Assembly (NCBI GenBank): GCA_019775845.1
Contig: JADQAV010000026.1
Coordinates: 558,001-622,000 of the forward strand
DNA: 64,000 bases
Direction of reading: 5' to 3'
From: Myrmaecium sp. VS I D KN 1
Lineage: Eukaryota > Ascomycota > Dothideomycetes > Valsariales > Valsariaceae
Every line of letters starts with the position of its first letter. The first letter of the stretch is position 1. Positions 1 to 64,000 of this stretch are shown piece by piece. The notes below the pieces were generated by a model, which ran no database searches, was not told the origin of the DNA, and worked only from the letters and a program-made list of their open reading frames with translations. The translations under genes and the position numbers were made by a program.

Positions 1-3000
1 AGGGGTATGTTTTTCACTTTGCCGGTGCGGGGTTATTATTTGATATCTATTAGAATAGTATATCTTGTGGTATATTATACGGAGTGTATGATCTGTCACT
101 GGTGAATTGGCTGAGGATGCACTAGTTCAACGTATATCTATATTCTATCCTCTTTGTCTTTAGAAAGCTATATTTGACTTTCCGATGCGGATATTCCTAC
201 TCCTTTTGTTTTTCTCTATCGCGGGATTTCCCCCACGGCGGTCCGTGTGACTTGATGTACTCTATGTCATCTCGTTTACTTTTTCGCATCCGCTTTTCGC
301 TTTTTCGCTTTTATGAGATGGGGAATATGAAACATGGATCGGATCGATAGCAGTGGCTTGTACGGGAGCGACGTGGCGGGCGAATGAAAGGTCTTTTCTA
401 TTAACTACCATCGGCAGCACTACAGTATATACTACTTTGAATTGTACGTTGAACTAGTATTTGTTCCCTTCAGTCCTCTATAATTATAAATCCCTCTCTA
501 CAATATAAGGACCGGGACGGTGTGGAGGATGCTTGTCGCGGGCAGCCGCAGCCGCAGCCGCGGCCGCGGAACACTGCCGAAGCGCCGACCTCTCGTGCCG
601 GCACGGGGGAACTTCCGATATGCCGATCGACTGGACCTAAGGAAGCGATCCCGGTCCCCGTCCGAATTCCGAGTGCGAGTGCGAGTGCGAGAAAGGAGAA
701 CGAGGGTAAGGAATAGGAGATGAGAACGTGTGCGAGAAATGAGGGAGCGTTTGGATTTCGTATCGATGGTCGTTGGGGGTTCTGGACCCCCCTTTGATGA
801 TGTGGTTGGTTTGTTGGTTGGTTGGTTGATTGGTTGCTGGTCAGCGTCATCGATATCGATGAGTGATGTGAACCCTCGATGAGTTCAGTTGTGATGACAT
901 GTCGAGACCCTGATCTCGATGGACAAAACACACTATTTACTATCTGCTGAGGGTTTGGGGATTGTGAAGTCATACGTTCTTTTGTATGTGGTTTTTCTTC
1001 CGCTTGTTGATGTTTGATGCAGTAATTATCAACTATCATCGAGCGTTTCTTGTTTCTTTTCAGCTGACGAGAATCGTGAACGATGTGGAGGTGAGTTCGA
1101 TGTGTGAGGTGTAGGCCTCCGTCTCGTTGCTATGGGTGGTGGTGTTGGTTCTTTCCTTTGCACGAACGTCCGGCCACCGCCATCCACCACCACCATCCGC
1201 TGCGAGGCTGAGCAAACCGCACCTGCATTCCACGGTCCGATTATCTTACATAGAAGGATGCGATTACACGATCTTTAACTAGCCATCCCTTGGCGGGTGA
1301 TGGATGTAGGATAGATGGCTTGACTGTTGGAAGAAGGCTGCCTGCTGCTGCTACTGCTGCTACTGCCACTGCTACTGCACGCTGACATCAAGTACAAGTA
1401 CCCGATCTCCGAGAGACGGGAGAGCAGCGTGAGCAGCGTTTGCGTTCCTCCGCCCTAACTTAACCCAACCCCAAGCCGTGCCAACCCAACCTGACTTGAC
1501 GGGGGCACCGCCTCCGAGGCTGAGGGATGGATATTGGGATCGAATCGAAGGATGGAAGGAATGTTGGTCGGCCATTGCATGCAGGATGCTATGTACTTGT
1601 TTACATATGGCAAGTGGATCAGGTCCGAAGGATGTGAGTTCTAAGGGGTGTCACCGGCTGATGAGTTAGAGAATCTGCATGGTGTTTGATGAACCATCTG
1701 TCACGGTGTACCATCGCTTGTCGTCGTCGTGCGACTGAGGTACTACAGTACAACAACACAATTGCCCTCTCGGTCCCTCGCATCAAACAACGGCCGAGCC
1801 TTGGCCCTGTCAAGAGCATGGGAGGGCATGGGCATGTGTTGGAATGTGGCCCCGACACTCCACCTCTCACGCGACGTGCGCTGCTTTCGGACGGGGGGGC
1901 GCGGGCGCAGGCGCATTCCTTTCCTCGGGGGCGGAAAGAAAAAAGATGGGGAACAATCGCAGCGCATGCCCTCGGCGTTTGCGGTGAGACAGACCGGACC
2001 GGGACGTTTTGCTTTGTTGCTTTGTTGGATGCAGGAGGGCAGGAGAGAGATCAAAGGGGTTTCGCTAGAGAGATGTTGTGTGTTGTGTGTGTGATTCTTT
2101 GATCGATGCACTTGCCCGTCGTCATTTAACGGTGGTAGGAGTTGGTAACCATGAGCGACAGATACCCTGAACCCATAACCCAGCGAAGAAATCATAAGAA
2201 AAGAAAAACTCTCTACCAGTCTTTCGGACGTAAGAGCAGTAAGGAAAGTGTAAGTTAACCATAAAAAAGCCGGGTGGGGGCGGACGGACGACGGACGATG
2301 GACGGATGCCCGGCTGGTCGGCCAGCCGGCCGGTCGGATGGCGGCAGCGGAAATACAGTATGGTCGCGATGCGAAAAAACACCGCGGCGCCAGGAACGAG
2401 AAGGAAAAGGGAAAGAAAGGAAGATAAAACTGCTGGGATAGTGGAGCGGAAAGATATGGGGACTGGCATGATTTTGCATCCGGCTGGCCTCTCCCCGGCT
2501 CGAGGGTTTGTTGAACGTGAAGGGGGATTGGGAAGAAAAAAACGCTGGCAGGGGCCGGTTTTAATTACGGTCTCGCTTTTTGGCGTCGCCCAAAGGGCCA
2601 AAGGGCCAAAGGGCCCCGTTAACCACACCATCCCGTCGCTCCCGGCGCTTCCTGCTACCTACATTACCTGACTACCTTACCTACCTAACTACTAGTAACC
2701 ACCGAACCACCCGCGCCCTCTTCTCTTCCCTCTTCCCTCTTCCCTCTTCTCTTTCTCTCTCTTCTCTCTCTTCCTCCTTCTCCGCCGCCTTCTCCGCCTC
2801 CGCCTCCGTCTCTCCCATAAGGATCCTGCGCCCGCGACCTGCGACCTTCCACTCGCCGGTACTCCTCGAACCGCCCACCGTCCATCCACTTTCCTCCCCG
2901 TCCCAGCCAGCCTTGAACGAAGGCTCACCCGTCGCGTGCGCTGCCGCCGATCTGCCTGTTTTGGCCCGCGAAGCTTGGCCGCATCTCGCTGCATCGGACC

Positions 3001-3046
3001 GTCCACCTCTCCCCCCAATCGTCCACGGCCGCGCTGTAGCTCCACG
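1..3046. other. Intergenic region upstream of AUR1
   Basis: No convincing gene is seen. Open frames here are short, low in complexity and overlap on both strands. A TTGG-rich simple repeat lies near 802-836. A strongly pyrimidine-rich tract (about 2710-2815, mostly CT and TC) lies 230-340 bases before the AUR1 start. It probably belongs to the AUR1 promoter or 5' leader, as is common before expressed fungal genes. Confidence 0.6.
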
Positions 3047-4623
3047 ATGCAGTCTACATCATACTTCCGCTTCGACGACAGCAACACCGCCCACATGCTC
3101 TCCAACGTCAAGGTGCCGGTGCTGGCCAACATTCCGACGCTCATCCCGCACCGCCTGCGCCGGAAGTGGAGGGCGACGAGGTCGCGGATACGCAGCAGGC
3201 AGTCCCCTACGTCGTCCATCAGCTCGCTCGAGACCTCCCTCTCGCCCTCCCTCACGCTCCGCTCCCTGCGAACCCACCAGTGGTCCTTCTACGACGGTCA
3301 ATACCTCTTCCTGGCCATCGTTTGCATCTTTTCTTTGTGCATGCTCGAGTCGCCCGGCCCGCTCACCAAGACCTTCATCGCCTCTCTCCTCCTGACTGCT
3401 CTCATCATCCCGGCCCTGCGACAAGTCTGCCTACCATTCCTACCTGTGGCTACCTGGCTATTGCTCTTTGCCTCCGCGAAGTGAGTATCTTCCCTCCTCT
3501 TCTCCCTCCCCTCCTCCGCGGTGGTGCTCCGGTGGTTCTCGGCGTCACAATGGCGTTTCGAAACCACCAGGGGTGGTGAGACCTCGGCTGTCACAGCAAA
3601 TGCAATGCTTCCCAGCGCCTGTGCCTTTGGCCTCCCCCGCAATCGTTGCTAATGCGCTCCCAGATACATTTCCGGAGACTACCGCCCTCCCGTCTGGGTC
3701 CGCGTCCTTCCTGCCTTGGAGAACATCCTGTACGGTGCGAATCTGAGCAACATCCTGTCTGCGCATAAACACGTGGTATTAGACGTTCTGGCTTGGATAC
3801 CCTATGGCCTCACGCACTACGGCTCTCCGGTTGTGGTCTCGGGTTTGCTCTTCATCTGGGGACCGCCTGGGACGCTTCCCGTCTTCTCGCGGGCGTTCGG
3901 ATACATGTGCCTCGCTGGTGTCATCACTCAGATCCTGTTCCCATGTACCCCGCCGTGGTACGAGAACAAATATGGCCTCGCTCCTGCCAACTACTCCATG
4001 CCTGGCTCTCCCGCTGGCCTAGCCGCTATTGACAAGCTCCTCGGAATCGACCTGTACACATCCGCTTTCACGGCGTCGCCCATGCCGTTTGGTGCGTTCC
4101 CATCTTTGCACTCCGGCTGGGCCTCTCTCGAGGCGCTCTTCCTGGGCCACCTTTTCCCTCGCCTGATGCCTCTTTTCTTGGCCTACGTGATGTGGATTTG
4201 GTGGGCGACAATGTACCTTTCCCACCACTACGCGGTTGACCTGGTTGGCGGCAGTCTCCGTAAGTTTCGCTCTTTCGTCTGGCGAGTTTTCAGCTAACCT
4301 CTTCAGTGGCCGGTGTGATCTTCTTCGTTGCCAGAGCCAAATTCTTGCCTCGCGTGCAGATGGACAAGGCCTTCCGCTGGGACTACGACTACGTCGAAAT
4401 TGGCGAGCCCAACGATCCCTACTCTAACGGTGTTCTCGATTTCTACGAGGAGTTCCAACCGCCCCACTCCGACAGCGACGAATGGGCCATCGGATCATCC
4501 TCGTCATACTCCAATGGATCGAGGACTCCGTCTACTGGTTGCAGGAGTCCTGTGGACGACAATCAGTCTATGTGGGAAGGTGACACGCTCGCGTCTCATT
4601 CGGATCACGAGCAGTCACGATAG
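3047..4623 (+). CDS. aur1: Inositol phosphorylceramide synthase catalytic subunit (Aur1)
   Basis: Three exons: 3047-3480, 3664-4259 and 4307-4623, 448 residues. Aur1 moves phosphoinositol from phosphatidylinositol to ceramide in the Golgi. It is the essential fungal sphingolipid step and the target of aureobasidin A. The protein has several hydrophobic segments from about residue 100. It carries both parts of the PAP2-type active site: PSLHSGW with His294, and SHHYAVD with His333 and Asp337, matching the yeast His255 and His294/Asp298 arrangement. The first intron (183 nt) has a GTGAGT donor and ends CCCAG. The second (47 nt) has GTAAGT and ends TTCAG, and both restore the frame exactly. The Ser/Asp-rich C-terminal tail (from about residue 400) is cytosolic in the family. 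The start was chosen because it follows a CCACG context and gives the usual N-terminus. Length fits the family. Confidence 0.93.
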
Positions 4624-6676
4624 TGGTGATTGCGCCTTTCGCCGTTAGCCGTTGTGCTTTTCTTTCTCGCGCCGTCCTTTTGACGAAAACATTTTGGGGA
4701 TCATCGCCCTGGCCACGTTATAACGAATAACGCATTTTCTCGGAGTTTCTTGAGCATTTGAACCGGCTTCGGACCTGTATCTTTTCTTCCCATTGCACAG
4801 GCATCACTCCGCAGCATCCCGGATTCGAATCGGCCGTTGATTGACAGCGTTTCTCCGCTAGCCGGGTAATGGTTTGATACCGGATTGGAACGCGTTGCTG
4901 GTCAACTTTTTTTTTCCCTTCTGCCGCGCCGGACTCGTTTGGGATTTCACGCCTCGAAAATCCTTATTGGAACCAGCATTTGACCCTTCGTCGCGACTGC
5001 ATGCATGCATCAAGGATCGTCTTCATCCTGCCATCCGTCGACAGTCAATTTCCGGAAACTTCCGCAGGTGACTTTTGCTGGCATCACGAAGTTTTTATCT
5101 TGTTCTAAAACATCAACCTTACCCATTCTTCTTTGCTGGGCAGTTTTGGAGAGCATCTTTCCACGTTGCATTTGCTCTCTGTCATGATACCCGTAACGGT
5201 CGCTTCTGTATCACCTTCCGTCGAAGGAAGAACGTACATCATCCTTGTATAACACACAACAACACACAACAACGCCCTCGCTTTCTGTCTCAAGGTCACC
5301 AGGTGTAAAAGATGAGAAGGCGAGTGGAGTGGAATGGAGTGGAGTGGGCGCGTTGTGTCGCGTTCGGGTGGTGGGGACCAGCGATCAGGGCCTGATTCCG
5401 GAAGGAGAAGAGATGGTATTTTCTTTGGGGCGAATTGGTTGGAAATTGGGGGCTATGAATGGGGAAGTAATTGGTAATTTTCAACTGAAGGGGACATCAC
5501 CTTCTGGAAAAAAGGGGGCACTGAAGTCGCGAGGTGGACCGGGGAGAGAAGGAGAGGAGATACGAATTCTTTTTTCTTTCGCCATGGGCTGTCTCTTCCA
5601 TTCTTCCCTCCGGAGCGCGCGGTTTTCCCTTGATAGGGTCTTCCTCCGGTCGAGAAGAGGACGACACCGCTTCGGTGGTTCTCTTTTCTTCTCAGTTTTT
5701 TTCATCTTTTCCCTCTTGATCCTCGGAACCAAAAAGGAAAAGGAAGCACCTTTCGGAGTGGTAATGATGCAGGGAGAGAGAGGGAGACGAAAAAGCAGGA
5801 GGAACGGGAAGACGAAGAGAAAAAGAAAAAGAGGGTGTTGGAGGCAGAGGAAGGGGGTAACTGAGGAGCCCGCCGCTATAAATACCTACCTCCACCGCCT
5901 ATCATGCATCTCTACCCAGTCGTCATCATCACGCCTCCTACCTTCTCAACCTCCTATCCTCACGTATACTTTTACTTTTCACGTTTACCCATCACCTTTA
6001 ACCTCCTCCTCCTCCTCATTCTCCACGCTTTAGTATATATATAGTTCAGCTTGATACGTAATGCTTAATCCTTTATCTTTCTGTCCTATTCCATCTCTTT
6101 ATGTCTGGTGTTGTCCATCTGGGGCTTGCTTCGTGCTGGCTCTTGCTCTTCCCTGACTTTCTCATCACTTTGTGCGTGTGTGGTTGTGCCGGGTAGAGAG
6201 GTGGAGGGGTTGGTGGGATGAGTGGTTACGGAAGAAAGAAGAAAGACGAGGAACAGGAAGGCAGACACATGGATGGCTCGCGGCGGTTAGGAAGAAGGGG
6301 GGTTGAAGAAAGGCTGGAGGGGATACGTGATCATCCATGCACCGGACTTCCTTCCTCTCTACATCGACATCATCACAATCGTTCACGGCTTCAGCAGACA
6401 GATGCTCTGATTCTTGCTTTCTATTTCTCAACCGTCTTGTTGTATTGTTGTACTGTACATTACACCACCCCGTCTCGCATCCTCTCCCGCCCCGCCCCGG
6501 AAGGGTCGATCTGGGTTTCCTGGGAGCGGAGAGATCATCTACCACCATCCCTCCTTTCACCTTTCATCTTCCCTCCTCACGCAACCCAAGGACGGGCAGC
6601 GAAGCGCACGCCGTCTCGACGGGTCGGGGGCTCGCTCTGGCTCTGGCTCTGGGGAGCGCGTTTGCCTAAAGTTATT
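4624..6676. other. Intergenic region between AUR1 and the secreted-protein gene
   Basis: AUR1 ends on the + strand and the next gene also ends here on the - strand, so both 3' ends face this 2 kb stretch. A good TATA box (TATAAATA at 5877-5884) is followed by pyrimidine-rich DNA on the + strand, which could start a transcript. No + strand frame downstream looks like protein. A 262-codon open frame at 5245-6033 is low-complexity and I do not accept it as a gene. Confidence 0.5.
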
Positions 6677-7932
6677 TCATTGCGTTAGCAGATGATCCTG
6701 TCTGATAGGAAAGGGGGTTTTAGATGCAGAGGGGATGCGCGTACCGAAGCTGCTGCTGCCGAAGCCGTTACCAAAGCCGTTCCCGAAGCCGTTGCTGTTA
6801 CCGAAGCTGCTGCTGCTGCCGAAGCCGCTGCTGGTGCCGCTACCAAAGCCGCTGCTGGTGCCGCTACCGAAGCCGCTGCTGGTGCTGCTACCGAAGCCAC
6901 TGCTGGTGCTGGTGCTGCTACCGAAGCCGTTGAAGCTGTTGTTGTTACCATTGTTGTCATCGTCATCGTCGTCGTCGTCATCGGAGGAGGAGGAGGAGGT
7001 GGAACTGCTCTGGCCGACGGTGAACTTGGTGCAGTCGTCCTGGGCGCCGCGCTGGGCGATCGGCATGAGGACGGGCTGGTGGTTGCTGGCGGAGGTCATG
7101 GTGCAGACGCGGTAGGTGCCGGCGGGTAGGCCGCCGTCGACGGTAGCCTCGAGGTTGCCGTTCCCGTCCCCGGCGTCGTTGATGCCCTTGAAGAAGACGA
7201 AGTCGTTGGCGTCGAGCGGCTGGTCGGGCGTCATGGTGCCGCCCATGTCCTGGATCGTGACGTGGGTGTGCCCGACCACCTGCCCGTTCGAGAGCTGCTG
7301 GGGCGCGGAGTAGTAGGTGCTGTCTGGGTTGGTGAAGGAGCCGGCGACGAGGTTCTTGACCGCCACGTTGACGGTGAAGTCCTGGTTCTCGTCGATGTCT
7401 TCGCCGGGTTGGGGAGATGTGATAATGGATGATATCATGTTATCCGTCGACGGGATGTCACCCATGACTGCCATAAGTTAGCGTGGTCCATCTCCATACA
7501 CGAAGCGGGCGGATTACCAACGCCATTGCAAGAGCCATCTTCGACCTGTTGACCGTTCGTAAGGGTTTTCCCGGAGCAGAAGTTGATGAAATTGGCATCA
7601 TCGCTAAGACTTGGTCAGTAGGGATGGCCTACATGTATCGAAGATGGGTATACGAACGTAAGTGAGCTCGCCTGACCGTCTTCAGCGTCGCTGTCTTGTC
7701 CATCTGATGCACTCCCGGACTGCAGGTTGCTGGAGTCCAGGACAAGGCTGCTGCTATTGTCGTTGTCGTCGTTGTCGTCGTCGTCATTATGTTTGTTACT
7801 CACGCCGGTGTTGAAGCTGCCACCGCTGTTCCCAAAACCTTGCCCGAAGCTCCCAAACCCACCATATGCCAGGGCAACATCAGCGAGACCAACGATCAGA
7901 GCGAGTAGTGATATAACTCGAGAGAAGCGCAT
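6677..7932 (-). CDS. Secreted conserved fungal protein with poly-Asp and FG/SG repeats
   Basis: Three exons on the minus strand: 7932-7658, 7603-7518 and 7467-6677, 383 residues. A clear signal peptide (MRFSRVISLLALIVGLADVALA) is followed by an acidic, Gly/Asn-rich spacer. A conserved domain follows at about residues 93-271. It begins with an INFCSGKTLTNG block and a SCNG block, and continues with TYYSAPQQL, GHTHVTIQ and FVFFKGIND blocks. I recognise this as a widespread family of secreted fungal proteins of unknown function. The C-terminal third is unusual: nine consecutive Asp (about 283-291), then tandem GFGS(S/G)(S/T)TSS units to about 362. The second intron (GTAATC...GCAG, 50 nt) is clear. 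The first uses an unusual GTTCGT donor, chosen because it keeps the frame. A possible third intron near 6735-6690 would replace the last residues with a short repeat-like tail. There is no GPI signal. Confidence 0.8.
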
Positions 7933-9262
7933 GATAACAAGTGAATGCAGTCAGTAGCGAGAACGGCCGTGAGAGATGAGTCGAAAGGTGATCCGGTCAA
8001 TATTAAAAGGAAAAGGTACCGGCTGGCGGCTTCAGAAGAGAAGAAGATAAGACACGCTCAACGTGACCTGGAGAAGAGAAAGGGAAGGGCGGAAAAAGAA
8101 CGTAACCCTTGGGTAAATGCCAGCTGGTCCACGATTTAGGTGATGATAAGGCTGCATTCTCAACAGCGGCAAGAGTGTCTTTTAAAACCAAGTCGCGATG
8201 CCATCCAGAGTGCATGCCACTAGGGATGGAGGTTGCTGTTGCTGGTTGAAACTAGTCATGAAGGCGCATCTGTCTCACGACCAGGCTCACGAAGCCTCCA
8301 CGGAACAGAATTGTGAATGCAAGAGTAAGCAGAGATGGCCTTGATGTTGTTAGGCTGATCCGTCCAGCATGACATTGGATGGGTTTTGCGGGGAGCGGAG
8401 CATCAAGGTTGAAACCGGGTTTGTTTGAGCTTGGAGAAGCTATCCTCTTAAAGCGCCCGGATGTCCTGGACGTATCGCTAGACGCGAGGAACAACCAACT
8501 GCTTGTTCTCCGAAATATCGTTGGAGGGAGCCGAAAATCATATTATCGGATCTCATTGGTAATATAGAAATCTTGATGATGTTGCAGTGCAGAATTCCAG
8601 TCAAATCGCGGTGTGTCTGTATATCTGGACCTTGCCTGGCCTCTCGTTCGCCGGCTATCGTGACTGAATTCCTGAACAGTTTTCACTTAAGCTTCTTCTG
8701 TAACCTTCTTTGCAATAAGCAGTAACCCCTGTACTTTGCCGTGGCACACGGAGGTTTTGCGTCTCTCGGAACCCAAGTATGTTGCAACCGCCAAGGGACG
8801 TCGATAGCCACTATGATCGATGATACCTGGAATGTCGCGAGGCATTGAACGTCTCGTCTTCCCCAGCAGCCATTCTGGCTCTCTGCTTTGTAATAGTAAT
8901 AGCTCTCTGCAAACGTCTGCCTCGGCCTTTGCCTATTCCTTGCCTATGCCCCTTTACCTATGCCTTATATCAAGACTCTTACTTACTGTCGACATAGGTT
9001 CGTCTTCACCAGGCGTTCCACTCCTTTACATTGGTCTTTCCGGATATGTTGCGCGTGTGGCTCGCAGTTCGCATTGCCGTCTACTGTAAGCCGTCCGGAT
9101 GATTAGCAAACTCGTTATGGGATAACAAGGCAAGCAAACGTTTTCCGTATGCTGAAATGCTAATCGATGGTTGGTGGATGACAGATGTCGATATATTCTC
9201 TCGGATCAACGCTTCATCATGAGTCTTCGATTTGTCGTGACTCGGTGATCTACACCACCGCA
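7933..9262. other. Intergenic region
   Basis: This stretch separates the start of the secreted-protein gene from the 3' end of the PhzF-like gene. I see only short, unrelated open frames with no recognisable protein and no strong repeat. Confidence 0.5.
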
Positions 9263-10195
9263 TCAAAGACGCAGAGTCCCTTCCATGACCTCGACCGCGC
9301 TTCCACCTAGAGTGACGACGTCGACATTCCCGTCCTGGCTCAGAGTGACCTCAACCTCGATAACACTTCTCCGACCCATCTCGACGCCTTGCGTGAGTTC
9401 GTACGTGCATCTGCTCCCCGGCGTGCCTTCCTGCAAGGCCAGGAAGGAGCATAATGCACTAGCAGCACTCCCGGTGGCCGGATCCTCCAATGCGCCAGCA
9501 ATCATCCTGGTACGCAGCCTGACCACACCATCTCCTGAATCCGGCAGGGTCACATAGAAGTACATCCCGACGAAGGAGTCTGTCCAGTCTTCATCGAGTT
9601 CGACGTCAATGGAGTATGGAGTCGACGAGACATCTTTGAGATCCTCCTCGCTCTCGAGTTTGACCATCACGAAGGTCATGCCCCTGACTATGCTGAAAGG
9701 TGGAGACTGTTCAGGGATCCGGGACAGGGCCCGGGCCGCGAGCTGAGGCTGCAGCTTCGCTACCTGCAACCGCGGGACGCTTCCCTGATGCAAGTGGACG
9801 TTATGAGGTATCTGGGCCCTGGCCACCCGTCGGGTAACGTCATATTGAAGCCGAATCAAGCCAGCCTTCGTGATAAAGGTCCCTTCGACTGATCCCGAAG
9901 CCTGGGATTGCTGGGACAGAACCCAACATGCAGTACCGACCGTGGGATGTCCCGCGAATGGTAACTCGCGCTCCAGGGTGAAGATGTCGATTGGCCAAGT
10001 CCGGTCCGGATTGCGCTTCGCATCGCCGTGCAGGAATACCGTTTCCGAGTAATTGAACTCTCTGGTGATGTTTTGCTTTTGGACCTGGCTGAGGACCACC
10101 CCGCTGGGAACTTGCACGATAGCGAGCTGATTACCCGAGAACCTGTCCGTGGTGAAGACGTCGAGCGTGACATAAGTGAGCGTGGAGGTAGCCAT
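9263..10195 (-). CDS. PhzF-family isomerase/epimerase-like protein
   Basis: Single exon, 310 residues, the normal size of the family. PhzF proteins have two similar halves (diaminopimelate epimerase fold) around a central cavity. Characterised members isomerise small metabolites such as the phenazine precursor, but most fungal members have no known substrate. Visible hallmarks are the start (YVTLDVFTTDRFSGNQLAIV), the EFNYSETVF segment with the likely catalytic Glu51, the PFAGHPTVG loop (His83) and DPATGSAASAL (about 238-248). An upstream in-frame ATG would add 12 residues (MDCAGRVGFEPL). I prefer the MATSTL start because family similarity begins there. There is no neighbouring biosynthetic gene, so no pathway is suggested. 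Loss or gain could be frequent for such a stand-alone gene, but its sequence looks intact. Confidence 0.9.
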   Translation of the reverse strand: MATSTLTYVTLDVFTTDRFSGNQLAIVQVPSGVVLSQVQKQNITREFNYSETVFLHGDAKRNPDRTWPIDIFTLERELPFAGHPTVGTACWVLSQQSQASGSVEGTFITKAGLIRLQYDVTRRVARAQIPHNVHLHQGSVPRLQVAKLQPQLAARALSRIPEQSPPFSIVRGMTFVMVKLESEEDLKDVSSTPYSIDVELDEDWTDSFVGMYFYVTLPDSGDGVVRLRTRMIAGALEDPATGSAASALCSFLALQEGTPGSRCTYELTQGVEMGRRSVIEVEVTLSQDGNVDVVTLGGSAVEVMEGTLRL

Positions 10196-13100
10196 GAGGG
10201 GTTCGAATCCTACGCGTCCAGCGCAGTCCAAACTTCGTATATCAGAATTTGAAATGCAGTTCGATGAGCCAATTGGTAGAGAGGTGCCCCTTGCAAAATC
10301 TCACCGCATCTCTCCTCGCTTACTGCGGGGAGATTAGATCGCGTCCAAAAACCACCGTTTCCAACAGCGTCGTTTCGAGAGGAGAGCAGATGCAGCCACT
10401 CCTGCAATAGTGATAACCTGGGCGCTCCGCCGCTTCTCGCTGCGGCAGCTTATGGTGCGCGCAGGTATGGTTCAGTGACATCATGCTTTCGGCGGGCTCG
10501 AGGGTTCTTTGGACAACAGATCTGAGCCTCTGGAGCCCACGTTGCGCAAGCCGTTGCAGTTTATACAACCCAAGAGGTCAAAGAGGGTAACAGAAGGTGC
10601 AATAATCCCCGTGGGAGTGAAGAAAGGCGGAGAATGCAACTGCCGCATAGGAGCTGCGGGTATTGATGCCAGCCCCGAGAACATCGGAGAGCACCTTCGG
10701 CCGGAGTCAATATACTATTACAGGTCTTCTGCCAGTAGAAGGACGAGTGCTATCTCAAGACTCCAGTTCCGATCTTGCACAAAATATTGCCAATGCTTCC
10801 CCGAGAGCCAGTGCCCAGTCCAAGAGCCCGTGTAACCGGCGCTCAACCATAGAGAGACTTCATCGAGTCCACCGTGGTAGACTGCAGATCCCACGCGTTC
10901 CTCCCCACGGCCACGAATATCGCAGCAATCCCGTCTCGAAGGTCTCGCGATGGTGTAGATCACGCCTATCGCACGGTTTAAGCCACTGCGTCCTCACGCT
11001 CCCAATCGTGAGGGAACCCATGCGACGTGATCAGGGGGCATTGACCGTATGCTAAACCGTGTCCCCTAACCTGGCAGAAACGGACATGATGTTGATCGAC
11101 ATGGCTTCTGGTCAGGTCAATATTGGCGCTTTTAGTAAACACTGAAGGCGTGGTGGGGAGCGGCGGTCTTTAAAGGCCGCAGCGGGCCATTCCTCCCGCT
11201 CTTCCCCTACTGGCTTCTGCGCAAGTTCAGCCCATTCACACGATCCTATGCGTGGTCCTATCGTCGTTAGGAGACTGCGAACGGTGCCGTTAAGACTCAG
11301 GGCTTGCCAGGAACAGTGGGGCGCAAAAAAGGGCCGAAGGAGCCTTTTGTGATCGTCTCTGTCATGGAAGGCCGTCGAGCTGTTCTGGGCCTGGTACGGA
11401 TTATCGGAGGGGAATAACTTTGTGCAGCCATCCGTCGTGAGGCGGCGGGCTGTCAATCGGGTCGTGGGATCCCCTTGCACCTGCAGTTGACATGGCCCAC
11501 TGGGCTACGCGGTTTCGACGATCCGCTGGGTCTCCGACAGAAAAGCTCCGACTTGATGAGCTGCCATTGGCGGAAAGCACACAAATCCCACGCATTAACC
11601 GCCATCCGAGCCTGTCCCCTGTCGGCACATTTTTTTTCTTTTTCGTCTTTATGCAGCCTGCAGGCGGGCCTGTGAACGGTGGCCTTCGAGTCTCGACGTG
11701 CATTCATGTGCGATCGGGGAAGTCACTGCATTTGCCGTCGTACATTGGACCGTCGCCAAGCGACTTCGAAGTAGCCCTCGACTCGAAGGTCTGTTTCGTA
11801 TCGTCGCGGATGGACAAGAGAAATGGGTCCATGATGGAGACTGCGGGACATTCGGGCTTCAGAACGAGCTGAGCCGTGTAGAACGTGGAACTTGGGCAGT
11901 CTGATCCCACGCTCCACCTTCATCCAATGGATAGCGCAGTGTGCGTACGTACGGTTCGCTCTGGTGCCCTGAGAACTGGCTATACAGTAGTGCATGAGCC
12001 TGCGTAACAAGGCATGCGGCGACCTGCGGCGACCGGCTGGGTATCGCCATGCCACCGTGACCGACCGTGTTGCTCGCCGGCGTCCCGCCCGTGGGAAGGA
12101 GCCGTGATGAGGATGAACGCAGACCGGGCGAACCGATCGTGAACCCGCCTTCAATGATCCAGGAGCGACATCGCGACGGGAGCGGAGAAGCTACCCTTTT
12201 GCAGTCGCGGAGAAGAGTGCGCTCGTGTCCGGAGGCTGAGAGTGAGCGGACGAAGTGCCGCAGCAAGACTAGCACACTTCCAGCTGGTGCGAGGTTCCTG
12301 TTCCCCGGATCCTTAGCTGCGGCGGTTTCCCTGGCCGTGATCCATCCTGGCGTTGGGGCTATGCACAGGTTAGGAAATGCTCTGTGGTCGCTGTGCGTGG
12401 GATGCAGCCCATTGTATGCCAGGGGTCGCTGAGCCGTTTGTTCCACGCGGTCGGTTCCGTCGAGGGAGGGGGTGGGAGAGGGAGACGGAGACGAAGAGGA
12501 GGAGGAGGAGGAGGACTCACCTAAAAATCCCTTACGCCCACAGTCACATACAACATACAATTGCCCGCCCTCGCTCCCTTCGTTGACTTTCCCCAGGTCG
12601 TTTCTGATATCCAGAGCAAGCTCTGTCAATCAATTGCCTTTCGTCGTATCCTCTGCCGTGCATCAAGTTGTCTTGTCATTCGTTTAGGCTGTCGGACCCT
12701 CCGTCGCCGCGCTCCCAGCATCTAGCGAACCTCTCGTGAACATCAGCCGCCGCAGGGACCGCTCTTGATCATCTACCCTCCTCGGCCAGAGCGTCTCTCT
12801 CTCACGTCGATCCTCAAGGTGTGATGCCAGGGAGCCGTTGGGCATTCACCTGATATCGCTGCTCCTTGCTCGATCCTTCCCCTCCTTTTTCTTCCTCCCT
12901 CATCTTCAACCACATTCCTTTCGCCTTTCCGTCCTTACCTGCCACGCTTGTCAATCCTTCCAAACGACTCATAGATAGCTTCATCGGTCAATTGCTACAG
13001 TACGAGACCGTGAACACCCGACCAACTATACCAACCTCTCGCCTCCGGACATCATTACGTTGCGAACACTGTTGGAACCGCGCGGAGTTGATTGTGTACA

Positions 13101-13238
13101 AACTCAAAGCAACAACAAACATCGTCGTCGTCGGGGTCCCATCGAACCTTAATTTACCAACACCGCACCACCACATCTTACCACGTTGCGAAGGCGCTCC
13201 GCCTCCTGCACTCGACACAAAACGGTCGAGCCTTCACG
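10196..13238. other. Long intergenic region, no supported gene
   Basis: Three kilobases lie between the divergently oriented PhzF-like gene and the 476-residue gene. Several open frames of 80-256 codons exist, but they lack domains, splice structure and consistent coding character. The longest (12629-11859, minus) contains poly-Ser from a GAG repeat at about 12493-12513. The last 600 bases before 13239 are CT-rich with many C/T runs and probably hold the promoter and leader of the next gene. A tRNA-like T-arm sequence at 10197-10225 is discussed under rejected items. Confidence 0.5.
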
Positions 13239-14726
13239 ATGAACGCATTTGCTCATTCCCGGACACCGTCGGAGGAGTCGAACGGCGCCTCCTCCTACCA
13301 ATTCATCCTCGAGCACGTCTTCCAGTACCCAGGGAGCTATGAGATCCCTCTCCGCACCATGTATACGATCAACTCGCTACCGCGTGCGCAACCGCTACCG
13401 AAAGAAACCTCTCGCGCTGGCACACCCACGTCGAATCCCAGTGCCCCGTCCTCGCCCACGAGCGCGCATTTCCCCAGCGACACTTGCGCTGCCTCCGCAC
13501 AGTTCACCGCGTCGTTGATGCATCAGCTTTCGAAACTTCCGACGCAACCCTGCTCCTTGCCTCCATCCTTCATAATATCGTTCGTACTTCGTGTCTTTCC
13601 TCCGGATCTCGCCCTGGTGGACTTTCCGCAAGCGTTGACCGCGCTCGACTATCTGAAAGACCTTGAAACAAGACGCTGCAAAGAGATGGTCGCTGCGTTG
13701 GGCCGGCTCGGAGTTGCTCCTCACTCAATTGACAGTGATGTCCACGAGATATCGAACAAGTATCCCGGAGTCGCTCAATGGGTGCAACAACTCCTGGACA
13801 AACAAAAGAAGGTGGAAGCTTTGTACACTCAGATTTGGATTGGACTTCGCCGCTGGGTAAGTGTTTTCGGAGATGAACGTACTTAGGACGGTTCGGCTGA
13901 CGCGCATATCTAGATTCTGGTGAATGAGCTTTCCTTGATCCCGTTCAACAAGCATAACTGCTTGGCTATGTTGAACACTCTTTACCCTCCTGTGCCTTCC
14001 TCACAGCCTACCAAGATCCTCACCCCTCATGTCATGAAGAGCCAACGTGATGGCTTCTTCAAGTATATCAAATCGGTCGAGAAGTGCGGGCCAAGCGTAC
14101 TAAGCAAGCTCATGGAGCAGGGGAAGTTGCCAAATGACGAAAATGGATGGGGAGCAGTCCAACAGACTCTCGACAGGTACCTGTTCATTGCAAAGGATAT
14201 CATTGATGATTGCATGAACATGGGGTCCGTATCCGTACCTTCTGAAGAGACAACTTCATCAGTCACGGAAGCTCGGCAAGAGAGCACCAAAAGCAGCAAG
14301 TACGACTCTGGGTTCAGTTTTGGAAAACGTCCGTCAACTAGCGGTAGCAGTGGTTCCTCTAAGCGCAAGCAGTCGCTCTCAGCGTCCGAGGAGCAGAAGA
14401 GCTACAAGGGTTTGAGCACCTTGGAAAAAATAACACGCGAGTTCCGTAAGATGAGGCTTAAGAGCAAAGTGGAAGCGGAGGAGATGGTGCCCGCACCGGC
14501 TAAGCCCGTTGAGCCGGCACAAGCTGAGCAGCCACACCCTGAGCTGGCGAAGACTCCCAAGAAGTCCCTCAGGAAGATGCGCTCCCTTGGCGCGTTGTCG
14601 CTGAGACACGGCAATGCTAGCTCAACTTCATTATCCAGCCGCAGAAAGCCAAGCGACCTTCAGCCCTTCGATGCGGAGGCCATGAAGAAAGCGCGGCTCG
14701 AATACGAGGCCAGAAACACGAACTGA
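13239..14726 (+). CDS. Conserved Pezizomycotina protein of unknown function
   Basis: Two exons, 13239-13856 and 13914-14726, 476 residues. The single 57-nt intron has a GTAAGT donor, a CTGAC branch site and a TCTAG acceptor, and splits the frame between codons. The N-terminal part (about 20-45, YQFILEHVFQYPGSYEIPLRT) and the middle (about 110-330) resemble a protein I know as conserved across filamentous ascomycetes, without an assigned function. The middle includes LPPSFI, DFPQALTALDYLKDLE, VEALYTQIWIGLRRW, NKHNCLAMLNTLYPP and SQRDGFFKYI. The middle looks helical and globular. The C-terminal part (about 335-476) is Ser/Lys-rich and probably disordered. It has short Lys/Arg patches and a predicted helix around STLEKITREFRKMRLKSK. 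No signal peptide or membrane segment is seen. I cannot name a role. Confidence 0.85.
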
Positions 14727-16214
14727 AACCGTCCACCTTTCCAAAACGACACTTTACGAAACACGCTATAACGAAAACCTCCCTGAGGAGCGCCACTTCT
14801 TATTCTTTTCTGCCTCATCTGGCATGAGATCTTTTCTGTGCTTCCGCACGTCTTCGAATTTTCTTTCTTATCTTTGTCCTGCAGTTGCTCTTGGTGGTCG
14901 GCAGGCGTCTAGGAAGGACACTTGGTGTCCCGGGATCAAAAGTGCTTCCCTTTTCTTCCAGGTTTCCGCTCCGACTGAAACCTGACGTCGCTTCCTTCCC
15001 TTCCTTTCCAAGTATATACTTTTCCTTGACTGGGGATGAATGATTGGGGTATCAAAAGCATGGGACATGGCGCAATGGATGGCAGCGGTGGTCCGTCGGA
15101 GCAAAACATGGGTATTTGATCGACTTCGGTTACTTTGGAGTCGAGGGCTTTTATTTTGGCATGAACGGTGATGATGGCGCTGTACATTGGGAGAATCTTT
15201 TTTGATCACGAGCATGCGCCCAAAGAGAAGAGGAGGAAGTACTTCGTCGTAGCCCTGCGGTATGCTACTTCAGCAAATCAGAGTTGAGATTCTGTATGAT
15301 CTTGTTTCTATATTTAATGTCCTACGTTTGTGCACAGTTGGATGGTTGACCTGGAAAGAAGGGAGGCACTACAGCTGTCATCTTCCACCGAACCTCGGGG
15401 ACCCCACCGTATACAGTACTAGTCGTGGTTGTCAACTGTCAACTACTATAAGGTAGTTACTAAGGGGGTGTTTTCTTAACTGTGAAAAGTTAAGAAAACA
15501 CCCCCTAAATCATTTTTCATTGGTGACATGCCGTTGCAAAGAACCGCCGGCCGTCGCTCGATGGCGGTTCCAGTACCCCACCGTGACCGATCGCCGGGGA
15601 AACAGCGACGACTGTAAACAACCGCTCCCGGATGAACCCTGGCAGCAGTGGAGTTGTCTCCGTCTCCCAAGCCTCTCTCGTGAATCCAAGAATAGTCCAA
15701 GTAGTAGATATAGGGCGGCAGGTAGGTACTAGTAGTACTTACTACCAGGTAGTATCAATGTCAGTCCTATCTGTAATCGCATTGGCCTTTGAGGAAGATC
15801 CATGCAGCATCGATCGAACCCCGCCCCCGCCCTCCCGAACCTCACCCTCGCTTCTTCTTGTCGTCTGATGTAGTTCCAGATTGTGTATAATGGAAGTTAC
15901 AGTCCGAACGTAGAGTCCATTGATACCAACCACCTCCTCGATCAATAGGTCATGGGGGACTGGGACCTTAAATGCTCTCAATAGCCTAGGTACTCCCTTA
16001 AGCAGAGGAACTTGCGGATGGCTGGGATACCCCGATGACCGCGATGCGGGGCTCCGGCACTGCGGCGGTGCTTCGTACAGTGGATGGACTTGATATAAGT
16101 ATCTTTCCTTCGTTCCTGCCTTGAACTTTTCAACCTGTTTCCATCTCTCTCCTCCATCGTTCGTTCTGTCATTCGTGTCCGTCCGTCATACATCTCGGCC
16201 CTCCCTCGTTCTCC
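14727..16214. other. Intergenic region with hairpins and small palindromes
   Basis: No gene is seen. A perfect 19-bp inverted repeat lies at 15463-15506 and is listed separately. Just before it, at about 15440-15457, is a smaller hairpin (AACTAC...GTAGTT). Another imperfect palindrome is at about 15719-15753. A TATA-like TATAAGTA at 16093-16100 sits about 120 bases before the SurE-type gene and is a plausible promoter element for it. Confidence 0.5.
15463..15506. repeat. Perfect 19-bp palindrome flanked by TAA: probable MITE remnant
   Basis: Two perfect inverted arms (AGGGGGTGTTTTCTTAACT at 15463-15481 and its exact complement at 15488-15506) enclose a 6-base loop, GTGAAA. If the element is taken as the 42 bases 15464-15505, it starts GGGGGTGTTTTC and ends with the complement. 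The triplet TAA then stands immediately on both sides (15461-15463 and 15506-15508). TAA/TTA target duplications and GGG-starting ends are typical of PIF/Harbinger elements and their MITEs. The interpretation as two joined ends with almost no interior is inference. A transcription terminator hairpin is less likely, as no gene ends nearby and the T-run is missing. Confidence 0.6.
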
Positions 16215-17466
16215 ATGTATGTCCAGTTCGGCTTCCTCGCCCTCGTGGCACTGTCTTTCAGTCACTGTGCTCAGGGCCTTCACATCTTGCTGAACAACGA
16301 CGATGGATGGGCTGCTGCGAACATCCGGGAGACGTACCGGTTGCTGAAGGCGGCCGGCCATGACGTGATCATGGTCGCTCCCGTCATCAACAACTCTGGG
16401 CAGGGAGGAAGGGTACCAACATATGCCGAATCCTACCTATGACGATAGGTTCACTAACGATTCCCTAGGCTAGCTTCACTAAGAAGGCCAATTTGACTAG
16501 CAACGGCCATTTCGACTCCGTGCTGGCGGGCGCCCCTTCTGTTGGTTCTGACCCCGACGATCCTAATATATGGTAGCTATCATGCCCACGGCCGGCAATT
16601 CATACCTGCGTTTCTAAGACCAATTCCTCCAGGTACTACGAAGGCACCCCAGCTGCCTGCACCTTCGTCGGCCTCGACTACGTGCTGCCTCTCCTCTGGC
16701 CTGGCATCAAGCCCGACTTGGTCGTCGCCGGCCCCAACGTCGGACAGAACATGGGGCCCTTCCTCTACACACTCTCCGGCACCGTCGGCGCCACCTACGC
16801 CGCCGTCAATCGCAACATCCCCGCCATCGCCTTCTCCACCGGTCACAACGGGGGTCATCGCTACTACAAGTGGGTGAACGAGACGACGGGCGCCGGGCTG
16901 AAAGACCCCGCGACCATCTCCGCCGAGCTGACGGTCAAGTTCGTCAACCACCTGGCGAACGGGACGGCGAAGGGCCAACGGCTGTTGCCGCTCGGGTATG
17001 GGCTGAGCGTGAACATCCCGTCTATCACCTCGTTCAAAAACGACTCCTGCATCGACCCGCCCTTCGTGCATACGCGGCTGACGGGCGGCGCGTTGGTGGA
17101 CCATGCGAAGTACGACAAGAAGACGGGGGTGTTTCGGTATGGGGGTTTGCTCACGAAGGGGGCGAATCGGTGTATCAATGGTAACTGTCAGTTGCCGGGC
17201 GAGACGGACGTGGTGAAGGGGGGTTGTAGGACCGCGGTCAGTGTCGTCACGGTGGACTATGATGCTCCGAGCGGGGTGGAGACGCAAGGCGTGCGCGCGA
17301 GGTTGGGTCCGTTGGTCAGGTGGTGGAACGGTGACCCCTCGAAGAGGAGAGGTGAAGGTAGGTCCTCTACATGACTTTTACTGTTTCTTGCGTTCGCCGA
17401 GCTAACTGATCGTACTTAGTCGCGGAGGAAATACTTAGTAGAGTTGTTCCTCGCCGTCGTGGATGA
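16215..17466 (+). CDS. Secreted SurE-type acid phosphatase/nucleotidase
   Basis: Four exons: 16215-16412, 16469-16572, 16633-17357 and 17420-17466, 357 residues. SurE proteins are metal-dependent phosphatases acting on nucleoside monophosphates and other phosphate esters. Fungal relatives are often secreted acid phosphatases. A signal peptide covers about residues 1-21 (hydrophobic FGFLALVALSF). It is followed at once by the family's N-terminal metal motif HILLNNDDG (Asp29, Asp30), the SGQGG turn, GAPSVG, GTPAACTFVGLDYVL and the PNVGQNMG loop. Intron 1 has a GTACCA donor, intron 2 GTAGCT and intron 3 GTAGGT. Only this combination joins conserved blocks such as NIWYYEGTPAA without a shift. Several N-glycosylation sites fit secretion. 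The gene is convergent with the DUF3176 gene, whose stop is only about 100 bases away. Confidence 0.9.
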
Positions 17467-17563
17467 GCTTTTACGACCTGCCATCAAGGCTCCATATGAG
17501 CCTATTGTACACGCCTCTCCGTAGGCCTATTCCTAGAAAAGAAAAAATATACCATTTCCAAGC

Positions 17564-18767
17564 TCAAACAACCACCAACCTCCCCACTTCATTCCCAGGC
17601 GCCAGCACCACGTCCATGCCTCCGGCCACCCGTCGCATCTCACTCTCGCTACCAACCGGTAACGTCACGTTCCACCCTGTCTCGAGGTCCCGCGGAGCCG
17701 TTTCCGTCCCCACGCTTGACGCCAGCACCGCCAAGGCGGAGTTCTTCCACACCCGCGCCTCGTGCCGCGAGGTCTGCCATATGGTCGCCAGGAGGAAGAC
17801 GAGCGTGACGAGGAGCAGGCCGAGAGGGAGGGAGAGGAAGACCCAACGCACCTCGAGGATGACGTCGGAAGTTGTGGAAGGGGTGTAGTCGGTTTGGGCG
17901 GATGCAGCAACGGCGATGGCGGGATAGACGGACGTCCTTGTCGTTCGCTCTGTGTAGGTGACCATGAGCTGGAAGGATGTCTCGAGCGCCATGGCGAGCA
18001 CGGTGATGATTGCCCCGATGGAGGAGAGATGTCTGGAGGATTGGATTGACCTCGTCAGCAATCCCACAATGATGATTCACAAACGCCCCTTTCCTTTCCT
18101 TTCCTCCCCTCCCCACCACTACCCACTACCAACTTTCCCTCCCTCAAGTGAAACCTCGACATACATACATACAGCGCGTCCGACCCAGCAGCGGCACCGC
18201 ACCCGCCGGACCACGGCTCGCCCGATCGAAAGTCACAAAATCCACCAGCCGCCGCTTCCGCCGGAACCAGAGCCACTTGAGCTGGCCCAGCGCGGCGGCG
18301 ACGGGGAGGAGCAAGGTCGACTTTGCAAGGGCGGCTAGTGCCGCGATGGCGGCGTGCAGGGTGATGGCGTAGGGCCACCGGGGCGCCGGCCGGCCGTCGT
18401 AGAGGAGCAGAAGGGCGATGATGGCGCCGTGGCTGGCGCTGCTGAGGAGCCAGCTGAGGAGTTCGGGCGTCCAGCTGTCGTGGATGAGGCGGGTGAGGCG
18501 GCGGGGCGGGCGGGTTGTGGTCGTGGCGGCGGAGGGGGGGTTGCGCTGGAGGATGGGCGCGCTGGAGCGCTGGGTGGTGCTGCGGCTGCTGAGGGCGGTG
18601 ATGATGGTGTCGTCGCTGTGGTTGTTCTGGAGGCCGTTCGTGCTGTTGGCGGAGTGGATGTATGATCCTGGTGGGTAGGTACGGCGGTAGTCGGCGGCGT
18701 AGCTGGGGTGGATTTGGGCGTGATTCCATGGCGTCTGGTTTCCTACTGCTTGGGAGGTTTCTGGCAT
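17564..18767 (-). CDS. DUF3176 membrane protein lacking the usual large loop
   Basis: Two exons, 18767-18169 and 18032-17564, 355 residues. The intron uses the second of two overlapping GTATGT donors and ends CTCCAG; this choice joins RTRC-I-HLSSIGA in frame. DUF3176 proteins are fungal multi-span membrane proteins of unknown function. The N-terminal domain is clear: TPELLSWLLSS (TM1, about 104-122), LYDGRPAPRWPYAITL, TM2 (about 132-158), the LKWLWFRRKRRLVDF stretch, FDRASRGPAGAV, and TM3 (about 203-220). The C-terminal block is also typical: VRWVFLSLPLGLLLVTLVFL (TM4), then RHEARVWKNSALAVL. From memory, the family usually has about 250-300 residues between TM3 and TM4. Here only about 45 remain. 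There is no stop or shift, so the gene could make a stable short form. Start and flanking hydrophilic N-terminus are ordinary. Confidence 0.85.
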
Positions 18768-19456
18768 CGTTGTGAAAAGGTAATAGATATGTAGGAGGCC
18801 GGCTCCTTATTCACATTAGGAAGGCTGATGTGAGGAAAGTCATGCCTTTACAGCGATTGGGGGGCGGAAGTACATAAGTATTCCATCAAAAAGCCCTTCG
18901 GCGTCGTCCACGCATCTCAGCCTGATCTACACTTAGCCCTTTCGCGGTCCCTTTTCCTTTCTTTTTTCCTTCTACAAAACCGGACCTGCAGTGATCGACA
19001 CGGGATCGAATGGGTGTCCGGGACTCCTTTCGGACGGCCCCCGTTTGATACACCAGAACTTAGCCGCCGTGTTTCAAGGGCGGGTTGGCACCGCGCCGCA
19101 TCCGCGTTTGGTGAACGCCTTGTACGTCATTGAGATGGGTTCTGCGATTGATGGGCTTGGTTGGCGCTCTTCTGGGGAGTAGGTGAGATGCTGGTGTTGA
19201 GATTTACTGTGAGCGGAGAAAGGAAATATGATGAAGGGGGATGGAAGTCCAAGGTGCAAGGCTGAGGTGTGCGACAGGAACATTTGCATGCCTTAGCCGC
19301 CGGGTCAGGCAGCGATTGATCCTGCTTGGCACGCCTAACTCCATGCCGCGAGCTCTCACTTTCACGTTCCAAGCTCCACCGATCCAATAAAGTTATCATT
19401 GATCACTTACCCGGTGCGCGCGCAGTCTACCAACCCATCCGCGTCCCAGCCACGAC
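18768..19456. other. Divergent intergenic region between DUF3176 and Pol I termination-factor genes
   Basis: Both neighbouring genes start away from this 690-base stretch, so it must hold two promoters. I see pyrimidine runs (about 18945-18975) but no clear TATA box and no coding frame. Confidence 0.5.
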
Positions 19457-21638
19457 ATGCGAGCCAAAGGCACCCGTAGCCGTGCTATGGGGACGAATTC
19501 CTCCCAACCCGTGGCCGACGATCGCGATGGCTTGCTTGACGTGAAGGACAGGCCAGTGGGTAAGTTTTCGTCATCGAGCGTTTTTTTCTCTTCCTCTGCG
19601 CGTGAACTGACTGGCGATTTGTTGCAGAACAAACGGTACGGACCACGTTGCCCATGCGCGCGCGCGCACTCGCGAAACCTTCGACGGTGGAAATAGCTAA
19701 CGGCGGTTGAAGCAGTCCGACGACGTCGCGGCGTCCTCGCAGCTGCTCGCCGAGAGCCAGCAGACGCGCCATTCGAGTGGGATGCCGGAGAAAAAGCGGA
19801 AGAAGAAGAGCAAGGGCGATGCAAAGGAGGAGAAGGAGAAGAAGAAGAGCAAGTCGCGCAAGAGGAAGTCTGACGCGTCGGAGGCGAATGGCGACGGCGT
19901 TGAGGAGTCGTGGTCTGCTTCGCACGGCTGGAACGCGGTCAATGCTCCGAGCGCGGCTGTTGTGGAGGATTCGCAACCGGAGCATGTTGAAGCTGCCGGA
20001 AGTGAGGGAGGCGCTGTCGCTCACAGCCAGGATGATCATTTCGCTGAGGTTCAGGTGCCCGAGACGCAACTCAGCCCGGAGACATCGCGTAAAGCGCAGA
20101 AGAAGCGGAAGAGGCGCTCGGCGGCTTCGCAGGTCGAGGAGGCCTCGATAATATCAGCAACTGTTGAAGGCGGAGAAGCGGTAGAGACAGCGGTTGCTCC
20201 GGAGACTCCCAAGGTTTCGAAGAAGAAGCGGAGAAGGACCGATGGTGATATACTGGTTCCTGAGAAGAAGGGTGAGAGCTCAAAGACGGTGTCGAAGAAG
20301 CGCAAGCAACGCCATTCTGAGGGAGATGCGCCTGTCCACGCTGTCCAGCATCCTAGCCATTCCTCCGAGCCAGCGCGTATTGCCAAGGGAAGCAACGCTA
20401 CCAGCGGAGCCAATGGCGCGATGAAGCAAGGGCCCTTCGATAAGGAGGAGATCGAAGTGATCTCCAATGCTATCGAGAGATTCCGTCAAGAGCACGACTT
20501 GGATGAGCGGTCCATGAACGAGCTAATCCAAAACACAAGTTACAGGACCAGTGCGGAGACGGATCAGCTGAAGACAATGATCATCGATATGTGGGCAGAC
20601 ATCACCAGCGCACTGCCGAATCGCCCGCGCCAATCCGTGATGAAAGTCTGCCGTCGCCGATGGCACAACTTCGAGGTCCGCGGAGCCAGGTGGGACGACG
20701 TGGAGGACGCCATGCTGGCCAGACTCCAGGAGCAGTATCCGAACCAGTGGAAGAAGATCTCGGAGCATATAGGTCGCTCCGCGGAGGACTGCCGTGACAG
20801 GTGGCGCAACTACGTGCAGTACGGCAGTGCGCGCGCCAAGGACGCTTGGACTGAGCAGGAGGAGCAGAGATTGCTTCAAGGAGTGAAAGATTCCCTGAAG
20901 GCGCTGAAAGAGGCGCGTGAAGAGGAGGATCCGGATGCCACGGTCTCCTTGGCAGAACTCGAACAGTACATCAACTGGGGAAGCGTGAGCAAGGTGGTCG
21001 GCACTCGAAGCCGGCTCCAGTGCTCGAACAAGTACAAACGCATGAAGCACGGCCAGATTGGCCAACGACAGTCGGCGTCGTCATCCCATCCCAACGAGCA
21101 CTGGCGAACGAAGAAGGCTATGAACAACTACGCGAAGATGCTGCCGTCCGACAAGCTGGCCATCCTGACCACCATCCGGGAAAACTATCGGACGGAATCG
21201 AAGATCTCGTGGGAGATTATCGCCCGGCAACTCTCCGGCCTTCCCTGGACCGGTACCGATTGCCGCGTCGCTTTCGTCTCCATGAAAGAATCGATCCCCG
21301 GCCTTGACGGGCAGGGTTTGGCGGATATCATCGACGCTTTGGAAGAGGATCTGCGCGCCAAATATGCTGACCATCCGGAGGAGCTTTACGTCCGATCGGC
21401 CCAGAACACGCCGGTTTCGAAGAAGAAAGATACTCCGAAGAAAAAGAAGAAGGCGACGGCCAAGGTGCGGTCCCCTACGCTGCGGGTGTCTAAGGACTAC
21501 AAATCCACGGAGTTCATCGAGGAGAGCGATGTGGAAGATGCTGATGGTGATGGCGACGTCGGCGGGGAGGTGCCTGAGTCTCCTACTACTGACCATGTTG
21601 ATCACGATGATGTCGATTCTGTACTGGGCGAGGAATGA
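19457..21638 (+). CDS. Myb-domain RNA polymerase I termination factor-like protein (TTF-I/Reb1 type)
   Basis: Best model has three exons, 19457-19559, 19628-19635 (8 nt) and 19716-21638, 677 residues. Proteins of this type bind rDNA terminator sites through Myb-like repeats and stop RNA polymerase I; they also act as chromatin and replication-fork barrier factors. The N-terminal third is Lys/Arg/Glu-rich with several nuclear-localisation-like patches (EKKRKKKSK, KKKRRR). The DNA-binding part begins near residue 276 (GPFDKEEIEVI). It contains a TTF-I-like linker helix, a central Myb repeat (about 363-405: WDDVEDAMLARL, WKKISEHIGRS, CRDRWRNYV) and a following degenerate repeat (DAWTEQEEQRLL to about 475). 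The tail is basic, then acidic. The tiny exon is needed to join the first exon in frame. If it is wrong, translation could start at MPEKKRK (19782). Reb1-like general regulators are the main alternative identity. Confidence 0.82.
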
Positions 21639-22200
21639 ATGTGGTTATATAATGTGGGTATGAGAGGGTTGAGAAAGGAAGAAAGTACCGCTGTAGGTTT
21701 TAGGGTGCTGCGATGGACGTTTGTTCAATGAGTTCAGAAAGGGGGGCTTCTGTGACGAACAGCAGAAGAGCCTTTGCGATTGCTTTGAGGGGATCAATGT
21801 GCGTTCAGTATAGATGCTGTGCAGCAGCGGAGAAAGTGAGACAATATCCATGCTTCCCTTTGAGGCAGCTGGTTTTCATTCAGATTGTACCACTGGTAGA
21901 TGGATCTTAGCGATCTTCCTGACCCATCTCCTCCATGATCGGACGAAGCCTGTAACGTTCTCTTCACCTTCCGCGCATATCTCCTCTTACAGTATTACTT
22001 TCGTACCTCCCGAACCCTCCTTAGACATTCGTAGCGATGCTTTCCGCCATCTGGTATGACCACAGGCCCCGCAATACATGGTATACTACGCCCTCAAAAC
22101 GCCCAATGTTGCAAATGAATATTATATACAGGGACAAGCGGAGACGTTGTTCCTCGGCGGGATCGAGACCTGCTGCTTCAGCCATCGTCGTAGTGATCCT
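21639..22200. other. Convergent 3' intergenic region
   Basis: Two genes end toward each other here. I see no coding frame or repeat, only ordinary sequence likely holding both 3' untranslated regions. Confidence 0.5.
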
Positions 22201-22854
22201 TTACTGCTTTTTGGGCGCCGGCGGGGTGCGGGGGGTCTGCGTGCCGTCCTCCCAGAACTCCAGGTCGCCGCCCTCGCTGAGGCTGCCGCGCTTCACCATC
22301 TGGCCTTTTTGCTCCATGAGCTGCTCGATCGTGATGCTCGTGTCGGAGAAGATCTGTAGAGAGAGATGGTTAGCCTGGCGGACCGGTCGAAGTGAGGCGG
22401 GAGGGCGCGGATGTGTGCTTCCCACGGCGCTTCTTACCTTCAGATGATCCGCGATGAGATGTCTGGCCTTGCATCCCGGGCAGGAGATGAGGACGGTGCC
22501 GAAGTGGTAGCCTTGCTTGGTGACCCGGTGGGTGGACCGGGTCGTGCAGGGCTTGCATGTGAAGGTCATCTCGTAAGAAGGAGCCTCTTCGCGCTTGTAG
22601 CTCTCATCCTCCGGGGGATGATCCGGCCGGTCGGTCAGAACACCTGGTCGGGGAGCGCTCTCGGCGTCCGTAGACTTGTGACGAAGAGCGGCGCGGACGG
22701 GTAGTATGCGTGGCCGCAGAGTGGCCGGCCATAGTTGCGGGCGTCGGAGGAGAGGAGTTTGGGCTGTGTGGAGGCTTTGGCGCACGGCGCGAGGGGTGCA
22801 ACGGTATGCGGACGGTCGCGCGTGAAAGCGCAGCGTAGATCGTAAGGAGTTCAT
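22201..22854 (-). CDS. zim17: Mitochondrial DNL-type zinc-finger chaperone Zim17/Hep1
   Basis: Two exons, 22854-22438 and 22353-22201, 189 residues. Zim17 (Hep1, Tim15) keeps mitochondrial Hsp70 soluble and so supports protein import and iron-sulfur cluster assembly in the matrix. The N-terminal 60 residues are rich in Arg, Ser and Leu with almost no acidic residues, a typical matrix-targeting sequence. The zinc-binding domain has the two CxxC pairs (CKPC at 100-103, CPGC at 125-128), [18 protein letters not shown] between them, and the family signature [14 protein letters not shown]. The 84-nt intron has GTAAGA at the donor and CTACAG at the acceptor, with a GCTAACC branch site, and lies exactly inside the signature. 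An upstream in-frame ATG (22971) is rejected because the 39 added residues do not look like a presequence. Confidence 0.94.
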
Positions 22855-23337
22855 GGCTGTATCGAGTGAGAGCGGTATGTGGTTGTGAAAAGGCTGCTGT
22901 GAATGGGACAAAGAGCCGGAAAGCCTCTGGCGTTGGTCGGGTCCGACCGATGACATCGCCGCGTTCGGCAAACCCCCGGCCTCGCTCGCTCCAATGTCAG
23001 TGGAAGGCTACGCCACGCTCCCCGGAACCACTCCGCATTCACTCTTGAGGATACTTTCGCACATTCTTTCGAATTTCTACCGATAGAGATCCTGCCATAA
23101 TACTTTCCTCCGCTTTCCTCCGCAGGACCTGTCAAGGCTTCACCCGCACGGACTCCGACACAGAGGCTTGCCGGTACCTCTCGCTCTGTGCAAGCTTTCC
23201 GGAGCTGGCACCGTTGTCACACCTCTCCCTCACCTCCGCTACATCTCCGCCGGTGTCCCTGCTACGTCCCTCCGGCCCTATAGAGCTGCTCATTCGGGTT
23301 TTCCGGAGATCATAAAGCTTGCAGCACTGCACCCAAC
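22855..23337. other. Divergent promoter region between Zim17 and CUL3
   Basis: The start codons of the two genes are 483 bases apart and face away from each other, so the stretch must serve both. It contains short pyrimidine-rich runs and no coding frame that I can support. Confidence 0.55.
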
Positions 23338-26044
23338 ATGCTCACAAATCGTAACCGACCGAAGATACGGCCGCCACGGCGGGTTAGTGTAAATCCATGC
23401 TCCGCAACACACATGGCTTCCCAGAGTAGCCTTGCAGATGTGTGCTTTCGTCCGACAACACAGCTAACGTCTTCTATAGCAGGGTCTTATGACGGACGAG
23501 GTGGACTTCGAGGCCAGCTGGAACACCATTGCCTCCGCCTTCCGCGAGATACACACCAAAAACGCTTCCCAACTTTCCTATGAAGCGCTGTACCGCTTAG
23601 CATACAAAATAGTGTTGAAAAAGAAGGGCGACAAGCTATACGAGCGTGTGAGCAACTTTGAGAAGGACTGGCTCAGCAGGGATGTTCGATCAAGCATGCA
23701 AAAACTGCTTACCAGCAGTCTCCTCGCGTCCTCGGAGACAGCAACATCCGCAAACGAGGTGAGGGTAGCGGGTGAAAGGTTTCTTATAGGCATGCGAGAG
23801 GCATGGCAGGATCACCAGCTGTCCATGAGCATGATCGCGGATGTGCTCATGTATATGGTAAGCCATCTGCCCCCGTGGGATTGAGATCCGGATAATTGAT
23901 TTAGTTTCGCCCAAAGGACCGTGTTTACTGCCAGGACACTCGCCAGCCTTCCATTTACTCGACCTCGATGGGTTTTTTCCGCGACTGCATCCTTCGATCG
24001 CCAGCGACCTCCTCGCCCGAATCCCCTACCATTCTCGAAATACTTAGCGGCATCATACTAGATCACATACGAATGGAGAGGGGAGGAGATGTCATCGATC
24101 GGCACCTCCTCCGATCCTGCGTCCGAATGCTGGAAGCGCTCTACGAGACTGAGCTCGAAGCGGAGGAGAACCGGCTTTACCTATCAGCTTTCGAAGAGGG
24201 GTTCCTAGCAACTAGTAGGGAGTACTATAAGATGGAAGCGGATGCAATGCTTCGCGACTCGGATGCTGGCGCTTACTGCAGGCATACAAAACGGCGGATA
24301 ACGGAGGAACAGGACCGATGCCGATCTGCCCTGGCCGAGAGTACTGCTCCGAAGATTGTGCGTGTGGTCGAGGACGAGCTCATCCGGAACAAGATCAGAG
24401 ATCTTATCGACATGGAGAGTGGCGTGGTGTATATGATTGACAATGATCAGCTTGAGGAGTTAAGCTTGATCTATGACCTGGAGTCACGCGTCGACGAAAA
24501 GAAAACTGAGCTTACCAGGGCAATACAAAAGAGGGTGGTTGTCCTTGGTACCGAGATCAATAAGGCTGCTTTGACGGCTACACAAGCGCCTTCAGCCAAA
24601 GAGGCCTCAAAAGATCCCGAGGACAAGTCAAAGCCTACAGGCGAAAAGGCCGTCAATATGCAAACGGTGGCAGCCCTGCAATGGGTCGAGGATGTCCTCA
24701 TGCTTAAGGACAAGTTCGATAAGATCTGGAAGCTGGCCTTCAACTCAGATCAACCTCTCCAGACCGCGTTCACTCGGAGTTTCGCCGAGTTCATCAACAC
24801 GACTAATTTCCCTCGCAGCTCAGAATACATATCCCTTTTCATTGACGAGAATATGAAGAAGGGTATCAAGGGTAAGACGGAGAACGAGATCGATCAAGTG
24901 CTTGAGAAGGCCATCGTTCTTCTTCGGTACGTTTCGGATAAGGACATGTTTGAGAGATACTATAAGAAGCATCTCTGTAGACGACTCTTGATGAACAAGT
25001 CCATCAGCAATGATGTTGAGAAGCAAATGATCTCGAGGATGAAGATCGAGCTGGGGAACAACTTTACGATGAAGTTGGAGGCGATGTTCAAGGATATGGC
25101 AGTGTCGGAAGAGCTCACAACCGGATACAAGTCGTACATTGAGAAGCTGGGTGACCAGGATGCCAGTCGAATCGAGCTTGGTATTAACGTTCTCACCAGC
25201 ATGACCTGGCCGTTGGAAACCATGAGCAGTTCAGGAGACGATGAAACGAAGAAAATGCACTGCGTGTTTCCTCCGGCCATCGAGCGGATACGAAAGAGCT
25301 TTGAGAAGTACTATGGCGAAAAGCATTCGGGTCGTACCCTCACGTGGCTTCCCAACATGGGCTCGGCGGATATCCGTGCCACGTTTCCCAAAGTACCGAC
25401 CAAGGATGGATACAAAGAGCGAAGACACGAGCTCAACGTGTCGACGTACGCCATGGTCATCTTACTTCTGTTCAACGACCTCGCGCCCGGCGCATCGCTC
25501 AGCTGCGAGGAGATTCAAGCCCGGACCAACATTCCCAAGCCAGACTTGGTGCGCAACCTGCAGTCGCTCGCGGTGGCGCCCAAGACCCGGATCTTGATCA
25601 AGACGCCGATGAGCAAGGACGTCAAGCCGACGGATCAGTTCTCGTTCAACGAGAGCTTCGTGGGCAAGTTTCACAAGATCAAGGTGGGTGTGGTTGCGGT
25701 GGGCAACAAGGTCGAGGGTGATCGGGAGCGGGAGGTGACGGAGAAGAAGAACAACGATTCTCGTGCGTTCTGCATTGAGGCCGCCATTGTTCGGATCATG
25801 AAGTATGTCAATCCCCTTCGAGACAGTGTCTTCCAACTCTGATCGGACTCTTACTGACCACCTGTGCAGGCAACGAAAAGAATTGTCACACGTCGACCTC
25901 GTCGCAGAAACATTAGGTCAACTGTCGGCGCAGTTCAAGCCGGAGGTGCCCATGATCAAGAAACGCATCGAGAGCCTGATCGAGCGGGAGTATCTCGAGC
26001 GGATCGAAAACGCCGCCACTCCGTCTTACCGCTATCTTGCGTAA
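23338..26044 (+). CDS. cul3: Cullin-3, scaffold of BTB-type E3 ubiquitin ligases
   Basis: Four exons: 23338-23382, 23483-23857, 23917-25802 and 25870-26044, 826 residues. Cullin-3 binds BTB adaptor proteins at its N-terminus and the RING protein Rbx1 at its C-terminus to ubiquitinate substrates. The short first exon gives MLTNRNRPKIRPPRR, a typical fungal CUL3 start. The second gives VDFEASWNTIASAFREIHTKNASQLS, where BTB proteins bind in relatives. The cullin homology domain covers about residues 430-680. The C-terminal winged helix carries the neddylation site IVRIMKQRK (Lys769) and ends in EYLERIENAATPSYRYLA. Intron 1 has a GTTAGT donor. For intron 2, either of two acceptors keeps the frame: AAAG (used here, giving MYM-DRVY as in relatives) or TTAG, 12 bases earlier, which adds four residues. 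Intron 3 (GTATGT...GTGCAG) falls within the neddylation lysine codon. Confidence 0.95.
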
Positions 26045-29000
26045 GCGCGCACCTCAGCAATCCTCACCTCTTGCTTCGGTTTTGCATTCTCTTTTCCCGT
26101 CTTTCCTCATCATTCGTCATATATCAGCATCGATGTGTTAACGTCTTATCCGTTGCTGGAGGTGGTGGTGGTTGAGCTGAACCGGTCCGCTGCACGTTCT
26201 TCACATGGTTCTTTTACCTTCCCGGTGACAATTGTTTTTTCTTTTCTTCCTCTTTTCACCACCTCCGTCTCGTGTGTCCCTTTTTTGAGCCAAGCATTTT
26301 CAGGGAGGAGCGTCACATTCTGCAGAGATTGAGGATCATCAGGGCATGGATAAGGGGCGCGAGGGTGGCGCCAGGATTATGAAGGGGGGTTTCTGAATTG
26401 TTGAGATGCTGGGTGTGAATGGGGAATGATACATGGTTATCCTCTTTTTCTCTCTCTTCGCTTGCTCTTTTTTGTTCTCTCCTCGATATCGAAAGGAAAA
26501 GGGGGTTTTCCGGATGTTTGTTTCACACTCGTGGCGAGGGAGTGTCTTTCCACTGAATGAGTTCACTCTAAATCCCATCATGGTTTGTCCTGGCATGTTT
26601 TCTTCTCCGGAAATTCTCACTCATCGAACCAGCTGAGAAGCAAAGGACTTTGGCTTTTCCTTCTTTTTCTTCTCTCTCCTCCCTTTTTTTTCGTTGCCTG
26701 ATTGGCGCTGTTTCGCTGTTCGGCGTCCATGAGCACGATCGTGGTGGCGTGGCGTGGCATGGCGAGCGAGCGAGCGGAGCAAGCGAGCGAGCAAGCAAGC
26801 AAGGACCAGCTGAAATCCCTCTCAGATGGTTCGTGCATCTTCGTGTCCATGGTTCTGGACTGTTCTGTTCTTTCCCTTTTTTCTCGATCCTCTTAAACGA
26901 CCGTGCTCTTCTTTCTTGGCTGTTTCAGAGTGAAGAGCAAGAAAAAAAAGGGGAGGGGGTCCGTGTGTGAGACAGAGAGACATCCACAGCTCGGACGGGA
27001 GAGAGAAGGCCGGTTGGTGGTCGGTGCTTTATTTGCTCTTCTTTTTTTCTTCTGTTCTCTGCTTTGCGTTGCTTCGCTAGGGCTTTGCTGGCATATGCCG
27101 TTTCTTTTCTTTGCCTTTTCGCCTTCCGTTCTCGTTTCTTTGGGAGTGGGTTTGGTGGTGAGAGGCACAGGAGGCATCCGATGGCACGGACAGATTCATT
27201 ATACAAAAGCACACGGCACGGCGTGGGCGCGCATTGCATGTCGTCCTTTTCTCTTTTCTTTTCTTTTCTTTGCATATCCTTTCATTTTTGATGACCGGTC
27301 GTTCGAGAAGAGAACTCTCTCTCTCTTTCCACAGCCGTTCCGGTACCAACGATCCCGTTTAGCCGTTCCGGTTCCGCTAAACCCCAGCGACCCAGCGACC
27401 GAACGCGTGCTCCGCGCGGCCACACGCCAACGATCCGTATGTAAACAGAAAAGAAGGAGAACAAAAACGACAACGACGCGCTCTTACACGCGCTATATGT
27501 ATAGTGGGGGGGGGGAGGAGGAACTGGATGGGATGTCGTCTTCTCTCTTGCTTGGCAACCGTGGTTAGTTTACCTACTTTTTTAGTCGGTCGGGCGTTTT
27601 ACCCGGCGGGAAGGGTGCACCTAACCTAACGCCTGCCGCGTGGCTTTTTTGGACTTTTAGCGCGCCTTTCCTTCCTGTTCTTCCTCTTCGTGATACTGCG
27701 AGCGAACATGCAGTCAGTGCCTACTATGTACTTGTAGGTGTTGGTCTTCAGGTGATGCGGATGGATGTACATGGACTGTTGGATCGGACGACGGACGACC
27801 ATGGATATGTACAGTTTGTACTTTCCTGTGGGAGATACCTACCAGCCGAGGCTGCTGGGCCCGGCCTGGCATGAGTGACACGGACAGTGTCTTCATCCGT
27901 CCCAGCAAGCGGAGATGAAGGACCTGAGGAGTGGGCGTCCAAGCAAAGCAACGCAAAGCAAAGCAAAGCAAAGGGGACGACCTACCTCAGGCATGAAGAA
28001 GGGAGAATGGAAGGGATATTAGTGGTCTTCGATCTGTGCCTCTCCCTTTACAGGGAGTCAGCAGTGATTTGTTATAGCAAGACAGTAATCGCTATACCGT
28101 ATAGCGCACAACGAATAGCAAGCAAGCATTCAGCCCTCCTCAGCCGCCCGCGGGGCGCGCGCGCGCCCATCGCGAATCAGCATCCTCCCTCCCTCCTGTG
28201 CCTGAAGATCCGCAACTGCAGTGCAGGAACGAGAAACGAGAAACGAGAAACACTCACCTTTTCTTTTCCCACTGCAACTGCACATCGGGATGTCGATTAG
28301 CCATTCACATCTCTCACCCATCAAAAGCATCCACTTCACCTCAGCTCAGCTGAACCAGCCAGCTGAACCAGCCGACCAACCGACCGGGCGTCGCGCCGTG
28401 CCCCTCCCCTCCTCCGCCCCTTTTTTCCCCTGCGATCCCGCAAAACTGCACGGGCACCCAGGGGTCAGTCGCTTAACCATCTTCGGTTAGATAAGGTGGG
28501 TAGGGGGTCGGGCGGCTCACCCGCCCCGGTTTAGCGTTAGGTGGGGGGGGGATCTCAGGACTCCTCCGGGCGGTTCCTGAACGGGGATGGAGATGGGGAT
28601 AGGTATTAAGGATTGAAGGTGAGGATCGAGAGAGGGATACCATTAGTGTCCGCCTTTCTTTGGGCTTTTGTATGTATGCTCTCTCTCTCTCTCTCTAACC
28701 TTCGCTCTCCTGTGACGCCCTCGGCAGCACGCCTTTTCCGCCCGCTCCCGCCTGCGCCTGCGCCGCCGCCATCGTCCTTGTCCTCCTCGCCGCCGCGCGC
28801 CCGGACCGTTTCGCCGGGGCGCAGGGGGGAGAACGATTGCGTGGACTACCCTGGGGTGTGTGGGGACCTGCATCGTTTTGTGGCTGCGGGCTGAAACGGC
28901 CTGTCTCTCTCTCTCGTTTTTTCCTTCAGCTTCGTCTTTTCTGGCTCTCGGCGCGCGTTGGTTCCCCACTATGTACGGATACTGCTGGGTTTACGAGGAT

Positions 29001-29758
29001 GCTGCTGGATTGGATTGGATTGGATTGGAGGGGGGCAGAGAGACTTTGCGCTGCTGGGAAGGGAGAATGGTAAAGGTGGATGTTGTGAAGGGATGTGAAT
29101 GTCAAGGCAAACAGGGTGTCCCTCGTTCACATGGAACGGTAGTGTGATAGCTTGCTGGAAATGCTGGCTGGCTGGTTGACTGACTGGACTGACTGGGCTG
29201 GACTGGCGGGGGTGGTGACAGGCCAAGCCGTCCTGTCGGCTCGTTCACCCCCATCGTAAATCGTAACGCTCGTCTTCTCCTCCGGGGCGGCGGGCCCCAT
29301 CCGTCGTCGTCCTCGTTCTCGTCGGCGTCGTTCCCGTGGTCGTATATATCCATCCCCCACCTGTCCCCCTCCTCCACCTGATCTCCCTTTTCCCTTCCCC
29401 TTTTCCTTTTTTCTTTTCTCTCCACCCTCCGTCCGTCCGTCTCTCTCTCTCTCTCGCCAGTTCGCTATCGCACGCGTTCCTTTTTTCTCCCTCCCTTCAG
29501 AGCTTTCGCTCGTTGTCGCTCTCTGCTCTTCCTTTTCCTTTGCGAAAGGACCTGCGCCGTCGTTCTCTGTCTCATCTCGCGATAGCCCTGGTCGGCAACC
29601 ACTCCCATCCTTCTCCGAGAGAAGCGTGCGCACACATCCGTTCTCTGTCGATACCCACCGGCCCCTAAAAGGCCCATCTATCTATCTATCTGTCAATCAT
29701 TATTAGCGTTCACCTCTCCCCTCGGATCATCACCCTCTCTCCGACCACCCGTCGAACC
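26045..29758. other. 3.7 kb gene-free stretch upstream of the GH128 gene
   Basis: Many open frames of 60-220 codons occur on both strands, but they are driven by purine/pyrimidine strand bias and encode low-complexity peptide. I accept none. A pure CT repeat is at 28679-28696, and long CT-rich runs continue to the start codon at 29759 (for example 29365-29460). This pattern is typical of promoters and long 5' leaders of highly expressed fungal genes. GATA, GC-rich and AGG-type motifs are frequent but cannot be assigned. Confidence 0.55.
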
Positions 29759-31294
29759 ATGTCGTCCCGCCTCGTCCAGCTCGGACTCTTGTCCCTCGCC
29801 TCCGTGGCCGCCGCGCACCCCTACAAGCCGGAAGGCTATGGCAACTCCACCGTCGTGGCCGCCGCCGGCGCCGGCGCCGCCGCGAGCACGGGCGGATCCT
29901 ACGTCGGGTACGGTCACGGCCACGGCCACAGCCGCTTCCACTCCAAGAAGCCTCAGACCCAGACCTCGGTCGTCTACCTGACCGTCACCCCCTCGCCCGC
30001 TCCCTCCGCCTCCGAGGCCACCGCCGAGGCCGCCGCCGTCACGAGCTCCCTGGCTTCCTCCGAGGCCGTCGCCCAGGCCGCCGCCGTCAGCAGCTCCGTC
30101 GGCGCCGCCGCCGTGGCCGGGAGCTCCTCCCAGTGCGTGGCCTCCTACGTGACCGTCACGGCGACCGACCGCGTCACCGTCACCGTCACCCCCGGCCAAG
30201 CCGCTGCCAGCACGGCCGCCTCCAGCGCCGCCGCCGAGGTCAGCACGGCGATCGCCGGCGTCCAGACGTCCTCCGTCGCCTACGTCAACAACGGGTACGG
30301 TCAGAGCTCCGCGGCGGCTGCTCCGGTCGCGTCGTCCAGCGCAGCGGCTGCGGTCCCCGTGTCCAGCAGTGCTCCTGTCTCCAGCGCTGCTCCCGTCGTC
30401 AGCTCTGCCGTTGAGAGCACCGTCGCTCCCTCCTCCAGCGCTGCCACGTTCGCCGCCTACTCGAGCGCCGCCGCCGTCAGCTCCGCGCCGGTCTCCTCCG
30501 CTGCCGCCAGCTCCGTCATCGCCAGCACCTCCGTCGCCAGCTCCACCAGCGCCGCGGCGTCCAGCACCAGCACCAGCACCTCCAGCACCAGCGGCACCAA
30601 GCGCGGCGTCCCCTACAACGACGCCAGCCTGACCACCTGCTTCGAGAACACCGACGTGACGTGGGCCTACAACTGGGGCTACGACAGCGACGGGCTGAGC
30701 AGCGCGTTCGAGTACGTGCCCACGCTCTGGGGCACCAGCTCCGACTTCACCGACGGCTGGAACGCGAGCGCGACCGCCCTCGTCGCCGCCGGCACCACCT
30801 ACTTCTTCTCCTTCAACGAGCCGGACGAGAGCTCCCAGGCCAACCTGACCCCGGCCGAAGCCGCCGAGGGCTTCATGACGTACATGCAGCCCCTCAAGGA
30901 CGCCAACAGCGCGGTGCAGCTCGGCGCGCCCTCCGTCACCAACGGCGAAGGCTCCATGGGTCTCACCTGGCTGTCCAACTTCCTGACAGCGTGCGCCGAC
31001 TGCTCCGTCGACTTCGTCAACATCCATTGGTACTCCTCCCCCGACCAGACCGACTACTTCAAGTCCCACGTCCAGCAGGCGTACAACCAGACGGGTCTGC
31101 CGGTCTGGGTGACGGAGTTTGGATGCACCTCGGGTTCCGATGAGGAGATCAGTGCGTTTTTGGAGGAGGTTCTGCCCTGGATGGATGAGCAGGAGTATGT
31201 GGCCCGGTATGCGTATTTCATGGCCGAGGAGGGCTCGCTGGTGTCGAGTGGCGGGCTGAGCTCGTATGGTTCGACGTATGCGACCGCGTCGTAG
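29759..31294 (+). CDS. GH128 beta-1,3-glucanase-like cell-wall protein (Asl1-like)
   Basis: Single exon, 511 residues. A signal peptide (about 1-19, LGLLSLASVAAA) is followed by a Gly/His/Ser segment. A long Ala/Ser/Val-rich, probably O-mannosylated stalk follows (about 50-278). The catalytic domain begins at about 283, right after a Lys-Arg pair (281-282) that fits Kex2 cleavage. GH128 enzymes cut beta-1,3-glucan in fungal walls; the yeast relative Asl1 is cell-wall associated. Visible motifs are GVPYNDASLT, WAYNWGYDSDG, VPTLWGT, FFSFNEPDE (candidate acid/base Glu354), FVNIHWYSSPDQTDYF and VWVTEFGC (candidate nucleophile Glu453). Codons end almost always in C or G, more than in neighbours, which suggests strong expression. 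There is no C-terminal GPI signal; the protein ends shortly after the domain. Confidence 0.92.
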   Translation: MSSRLVQLGLLSLASVAAAHPYKPEGYGNSTVVAAAGAGAAASTGGSYVGYGHGHGHSRFHSKKPQTQTSVVYLTVTPSPAPSASEATAEAAAVTSSLASSEAVAQAAAVSSSVGAAAVAGSSSQCVASYVTVTATDRVTVTVTPGQAAASTAASSAAAEVSTAIAGVQTSSVAYVNNGYGQSSAAAAPVASSSAAAAVPVSSSAPVSSAAPVVSSAVESTVAPSSSAATFAAYSSAAAVSSAPVSSAAASSVIASTSVASSTSAAASSTSTSTSSTSGTKRGVPYNDASLTTCFENTDVTWAYNWGYDSDGLSSAFEYVPTLWGTSSDFTDGWNASATALVAAGTTYFFSFNEPDESSQANLTPAEAAEGFMTYMQPLKDANSAVQLGAPSVTNGEGSMGLTWLSNFLTACADCSVDFVNIHWYSSPDQTDYFKSHVQQAYNQTGLPVWVTEFGCTSGSDEEISAFLEEVLPWMDEQEYVARYAYFMAEEGSLVSSGGLSSYGSTYATAS

Positions 31295-32469
31295 GATGTG
31301 TGGGTGTGATGGGAGGATAATGGGGTTTGTTTCTGGTTTCTCTATTCGATTCTTCTTCTTGTTTACATCTTTTTTCCCTCTCTACCTCACCCTCCCAACC
31401 TCTTCTTCTCCTTTTTATTCCCTCTCTTCTCCCTGCTATGTATCATATCATCATCATACAACCTCGAGATCACCTTGGATATCGATTCATCATCAGGGTC
31501 AGGCAGGCAGAAAAAGGCAGAAGGAAACAAAGGAAGAGAAGAAGAGAAGAAGAAAAAAACCCTTACCCCCAGCCAGCTGGGAAAGGAAGGAACAAGAGGT
31601 AGAGAGCGAGAGAGAAAGGAAAATACATTCTTCCCCCCGGCCGAGGGCTGGGGCCTTTTTTTTTCTCGTTATTAGTTTATTATTGATCCCTTTGTTTTCT
31701 TCCCTTTGTTTTTGTTTTATATGTATGTTTATATGTATGTACTGTTATGTTCCTTTGTTTTGTTTGCGCACGATGGTTTTTTCGAGCATTCGAAAGGAAA
31801 AGAGAAAGGGGGGGGATGGAGTAACGGCCCGGGGCCGGTCTTGTACTTGTTCGAATACCACATTCCCCACCCCACTGAGTGGGGAGGGAGGTTGAAAACT
31901 CGAGTCCTTCATTTTCTTCTCCTTCTTTGGCCAGGCGGTGCCCGATTACCTCCTTATTGTTTCTTGCTATTGGGACGTCGTCCTCAGATCGATACCGTAC
32001 TCAGGCATCCTGCCATGCAGGCAGGGTGGGAACGTTAGAGTGAAAGCAAAAAGCCAAACTAGATCCTTCTCCTACTCCTCACGTTAACAGCGTTTTCTTC
32101 CTCCTTCCTACTTTCTCTGCAGTAACGTTGTTTGCGGGAATGGAAACTGTATCTATCCATCCCGTACGTACGTATGTATGTTTCCCCTTCTCCGCTTTGC
32201 GCGGTGCGGTGCGGTACGTTGATATCCTCCTGCCGTTTTTGTCGATTTGATTTTGAGGTACTAAGGTAAGGTGGGTGCTCTGTTACTCTTCGGACTTGAC
32301 TGGACTGGATTGAAGCAAAGCGAAGGGAAGGGAAGGGACGCGAAGAGAGGGACGTAGTGTGGGAGCGTGATAGCTCTGGAGCGTATGGGATGGAGTGGGA
32401 TTGGGTGGGGTGGGGTGGGGTGAGGTGGGGAGGGTGGGATGAGGGATGAAAGAGGAAAGAAGGGGAGTA
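31295..32469. other. Intergenic region between GH128 gene and transposon
   Basis: No gene is seen. The first part is T-rich and purine-rich and probably holds the GH128 3' untranslated region. Near the transposon the + strand becomes G-rich (GGGGTG repeats around 32405-32435). Base composition is ordinary until the sharp change at 32485. Confidence 0.5.
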
Positions 32470-32520
32470 GAGCCTTTGCGCAGCGATAATTATGCCGGGA
32501 AATATCAGCGAGAAATATCG
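32470..32520 (+). repeat. Left terminal inverted repeat of the transposon
   Basis: Starts GAGCCTTTGCGCAGCGAT and continues AATTATGCCGGGAAATATC. It is preceded by TA at 32468-32469. The first 18 bases match the right end exactly. Confidence 0.85.
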
Positions 32521-35500
32521 ATTTATATAAGCTGGGTCGCCCCTATATATAAATTTATATATAGAGCTGACCTTAGTTATATTCTTAGTAATATTAAACT
32601 TATATATTATTATTACCTTATCCTATTATTACTATAGTCGCCGCCGTCGTCGTTTTATTATACTTAATACTAGATATAGATAATATTACTTTTATTATAT
32701 TAATTCTTTAGCTTTAGGCCTAATATTACTATTATAGGTATTATTTAAAGCGTTATAACCTTAAATTACTATATTATTTCCTTATAGTAAGTAGTATCTT
32801 ACTAATCTTCCTAACGTTATAATAAAGAGTAGATTTAGATAATATCTCCCGGACTATATATTAGTAGAAGGTTACTAATAATAGTATTTTATATAAATTT
32901 ATACGCGAGTAGATATATTATCTTATACCTCTTCTTTATATTAATACTATAGAGTTCTTTAATTATAATAGGCTGACCGTTAAGTTTATATTCTATTTAA
33001 TATTATTAAGGTTATTATAGCCTGCGAGGCTTTATAATTAAATATATTTCTTCTATTACTATATAGGCTATCTATCGCGCGTTTTTAATAATATTTATAT
33101 TTATAGTAACTAAATTTATAACTCTTCTAGTATAAAGACTAGTTTTTAATAAATATAGAACTTTATAGTACTTCGTAAAAGTAATAAATACCCTTAGTAG
33201 TAGTAATTATATATAGAGCCTTATTAAGAGAACTATATAGGCTTTCTATTAGCCTAATATATTATAGAAGAAGTATTACTCTAGCTATAAGTATTAATAT
33301 AGTTTAAAGTATTAAGTAATTATTATACTTAATAGTTTTATTAGCTCTTTATACGGGCCCTTTTATAATATATAAAATAACTAGTATATACTTATTTACT
33401 TAAATATCTAAGGTAGGATAAGAGAGACGCTTAAGGATAGAAAACGCCTATATTTATATAATAATAATACTTATAAGTACTCTTTTAGTATCTTCGCACC
33501 GTTTATATATATTATAAGAAGGTGTTACTTAAATAAAGAGTAAAAGGAGTTTAATAAGAAGCTATTATCTATTAGGATTACTATTAAGTAAGTATTTAAT
33601 TTAATATAGAATTTATAAATAAGTAGTACTTTTATAAAGTATAAAAAGAATAGTTCTTCGCCTATTACTACGTACTATCGTATAGTAATACTCTTAACAA
33701 ACTATTATACTTATATAAATAGTAATTAGATTAGTTTACTCTTTATAGTAAAGCTTTTTAGTATTAAGAATTACTTACTAGCGGGTAGATAGAATAGCTT
33801 AACTTAAGGTTCTAGAACTTAAGTATAGTAATATTTATATATATATAAAGCTGCGGCTGTAGTCTAGGCCTAATATTATATAATATTATTATAAATTAAT
33901 AGTATTAAAGTTATAGTTATTAGATAGACTAATCTAGTATTAAGGAACTAGTACTTTAATATTTAGTAAGCTTTTAGTTAATAAGCTCTCGATTAATATA
34001 TAAAAATAATACTACTATTAATACTTTTAAAATCCTCTAGGACGGCGCTTTCTAGCTAGATAGAAGCTATAACTATAATAAATTATTATAGTCTTACTAA
34101 AAAAGAGCCTTTTTAGATAATTTATTACGGAGTTTTCTTATATAAGCTATTTTACTACTAGGTTCTAGGTACTTTAAGAGCTTCTATAAGTTACTTCTCT
34201 TATTATCTTAATTAACGCTTTAAACTAACTCTTCCGCTTAAGGATATCTTATTATATTATCTTTTTAATAGATTTAATATACTTCTTTAATAACTTTATA
34301 TTATCACGCTGTAGTAATTAACAGTATAAAGCTAGGTATTTATATAGTTACTCTTTTATTAACTCTATTTATAACTTCGAGCTTTCTATTAATAGCTTTA
34401 GATAGGCGCTTAGTTCTTCCTATAATAGTAATATCTTATTACTCTTCTATTACTTTAATAATAGCTGTAGTATACTAGAAATACTATAAGTTAATATCTT
34501 TAAGATATTATAAGTTAATATTCTTAAAATACTATAAGGCGTTAGTATAACGGGCGTCCTTTTAATACTTAACTTAATATTCTTTATATTTACTTCTTCT
34601 TCCTCTTCCTCTTCCTCCTCTTCTAATATAGAGATACTACTAAATAGCTCCTTACTATATTTATTAAGGTACTTAAGTATTATTTATTTATAAGTCTATT
34701 CCTTCCTATCTAATTCTCTCTTTTTTTACGTAAGTCCTATTAGCTCGCTCTTTTACTTTATTAAAAAAGAAAATCTATACTTCTAAAGTATTAAAGAGTT
34801 TACCTTATTATTTACTATCTTTTATAACTATATTAGACTACTAATATATTTCTTAATAGGCTATAATAGCTACTTTTATATAACTATTAATATTAATATA
34901 ATTAATTCCTACCTTATCGCGAAACTATTTTATAATAATATTATAGAAATAGTTCTATATATCTTTTTCCTAGTAATTATGTATATTAAAGATAGTCTTA
35001 TATAAAGCTATCTTATTCTCCTTAGTTAGAGTAATACGTTACTTCTTAGTACTAGTATTATTACTTAATTCGGCCGTATCTAATAGCGCTACGGATAGGG
35101 CCTAGAAAGGCCCTTTATATAGTATTATTAACGCCCCCCGCCTAGTTACTTAGAAGTACCTCTACTACTTATCTTCCTTTAATATCTATAGCCTCTCCTT
35201 ACTAGTAGCTTTAAGATAAGCCTAATACTTTCTCTAAGGCTTCTTTAATATTAGCTCTTATAATACTTTTATTTATATAACTTATATAAAGCGTAGTAGT
35301 AGTAGTATCGCGGCGTTAAGAGCTTATAAGAGGGATATAGTTAGGAGTAGTAGTAAGGGCCCCTATAATATCTAGCTAATTAGTAATAATAATATAACGC
35401 TAGCTAGCTCGCTATATCTATCTAATTAAGGCGTTAATACCTCTATTATTAAAGTTAGTAAGAGTATACTATTAAGGTCTATAATAATTATCTTAGTATT

Positions 35501-35740
35501 ATTATCGCTATCTAACTATTATTTATAAATATCTACTAATAACGCTATTAAAAAGATGCCCTTAGATTAAGATTATAGGCTTATAATTCTCTGGACTATC
35601 TAGGCTATCTACGGTAAAGGGCCTGTAATATTCCTCGTCTATATACCTATTTTTCGCAGAAATAATATATTTCGCGAAGAAATTTCTCCTAGTAGGTCTA
35701 GATAAAGATGGTTTAGTAACCTTCCTAATAAGGCAGGAGG

Positions 35741-35790
35741 CGATATTCTTTTTACGATATTTCTTGCATAAAATCGCTGCGCAAAGGCTC
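35741..35790 (-). repeat. Right terminal inverted repeat of the transposon
   Basis: On the minus strand it reads GAGCCTTTGCGCAGCGAT followed by TTTATGCAAGAAATATC. It is followed on the + strand by TA at 35791-35792. Inner positions differ from the left end partly by C/T and G/A changes, as expected from RIP. Confidence 0.85.
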
Positions 35791-35792
35791 TA

Positions 35793-36299
35793 GTAGAGTG
35801 AAGCGACGATAGAGGAAGGCGTCGATACAGCTTATCTCAGCTGTGCAGCAAGAGGGAGAGAGAGACAGATGTAAATGCTTGATAGATGACTGGTTGGATG
35901 ACTGGTTGGATGGATGAATAGAGAGGAAGAAAGCGAGAGAGGGAAAAGGTGAAGGCGAATGGATAAAGAGAGAGACACACACGCACGCAGACAGAAAAGA
36001 CTTCAAGTTCCTTCATATATCTACACGGGAACCTCACCCATGCCACACTCTTCCTTCCCTCTCTCGCCCTCTCATTTTCTCTGTCCAGACAATCAACAAC
36101 AACAACAGCGGCAACAACGACAATGTATACTATGCCATACCAATCAATCAATAAACCACCTACCCACCCACCACTCCTCTTCCCCTCACGCTCGAATGGA
36201 ATGCACAAACAGAGGAAACAAATGAAAAGAGAAAAAGAAAGCATGCCTCCCCCAAACCACCTCTTTCCCCTACCACAGCGCATCACTCCCCCCTCCCCT
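35793..36299. other. Intergenic region between transposon and SEC24 3' end
   Basis: Composition returns to normal immediately after the transposon end. The stretch has simple repeats (GGTTGGATGACT-like copies near 35888-35912, CAACAA near 36089-36118) and no supported gene. Confidence 0.5.
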
Positions 36300-39200
36300 T
36301 TACCCCCAATAAGGCGTCCTTAAGCCAATAAACGTGCTACTCGTCTGATCCAAATCGGCCTCCTTCTTCCGTTGACCGGAGAGCTGTGTGCGCAAGAAAA
36401 AAAAAAGTCAGCCGGGTTCCCATCGATATAATGCGATCGAGCGAAAAACAGAGAGAGAGGGAAAAAAAAAAAAAAAAAAAAAAAAAAAAACGCAAGAGAA
36501 AGAACAAGGGAGAGATAGCAAAGAAAACAGGCTACCGCCCACATACCTCAAGCTGAATATGCCGATGCACATGCACGAGCCAATCCACATAGCTCTGCGC
36601 CTCCCCGTTGCGATCCTCATACAGCAACCGCGCAAACTCATACTCCGCCCCATCGAAGCCCTGGCGCGCCAGCTGGATCGTGAGCGCCTTGCTGCCGCGC
36701 GCCGTCGCGAGGTACTGCAAGATATTGCGGACCTGGGCGTTGAGGTGGGTGTCCAGGACGGGGAGGTGGTTGAGCGCCGGGTCGAGGGACTTGAGGGAGG
36801 TGTGGCCGTCGCCGAAGAGGTCCTCGAGCAGGTGCGGCGACACCTGCGCGTGCAGCCAGAGCAGGGTGGTTTGGCCGTTGTCGACGAGGTAGGCGCCGCC
36901 TTCGTCGATGTTGGCGAAGGAGGCCCGCACCGCGGCCGGCATGCGCAGGTGGCCTTTTTCGTTGGCGAACCCGTCGTGCGGCGCGAGGTTGTGGAGGGCG
37001 TAGATGCGTGGGTAGAGGTAGAGGGAGAGCTCGAGCGCGCCCATCGACTTGATGAGCCGCATGTCGTGCACGCGGCGGTCGGTGGGTTCCTTGCCGCCTT
37101 TGAACGCGCGCGACTTGATCAGCCCGAGCATGTACATGGCGAACTCCTTCAGGTTCTCCGGCAACACCAGTTGGCCTGGCGGATGTGAGCCGGAGAAGTT
37201 CTTGCGGTAGCCGGCGAGGATGTCGATCGTCTTCTCCGTGAGGGCGGCGCGGATCTCCTTCAGCGGCTTCTCCGTCATCCGCACCGCCGCCTCCTTGGCC
37301 ATGATGCTGACGACGGCGTCTTGGTCGATGAACTTCATCGCTTCCATCGCGCCGTCGCTCACGCTCGCGACCAGGTTGCTGCATCGCACGCGGCGCTCAC
37401 CGCTGGCGGTGGTGTAGAGAAGCGCGCTCTGGAAATGGGCATCCAGCTTGGGATCGAGCTTGCCGTCGTAGCTGAACATGACACCGATGGCCTTGTCGGC
37501 ATCGATGACGCCGAACTCGAGATCCGCGCCGAACGTGTGGTGGAAGAAGTTGCCGTGGTAGGCGGAGACCTGGAGGCCGTTGGAGCAACGGACCTTCATC
37601 AAGGCCAGGTAGCCCGTTTCTCGTGTGACGGTGTGTTTGATCTCCTTGGAAAGCCTAAGCGTATCGCGCGGCGCATGGAACGTAGGGTAGTAATACGTCT
37701 CTCCGCCAGTTGTAGCAGATACATGACCTGTGATCAAGTTAGCATAAACGCATACCGCCCGTACCAGTTTTTCCGCTTACCGATCGTCGCAATATCAAGA
37801 TAGCCACCGCTGGGCGAAGCAAGGAAGAAGTCCACGCCCATGCCATTCTCCACCATCATCTTCGCGATGTCCCTGTACCCAGGATGCTCCGTTGTCAGGA
37901 GCTTCTTCTCCGCATCGCTGTTGCTGTGCACCTTGCCGTCATCTCGCAGGAACAAGCGACCGGGACCCCACGTGGGCAGGCTCGCGAGGGAGCAGGCGAT
38001 CTTGCCTCCGGTCGCCTTCAGCGCGGAAAACGCGGCCTTGAGCGCCGGGAGGAGCGCCGGCTCAGGGTTCTTGATCTGCGAGAACATGCTCGGCAGCTGG
38101 GTCAGCAGAGACATGATCACCGCCTTCGACTCCTCCGGGTCGACGAAGAGGCCGTCGCTCAACGGGACGAACGGATCCTCGATGTCCGGCATGACCATCA
38201 TCTGCGCCTTGTCCAAGCTGGGGCTGAGATTGTAGAAGTGGATCTCCTTGTCGAACGTCACGATGCCCACCTTCGCGCCCTCGGGGAGCTGTCGGCCCGT
38301 GCTGCTGTTGTCGTCCTCGTCCTTCTGCCCAGCAGCATTGTCCCCGTACAGCGCGCTGATGATGCCTTCGCAGAAGCCATCGAGGAAGCCCCGGTTGACA
38401 GACTCGGCGCTGACGTCGATGAGGAACAGCCAGCGCAGGCCGACGGGTTCTTTGGTCCAGTACTCCTTCGGCACCTTGAACTCGACGGTGCCGGAGTAGA
38501 GCTCCGGCCGGTGCAGGCGGTCCACGCGGATGCCGGACGGGTCGGTGGGCGCGAAGTATTCCGGCTCGACGTCGTTCGGGAACGTGCACATGTTGCACAC
38601 GAACTTGTTGCCGCCGGAGCGGAACGTCATGAACGGGTTGATGTAGGCGCGGCATCGCGTGCACCGCGGCGGGCCCTTGTCGCCAAAGTCCAGCACGGGG
38701 ATCTGCTGCTCGCCCTCCTGCAACGGGGCCAGGGGCTGCAGGATCAGGCCCAGCGGCAGATGTGTCGACGCCAGCGCGTCCGCCGATGAGGGGATGTTGT
38801 TGAGGGTGAGACGGGCGAACTTGGGGGAGCAGTTGCCCTGATCGTATGCGACGAAGGGGACCGCGGCCGGGGGCGGCAGGTGCTGCTCCATGGTGGGGTA
38901 GACATTCTCCAGATAGTACTGGGCAGGCACGTCTCTAGATCGGGGAACGCTGGGTATTTGCTCAGGATCCACCCGACCTTGCGCAGAGGACGCCGGGGCG
39001 CCGGGCATGGGCGTGCCAGCAGGCAGCGGCGTCGACGGGTTCATCGGGCTGAAGGGCGTGCCCGCTCCCGGTATCTGCGGGCTTCCTTGGTTGAGGAATT
39101 GCGTGGGCGTGCCGATCCCCCCCTGCGGCATGCCGTTGAACGCCTGTGAACTGCCGGCGGGCCCCTCGATGTTATGATATGCGTGCCTGTCCTTCTTCTT

Positions 39201-39590
39201 GTGTCGAGGCGCATGGCCTGCAGCATCTCCTCCAAAGCCCATGGCTCCCATCTGCCCAGTCAACGCTGCCATATCCGATTGACCTGGAACCGGGGAGGCC
39301 TGAGGGGGAAAGTACCCAGGCTCCTGGACTGGGGGCGGCAGCGGCTGCTGCTGCTGCTGTTGCGGGAAGTACTCGGCATTGGGTTGCGGCGTGCCGGCGA
39401 ACTGGGAAGGCGGAGCGTACGATGGAGCGCCGCCCTGTTGATATCCTCCCGGGCTGGGCGCGACGGGCGGGCGAAACTGGGGGAGGTTGTCCTCCCGCCG
39501 TCTCGGCGGTTGGCCGCTCGTGTTCGGCGAGGTGAGGGGGGATTGCTGCCCGAGGGCATGGTACATGGAGAACTCTCCGCCGATGTTCAT
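36300..39590 (-). CDS. sec24: COPII coat subunit Sec24
   Basis: Three exons: 39590-37781, 37727-36547 and 36383-36300, 1,024 residues. Sec24 pairs with Sec23 in the inner COPII coat and selects cargo for vesicles leaving the endoplasmic reticulum. The N-terminal 250 residues are Pro/Gln/Gly-rich and disordered, with a KKKDRHAYHNIE block. The Sec23/24 zinc finger has Cys310, Cys313, Cys332 and Cys335. The trunk domain follows (LRWLFLIDVSAESVNRGFL, about 390-400), then the beta-sandwich, helical and gelsolin-like domains (RIYALHNLAPHDGFANEK, VDNGQTTLLWLHAQVSP). Intron 1 is 53 nt (GTAAGC...CACAG). Intron 2 (36546-36384) has a GTATGT donor and contains a 29-base run that reads poly-T in the sense direction. 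The last exon encodes a 27-residue tail ending TPYWG. An upstream in-frame ATG at 39710 is less likely. Length fits fungal Sec24. Confidence 0.95.
36462..36490. repeat. 29-base A run inside the last SEC24 intron
   Basis: A pure run of 29 A on the + strand, poly-T in the sense of SEC24. It lies about 80 bases before the acceptor of intron 2. Length may be inexact because long homopolymers are hard to sequence. Confidence 0.9.
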
Positions 39591-40458
39591 CGCGTCGCGG
39601 TTCGGGGGGCGAGAGGAAGGTCGGATTGGCGGGATGCGGTGGTTACGGGGAGGTAGGTAGGTCGGCGGGTGGTCAACGCTCGGCGGAGGGGTGCATGCCC
39701 TGGCGAACAAAGGATGATGCTCTCAGCGGGAGGTGGGAGGACGGTCGAATGGCATCAACCAGGCAGGTAGAGATGTTGAGGCTCAAACAGAGGGATATCT
39801 TGGGGAGAAAGCGCGATTGTTTGGTGGTGAGGACTGACGGGGGAGGTCGGCCTGTGAACACTTGACCAAATGGCATCAACTTTTGGGAGCAGCCCGGGCA
39901 ATGGCCAGTGAGCACTGGCGGTCGGGCGAATCACGGGCCATGGCCGATGCGGGAAGGACTGCACCGGTCTGGTGGACCCCTAGACGACAACGACAACAAC
40001 GACAACAACGACAACAACGACAACAATGAACACCATCGTCAACACAGCGAGGGATGCAAAGCTACCATTCCGTTCATTGATTAACCAAGGTATCGCTCAA
40101 GGTTTCAGAAGACGTGCCGCAGATATATAAGTATATACCAAGTGAGTTCCTCTAACAACATAGCTATCATCTAAACAAAGATCTATGGTCCCGCACGTAC
40201 ACCAAAACTCCACATACAAAGTGAGGCATACAGATCATATCATGATCAACATGTCGCCAAATCCGGATCCCAATCCAGCAGATCCCAGGGTGGTATCTCA
40301 TAAAGTGCGATCCAACATGAACATGAAAGAAAGACAACAAAGAAGAACTGCATGGTCAAACCCCCATAATCCGGCCCCCACGTCAGTAAGGACGAGCGGA
40401 CTTTCCTTCCTCAACCCAGCATCACCATCCTCCAGACCTTCCCCAAATCCCTCAGGGC
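39591..40458. other. Intergenic region upstream of SEC24
   Basis: This stretch holds the SEC24 promoter and the 3' flank of the DUF7702-type gene, both on the minus strand. A 9-base tandem repeat (CGACAACAA-like) lies at 39985-40026. No gene is supported. Confidence 0.5.
39985..40026. repeat. Short tandem repeat, period 9 (CGACAACAA)
   Basis: About four and a half copies with the first unit shortened to CGACAA. It lies about 400 bases upstream of the SEC24 start codon and does not overlap any gene. Confidence 0.85.
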
Positions 40459-41346
40459 TCAAGGCTTCGGCACAACACCACGCTGCTGCTCGAGCCAGGG
40501 CTCCTCCACATCCGCATCCTTCTCCTGCACCCGTCCCGCCCCCACCGCCGGCGTCACCACACCCCCCACCAAAAACACCGTCACAACCACAAACTCCATC
40601 AACGAACCCATCAACGCCATCGCCCACACGCTCCCGCCCGTAAACCCAAACACCGTCGAATCCACCGGCGCAAACGCCGAGCACAGCGAGTACACGACGC
40701 GGACCAGCAAAAACGGCGCCGCCACGACGATCGCGTAGAGCAGCCGGCGATCGCCCCGCGCCACGCTGCGGATGCGGCCGACGCAGTACGCCGCCACGAG
40801 GTAGAGGATGAGGTAGACGGCCAGGAGCAGGATGGCGGCGGCTTCGCGCAGCTCCCGGCCGGTTTTGAGTTTGTCTGGGTTGTTGTAGTGGGACTGGTCG
40901 TTCCCGGCGATGCTGGCGACGACGAGGGCGATGAGGGCGGCGAGGTGGGTGAGGCGGAAGGCGGTTTTGCAGGTCGGGTTGCGGGGGGTCATGCCGGATT
41001 CGCTGGTAGGGCGGAGAACGTCAGTCCGGAGCAATAAACGAGAGGGAAGAAGAAAAACTCACACCCGCTCCAACAACCCCATCAGCGCGACGAGCAAGGG
41101 GGACAGGCCGATGGAATTCAAGATCGCGACGGCGATCAGGATGCCGGTGGACTCATGCGCCTTGCCGTTCTGCGAGAGCTGCAGCGCCGAGCCGACGATG
41201 CGGAACAGCGCGAGCAGGATCAGGTAGAGGAAGCCGACTTTCTTTTGGAAGCCGTGCCGCAGGCAGACGTAGATGGCGACCGCGAGCGCGGGGACGAAGT
41301 AGGCGATCGTGGCGATGGAGAGCTTGGAGTGGGCGGAGAGGGTCAT
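40459..41346 (-). CDS. Seven-TM fungal integral membrane protein (DUF7702-like)
   Basis: Two exons, 41346-41063 and 41002-40459, 275 residues. The 60-nt intron has a GTGAGT donor and ACCAG acceptor and falls inside a Val codon. Hydropathy shows about seven membrane segments, including IATIAYFVPALAVAIYVCL, FLYLILLALFRIVGSALQL, GILIAVAILNSIGLSPLLVALM, LAALIALVVASIAG, AAILLLAVYLILYLVAAYCV, LLYAIVVAAPFLLVRVVYSL and ALMGSLMEFVVVTVFLVGGV. The pattern, with FRIVGSALQL and FLLVRVVYSL, matches a large fungal family of unknown function. The start gives an extracellular N-terminus and TM1 right away. A TATA-like TTTATA (41550-41555 on +, TATAAA on minus) lies about 200 bases upstream. No ligand or transport role can be read from sequence. 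Confidence 0.87.
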
Positions 41347-43370
41347 GGTGGGTATGTAGGTGGGAGGACAGTGAGGGGGGAGGAGAGTGTGGAGATGGGG
41401 GCGTGAGGTTGGGTAGGTAGGTGTGATGCCGCCGGTAGGTAGGTAATGTATGGAGGAACCGCGAATGATTGAATGTTCGCTTTTGCGAAGTAGAAAATGT
41501 GACGATGGCTGATAAGATGCCCTACCTGAACAGCACGAGAGCGACATACTTTATATCCCCCCTTCTCTCCATCCATGAAACTTTAGGTCGCGAGGCTGTG
41601 TCTTCCCTCCCGACGCCCATGCGGTCACCCATCCCATCCCATGCCCACCCCATCCTTCCTCCTACCCTGCCTACACTGCCTTACCCGTCCAGCGCATCCA
41701 TCCCCGAAACAAGAAAGAGAAAATCCGCCCGCGTGTTTTCTGGTGTGGTGGTTAAGTTTAGCTGGATGGTGGATGGTGGATGGTGGACCTCGAAAACAGC
41801 CCGGTGCGAACCGTGCGATCCTCTTCCTCCTCCTCCACGGCCTTGCCGTTTCTGGAAAGCAGTGCGACGATTGAGATGGGGGCGGAAAGAGAGGTGAAAG
41901 GGTCCGGTCCCGGCTCCGTCGGTCGGTTAGTTGGCCAAGCCGGCTTACCGAAGACGGGACGGGGGAGAGAGGGCACTGGGGGCTCGGGCCGGAGATGGGG
42001 ATGGGGGGTTGTAAATGCTTGCTGGATAACTACGGGGTTTGTGAGCGTGGTGGTGATAGCTAGTATGTTATTGCTAAGGAAGGGGTTGATGCAGTGTATG
42101 TCTTGGGAGAGGAAGGGTTGTCGGAGTTCACACTTCGTTTTTTTCCTCTGTGATTTCTTTTGGTAATTATTGGTGATGCTAGATATTGAGGGGGGAGGAT
42201 TGTGAAGGGATTCGAAAGAGAACCCCCCTCCGACGTTGTAGGATCAGATCTAACACTAGAACGTTGCCGATCGGTGAGATACGTAGGACCATGGTGGATT
42301 TTCTCTCCCTCTCTTTTTTGGTGCTGCTGTGAATGTTGGGCTGTGCTGTGTTTACTTTGGGGAATGGAGGAGCTGGGAGTATTGATGGAGGGAGAAGATA
42401 TACAATATAGTATATACGGTGGATGATTGTGGTCAATGAGGTTTCCATCACGCATGCAAGAATCCCAATGGGTTTCTATTTTCTACCCTCCACGGACGGC
42501 TTCCCTTCCCCACCTCAGAACACATCAGAAACAGAAGACCCGGTATCGTGAAGAATCCCGCATCCCAAAATCCCCAAAATCCGCTTTCTAAAAAAAAGGC
42601 AGCCCCGGCGCGATGGATCACTGCGAGATCCTCCTCTTCCTCCTCCTCGGTCCTCTTCCTACGACCGACAGGAAGAATACATGATACACGTACTTGATCC
42701 AGAATCCAGCACGTAGCCAAAGCAGTTTCATTCCTGAGTACTCGAAGAGAGAAATCTCACAATCATCACCAGGCAACAAGCAAGATCTCTCGCGGACACA
42801 CAGCAAGGCCAATCGCATCGCCTCCCCCCCGCCTTCGCAAGCACTGCCGTTTCAGGGATAGACGCGTTAGACGCCCGGCTCAACTCCGCCCATCCATCTC
42901 GAGGGAAGATGAGGTTTCAAACATGGTCCGCTGCGCCGCCTTGTAACATTATCTCCCTTTGCATTTCGGAGGCTATGCTGCCCTGGAAGACGGCTCGCTA
43001 CCCATCTTGAACCAAACTCCTGTTTGGATTTTGGAGGAGGACGCCTTGCTGCTGCCATGCCGCTGTTCCGGTGTCTGCATTCAGCCACATGCCTGCTAAA
43101 AGGCTTCGCTGAACCTTAACGTTAGAGCTGGCTGGCGCGGAGAGGCTGTGACGTGGAGTGAGCGAGGCTGGCTGGTACCTGGTAACTAGTCGAGTCGTGA
43201 GGCGTGGGGAAAGAAATCCCTCCGGCTTTCAGGAAATATCGCAGCGTTACTCTTCTCCTTTTTCTCTTCTCTCGCTGGACTTCGACGAGAAGCTTACAGA
43301 GGTTGATATCGCTTCTATCAGCTGGTAGATATAACCGTTTACTCATACTGTACCCTCGGAGTGTCTATCA
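41347..43370. other. 2 kb intergenic region between divergent genes
   Basis: It must hold promoters for the DUF7702-like gene (minus) and the Zn2Cys6 regulator (plus). Open frames up to 142 codons overlap on both strands and show no protein character. No repeat of note is seen. Confidence 0.5.
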
Positions 43371-45650
43371 ATGGTGTACACCGGCAAACCCAGCCGCGCG
43401 TGTCAGACCTGCAAGACACGGCGGATCAAGGTGGGTGTGAACTTATCTTCCCGTCCATTCACTACCTACCTACACCCGCTTCCACGGTACTGGACTGGAG
43501 TAGCAGGAGTTGCGAGAGCGGTCCCTGATGCGCAGCCCTTACCTACTATCTACCTACCTAGCACCTAGTACATACTCCAACGATTCCTGAACAACTTGAA
43601 CCCACCAGCCACATGGAACTTCACCACCAACTAACTAATCCGGACAACAGTGTGACGAGGCTCGACCGTCATGCACGCACTGCGTCAAGTCCGGCCGCGT
43701 CTGTCCCGGCTACAAGGATGACTTCGACCTCGTCTTTCGCAATGAGAACCTCGCCGTTGCTAAAAGGACGGAAAGACGTCACCGTGTCTCGAGATCGGAG
43801 TCTCGCGGGTTGCAGAGTGTGCTTCCTCGGTGAGTGTATTCGAGGATAACCTGGTCTTTGCTCTTTAAGCCTCCTATGCCATAGTCATCGGTGTGATGTC
43901 CGTTGGTTTCATGATAGCCTATGTACCCAGTTGTCCATCAAAAGTAGATTTATATGTGCAGGATCACATCTCTCCCGCAAGTGGTAGAAATTAGCTGCTA
44001 TAAACCTGCTAACCTTCTAATAGGTCATCATCGTCTTCTTCGTCCAAGGATGACGCCGGCATCTCCATCCTCTCTATCACCTCATGTCCACCCTCCTCCT
44101 CTTCAACATGCTCCACCTTCGTCACCCCCTGCGACAGCGCCCTCATGGAGGCGTACTCCTGGTGGCTCGGCCACCGGCTTCCCCTGGCCCTGACGCCCTC
44201 CATCGAAGTGCAAGCGACAGCCTTCTTCTTCCGCAACTTCGTCGTCCCCCCGCAGACGCCGGACGCCCCACAAGGCTACCTCGAGCTGCTTCTCCCGCTG
44301 TACAACCGCAGCCCGGCGTCGTCCCCCCTCCAATGCGCCATCGAAGCCGTCGCGCTCGCTGCGCTTGGGAACTACCCCGGCCGGAGCGCGCTGCTTCGCG
44401 AAGCGGCGGTGTCCTACGGTAGAGCGCTGCAGCGCGTGGGTGAAGCCATCAAGGATCCCCAGCTGTCCAAGCAGGACGAGACTATCGTGTCCGTGTTGAT
44501 GTTCTCACTGTACGAAGTAAGTTCCATCCGCAAAGAGTTTCCTCCAGTTTAGGTCGGAAGACCAGCGATTGACGACTCACCGTCCAGGCAATCATCTCCT
44601 CCGACGCATCCGGCACCGCCTGGCTCCGGCACGTCGATGGCGCCGTCACCCTTACCCAGCTCCGCGGCACCGAGCAATTTCAAGACGAGACGTCTCTCCG
44701 GGTCTTTCGCGCCGTGCGCAGCATGATGGTGAGTGGACACAACACCAAACCAATCTGCACCGAGACCCTGGGAAAAGAATCGCTAACACCACTCTTCCTT
44801 CCTTCCTTCCCCAAACCAGCTCGCCAGCTGCGTCCGACAAGCCAAGCCAGTCGACACCACCGGCTGGACGACTCCAGCCGACGCCTGCGACGGAAACGCC
44901 GCCAACCGACTCACCGTAATCTCCATGGCCCTGCCCTCCCTCCGCGCGCGCGCCCAAGCCCTCCTCAGCACCCCTCCCTCCCCCTCCTCCATCACCGAAG
45001 CCCACGCGCTCCTCCGCGCCGCCCAGCGCGTCGACGGCCAATTCGAAGCCTGGGCCCACGCCCTCCCCGATCACTGGCGTCCCCGCATCGCCCGGATCGA
45101 ATCGCACGTGCCGCCCGCGGACGACCCGGCCGCGCTCGCCGCCGCCTCCGCCTGGCCGGGCCCCCAGCACGTCTACGAGGACGTCTTCCTCGCCTGTGTC
45201 ACCAACGACCAGCGCATCGGCCGCATCTACTGCCAAACCGTCATCCTCGCCTGCTGCGAGCACCTCGACCGGGCCTCGGAGCGCAGCGACACTCCCCCCC
45301 CCAGCACCGTCAACGCAACCACCCACACCTACCCCCGCGCCCGCGCCCGCCTCGCCCTCCACCGCGCCGTCGACGACCTCTGCGCCTCCGTCCCCTTCCA
45401 CACGACCTACGCGATGCAAGCCCGAGCCCGGGACCGGGGTCAGGACGCCGCCGCCGCCGAGGGCCTGGGCGGCTACCTGCTCGTCTGGCCGCTCTCGGTC
45501 GCGTGCCGGGTCGCGGCCGTGCCCGCCCGCCAGCGCGCCTGGCTGCGGGGTCGGCTGGCGATGATCGCCGCGGAGTTTGGACTGGGGCGGGCGCCGGCGG
45601 TGGGGTTGGGGATTGGGGTTATTGATCGGGGGGTGGGGGGTGTGGCGTGA
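43371..45650 (+). CDS. Zn(2)Cys(6) fungal transcription factor
   Basis: Five exons: 43371-43430, 43651-43829, 44024-44516, 44588-44728 and 44820-45650, 567 residues. The first exon encodes only 20 residues and stops within the binuclear zinc cluster. The cluster has all six Cys (11, 14, 21, 28, 31, 38) in the usual spacing, with the basic KTRRIK stretch that contacts DNA, so it is intact only after splicing. A Ser-rich linker follows (about 80-105). The remainder resembles the fungal-specific transcription factor domain 2 (ALMEAYSWWLGH, FFFRNFVVPPQ, ALGNYPGRSALLREAAVSYGRALQ, LMFSLYE, WLRHVDGAVTLTQLRG, FRAVRSMM). Introns are 220, 194, 71 and 91 nt with CTAAC branch sites. No metabolic gene cluster adjoins it, so its target genes are unknown. 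It resembles regulators of the PF11951 class. Confidence 0.93.
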
Positions 45651-47134
45651 GGGATGGATGGATAAGGATCCTACGTCGCCTGCGAGATTCCCTGTTGTCG
45701 TCTTTCGAGGCCGATGAGACGCTGGAGTCCTCAGCTTGTGTTCTTCAGAGAGCACGAAGCGAAATCCCACCCCTCCCAGTCCTCTGTTATCGTCGAGCAC
45801 GTCGCGTCAAAAAGGGGGGGGGGGGGCAGGGGTAGACGTCGCCGGAAGGCGAAACGCGAAAGAGAAGGGGTGAAGGGATGTCGTGTGCGGCGCTCTCTGT
45901 TTTCTCTCCTCTGCTCTCCCTGCCGTTAGAGGGCGGAAGAAGGAGAGGAAGAGGGGAGGGTGAAAGTAGATGTGGATACGCATCATGACCGCCATGCAAG
46001 CAAGCAAGTTACGCTGTAGCAACGCTTTCATACGGAGAGAGGGAAGCAAGATCCCATGGCTAGGGCGAAGGCAAGGACAATGTAAGAGAAAGCAGCCCTC
46101 AATATCCAAAGGGCAGAAACAGAGAAAGAAAAAGAGAAAGGGACATCGACGTACCACTACTGAAGTAAGTACCTCGTACGATATAGAAGATAGGTAGATG
46201 ATATAAAAGCACGACGGTCAACCCATACTCCTACGTCATTCGTATCACACCATGGCAGAGCGAAGCGGAAACAGCATGTATCGCGTCGAGTCAATCCCGC
46301 AAGAAGGAAGTAGAACCCTCGATACAAGACCAACGTGAGCGAAGCCGTACGAGCCGCATACCGTATATTTCTCTTCCTTCTTCTTACGACTAAGGCTACG
46401 ATCAACTCCGCTGTGCGTGTATCAAACGAAGAGACGAACGGTGTATATATCAGAAAGTGAAATATCACAGGAAAAGATGGCCAACCGGTGGGGCAGGGAG
46501 AAGAAACGCAAGTCATCCATCTTTACTGTACTGCCCCAGCAAGGGGCTCTACCCTAGGATATGAGATGTATAGGTAACTAAGGTAGGCGGGAAAAAGCCG
46601 CAATCCGCTCGCTCCTTTCGCTCACTTCGCTCACTTTCCGTGGTCGAAGATCAATTCGAGTAGTCGAGGAGAAAGAGAGTGAGCGTGAAGGCGGACAACC
46701 AGACAGAAAGAAAGCAAGAAAACAAAGCATGGTTTTCCTCAAGCTCGTGATATGGAAACGAACAGTAAGATTGCACAAACGGCTCTTGTCCAGCCGCTAG
46801 AAAAAGACAACTCTTTCATTCCCATCACATCACAAAAAAAAGACATTGCTCTCCTCATTTCTTTTCCTCCATGCATGCGAAGTACTTTTAGTCTCCTTGG
46901 CAAATCGTAGATCCAAAGCTCAGCTGGATCGTTGGAGGAAGAAGGAAGGAGGGAAGGGGCGAGGGGTCAAGTGAAAGCAAGCACTCCACCTAGAAAGAAA
47001 GAAGGAAAGAGACATCAAAACGCCAATCGAAACTCCTTCGGGATGTAGTCCATCACACGGAAAAAAAACAAAATACGACATGGGTCCGCGGAAAAAGATG
47101 GCAAGGTAAGGACGGAAGGAAAGAAACCGTACAG
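45651..47134. other. Intergenic region
   Basis: Both flanking genes end here. The sequence has purine-rich runs (AGAAAGAAAG-type around 46670-46720 and 46970-47010) and no supported gene. Confidence 0.5.
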
Positions 47135-47492
47135 CTAGTACGTCCTTCCAGTGCTCGACCGGGCAAGCTCCTTTATCCGCACAGCGGGACTCTTGCTGTA
47201 CCGTCGGCTGCTGCCGCCGGTGCTGGTGCTCGTCGCCCACGAGTTGCTCGACTTGGCCGATGTCGGCGATGAGGAGGAAGAGGCGTAGATGTACTCGCCG
47301 TCCACGTATTGGGCGTCGCTGATGAAGGTCGTTCGTTTCTCGCGACGGGTGTAGCGCTGCTCGAGGCGGTAGAGTTCGAGTCCTGCGGAGGGGGGTGTGA
47401 GGTTAGTACCTAGGGGGAGGCAAGGCTGGGGGATGTTGGCAGGGGTCCACCATAAGTGACTTACTCGCTTGGATCTTCTCGAAGAACCCCAT
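47135..47492 (-). CDS. Small conserved-looking protein, 91 residues, two exons
   Basis: Exons 47492-47465 and 47382-47135. The first exon is only 28 nt (MGFFEKIQA plus one base). The intron (82 nt) has GTAAGT at the donor, a TACTAAC branch site (identical to the yeast optimum) and CCGCAG at the acceptor. The second exon continues RLELYRLEQRYTRREKRTTF, then ISDAQYVDGEYIYAS, then a Ser/Thr-rich tail ending in VRIKELARSSTGRTY and a stop. The N-terminal half is amphipathic and highly charged and could form a helix. I recall similar MGFF-starting short proteins in other filamentous ascomycetes, but cannot name a function. Perfect splice signals, in-frame closure and non-random composition make this a real gene despite its size. 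Confidence 0.82.
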
Positions 47493-48410
47493 TGTGACGG
47501 ACGGGCGAAGTAGAGGTACTCAATTGGTGTCGAGATAGAGTCGATAGGTGCGAGAGGCGCGGTTTAGGTGTTGTATAAAACCGCGGTATTTTTCGGAGGT
47601 TCCGGGTAGCACCGTGAGAGAAAGGCCCGGTTCGAGTAGTAGGGGAGAGAGAGATCGAAGGTGTGGTGACGCAGTTTCGCACTGGTACCTGAATAGCGCG
47701 GAAATTCAGGGTCTTGCGGGACGAGTATGTACGGCCGATTGAGTGAAGTAGTCGGCAGGGGCGAAGCGTTCACGGTGTTGAGCTGGAGAGAGCGAGAGAG
47801 AGACAGGAGTGGAGGAGAGTGAAGCGAGAGAGAGAGAGCGAGAGTTGGAGAAGACCGAGAGAGAGTGTGTGTGTCAGGAACGAGTGGCAGCGAGGGCAAG
47901 GAAAACGAATGGGCGCTCGGAAGGAATCAGGTCAGGCACAGTTGTCGCGGCCGACTATCTCGGAATGGGGAAAGGGAAAAGGAACGAGGGGGACCGGGGG
48001 GGTGGTGGAAAGAGGCTTGGTGGTTCCAGGTCGTGAGGAGAGAGAGAGGGAGAGAGACAGACAGGTACGAACGGCCAAAGCTACCGGACCTGGTAGCCAA
48101 GCAACGCAAGCAAAGGCAAGGGGCACCCCCACCTCTCCCTTCGCACAGGGCACCCGCCACCATCCTTTCTGGAAGCTTTCACGAGCGTTCCGTGAAGAAA
48201 GTGCCCTCCCTGGCTGGCTGAGGAGGGGAAAAAAAGCAAAAAGCGGACAGAAAACACGTTTCGGCGTTTTTTATGCAACCCGCAACGACGCCCTCTCAAC
48301 GCGTGATGATGGATCGGGTTGGAGGAGATGACACTAAAACACCAAACTTGAACAACCAAACGGCTGTCACCTACCTATCGTCGAACCTTCCTTCCTCCAA
48401 TCTCCTCCCC

Positions 48411-48465
48411 GGGGGGGGGGGGGGGGGGGGGGGGGGGGNNCCCCCCCCCCCCCCCCCCCCCCCCC
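48411..48465. other. Assembly gap: G run, two N, C run
   Basis: Twenty-eight G (48411-48438), two unknown bases (48439-48440) and twenty-five C (48441-48465). The symmetry suggests that two contig ends with homopolymer artefacts were joined across an undetermined distance. Confidence 0.95.
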
Positions 48466-49131
48466 AGGTCCGGCCGGTGATACCTACCTCACCTATGTAC
48501 ACGACACCGTTTACCTGGGTGTAACAAGACGCCGTCCGTTCGCAATGAACAACACGAGGAGGAAAAAAGCGAAACCCAAAACACCCCGGGGCATGGCAGG
48601 ATTGCGGAGAGAATCAGAATCGAAAACGAAAGAACAAACCTGGAACGCTGGAACGCGCCCCCCCCGTCAACGTGTGTCCAGTAGGGACATAAAACGGCCC
48701 GCTAGGACATTAATGTACTAATGTATGCCAAACGCGTCGCGCGAGTCATGCACAACAACGCTCGTGGCAAATGTGGGTTCTCAATCCCCCCCATCTCCAT
48801 CCCCCATTTCTTCTCCTCGTGTGCTCGTATCCTTCTCCTCTTTCTCCTAGAGAGGAATACCACTGCGTACAATGCTTCTCTTTTACCCCTGGCACCGTGA
48901 GCGGTTTGGGGGTCTGTGTTCTGGCATGGAAGCGGAGCTGCGTGTGCCCCGAAAGGGAAAGGGAATCTCGTGTTCTCCCCTCTCCCCTCGAAGACGCAGG
49001 AACACCTTCCATCCCCCCGTCAGCTTCCCCTCAAAGAAACCCCGGCTGGGTTGGCTCATCCCATGCCGTTGTTTCAGATGATGACAGCCTGTGAGGGGGA
49101 AGAGGTGGAAGTAACGATACCTATTGTACTC

Positions 49132-49168
49132 CATACATACATACATACATACATACATACATACATAC
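49132..49168. repeat. CATA tetranucleotide microsatellite
   Basis: About nine uninterrupted CATA units. It lies in intergenic DNA and overlaps no gene. Confidence 0.95.
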
Positions 49169-49902
49169 TCTGTACGAGTAGGTGATCTTTCGGCGGAAGG
49201 CAAGTATCCGATGAGAATGTTAGACTACGGAGTATGTCAATGGACCACTTTCCCGCGCGGAACTCCCAATTATTTTATATATTGATGTTCAAGCTCCCTA
49301 CATGTTTTCTCCGCCGGGCGTGCGTCTCCACGGCCCCTGGAAAAGGAAGGACGAGAGGTAGGTAGGATAGTAGGTATAAATATATCCATCTTTCATCATC
49401 ATCATCGTCATTCATGGGGATCGCTGTAAACCCGTCCTCCATGATTTTGCGCGGAGTTCCCCCCAGGTGAGCGTCCGATCGCACAACACACCCACCATAT
49501 AGCCTATATTTAAATGTCTACCTTATTCTCTACCACCCCGCGGCTCGAGAGCCCACGTCATCGGTCTGGTTTCCGGTACCATAGCAAGTGGATTACGATC
49601 CTGCCGTTTCGTTATTACTGCTCGCCAGTCATCTCGCCAGCCCTGCTGTAGCCGTCCCATGGCTTGCACGCCTCAGATGTGATCGTAATTGACGGGTGTG
49701 TATATACCGCCTCACCACCACTCCACCCATCCTCGATGGACCGTCTATTGCAAGCGATCGCGCACGCCAGACCGAAGCAGTAGATGCTATTCTCAAAAAC
49801 TGGCAACCCGGTTCCAAGCAAACTTTGGAGCGGCAACGGCGGTCGGTATAGCGGTAATCAACACTACCTTGCGAACAAGTGTTCGCACTGACAACTTCCC
49901 CG

Positions 49903-51666
49903 TCACGATCCGGATGAACCAGGTATCGGCGCGCCCAAGATGCCCGCCGTCGCCTCCTTTTCAAGAGTAACCTTCATATCCAGCCATGAGTAGAAGTTGG
50001 GCGACCGACAGAAGCCAGCGTACATCGCGTCTCGAGCTCGGTGCCGTGCCATGGACCCTTGACCTCTGAACTTGACCGCGGTGCCATACTTGGAGAGGCT
50101 CTTCAGAAACTCCTCCTCGCTGAAGTTGGCATACTGCGGATTCCCTCCCGGCGACACAGCTGCAGAAGGGGAGACGCTCGTCGCCAGGAACCGGTTGAGC
50201 GGCGCCAGGAACTGTGCGGTGAGTTCGGCAAAGTGTCGCCGTACGTAGGGACCGATTTCATCGCTGAAAGAGGAGGAGCCGCGGAGCTTGTTGTCGAGGT
50301 CATGGAGGAAAACGCGGTCTTGTTTGAGGTAACGCTTCGCGGAGGAGATATCATCCATCCCATTAGGGATCTCTGAGCTACTCTGCGAGCGGCGATGTTG
50401 GGAATGATGCCGCTTGAGGGGGACTTGCTCACCGCTGTTGGGATTGAGATAAATGATGTGCGGCTTGGGACGTGAAGAACTTTCGGAGGAGTTGACCACA
50501 CGCTGAAGTAGGAATGGGTTGGTGATGCCAATGATGAAGGGACGTGGCGCGCCGCCATCAACCCCTATAGCCTTGAAGTCGGATTGCATGGTCATATATG
50601 GGCGACAATGACCGGCCCATGGCACAGGCCGTATGAGATCTACAAGGCAGGACACCGCTTCGCTACACACCTGGGGGCTTTTGGCGAGCACTACGACACT
50701 TTCACAAAGCAGCAGCTTTTCGTACACCAGGTACAGGTCGGAGATGGAAGGCATGGCACGAAGTATCGTGTTCCACGTTCCCAGCGGCTCGTAAACGTAC
50801 ACCGAGTTTTGCTGCGCACCTTCTGCCACGAAACCGGGATTTGGCGTGGACAGGCCCTGAAGTGGGAATGCGTGATGGGGCGCACTAAAACTTGTGTGAG
50901 ACACGAAGTAAAGTGAGGAGAGGGGCATACTGACATCTCCAGGGTTATCGTAGTTCCGAGGAAGGGGAGTGTGTGCCGTCCGATTGACGGCGGCGGCCAC
51001 CTCATGATCTGAGAATAGGCCGTTTCGATGACGGCAGGATCGCTAATGGCATTGTGAGCCGTCATTTGCTTGAGTAGTCGAATGAAGAACGATGGGAAAT
51101 TGTGGTTGGACAGAAGCACGAGCGTCTTCTGGTTAAAGCTTCTTTTCGTACTGCTATCATACTCCTGCCGGAAGACGCACGATCCGTAGAAGAGACTGGC
51201 ACTGCCGTGAGGCGAACACGGTGAGCTGAGGAACACATCTGGAGAGTTGTTTGGAATAGTAAAATTGAAGCTTAGATCCTCTATGGTCTCCGTTTCGTGA
51301 CGTTCTGGAAAGCTGTGGGAGGTCAGACTCGGTCCCTGAGGCACGCAGTAAAGGCATTGCAAACCTATTGAAGCATATGGCCAGAAGATCCGGACGAGAG
51401 AGTTTGGTATCTTCAGGATATACAAGCTCAATCTCCGGTCCTACATTATATGCTTAGCATATTTCCGGCAACAAGGAGCCATCTCGAGTTCTTACCAACA
51501 TCAACGTTGAAGTTGCACACAACACTGATAGATGAGCTGTCAGCTTGGCGCTCACATCCTTACTGTGTAGAGCTTCTTACAAAGCAACCGCCCAGTGCCG
51601 AAAATGGTAAGTCGAGGAGGAGCTTCGACGTAGCCTGTGCGAAGCTATACTATCAGATTTCTCCAT
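49903..51666 (-). CDS. DENND6-like DENN-domain protein (Rab GEF)
   Basis: Five exons: 51666-51581, 51524-51496, 51440-51365, 51312-50935 and 50884-49903, 516 residues. Animal DENND6 proteins are nucleotide exchange factors for Rab14 and related Rabs in endosomal traffic; the fungal role is inferred. The first exon encodes MEKSDSIASHRLRR and HFRHWAVA. The short second and third exons give VVCNFNVDVGPEIELVYPED and DLLAICFNSFPER, the classic upstream DENN start. Then follow LFYGSCVFRQEYD, KTLVLLSNHNFPSFFIRLLK, EPLGTWNTILRAMPSISDLYLVYEKLLLCESVVVLAKSP, IRPVPWAGHCRPYMTMQ and IIGITNPFLLQ, all in family order. Introns are 50-56 nt. One donor (GTCAGT, intron 4) and one (GTTTGC, intron 3) are non-standard but fixed by frame and homology. 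Similarity spans almost the whole length; the C-terminus is hydrophilic. Confidence 0.88.
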
Positions 51667-52210
51667 GGTGCGCTGTGCACAGTTCGGCGTCTAGTGAATG
51701 CTCAAGCTGTTCTTCACGGTATCCCTGGTCCTGGTGGGTTGCGAGCTGAGCTAGCGGACACGGTGAAAGTCGCTTGGATAGCAGCGGTAGAGTCAACGCA
51801 TTGAATACACTGGGCGCAGAATACAGTGTAGGCAGATACGCGTTCGATCGAATAAGAGACGGGCGGACATGGAGCAGCGTTGTTGAGGAGGAAGAGCAGA
51901 CGCTCTGCCAGTGGGTTCGGCACGTTGTTGCTGGACCCTTTCCCACAGCTCTCTTTCATGGAGTCTGTGACGACACCGGCGGCGGCAGCACGCGCGCGAA
52001 ACTTGTACCACCACCGCAACCATGGCAAACTGAATGCACAGTTCGAACGATCCACTCCTCACTTAACACGCTTCCTCCTTGTCCCTTGAGGGCGTGAAGA
52101 CATGCCGTTATAGCGATTCGGCAAGCTACATCAACCCTCTCCGCCCGCGTCGCATCCACAGCTTCATCTCCAACGTTCACAGGCTGGCCATGCATATAGC
52201 CTAGCCTAAC
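51667..52210. other. Divergent promoter region between DENND6-like gene and VAC14
   Basis: The two start codons are 544 bases apart and point outward. Overlapping open frames of about 100 codons exist on both strands but carry no recognisable protein. The stretch probably holds two promoters. Confidence 0.55.
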
Positions 52211-55200
52211 ATGGATCCAAGCACCGCCAAACTACTGAACGACAAGCTCTATGATAAACGGAAGGCCGGGGCATTAGAGTAAGTCCACCGTGACTTCACC
52301 CGTACCTCGCTGCTCGCTCCGTAGTATGCAAGGCGAGGACTTCGGCGCCGAGTGAGGAACTCAGGCCGTTGCAAGGCTTCGAAGGATGCTTTTTACACTC
52401 AAATCAACTGCGATACCTGCCGATGATGCCTAGTGGAACCGCTGACACAGTCACCTTGCAGACTTGAATCCCAGGTTCGGGAAGCCCTTTCCGCCGGCGA
52501 CTACGACAAAATTGGGACCATTATACACCAGCTCTGCCATGAATTTGCCTTCGCGGTCCACCATTCACACGCACGCAATGGGGGTCTCATTGGCCTTGCG
52601 GCGGCTTCAATAGCCCTTGGACAGGATGTAGCACGCTATCTCAAGGAAATCATACGGCCAGTGCTAGCCTGTTTCAACGATCAAGATGCTCGAGTACGAT
52701 ACTATGCTTGTGAGAGCATGTACAACATTGCGAAAGTGGCCAAGGGGGAGATACTGCCATATTTTAACGAAATCTTCGATGCGCTGTGCAAGCTAGCTGC
52801 AGACTCGGAGCTGTCTGTGAAGAATGGAGCGGAGCTATTAGACCGACTGATCAAGGATATCGTTTCTGAATCGGCCGCAACTTACGTTTCGGTATTGCAG
52901 GATCCAGAGAATGATGTCGCTGATAATGATAAGGTCTCGGGCGACACTGCGGCATCGACTGATCTTCCAACTGCTTTCTCTCTTCCTCGCTTTATTCCCC
53001 TTCTTCAAGAGCGTGTCAACGTCCTGAACCCCTATACCCGGACCTTTTTGGTATCGTGGATCACTCTTCTCGATTCCATACCGGACCTTGAGCTTGTGTC
53101 CTATCTACCTTCCTTCCTCGGCGGCCTATTCAAGTTTTTGAGCGACCCGAATCAGGATGTGCATACCAGCACCCAAATGGTGCTCGACAGATTTTTGGCA
53201 GAGATCAAGAAGATCGCGCGTATCAAGCGTGGCATAGCCGAGAGCCGCAAAAGCGTAGGCGAAAAGCATTCCAGTTCCAGCGCGAAGAGCGAGAAAAGTG
53301 TTCGAAGCAAGATAAGCAAGTCTACTTTGAGAAGTCACGACGAAAGCGTGCAAGACACCCTCCATGACAACCTCGATACAGAGCAATCCAGTATTGAGTC
53401 GGATTCAGAAGACGACAAGGACAGTGATAGTGATTGGATTCCTGGCCAGGACGTGCAAGTGGACCACCCAAAGATACTCGATATACTTGTCGCATTCCTA
53501 AGTGATTCTCGAGATGAAGAGATACAGCTTACGGCTATCAAGTGGATTGACAGTTTCTTCGAGATTTGCCCTGAGGATATTCTTCCTTTTGTACCTCGCC
53601 TAATCTCCCAGGTCCTTCCGGCTATGTCAAGTGATATAGAACAGGTTCGCCAGGCAGCCAGTCGTCTGAATTCGCACCTGATGGACTATATCATGTCCCT
53701 GGATGACGGAATGAAGCAGGAGCAGACGCCGTCTTCCACCCTGCAACTACCACCCCCGGGTACTCCCACGTCAAAAGAATCCGGTAATACTGAGCGCCGT
53801 GAATCTGGGGTTTCTAGTAAGGGTGGCAAGGCGGCTCCCAGAGACCATCCAAATGATACTAGACCGGTGGAGAAAGTTCCCGATGCTCAGACACCAATAC
53901 CTACAGATGATTCGACAACCCCGGATCATGCAAGGGACCTGGATTATGAAGCTGCTGTGAACGCCTTGACCCTCCAGTTCCTGAATGAGCATGAAACAAC
54001 CCGTGTGGCGGCTTTAGCATGGCTGATCATGCTCCACAGAAAAGCTCCTCGCAAGATCCTGGCCATTAATGATGGAACTTTTCCGGCACTTCTCAAAACG
54101 CTTTCTGATCCGGCTGAAGCTGTAGTGACGAGGGACCTACTGCTGCTATCTCAAATTTCCAAGAATAGCGATGATTCGTATTTCACCTCCTTTATGGTCA
54201 ATTTGCTTCAGCTCTTCTGCACCGACCGTCGGCTTTTGGAGATGCGTGGGAACCTTATCATCAGGCAACTATGTGTGACCCTCAGTGCGGAAAGAATATA
54301 TCGCACCCTTGCAGATTGCTTGGAGAAAGAGGAAGACCTCGAGTTTGCCAGCATCATGGTCCAAAATTTGAACAATAACCTAATAACTGCACCGGAGCTC
54401 GCTGACCTTCGGAAACGACTAAGGAACTTGGAAACCCGGGATGGGCAGACGTTCTTTGTGACTCTTTTCAAGTCCTGGTGTCACAATGCCGTGGCTACGT
54501 TCTCCTTGTGCTTGCTTGCACAGGCTTATGAGCAGGCTTACAATCTGTTACAGATCTTTGCGGAACTGGAAATGACCGTTAACATGCTCATACAGATTGA
54601 CAAACTTGTTCAGCTTTTGGAGTCTCCGGTATTCACCTACCTTCGCCTTCAGCTTCTTGAGCCAGAAAAGTTTCCACACCTATATAAGTGTCTTTATGGC
54701 CTTCTCATGCTCCTTCCTCAGTCTTCAGCTTTTGCTGCCTTGAAGAATCGGCTCAATAGCGTTAGTGCGATTGGTTATCTTCATATCGCGCAACCTCCAC
54801 GCAGGTAAGTCAATCATGCACTGGCGATTTCGTGTCCTCAGATGACCTTTACACACATAGAAGACCGACTCTAACCGTTCCCCAACTCGGCAGCACCACC
54901 ACACCTAGCTCCTCCAATTTCGAGCGACCGGCCCGCCTCAAGCCACGTGAAGACCAGGGCGGCATCAAATGGGGTGAACTCCTTGAGAAGTTCAAGTCCG
55001 TACAGGAGCGGGCACGTCGCTCCAACCGCAGCAACGCGGCAAATCAGCTTGCGGAAGAGGCCGGCCTTCGCAGCTTGCAACTCGATTCTCCTGGCCGGGC
55101 GGGGACACCGCAGCCAACCCGGCCCAATTCAGCTGGCGCTGCCGTTTCGAGACAATCGTCCACAGTAGGACCTCCACCTGCCGGTACTGGCCACCAGAAG

Positions 55201-55272
55201 AGCAAGAGCAGTCTGAGCAATCTTGGGCGGTTTACTGGGGGCGTCAGAGGGGTTGGGAAGGCCAAGAGATGA
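52211..55272 (+). CDS. vac14: Vac14, scaffold of the PI(3,5)P2 synthesis complex
   Basis: Three exons: 52211-52278, 52462-54804 and 54861-55272, 940 residues. Vac14 holds the kinase Fab1/PIKfyve and the phosphatase Fig4 together on the vacuole and late endosome membrane, so it controls PI(3,5)P2 level and vacuole size. The protein starts MDPSTAKLLNDKLYDKRKAGALELESQVR and shows HEAT-like helical repeats (HQLCHEFAFAVHHSHARNGG, GLAAASIALG, VRYYACESMYNIAKVAKGEI). The Fig4-binding region is also visible (about 560-790: YEAAVNALTLQFLNEHETTRVAALAWLI, ESPVFTYLRLQLLEPEK). A Ser/Lys and acidic linker (about 285-350) separates the first repeats from the rest. The last exon gives a Ser/Pro-rich tail with GGIKWGELLEKFKSVQERAR. 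The first intron (183 nt) follows GTAAGT and ends TTGCAG; the second is 56 nt. Confidence 0.95.
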
Positions 55273-56373
55273 CGAGCCCGTGTCCCAAAACCACGGCATC
55301 GTCGCCTTGTCTTCTGCGAGTTATGACACTACGTGCCTTATAGGCTGCCTTTATATTTCTGCGAGGAGCCTCTGGCGTATGGAAGAGCGTTTTGTGTGTT
55401 CCTCAGATATGCATGGCTAACGGAGTATATGATCGGACGCTACTGACTTACTTCTATCTCCATTTGGCGTTCTTTGTATTTCCGTGCTCACGAGGTGGAA
55501 TCAGAAAACCCGTCGATATTCTCCACGTAATTCCTCTCGGATCTTGTGCTTCTGTCATCCTGCTCAGCAGGCTGGTGATTGCTCGATATTCCAGGCAGCG
55601 GAAAAAATTGCAACTACGCGTCTCCGCGCAAGACACGACTGATGAACCCTCTCAACGAGGACGTGGTGGTGCACCTTATGTATGCGCTTGTCTGAGGAAA
55701 CAAGCACATACGGCCATAGGAAGTTGAGAATACGGAACCCCGTCCGCTCTTCCAAAGTTAAGCAACCTACCGGCAGATTAGTAGTTAAGTGGGTGACCAT
55801 TAGCGAATCCCTGCTGCTGTATGTTTTTATTTTTTGGCATCCTCTGTCCAAGGGCGTGCACTTGTCTTTTTTTTGGGGTGTGTTCTGCAGGTTGAACGGT
55901 GATTCATGAAGGCTGGTGGTTGTGACATTCTTCTGCTTCCCTTGGCAGGGCAATGCCAGGAAGCAACATGGATTATCAAAGCCCCCACTGATGACCCTCC
56001 AGTCTTAAGTCTGACCGTAGAAGCAGAGGGAGAAATATGGATGTTGATACGGGAGATTCGTTGGAGGATGTGGAGATTCTCAAGAATAAATCAAAAGTCA
56101 TTGCATGACGCATTTGCATTATGTTTCTTCCATAGTATGGACCGGCAATGCCAAAGGAAACGAACGCCTTACCAACCCCCCAGTTGCCCTGTGTCCCATG
56201 CTAGCCAGATGCTTTTCGCTGCGCCCAAACACCTCATCTCAGCATTTTCAAAGAGGCAGTGAAGAAAGGAAATATGAGCACGTGCAACACCTGCCATCCA
56301 TCGCTCCCAAATTCAAGTATGCTCAGGCCAGAGTAGAGTCCGGGAAAAGAGGACGGCGGGGAACCTGGGGGAA
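55273..56373. other. Intergenic region holding the 5S rRNA gene
   Basis: VAC14 ends on the left and TAF12 ends on the right, so no protein promoter is needed here. The only feature I can support is the 5S rRNA gene at 55706-55824. Confidence 0.55.
55706..55824 (+). rRNA. 5S ribosomal RNA
   Basis: The 119-base length is normal for fungi. The ends pair over at least six to eight bases (ACATAC with GTATGT, then wobble and GC pairs) to form helix I. The conserved blocks CCGTCCGCTCT, AGTTAAGC (box A), TAGTAGTTAAGTGGGTGACCA and AGCGAATCCCTG stand in the right order. A T-rich stretch (TTTTTATTTTTT) follows and can stop RNA polymerase III. Several positions differ from the usual fungal sequence, some in a C-to-T pattern (for example CCATTAGCG where CCACCAGCG is typical), so this may be a diverged copy or a mild pseudogene. 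A single dispersed 5S gene matches filamentous ascomycetes, in which 5S is not confined to the rDNA. Confidence 0.88.
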
Positions 56374-58140
56374 TTAGATGTCGGTCTTGCCGCCCATGAC
56401 CTTGGCAGCTTGAACCGCGTTCATCTTCTGCGTCCAACCGGGGGCCGGCTGCAACTTGCGCACGGTGCGAGTCTCGTCAGAAGCGTATCCGGGCACGCGG
56501 ATGTTGTAGTTGCGCTCCAGGACGAGCTGCAGGTCGCGGATGTCGAGCTGGGGCGAATCGCGTAGCTTGGCGACCTTGCAGGCGGAGGTGATGACGTTGT
56601 CGACGAAGTCGTCGGCAAGCGCAAGGACGCACTGTTTCATGAGAGTCAGTATCGAGAAAGCGCGAAGGATCGGGGTCTAAGTGCGACATACCTCTTCGAC
56701 ATCAGGTGCAAGGTTTTCTCCGTCAGGACCCTCTCCGCCGCTCGTAACCTGTCTGACGAGTTCGTCTAACTTGCGCTTGCTCAACACGCGGTCGCCGTCG
56801 GAGCCCTCAAGCTGGTACTGGGGAACCTTGTGCATGACAGGCTGACCCATCATGCCCGGCGCGCCACTGCCGATGGCTCCGCCCATAGTAGGCCGGGAGG
56901 GACCCATGGAGACCGGTTGTGGCGGCGGGACGTTCAATTTCTGAGGAATAGGCATCTTCGGGTTGTTGAGTTGACTGTCGTGACCACCAATGCGACCGCC
57001 GTATCCGCCAGGAGGCATTTGTTGGGGTGCGACGCGGTTCGGATCAGAGTAATTGCGTTGCGCGGCGGACATTGCGGCTTGGTGAGAGAGCGGAACGGGA
57101 GGACCGTTCGGATTAGTGGCAGAATGTGGTGAGTTTTGATGTGGCATGGGGCCCGGCTGATGCATGCTCATTTGCGGGCGAGGCTGTGACATGCCCGGAT
57201 GCTGCTGCTGCATGTGATTCGGCTGCTGCGGCTGGAAGCCTTGCTGCGGCGGCGCTCCTGTGGCCGGGCTCTGCGTGGCGCGCTGCTGTTGCATCGCATG
57301 CTGCGCATGGAGATTCTGTCCAGGCTGCGGTGGATGCATTTGCGGAGGCTGCTGCTGGTGCGGTTGTACCTGGCCAGGCATTTGCATCTGGAATGGCTGT
57401 TGCGGAGGTTGAGCATGAGGTTGTGCCTGCGTACCCGGTTCCGTTTTGATGGCCACGTTGCCTGGTTGGGCTTGGTTTTGTGTTTGTACCGGCGGTTGCG
57501 ACTGGGGCTGGCCTTGCTGCGGTTGCGATACAGGCTGCTGCTGCTGTTGTTGCTGCTGCTGCTGCTGTTTATGTTGCTGAGCAGCTTGCTGCGCTGCCTG
57601 AGCTGCCTGCGCCGCTTGAGCGGCTTGAGCTGCCTGTTGCTGCTGCAGTTGAGCTTTGTATTGCGCTTGCTTCCGTCGAAATTCATCAACAAAGTTCTTG
57701 CGCGATGCATATTGCTGCTCTGCGGATGATTTTTGATTCATTAACTCTTGCGGCACTTCCTGCCCCGCTTGCTTTCTTGAATCGATCAAGGCGTTCAATC
57801 TTCTGATGGCATTGTTCGCGTTTTCTTGGTGGGTCAGCGCCATGGCATAGCTATGCCTCATCTCCCGTAGCCGTTTGTCGCCCTCCTGTGTTCCTGCCGC
57901 TAACTCAGGGGGTAAAGTGAAGTTGAACTGTTGAATATGTGACAGAATCGCCGGTGGTATCGCAGGCCCTTGCTGGTTCGGTTGCTGTCCTTGGGAACTC
58001 CGCTGCTGTTGCATGCCCTGTCCTTGGCTGGGTGGCCGATTTGCAGCTTGATCCGCCTGACCAGTAGCATTCGGTCCCGCCCCTTGTGACTGTCCTTGCT
58101 GTTGTTGCCCTTGCCCTTGCCCTTGCTGTCCTTGTTGTTG

Positions 58141-58194
<54 letters not shown>

Positions 58195-58479
58195 TTGAGC
58201 CGCTCGAGCTTGTGCCGCGCGGTGATTCTTCTCCCCTGTTTGTAGCTTCTGCGACCACTCCTTCAACTTGTCATATGCTTGCTTATACTTGGGTTCCTCC
58301 GGCTGGCTCGATTCAAGGAACCCCCACATTTGCTTGAAGGCTTGGCCATACTTCGCCTTGGTCGCGGAGTCAATGAAGGTAAACTTCTGAATATCTTCCG
58401 TTCTATAAAGCTCAGGATGCCTCCTCGGTTGGCCGGGAGCCTGGGGCTGGGACTCCTGAGATTGACCCGCGTTACTCAT
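56374..58479 (-). CDS. taf12: TAF12, TFIID and SAGA subunit with histone fold
   Basis: Two exons, 58479-56692 and 56631-56374, 681 residues. TAF12 pairs with TAF4 in TFIID and with Ada1 in SAGA through an H2B-like histone fold, and is needed for transcription by RNA polymerase II. The fold lies at the C-terminus (about 566-645): [10 protein letters not shown], then [47 protein letters not shown]. The 60-nt intron (GTATGT...AACAG) cuts this fold exactly, so neither exon alone encodes it. The first 560 residues are low-complexity Gln/Pro/Met-rich and include an almost pure run of about 22 Gln (residues 95-116), encoded by mixed CAG and CAA codons. A conserved N-terminal block ([27 protein letters not shown]) is visible. 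Length is typical of filamentous fungi and longer than yeast. Confidence 0.95.
58132..58196. repeat. CAG/CAA repeat in TAF12
   Basis: About 22 in-frame Gln codons, CAG-rich in the middle and CAA-rich at the ends, inside TAF12 exon 1. Further shorter Gln runs follow near 57535-57570. Such tracts vary in length between strains of many fungi. Confidence 0.9.
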
Positions 58480-59422
58480 TGTGAGGGCCCGGGGAACAAG
58501 ATCTCAGCGGAAGTCGGGCCCAGGCGGTTTGCGGAGGTCGGTCTTCACGTCCGGAGAGGTCGGCCAGATATATTTGTGAGCGAATCTGGAGGTAGCGCAG
58601 CGAAGGCAAAGACAGATAGTGGGAGTAGAGAGCTTTGCTGGATGTTGGTATGTTGATGCCGATGCGCATTGCTGTAGTAGCCTCGACGCCAAGAAGGGTG
58701 GACTATAGCCAATCACAATCCTTCACTGCAACAACAGTCGAATATTTCCCTGCGAACGTCTCATATTGCCTCGGTATATTTCGAAGAACTCAAGAGCCGA
58801 CCCCAGTAAGCTATATAGTAGCCATTTCAGGGCTATGGAGACACATGAGCACCGAATATTCCCAATTCCGAAAGGCCGTTCCCAAGGTGGCCGTAGCCTT
58901 AGACTGCCGTCTCCCTATCCAATGTCCACTCCCTAGAGCGGCTTGCTAGAGTCCTCATTCTATAACCAACCCGTTGAAGGGAATGCCCCAACCTAACCCA
59001 TCATCCCATTTGCCCACAAAGTATGGGATGCCATTCGTGAGCACGGGCACAGTATGCCCACTCGAAGGCCAGAACCAGGCACGCCTGATCCTCTCCTTCC
59101 TTACATTCATCCGTTTCCCATCCTCGCATGCCGGATCCGCAAGCGTTAGTCGCCTTTTGAGGGATCTAGGTGGTATTCCTTTGGCTCTGATGAGTGTACA
59201 AAGCCTTAGACTCGCCCGCCTTCTTCAAGGAAACCTAGAATTCCAATGCCGCCCTTGTAGCAGGAGGAAAACTCTCGGCCCTCCGAACTCCCGGCTGGGT
59301 TAGTTCGTTCTGTTTGAACCCTGGGCGGAAGTCCTTGGGGGACGCGCGAAACTTTTATTCAACTCAGCTCAGGAGGATTATGCATCCCGGTGTAGAGGAC
59401 AATCGTCTTTTGCGGTCGACCA
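58480..59422. other. Intergenic region between SPC34 3' end and TAF12 start
   Basis: This holds the TAF12 promoter (minus strand). No gene is supported. Small frames, including 109 codons at 58974-59303, show no family resemblance. Confidence 0.5.
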
Positions 59423-60324
59423 TCACACCTGGCGAAAGTACCGAATGTCACGGCCCATGGAATTGACCCTTTCTTCCAGTCGACTTTTTTTGCTTTCCAA
59501 CTCGCGGATTTCCTCCTCTTCCCGCTTGAGATCCTCTTCTGTCATGGCTGGCTGCACGGGCGTCTCCTCAACCGGTTCATCATGACCTTCATCCTCGTAG
59601 TCATGACTGTCAAAGTTGCGCGGCTGATTCATCTTACTGAGCTGTGCATCCTGCTCAGCAACCCGTATTTCGTAATGCTCTATAGAGGCCGCCAGTCTCC
59701 TATGCCTGGAGCGGAGAGCAGCGATCTTCTCCGCCGCACCCGGTATAGGACTGTTATGCGATCAGTAAGAATTGCGCCAAAAGTAGCGACGGCCCGACGT
59801 ACTAGACACTGCAGAGCTTTTCTGCGCCTTCCAGAAGTACCTCAACATCAACTTCCTGCCTGTCCTTACGGTCATACGATCTATAACCGAGTCCAGTACC
59901 GACACCACCCCCTCCGCCTCTCCGAATCTTCTCCACAAGCTCATTGCCCAGGACTGCTGCTACCGCCGTATTCCTTCTGGGTGCGCGTACTGCGTTTGCA
60001 CCACCTCCGAGGGTAGTGCTCCCTCCATTCAAGTTGTAAACAGTGTTGCGACGGTTTGTGCTGATCGCGGGATCCTGAGCCTTGGGTTGCGCCGGAGGCG
60101 GAGGTACGGAAAAGAGCGCGCGCTCATGCTGCTCTGTATCGCGAATCAAGGTCGTGATGTCATGCGGGTGTAGGAGAGCATTGGTGAATATCTTCGGAGG
60201 AGGAAAGCTGGGTTGTGTTTTAGCTGTGTTCGAAGCGGACGGGAGGGTAGTGAATTTACGGTAGTTCGGCAATCCCCGCCGCGCAGCTGGCTATCTGGTC
60301 CAGGTGAGCATCCAAGAGACTCAT
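59423..60324 (-). CDS. spc34: DASH/Dam1 kinetochore complex subunit Spc34
   Basis: Three exons: 60324-60260, 60207-59803 and 59750-59423, 265 residues. Spc34 is part of the ten-subunit DASH ring that couples kinetochores to spindle microtubules. The first exon gives MSLLDAHLDQIASCAAGIAEL. It joins exactly to FPPPKIFTNALLHPHDITTLIRDTE, the family signature, and then HERALFSV. The middle is Gly/Pro-rich. The last exon begins at YPIPGAAEKIAALRSRHRRL, after a GTACGT donor that splits a Tyr codon. It ends in a coiled coil (EEDLKREEEEIRELESKKSRLEERVN). The introns are 52 nt each. No gene of this size could keep all three joins in frame by chance. A known alternative name in fission yeast is Spc34 as well; no competing identity is plausible. 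Confidence 0.94.
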
Positions 60325-60688
60325 TTTAGCAGATGACAACTGGGTCTCGAACGAGGAGTCTAAAAAGGTGATATCGCAGAGAGCAGTACGAGAGGAGGCT
60401 TGTTCATCCAACTATGATTGTAGCGCTCAACAGACACTGTGTGAAGGTAAACATCGTGATGCAAGCTGCCCCGGCCGCCCGCAGACGTAAGGCGCACGGG
60501 CAAATGTTTGGCCGAAAGCTACCATGACCGAAGCTCCGACCCGCCCTCGCCTTACAACATACACCTGCCATCTCCAAGCTTCGCTCACTGCAACTCGAGA
60601 ATCCGGATCGATCCTACCGTCTCCATACCGTCCTCCGCGCTTGCTCCCGCCTTCTCAGTTCCTGCTTTCATTGATAGATACCCTAGCC
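60325..60688. other. Divergent promoter region between SPC34 and RPN3
   Basis: Only 364 bases separate the two start codons, so the two genes share a short bidirectional promoter. A sequence resembling the proteasome-associated control element (GGTGGCAAA) was looked for and not clearly found. Confidence 0.55.
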
Positions 60689-62521
60689 ATGACGGAAAGC
60701 ATGGAGGATGTCGTTACCACGGCACCACAAGGTCCGCCGGAGCAGACTGAAGCACAGAAAGCTGTTAGCGGTAAGGAAACATCCCATCTTTGCATGATAG
60801 CGAGATGTCTACAGATCGTCCTGGGGGCTGCCCCTGTCCGCACTGCCAGGAAGTGACTCATCTGCGCTACTGCTTATGCTATCTATTCACTACTCGGTCT
60901 TGTCTGGTGAAATATGACGACCTGGCTGAACCAAAGGATATCGCAGACATCAGGAGCAATTTCGCTCTCTTGGAGCGCGCTGTCGCCCAATTCGATTCTC
61001 GATTCACTCTGCGCGCGTTGCGGTCGATATCTTCTCTTCGGAAACGCCTCACGGATCAGATCCTCTGCGAAGCCATAACCCTCACATACCCACCAAACAA
61101 CCCCACTGCGCGGGTTCTGATAAGCGCAACTGGATTGGATGAAAAGGTAGTTTCTAAGATCGTGTCCGATCTAGCGGAACAAGCGAACGGAAAGCAGAAT
61201 GGCAAGGAGATTATACCCGAGGTCGACGTATACATTGCCATATTGATCCAGGTATGCTCTTCTTCCACCGCTTACACGGGTCTGTTGCTCGGCGTGATCT
61301 CAAAACCTCTGAGATTGGGAGATTTGGAGGAAGGGGATTGCCTGGGGCCGTCCGATATCTTCTTAGCAGAATTACTAACCTCTGGCTCAGGTTTATCTAT
61401 ATGACCAAAAGCAGTACAAGGCGGGTGCTGAATTCTCATCAACGTTGGTGGACAAGATCCGCGAGCTGAATCGCCGCACGCTCGATTCTCTTGCCGCGAA
61501 AGCATACTTCTACTTCTCGCTCTTCCATGAGGAGCTTGACCCGAAGCCGCCTTCCAAGCAGTCTCCGGTCATCGCTATCCGGGGCAAGCTTCTGTTGGCG
61601 TTAAGAAGCGCTGTCCTGCGCAAGGACCAGGATACACAAGCTGCGGTCACCACGTTGCTCCTACGAAACTATCTTTCAACGGCAGATATAACTCAGGCCG
61701 ACCTGCTTGTCGCCCAGACCCAGTTCCCCTCGAACGCTCCGAATAATCAGGTTGCCCGGTACTTGTACTACCTTGGACGTATCAGGGCGATCCAGCTTGC
61801 TTACACGGATGCGCACGAGCATCTGGTCAGTGCGACCCGGAAATCCCCTAGCAGTGGTGTAGCGGCTGGATTTTACCAGGCCTCTACCAAGCTCCTGGTA
61901 GTGGTTGAGTTGCTGATGGGGGACATCCCCGATCGTGCACTTTTCAGCCAATCCCGCCTTGAACGGGCCCTCGAGCCTTACTTCAAGCTTGTGCAAGCCG
62001 TTCGTCTGGGTGACCTTCCCGGCTTCCAAAAGATTGTCCAGTCTTACGCATCGGTTTTCCACCGCGATGGCACCTACACCCTGATCCTCCGCCTGCGTCA
62101 AAACGTCATCAAGACGGGCATCCGTACGCTCTCGCTCTCCTACTCTCGCATCTCGCTACGCGACATCTGCCTTCGCTTGGGCCTCGAAAGCGAGGAATCC
62201 GCCGAGTACATCGTCGCCAAGGCCATCCGCGACGGCGTCATCGAAGCCTCCCTGAACCACGAGAAGGGGTTCATGCAAACGAAGCAGGCGGGCGACATCT
62301 ACGCCACGCGCGAGCCCGGCGAGGCGTTCCACGAGCGCATCCGCGCGTGTCTGGGCTTGCACGACGAGTGCGTCAAGGCGATGCGGTACCCGATGAATCA
62401 GCACCGGTTGGAGCTTAAGAATGCCCAGGAGGCTCGCGACCGGGAGCGAGAGTTGGCCAAGGAAATCCAGAACGGCGACATCGATGATGATGATGCGGCG
62501 GGGGATTTTGAAGGTTTGTAG
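60689..62521 (+). CDS. rpn3: 26S proteasome regulatory subunit Rpn3
   Basis: Three exons: 60689-60770, 60947-61251 and 61391-62521, 505 residues. Rpn3 is a PCI-domain subunit of the 19S lid of the proteasome. The second exon starts at DIRSNFALLERAVAQFDSRFTLRALRSISSLRKR, a typical lid subunit start. The third contains YDQKQYKAGAEFSSTLVDKI, PDRALFSQSRLERALEPYFKLVQAVRLGDLPGF and the PCI winged-helix end TGIRTLSLSYSRISLRDICLRLGLESEESAEYIVAKAIRDGVIEA. It ends in an acidic tail. The start is in a good context at MTESMEDVV; a second ATG at 60701 is possible. The first intron (176 nt, GTAAGG...CGCAG) carries a GCTGAAC branch site. Its acceptor is set by frame and homology, as the whole intron is open in one frame. 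The second intron is 139 nt. Confidence 0.93.
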
Positions 62522-63303
62522 TCGTGGTCGTTGTGTGATGCATCGTTGCAGGTGGCGGGGTCGCGATTCTTCATTGCTGGAGAGGTAGTGGCGGGGGCAG
62601 TGTGCGTGTACACGTGTGTATAATTGAAGGAATGACGGCATGGTCGATGGTAGTTTCCGTAGCACACTATCGACGCCTTTTCACGACGGTCATGCGTGAT
62701 TTTTTTGTTTATTATTCGTTTTTGAGATTCCTTCTGCCACGCCTGCTTTGACCGTGTCTGTCCATACACGATAACGTACACACATACATTACACCGGGAT
62801 GGATAGAGACCGAATGAAGACGGAATGTGATAGAACTGATAACCAAAATGGGAGGAAAAGCAGTAAAGGATTTTTGTCTACGAAAAGATAAGGAAAGGGA
62901 AGAAAAGAAATGGGGATATCGATCGTCATGCTGGGGAAAGAAAACCTAAATAACTAAAAACACACATCCAACTAACCGAAAGCAAAAGGAAAGGAATAGG
63001 GAAGGAAGGAAGGTGGATGGAAGAAGGAAGACGTTCGGATGGAAGCTCGATGTGAACAGGTTGTGTTTCGAAACGGGGTATAACCACAACCCATTCCTCT
63101 CTTCTCTCTCGCGGATGGTTGCGGACGGACAATCGTCGTTGGGACCAAGTTCGTCGTGCGTCTTGCTCTCTTCTTAACATGGAGAAGGGTAGTCGGTATA
63201 TCACCCTGTCGCGCCCGTTCGTCTGACACTTCTTCATCTCCCGTTATCTCTTTCCCTGCCCCCTTCACACACACATTCTCTTCAAGTGTACAACAACCCC
63301 TCC
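62522..63303. other. Intergenic region downstream of RPN3
   Basis: Purine-rich on the + strand (62870-63030, AAAGGAAGG-type). No supported gene. Probably RPN3 3' untranslated region and flank. Confidence 0.5.
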
Positions 63304-63597
63304 TCAAACCCCAACCTCCCCCCTCCCACCCTCCTGCGTACTCCGCACCATCCAGTCCGCAGCGGGGAAGCCAAAGTCAACCGGCGACGGCGGCGGGGCG
63401 GGCGTTTCGTGGATGAAGCGTGGGGTGGCTGGGGCCGTGCTGCTGAGGGGGGAGGCTTTGAAGGCGGCGCTGACGTCGTGGCTGAGGGTGCTGCTATTGC
63501 TGCTACTACTGCTGCTGTGACTGCTGACGCTGCTGATGTTGTTGTGGGTGTAGAGGGCGAGGCGTTGGCGGGGGGTGGCGGTGGTGGGGGTTGCCAT
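63304..63597 (-). CDS. Small Ser/Pro-rich protein, 97 residues, function unknown
   Basis: Single open frame starting MATPTTATPRQRLALYTH in a good ATG context (AAAATGGC). It is Ser/Thr-rich with a short conserved-looking block near the C-terminus (RFIHETPAPPPSPVDFGFPAADWM). I have a vague memory of similar short fungal proteins, so a real gene is likely but not certain. No signal peptide or membrane segment. A GTACGC that could be a donor lies near the end, so the last residues may be wrong. Confidence 0.45.
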   Translation of the reverse strand: MATPTTATPRQRLALYTHNNISSVSSHSSSSSSNSSTLSHDVSAAFKASPLSSTAPATPRFIHETPAPPPSPVDFGFPAADWMVRSTQEGGRGEVGV

Positions 63598-64000
63598 TTT
63601 TTGTGGGGTTGGCTTCGTTCTCTTTTTTGCTTTTGATTTCTGAATTTTTTGTTCGTGTTGGCGTGGAGGTGTGAGGCGGTTTTCGTCGCGGGTGTGGTGT
63701 GATTGTTGTAGGATTAAGAGGGCTTCAACGAGTGTGGAATTGCTCGGGGTGCGAGGCTGAGGTGCGGTGGTGGGTGACCGATTGGATTGATAGATGGATG
63801 GACGGATAAATGGGTCCTTTTGGGTAGCGAAGACGATGGAGCTGGAGGAAAGAGATTCGGCTGGTCAGATATATACTGTATAATTACTTTCGTCGTTCAC
63901 CATAAACAGTATAAATCTCCGGATTGGTTGTGGCAGAGGTGATAAGGAAGGGAGTGACAGGGATGGATGGATCCAGGCTTTTGCGTTTGTCGTCATGTCA
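63598..64000. other. End of window, no supported gene
   Basis: Sequence upstream of the small minus-strand ORF. I see no coding frame. This part probably carries its promoter. Confidence 0.45.

What the first reader, a model, noticed from the sequence alone, without database searches (positions are those of the whole stretch)
32468..35792. RIP-mutated transposon with still-readable TA-flanked inverted ends
The block is almost devoid of CpA and TpG, yet its outer 18 bases are identical and GC-rich at both ends. The mutation process stopped exactly at the element borders and did not leak into the flanking unique DNA. The interior (3.2 kb) is long for a Fot1-type element, so a nested insertion or an unnamed family is possible.
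Basis: partly seen in the sequence, partly recalled or inferred. Interest (0 to 1): 0.7.

Follow-up and report, generated by a model that had tools for sequence, protein, structure and literature searches.

The report
RIP-killed Pangu-type Harbinger DNA transposon
A fungal jumping gene of a known but little-studied kind appears to have been mutated to death by the host's repeat-targeting defence while its extreme ends stayed readable; it is not the Fot1-type element first suggested.

Summary
Window 32469-35791 is a 3,323-bp DNA transposon, almost without CpA/TpG, with perfect 19-bp inverted ends. The Fot1/TA reading does not hold. Five elements found in the same assembly share these ends: this one, a second full copy (C53), one full copy of a related subfamily (C24) and two MITEs of 311 and 355 bp. 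Their borders show a 3-bp ANT target duplication, exact in 4 of 5 (AGT, ACT, ATT, ATT; the fifth AGT/TGT). The last T of the duplication next to the terminal A makes a false "TA". A weak DDE_Tnp_4 (Harbinger) match, below Pfam's cut-off, occurs in two copies, in a frame where transversions gather at third codon positions. ANT duplications, ends starting AG and about 3.5 kb fit the Pangu group of the PHIS superfamily (PMC4482050). Comparison with an unmutated MITE shows CpA/TpG sites changed far more often than other C/G sites, and a DIM-2-like and a RID-like methyltransferase gene are present. RIP fades inside the element, roughly 30-110 bp from its ends, not exactly at the border. New member of a known kind.

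The parts
32466..32468 (.). left target-site duplication AGT
   Evidence: same layout in four other elements of the assembly, three of them exact
32469..35791 (.). whole element, 3,323 bp, RIP-mutated
   Evidence: second copy C53:39865-43360 at 74.9% identity over 3,204 aligned bases
32469..32487 (+). left terminal inverted repeat, 19 bp, CpA/TpG retained
33028..33828 (+). remains of transposase ORF (approximate limits; upstream exon not resolved)
   Evidence: DDE_Tnp_4 PF13359 match at 33268-33624, E 0.013, below curated cut-off; third-codon-position bias of transversions 22 of 34 (vs C53) and 73 of 150 (vs C24) (limits chosen)
34269..35018 (-). possible second ORF (tentative; strand from base skew only)
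   Evidence: transversions vs C53 show a period of three, 29 of 42 and 9 of 10 in one class, but not vs C24; GC skew -0.25 in 34001-35000; no domain found
35773..35791 (-). right terminal inverted repeat, 19 bp, CpA/TpG retained
35792..35794 (.). right target-site duplication AGT

Best explanation
[quoted passage not shown] A DDE transposase cut the element at its 19-bp inverted ends and inserted it into a 3-bp ANT site (here AGT) between a glycosyl hydrolase gene and a SEC24 gene, duplicating the site (shown by the border pattern; cut-and-paste chemistry inferred from the family). Because the element was present in more than one long copy, the host's repeat-induced point mutation turned nearly all CpA/TpG into TpA in the interior, breaking the transposase reading frame (CpA/TpG-targeted change shown against an unmutated MITE; the premeiotic timing and the enzymes are inferred). 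RIP faded toward the edges, so the last roughly 30-110 bp, including the TIRs, stayed readable. Deletion derivatives of 311 and 355 bp carry no RIP signature, most simply because they are below the length RIP needs (inferred).
For: RIP signature. Same ends in a second full copy, in a related full copy and in two MITEs, with ANT duplications exact in 4 of 5. DDE_Tnp_4 in two copies at the matching place and frame, E 0.013 and 0.053; positive control: another RIP-mutated element, C61, is recognised by the same read-through with E 1e-7. Third-position transversion bias in that frame. RIP direction: MITE C47 against the RIP-mutated C24 ends, 21 CpA/TpG sites changed to TpA and 7 kept, against 13 changed and 61 kept at other C/G sites; Fisher p 1e-7; 4 CpA/TpG sites with other changes left out. 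MITEs have substrate indices 1.05 and 1.24 against 0.07-0.11 in the three long copies. DIM-2-like gene C17:134.9k (429 bits to PDB 9bap) and a second C5-methyltransferase at C4:38.6k with the motif EQT (that 9bap is DIM-2 and that EQT marks RID/Masc1 are recalled). ANT duplications, TIRs of 11-40 bp starting AG or GG, mean ~3487 bp, found in two ascomycetes: Pangu (PMC4482050).
Against: Both DDE_Tnp_4 matches are below Pfam's cut-off and the two copies are homologous, so they are not independent; three forward frames of C24 gave none, and the genome-wide search with that family at E up to 10 found only C61, not these elements. A period of three in the presumed second ORF is absent against C24. 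One MITE (C35) has AGT/TGT, not an exact duplication. MITE C35 against the right end of this element gives no RIP signal (4 changed, 6 kept, 3 other; outside CpA/TpG 10 of 46 changed), as expected in a spared edge but not evidence for it. Estimated identity of this copy and C53 before RIP is only ~73% under one rough assumption, below the ~80% usually quoted for RIP, so they may not have been each other's partner. The single-sequence fold of the transposase was useless (pLDDT 44.8).
Confidence: 0.87

Rival explanations
1. Fot1/pogo-type Tc1/mariner element with a TA duplication.
For: A TA does stand at both outer edges; Tc1/mariner elements are common in fungi (general knowledge).
Against: Flanking bases outside the TA match in 5 of 5 elements, which a TA duplication does not predict (0.001 by chance with equal base frequencies). 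No Tc1/mariner domain in 12 frames. The only DDE_1 match in the assembly is elsewhere, at C66.
Confidence: 0.04
2. PHIS superfamily element but not Pangu: a canonical Harbinger or Nuwa lineage, or an unnamed fungal lineage that came to use ANT sites.
For: Groups were defined by duplication type, and the transposase here is too damaged to be placed on a tree; PHIS lineages with 0, 2 and 3-bp duplications are known, including PHISTA with TA (PMC12730594).
Against: ANT duplication plus AG start plus length fit only Pangu among the groups described in PMC4482050.
Confidence: 0.08
3. AT-rich DNA from mutation pressure or foreign origin rather than RIP.
For: Only GC and dinucleotide composition is seen in this one copy.
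Against: Only CpA/TpG is depleted while CpG is not (obs/exp 1.34); direct comparison with a MITE shows the change at CpA/TpG sites; three long copies in different flanks share it and short relatives do not.
Confidence: 0.01

Closest known systems
Pangu group of PHIS transposons (Harbinger2 in Repbase; Han et al. 2015, PMC4482050)
   Same: ANT target duplication, TIR of 11-40 bp starting AG, length ~3.3-3.5 kb, DDE transposase of the Harbinger kind, reported from ascomycetes
   Different: All three long copies found here are heavily RIP-mutated; second ORF only hinted; transposase tree not possible
Canonical PIF/Harbinger
   Same: 3-bp duplication, DDE_Tnp_4 domain
   Different: duplication is TWA there, ANT here; Myb/SANT second protein there, no domain found here
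Bacterial IS5 group
   Same: ANT target site (as stated in PMC4482050)
   Different: eukaryotic element, 3.3 kb; relationship rests on that paper, not tested here
Fot1/pogo (Tc1/mariner)
   Same: TA seen at both edges, inverted ends, fungal host, RIP-mutated
   Different: the TA is part of an ANT duplication plus terminal A; no DDE_1 match

Membership tests
Pangu (PHIS superfamily) | target duplication 5'-ANT-3' | tested here: met
   exact in 4 of 5 elements: AGT, ACT, ATT, ATT; fifth AGT/TGT
Pangu (PHIS superfamily) | TIR 11-40 bp starting AG or GG | tested here: met
   AGAGCC..., 19 bp perfect in this copy and in C53; C24 and the MITEs have imperfect TIRs starting AGAG or AGGG
Pangu (PHIS superfamily) | DDE transposase of the Harbinger kind | tested here: inconclusive
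   PF13359 E 0.013 and 0.053, below cut-off; same frame supported by codon-position bias; not found in C24 frames scanned
Pangu (PHIS superfamily) | two ORFs, the second without known motif | tested here: inconclusive
   second block with period of three against C53 only, not against C24
Pangu (PHIS superfamily) | transposase groups with Pangu in a tree | not testable with these tools
   RIP-damaged sequence, no fungal genomes held; no restoration made
Fot1 / Tc1-mariner | 2-bp TA target duplication | tested here: not met
   next flanking base also duplicated in 5 of 5 elements
Fot1 / Tc1-mariner | DDE_1 transposase | tested here: not met
   no match in 12 frames at E up to 1; genome-wide search finds DDE_1 only at C66. 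RIP damage weakens a negative result
Repeat-induced point mutation | C to T at CpA in repeats | tested here: met
   21 changed/7 kept at CpA/TpG vs 13/61 at other C/G, MITE C47 vs C24
Repeat-induced point mutation | RID-type methyltransferase in the genome | tested here: met
   C4:38.6k C5-methyltransferase ORF of 570 aa with EQT (the meaning of EQT is recalled), plus DIM-2-like ORF. Orthology not tested by a tree
Repeat-induced point mutation | acts before meiosis in crosses | not testable with these tools
   needs crosses

The most novel reading that the evidence does not exclude
RIP's blind edge keeps the TIRs of long elements usable, so RIP-killed copies stay mobilisable in trans and give rise to short MITEs that RIP cannot see: the defence itself would push this Pangu lineage from long autonomous copies to short, RIP-proof passengers. 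The C24/C47 pair (a RIP-mutated long copy and an unmutated 355-bp derivative with homologous ends, in one genome) is the kind of pair this predicts.
Probability: 0.15. Interest if true: 0.45.

Novelty: new member of a known kind. Interest (0 to 1): 0.22.

Why it matters
It adds a RIP-mutated Pangu-type family with matching MITEs to ascomycete transposons, and shows how an ANT duplication next to a terminal A imitates a TA duplication, which could cause misfiling of RIP-mutated Harbinger elements as Tc1/mariner when only one copy is read. The pairing of long mutated copies with short unmutated derivatives in one small genome lets the length limit and the edge of RIP be measured.

Tried and rejected
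Frame finding by comparing all frames of the three copies with blastp: uninformative, matches in nearly every frame because of AT-richness. Pfam scan of all six frames of this copy and three forward frames each of C53 and C24; the reverse frames of C53 and C24 were not scanned. Single-sequence structure prediction of the read-through transposase: mean pLDDT 44.8, not used, no fold search made. TIR search with up to 3 mismatches: 26 matches against 20 for the reversed control pattern; 9 of the 26 belong to the five elements, the other 17 are at chance level and only one of them (C13) was looked at and dismissed. Subterminal GAAATATC motif: 3 AAATATC in the outer 80+80 bp of this copy, 1 in C53, 0 in C24; not pursued. 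Search of C61 for matching inverted ends (16 bp or more, up to 2 mismatches): none. Empty site in relatives: not possible.

Papers: PMC4482050 passages and its section on Pangu; PMC12730594, PMC9594970, PMC4592977, PMC3562529, PMC4522978, PMC12543289 passages only; other papers seen as search listings with abstract starts. The 400-bp and 80% limits of RIP are as stated in PMC3562529 and PMC4522978. A search for Pangu with transposon, fungi and Harbinger gave 4 papers.

Full report
OBSERVATION. The block is real. Within 32468-35792, GC is 0.257, CpA obs/exp 0.06 and TpG 0.11, whereas CpG is not depleted (1.34); TpA/ApT is 1.59 and (CpA+TpG)/(ApC+GpT) 0.11. The rest of the window has 0.65-0.66 and 1.13-1.20. 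In the 500-bp bins flagged by low GC or composite RIP index the other flagged bins of the window (1-500, 2501-3000, 30001-30500) have substrate indices of 0.83-0.92, so they are not RIP blocks. The outer ends are a perfect inverted repeat.

BORDERS OF THE MUTATION. A two-change-point fit on CpA/TpG density over 30001-38000 puts the change at 32535 and 35760 (within 2 lnL: 32495-32580 and 35690-35760), so RIP fades inside the element. Of the element's 28 CpA/TpG sites, 6 lie in the outer 120 bp on the left, 8 in the outer 190 bp on the right and 14 in the ~3.0-kb interior. The outermost 40 bp of C53 and C24 likewise keep 4/4 and 4/3 sites at left/right. The flanks are untouched (56 and 73 sites in 500 bp). 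The claim that mutation 'stopped exactly at the borders' is therefore slightly wrong: it stopped a little short of them.

COPIES. The window is C17:558001-622000 of a 25.66-Mb assembly of 66 contigs. Searches with the ends and the whole element and with three of the relatives give: a second full copy on C53 (3,496 bp, 74.9% identical over 3,204 aligned bases), a full copy of a related subfamily on C24 (3,455 bp, 55.9%), and two short elements, C35 (311 bp, its first 145 bp 77% identical to the right end of this copy) and C47 (355 bp, homologous to both ends of C24). The search tool scores only the best candidates, so these are lower bounds.

TARGET DUPLICATION. With the element written AGAG...CTCT, the three bases on either side are AGT/AGT (this copy), ACT/ACT (C53), ATT/ATT (C24), ATT/ATT (C47) and AGT/TGT (C35). 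It is the same letter, not its complement, so a palindromic target preference does not explain it. Because every duplication ends in T and the element begins with A, TA appears at both edges by construction.

CODING CONTENT. Reading this copy in six frames with X at stops, the only Pfam match at E up to 1 is DDE_Tnp_4 (PF13359, 15.6 bits, cut-off 24.8, E 0.013) at 33268-33624 on the + strand. C53 gives the same family in the corresponding place (E 0.053); C24 gives none in the three frames scanned. The genome-wide search with this family found only a further, also AT-rich and CpA-poor element on C61 (E 5.2e-8), which the same read-through also recognises (1e-7). Transversions, which RIP does not make, fall at third positions of the DDE frame: 22 of 34 (p 0.0002) against C53 and 73 of 150 (p 7e-5) against C24 over 33028-33828, and 6 of 9 and 29 of 64 within the Pfam match itself (p 0.04 and 0.03). 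The wider limits were chosen after looking at the profiles. So the frame was under selection before RIP. A second block at 34269-35018 shows a period of three against C53 but not against C24; its strand is guessed from base skew. No domain was found there.

RIP AS AGENT. Compared with the unmutated MITE C47, the C24 ends changed at 21 of 28 CpA/TpG sites (4 more with other changes left out), against 13 of 74 other C/G sites (p 1e-7). MITE C35 against the right end of this copy or of C53 gives no excess (4 changed, 6 kept; 3 changed, 4 kept), consistent with a spared edge but uninformative. The assembly encodes a DIM-2-like protein with BAH (score 30.7, just under its 30.8 cut-off) and methylase domains and a separate C5-methyltransferase with EQT; that EQT is the RID/Masc1 hallmark and that PDB 9bap is DIM-2 are from memory. 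A third methylase match, in a 2,026-codon frame, was not followed.

UNSETTLED. Counting transversions and context-free transitions, this copy and C53 were perhaps 73% identical before RIP, a rough figure that treats every transition outside CpA/TpG as older than RIP. Duplicates above 400 bp and 80% identity are usually quoted as RIP targets (PMC3562529, PMC4522978). Either the coding core was similar enough, or closer partner copies have been lost or are missing from the assembly.

PLACEMENT. Han et al. 2015 define Pangu by ANT duplications, TIRs of 11-40 bp starting AG or GG, a mean length of ~3487 bp, a DDE protein and a second ORF without known motif, in 15 genomes including two ascomycetes (PMC4482050). 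This element meets the duplication, TIR and length features; the protein features are inconclusive because of RIP damage. MITEs shorter than the RIP limit lacking the signature have been described in Mycosphaerella graminicola (PMC4522978, passages). Hence: a new member of a known kind, with a misread border as the main lesson.

LOCATION. The insertion lies between a glycosyl hydrolase gene (Glyco_hydro_cc, 29759-31294 +) and a SEC24-like gene (36532-39710 -). The host species was not identified.

Noticed in passing
L044 (C61:1-10000), about 3001-6000: A further CpA-poor, AT-rich element with a DDE_Tnp_4 match over Pfam's cut-off; no inverted ends of 16 bp or more were found at its margins, so it is another Harbinger-type lineage or a truncated copy.
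   Followed up: partly
C66:419298-419510 of the assembly: The only DDE_1 (Tc1/mariner, pogo-type) match in the genome-wide search, with 2 TAA inside.
   Followed up: no
C17:125146-125718 of the assembly: Third C5-methylase match inside a 2,026-codon open frame, about 9 kb from the DIM-2-like gene.
   Followed up: no
window 32300-32465: Purine-rich, G-run-rich tract directly left of the insertion (GGGTGGGGTGGGG and similar).
   Followed up: no
window 32499-32519 and 35750-35765: GAAATATC-like motif repeated just inside the TIRs (3 AAATATC in the outer 80+80 bp; shuffled mean 0.02; but 1 in C53 and 0 in C24), perhaps a binding site.
   Followed up: partly
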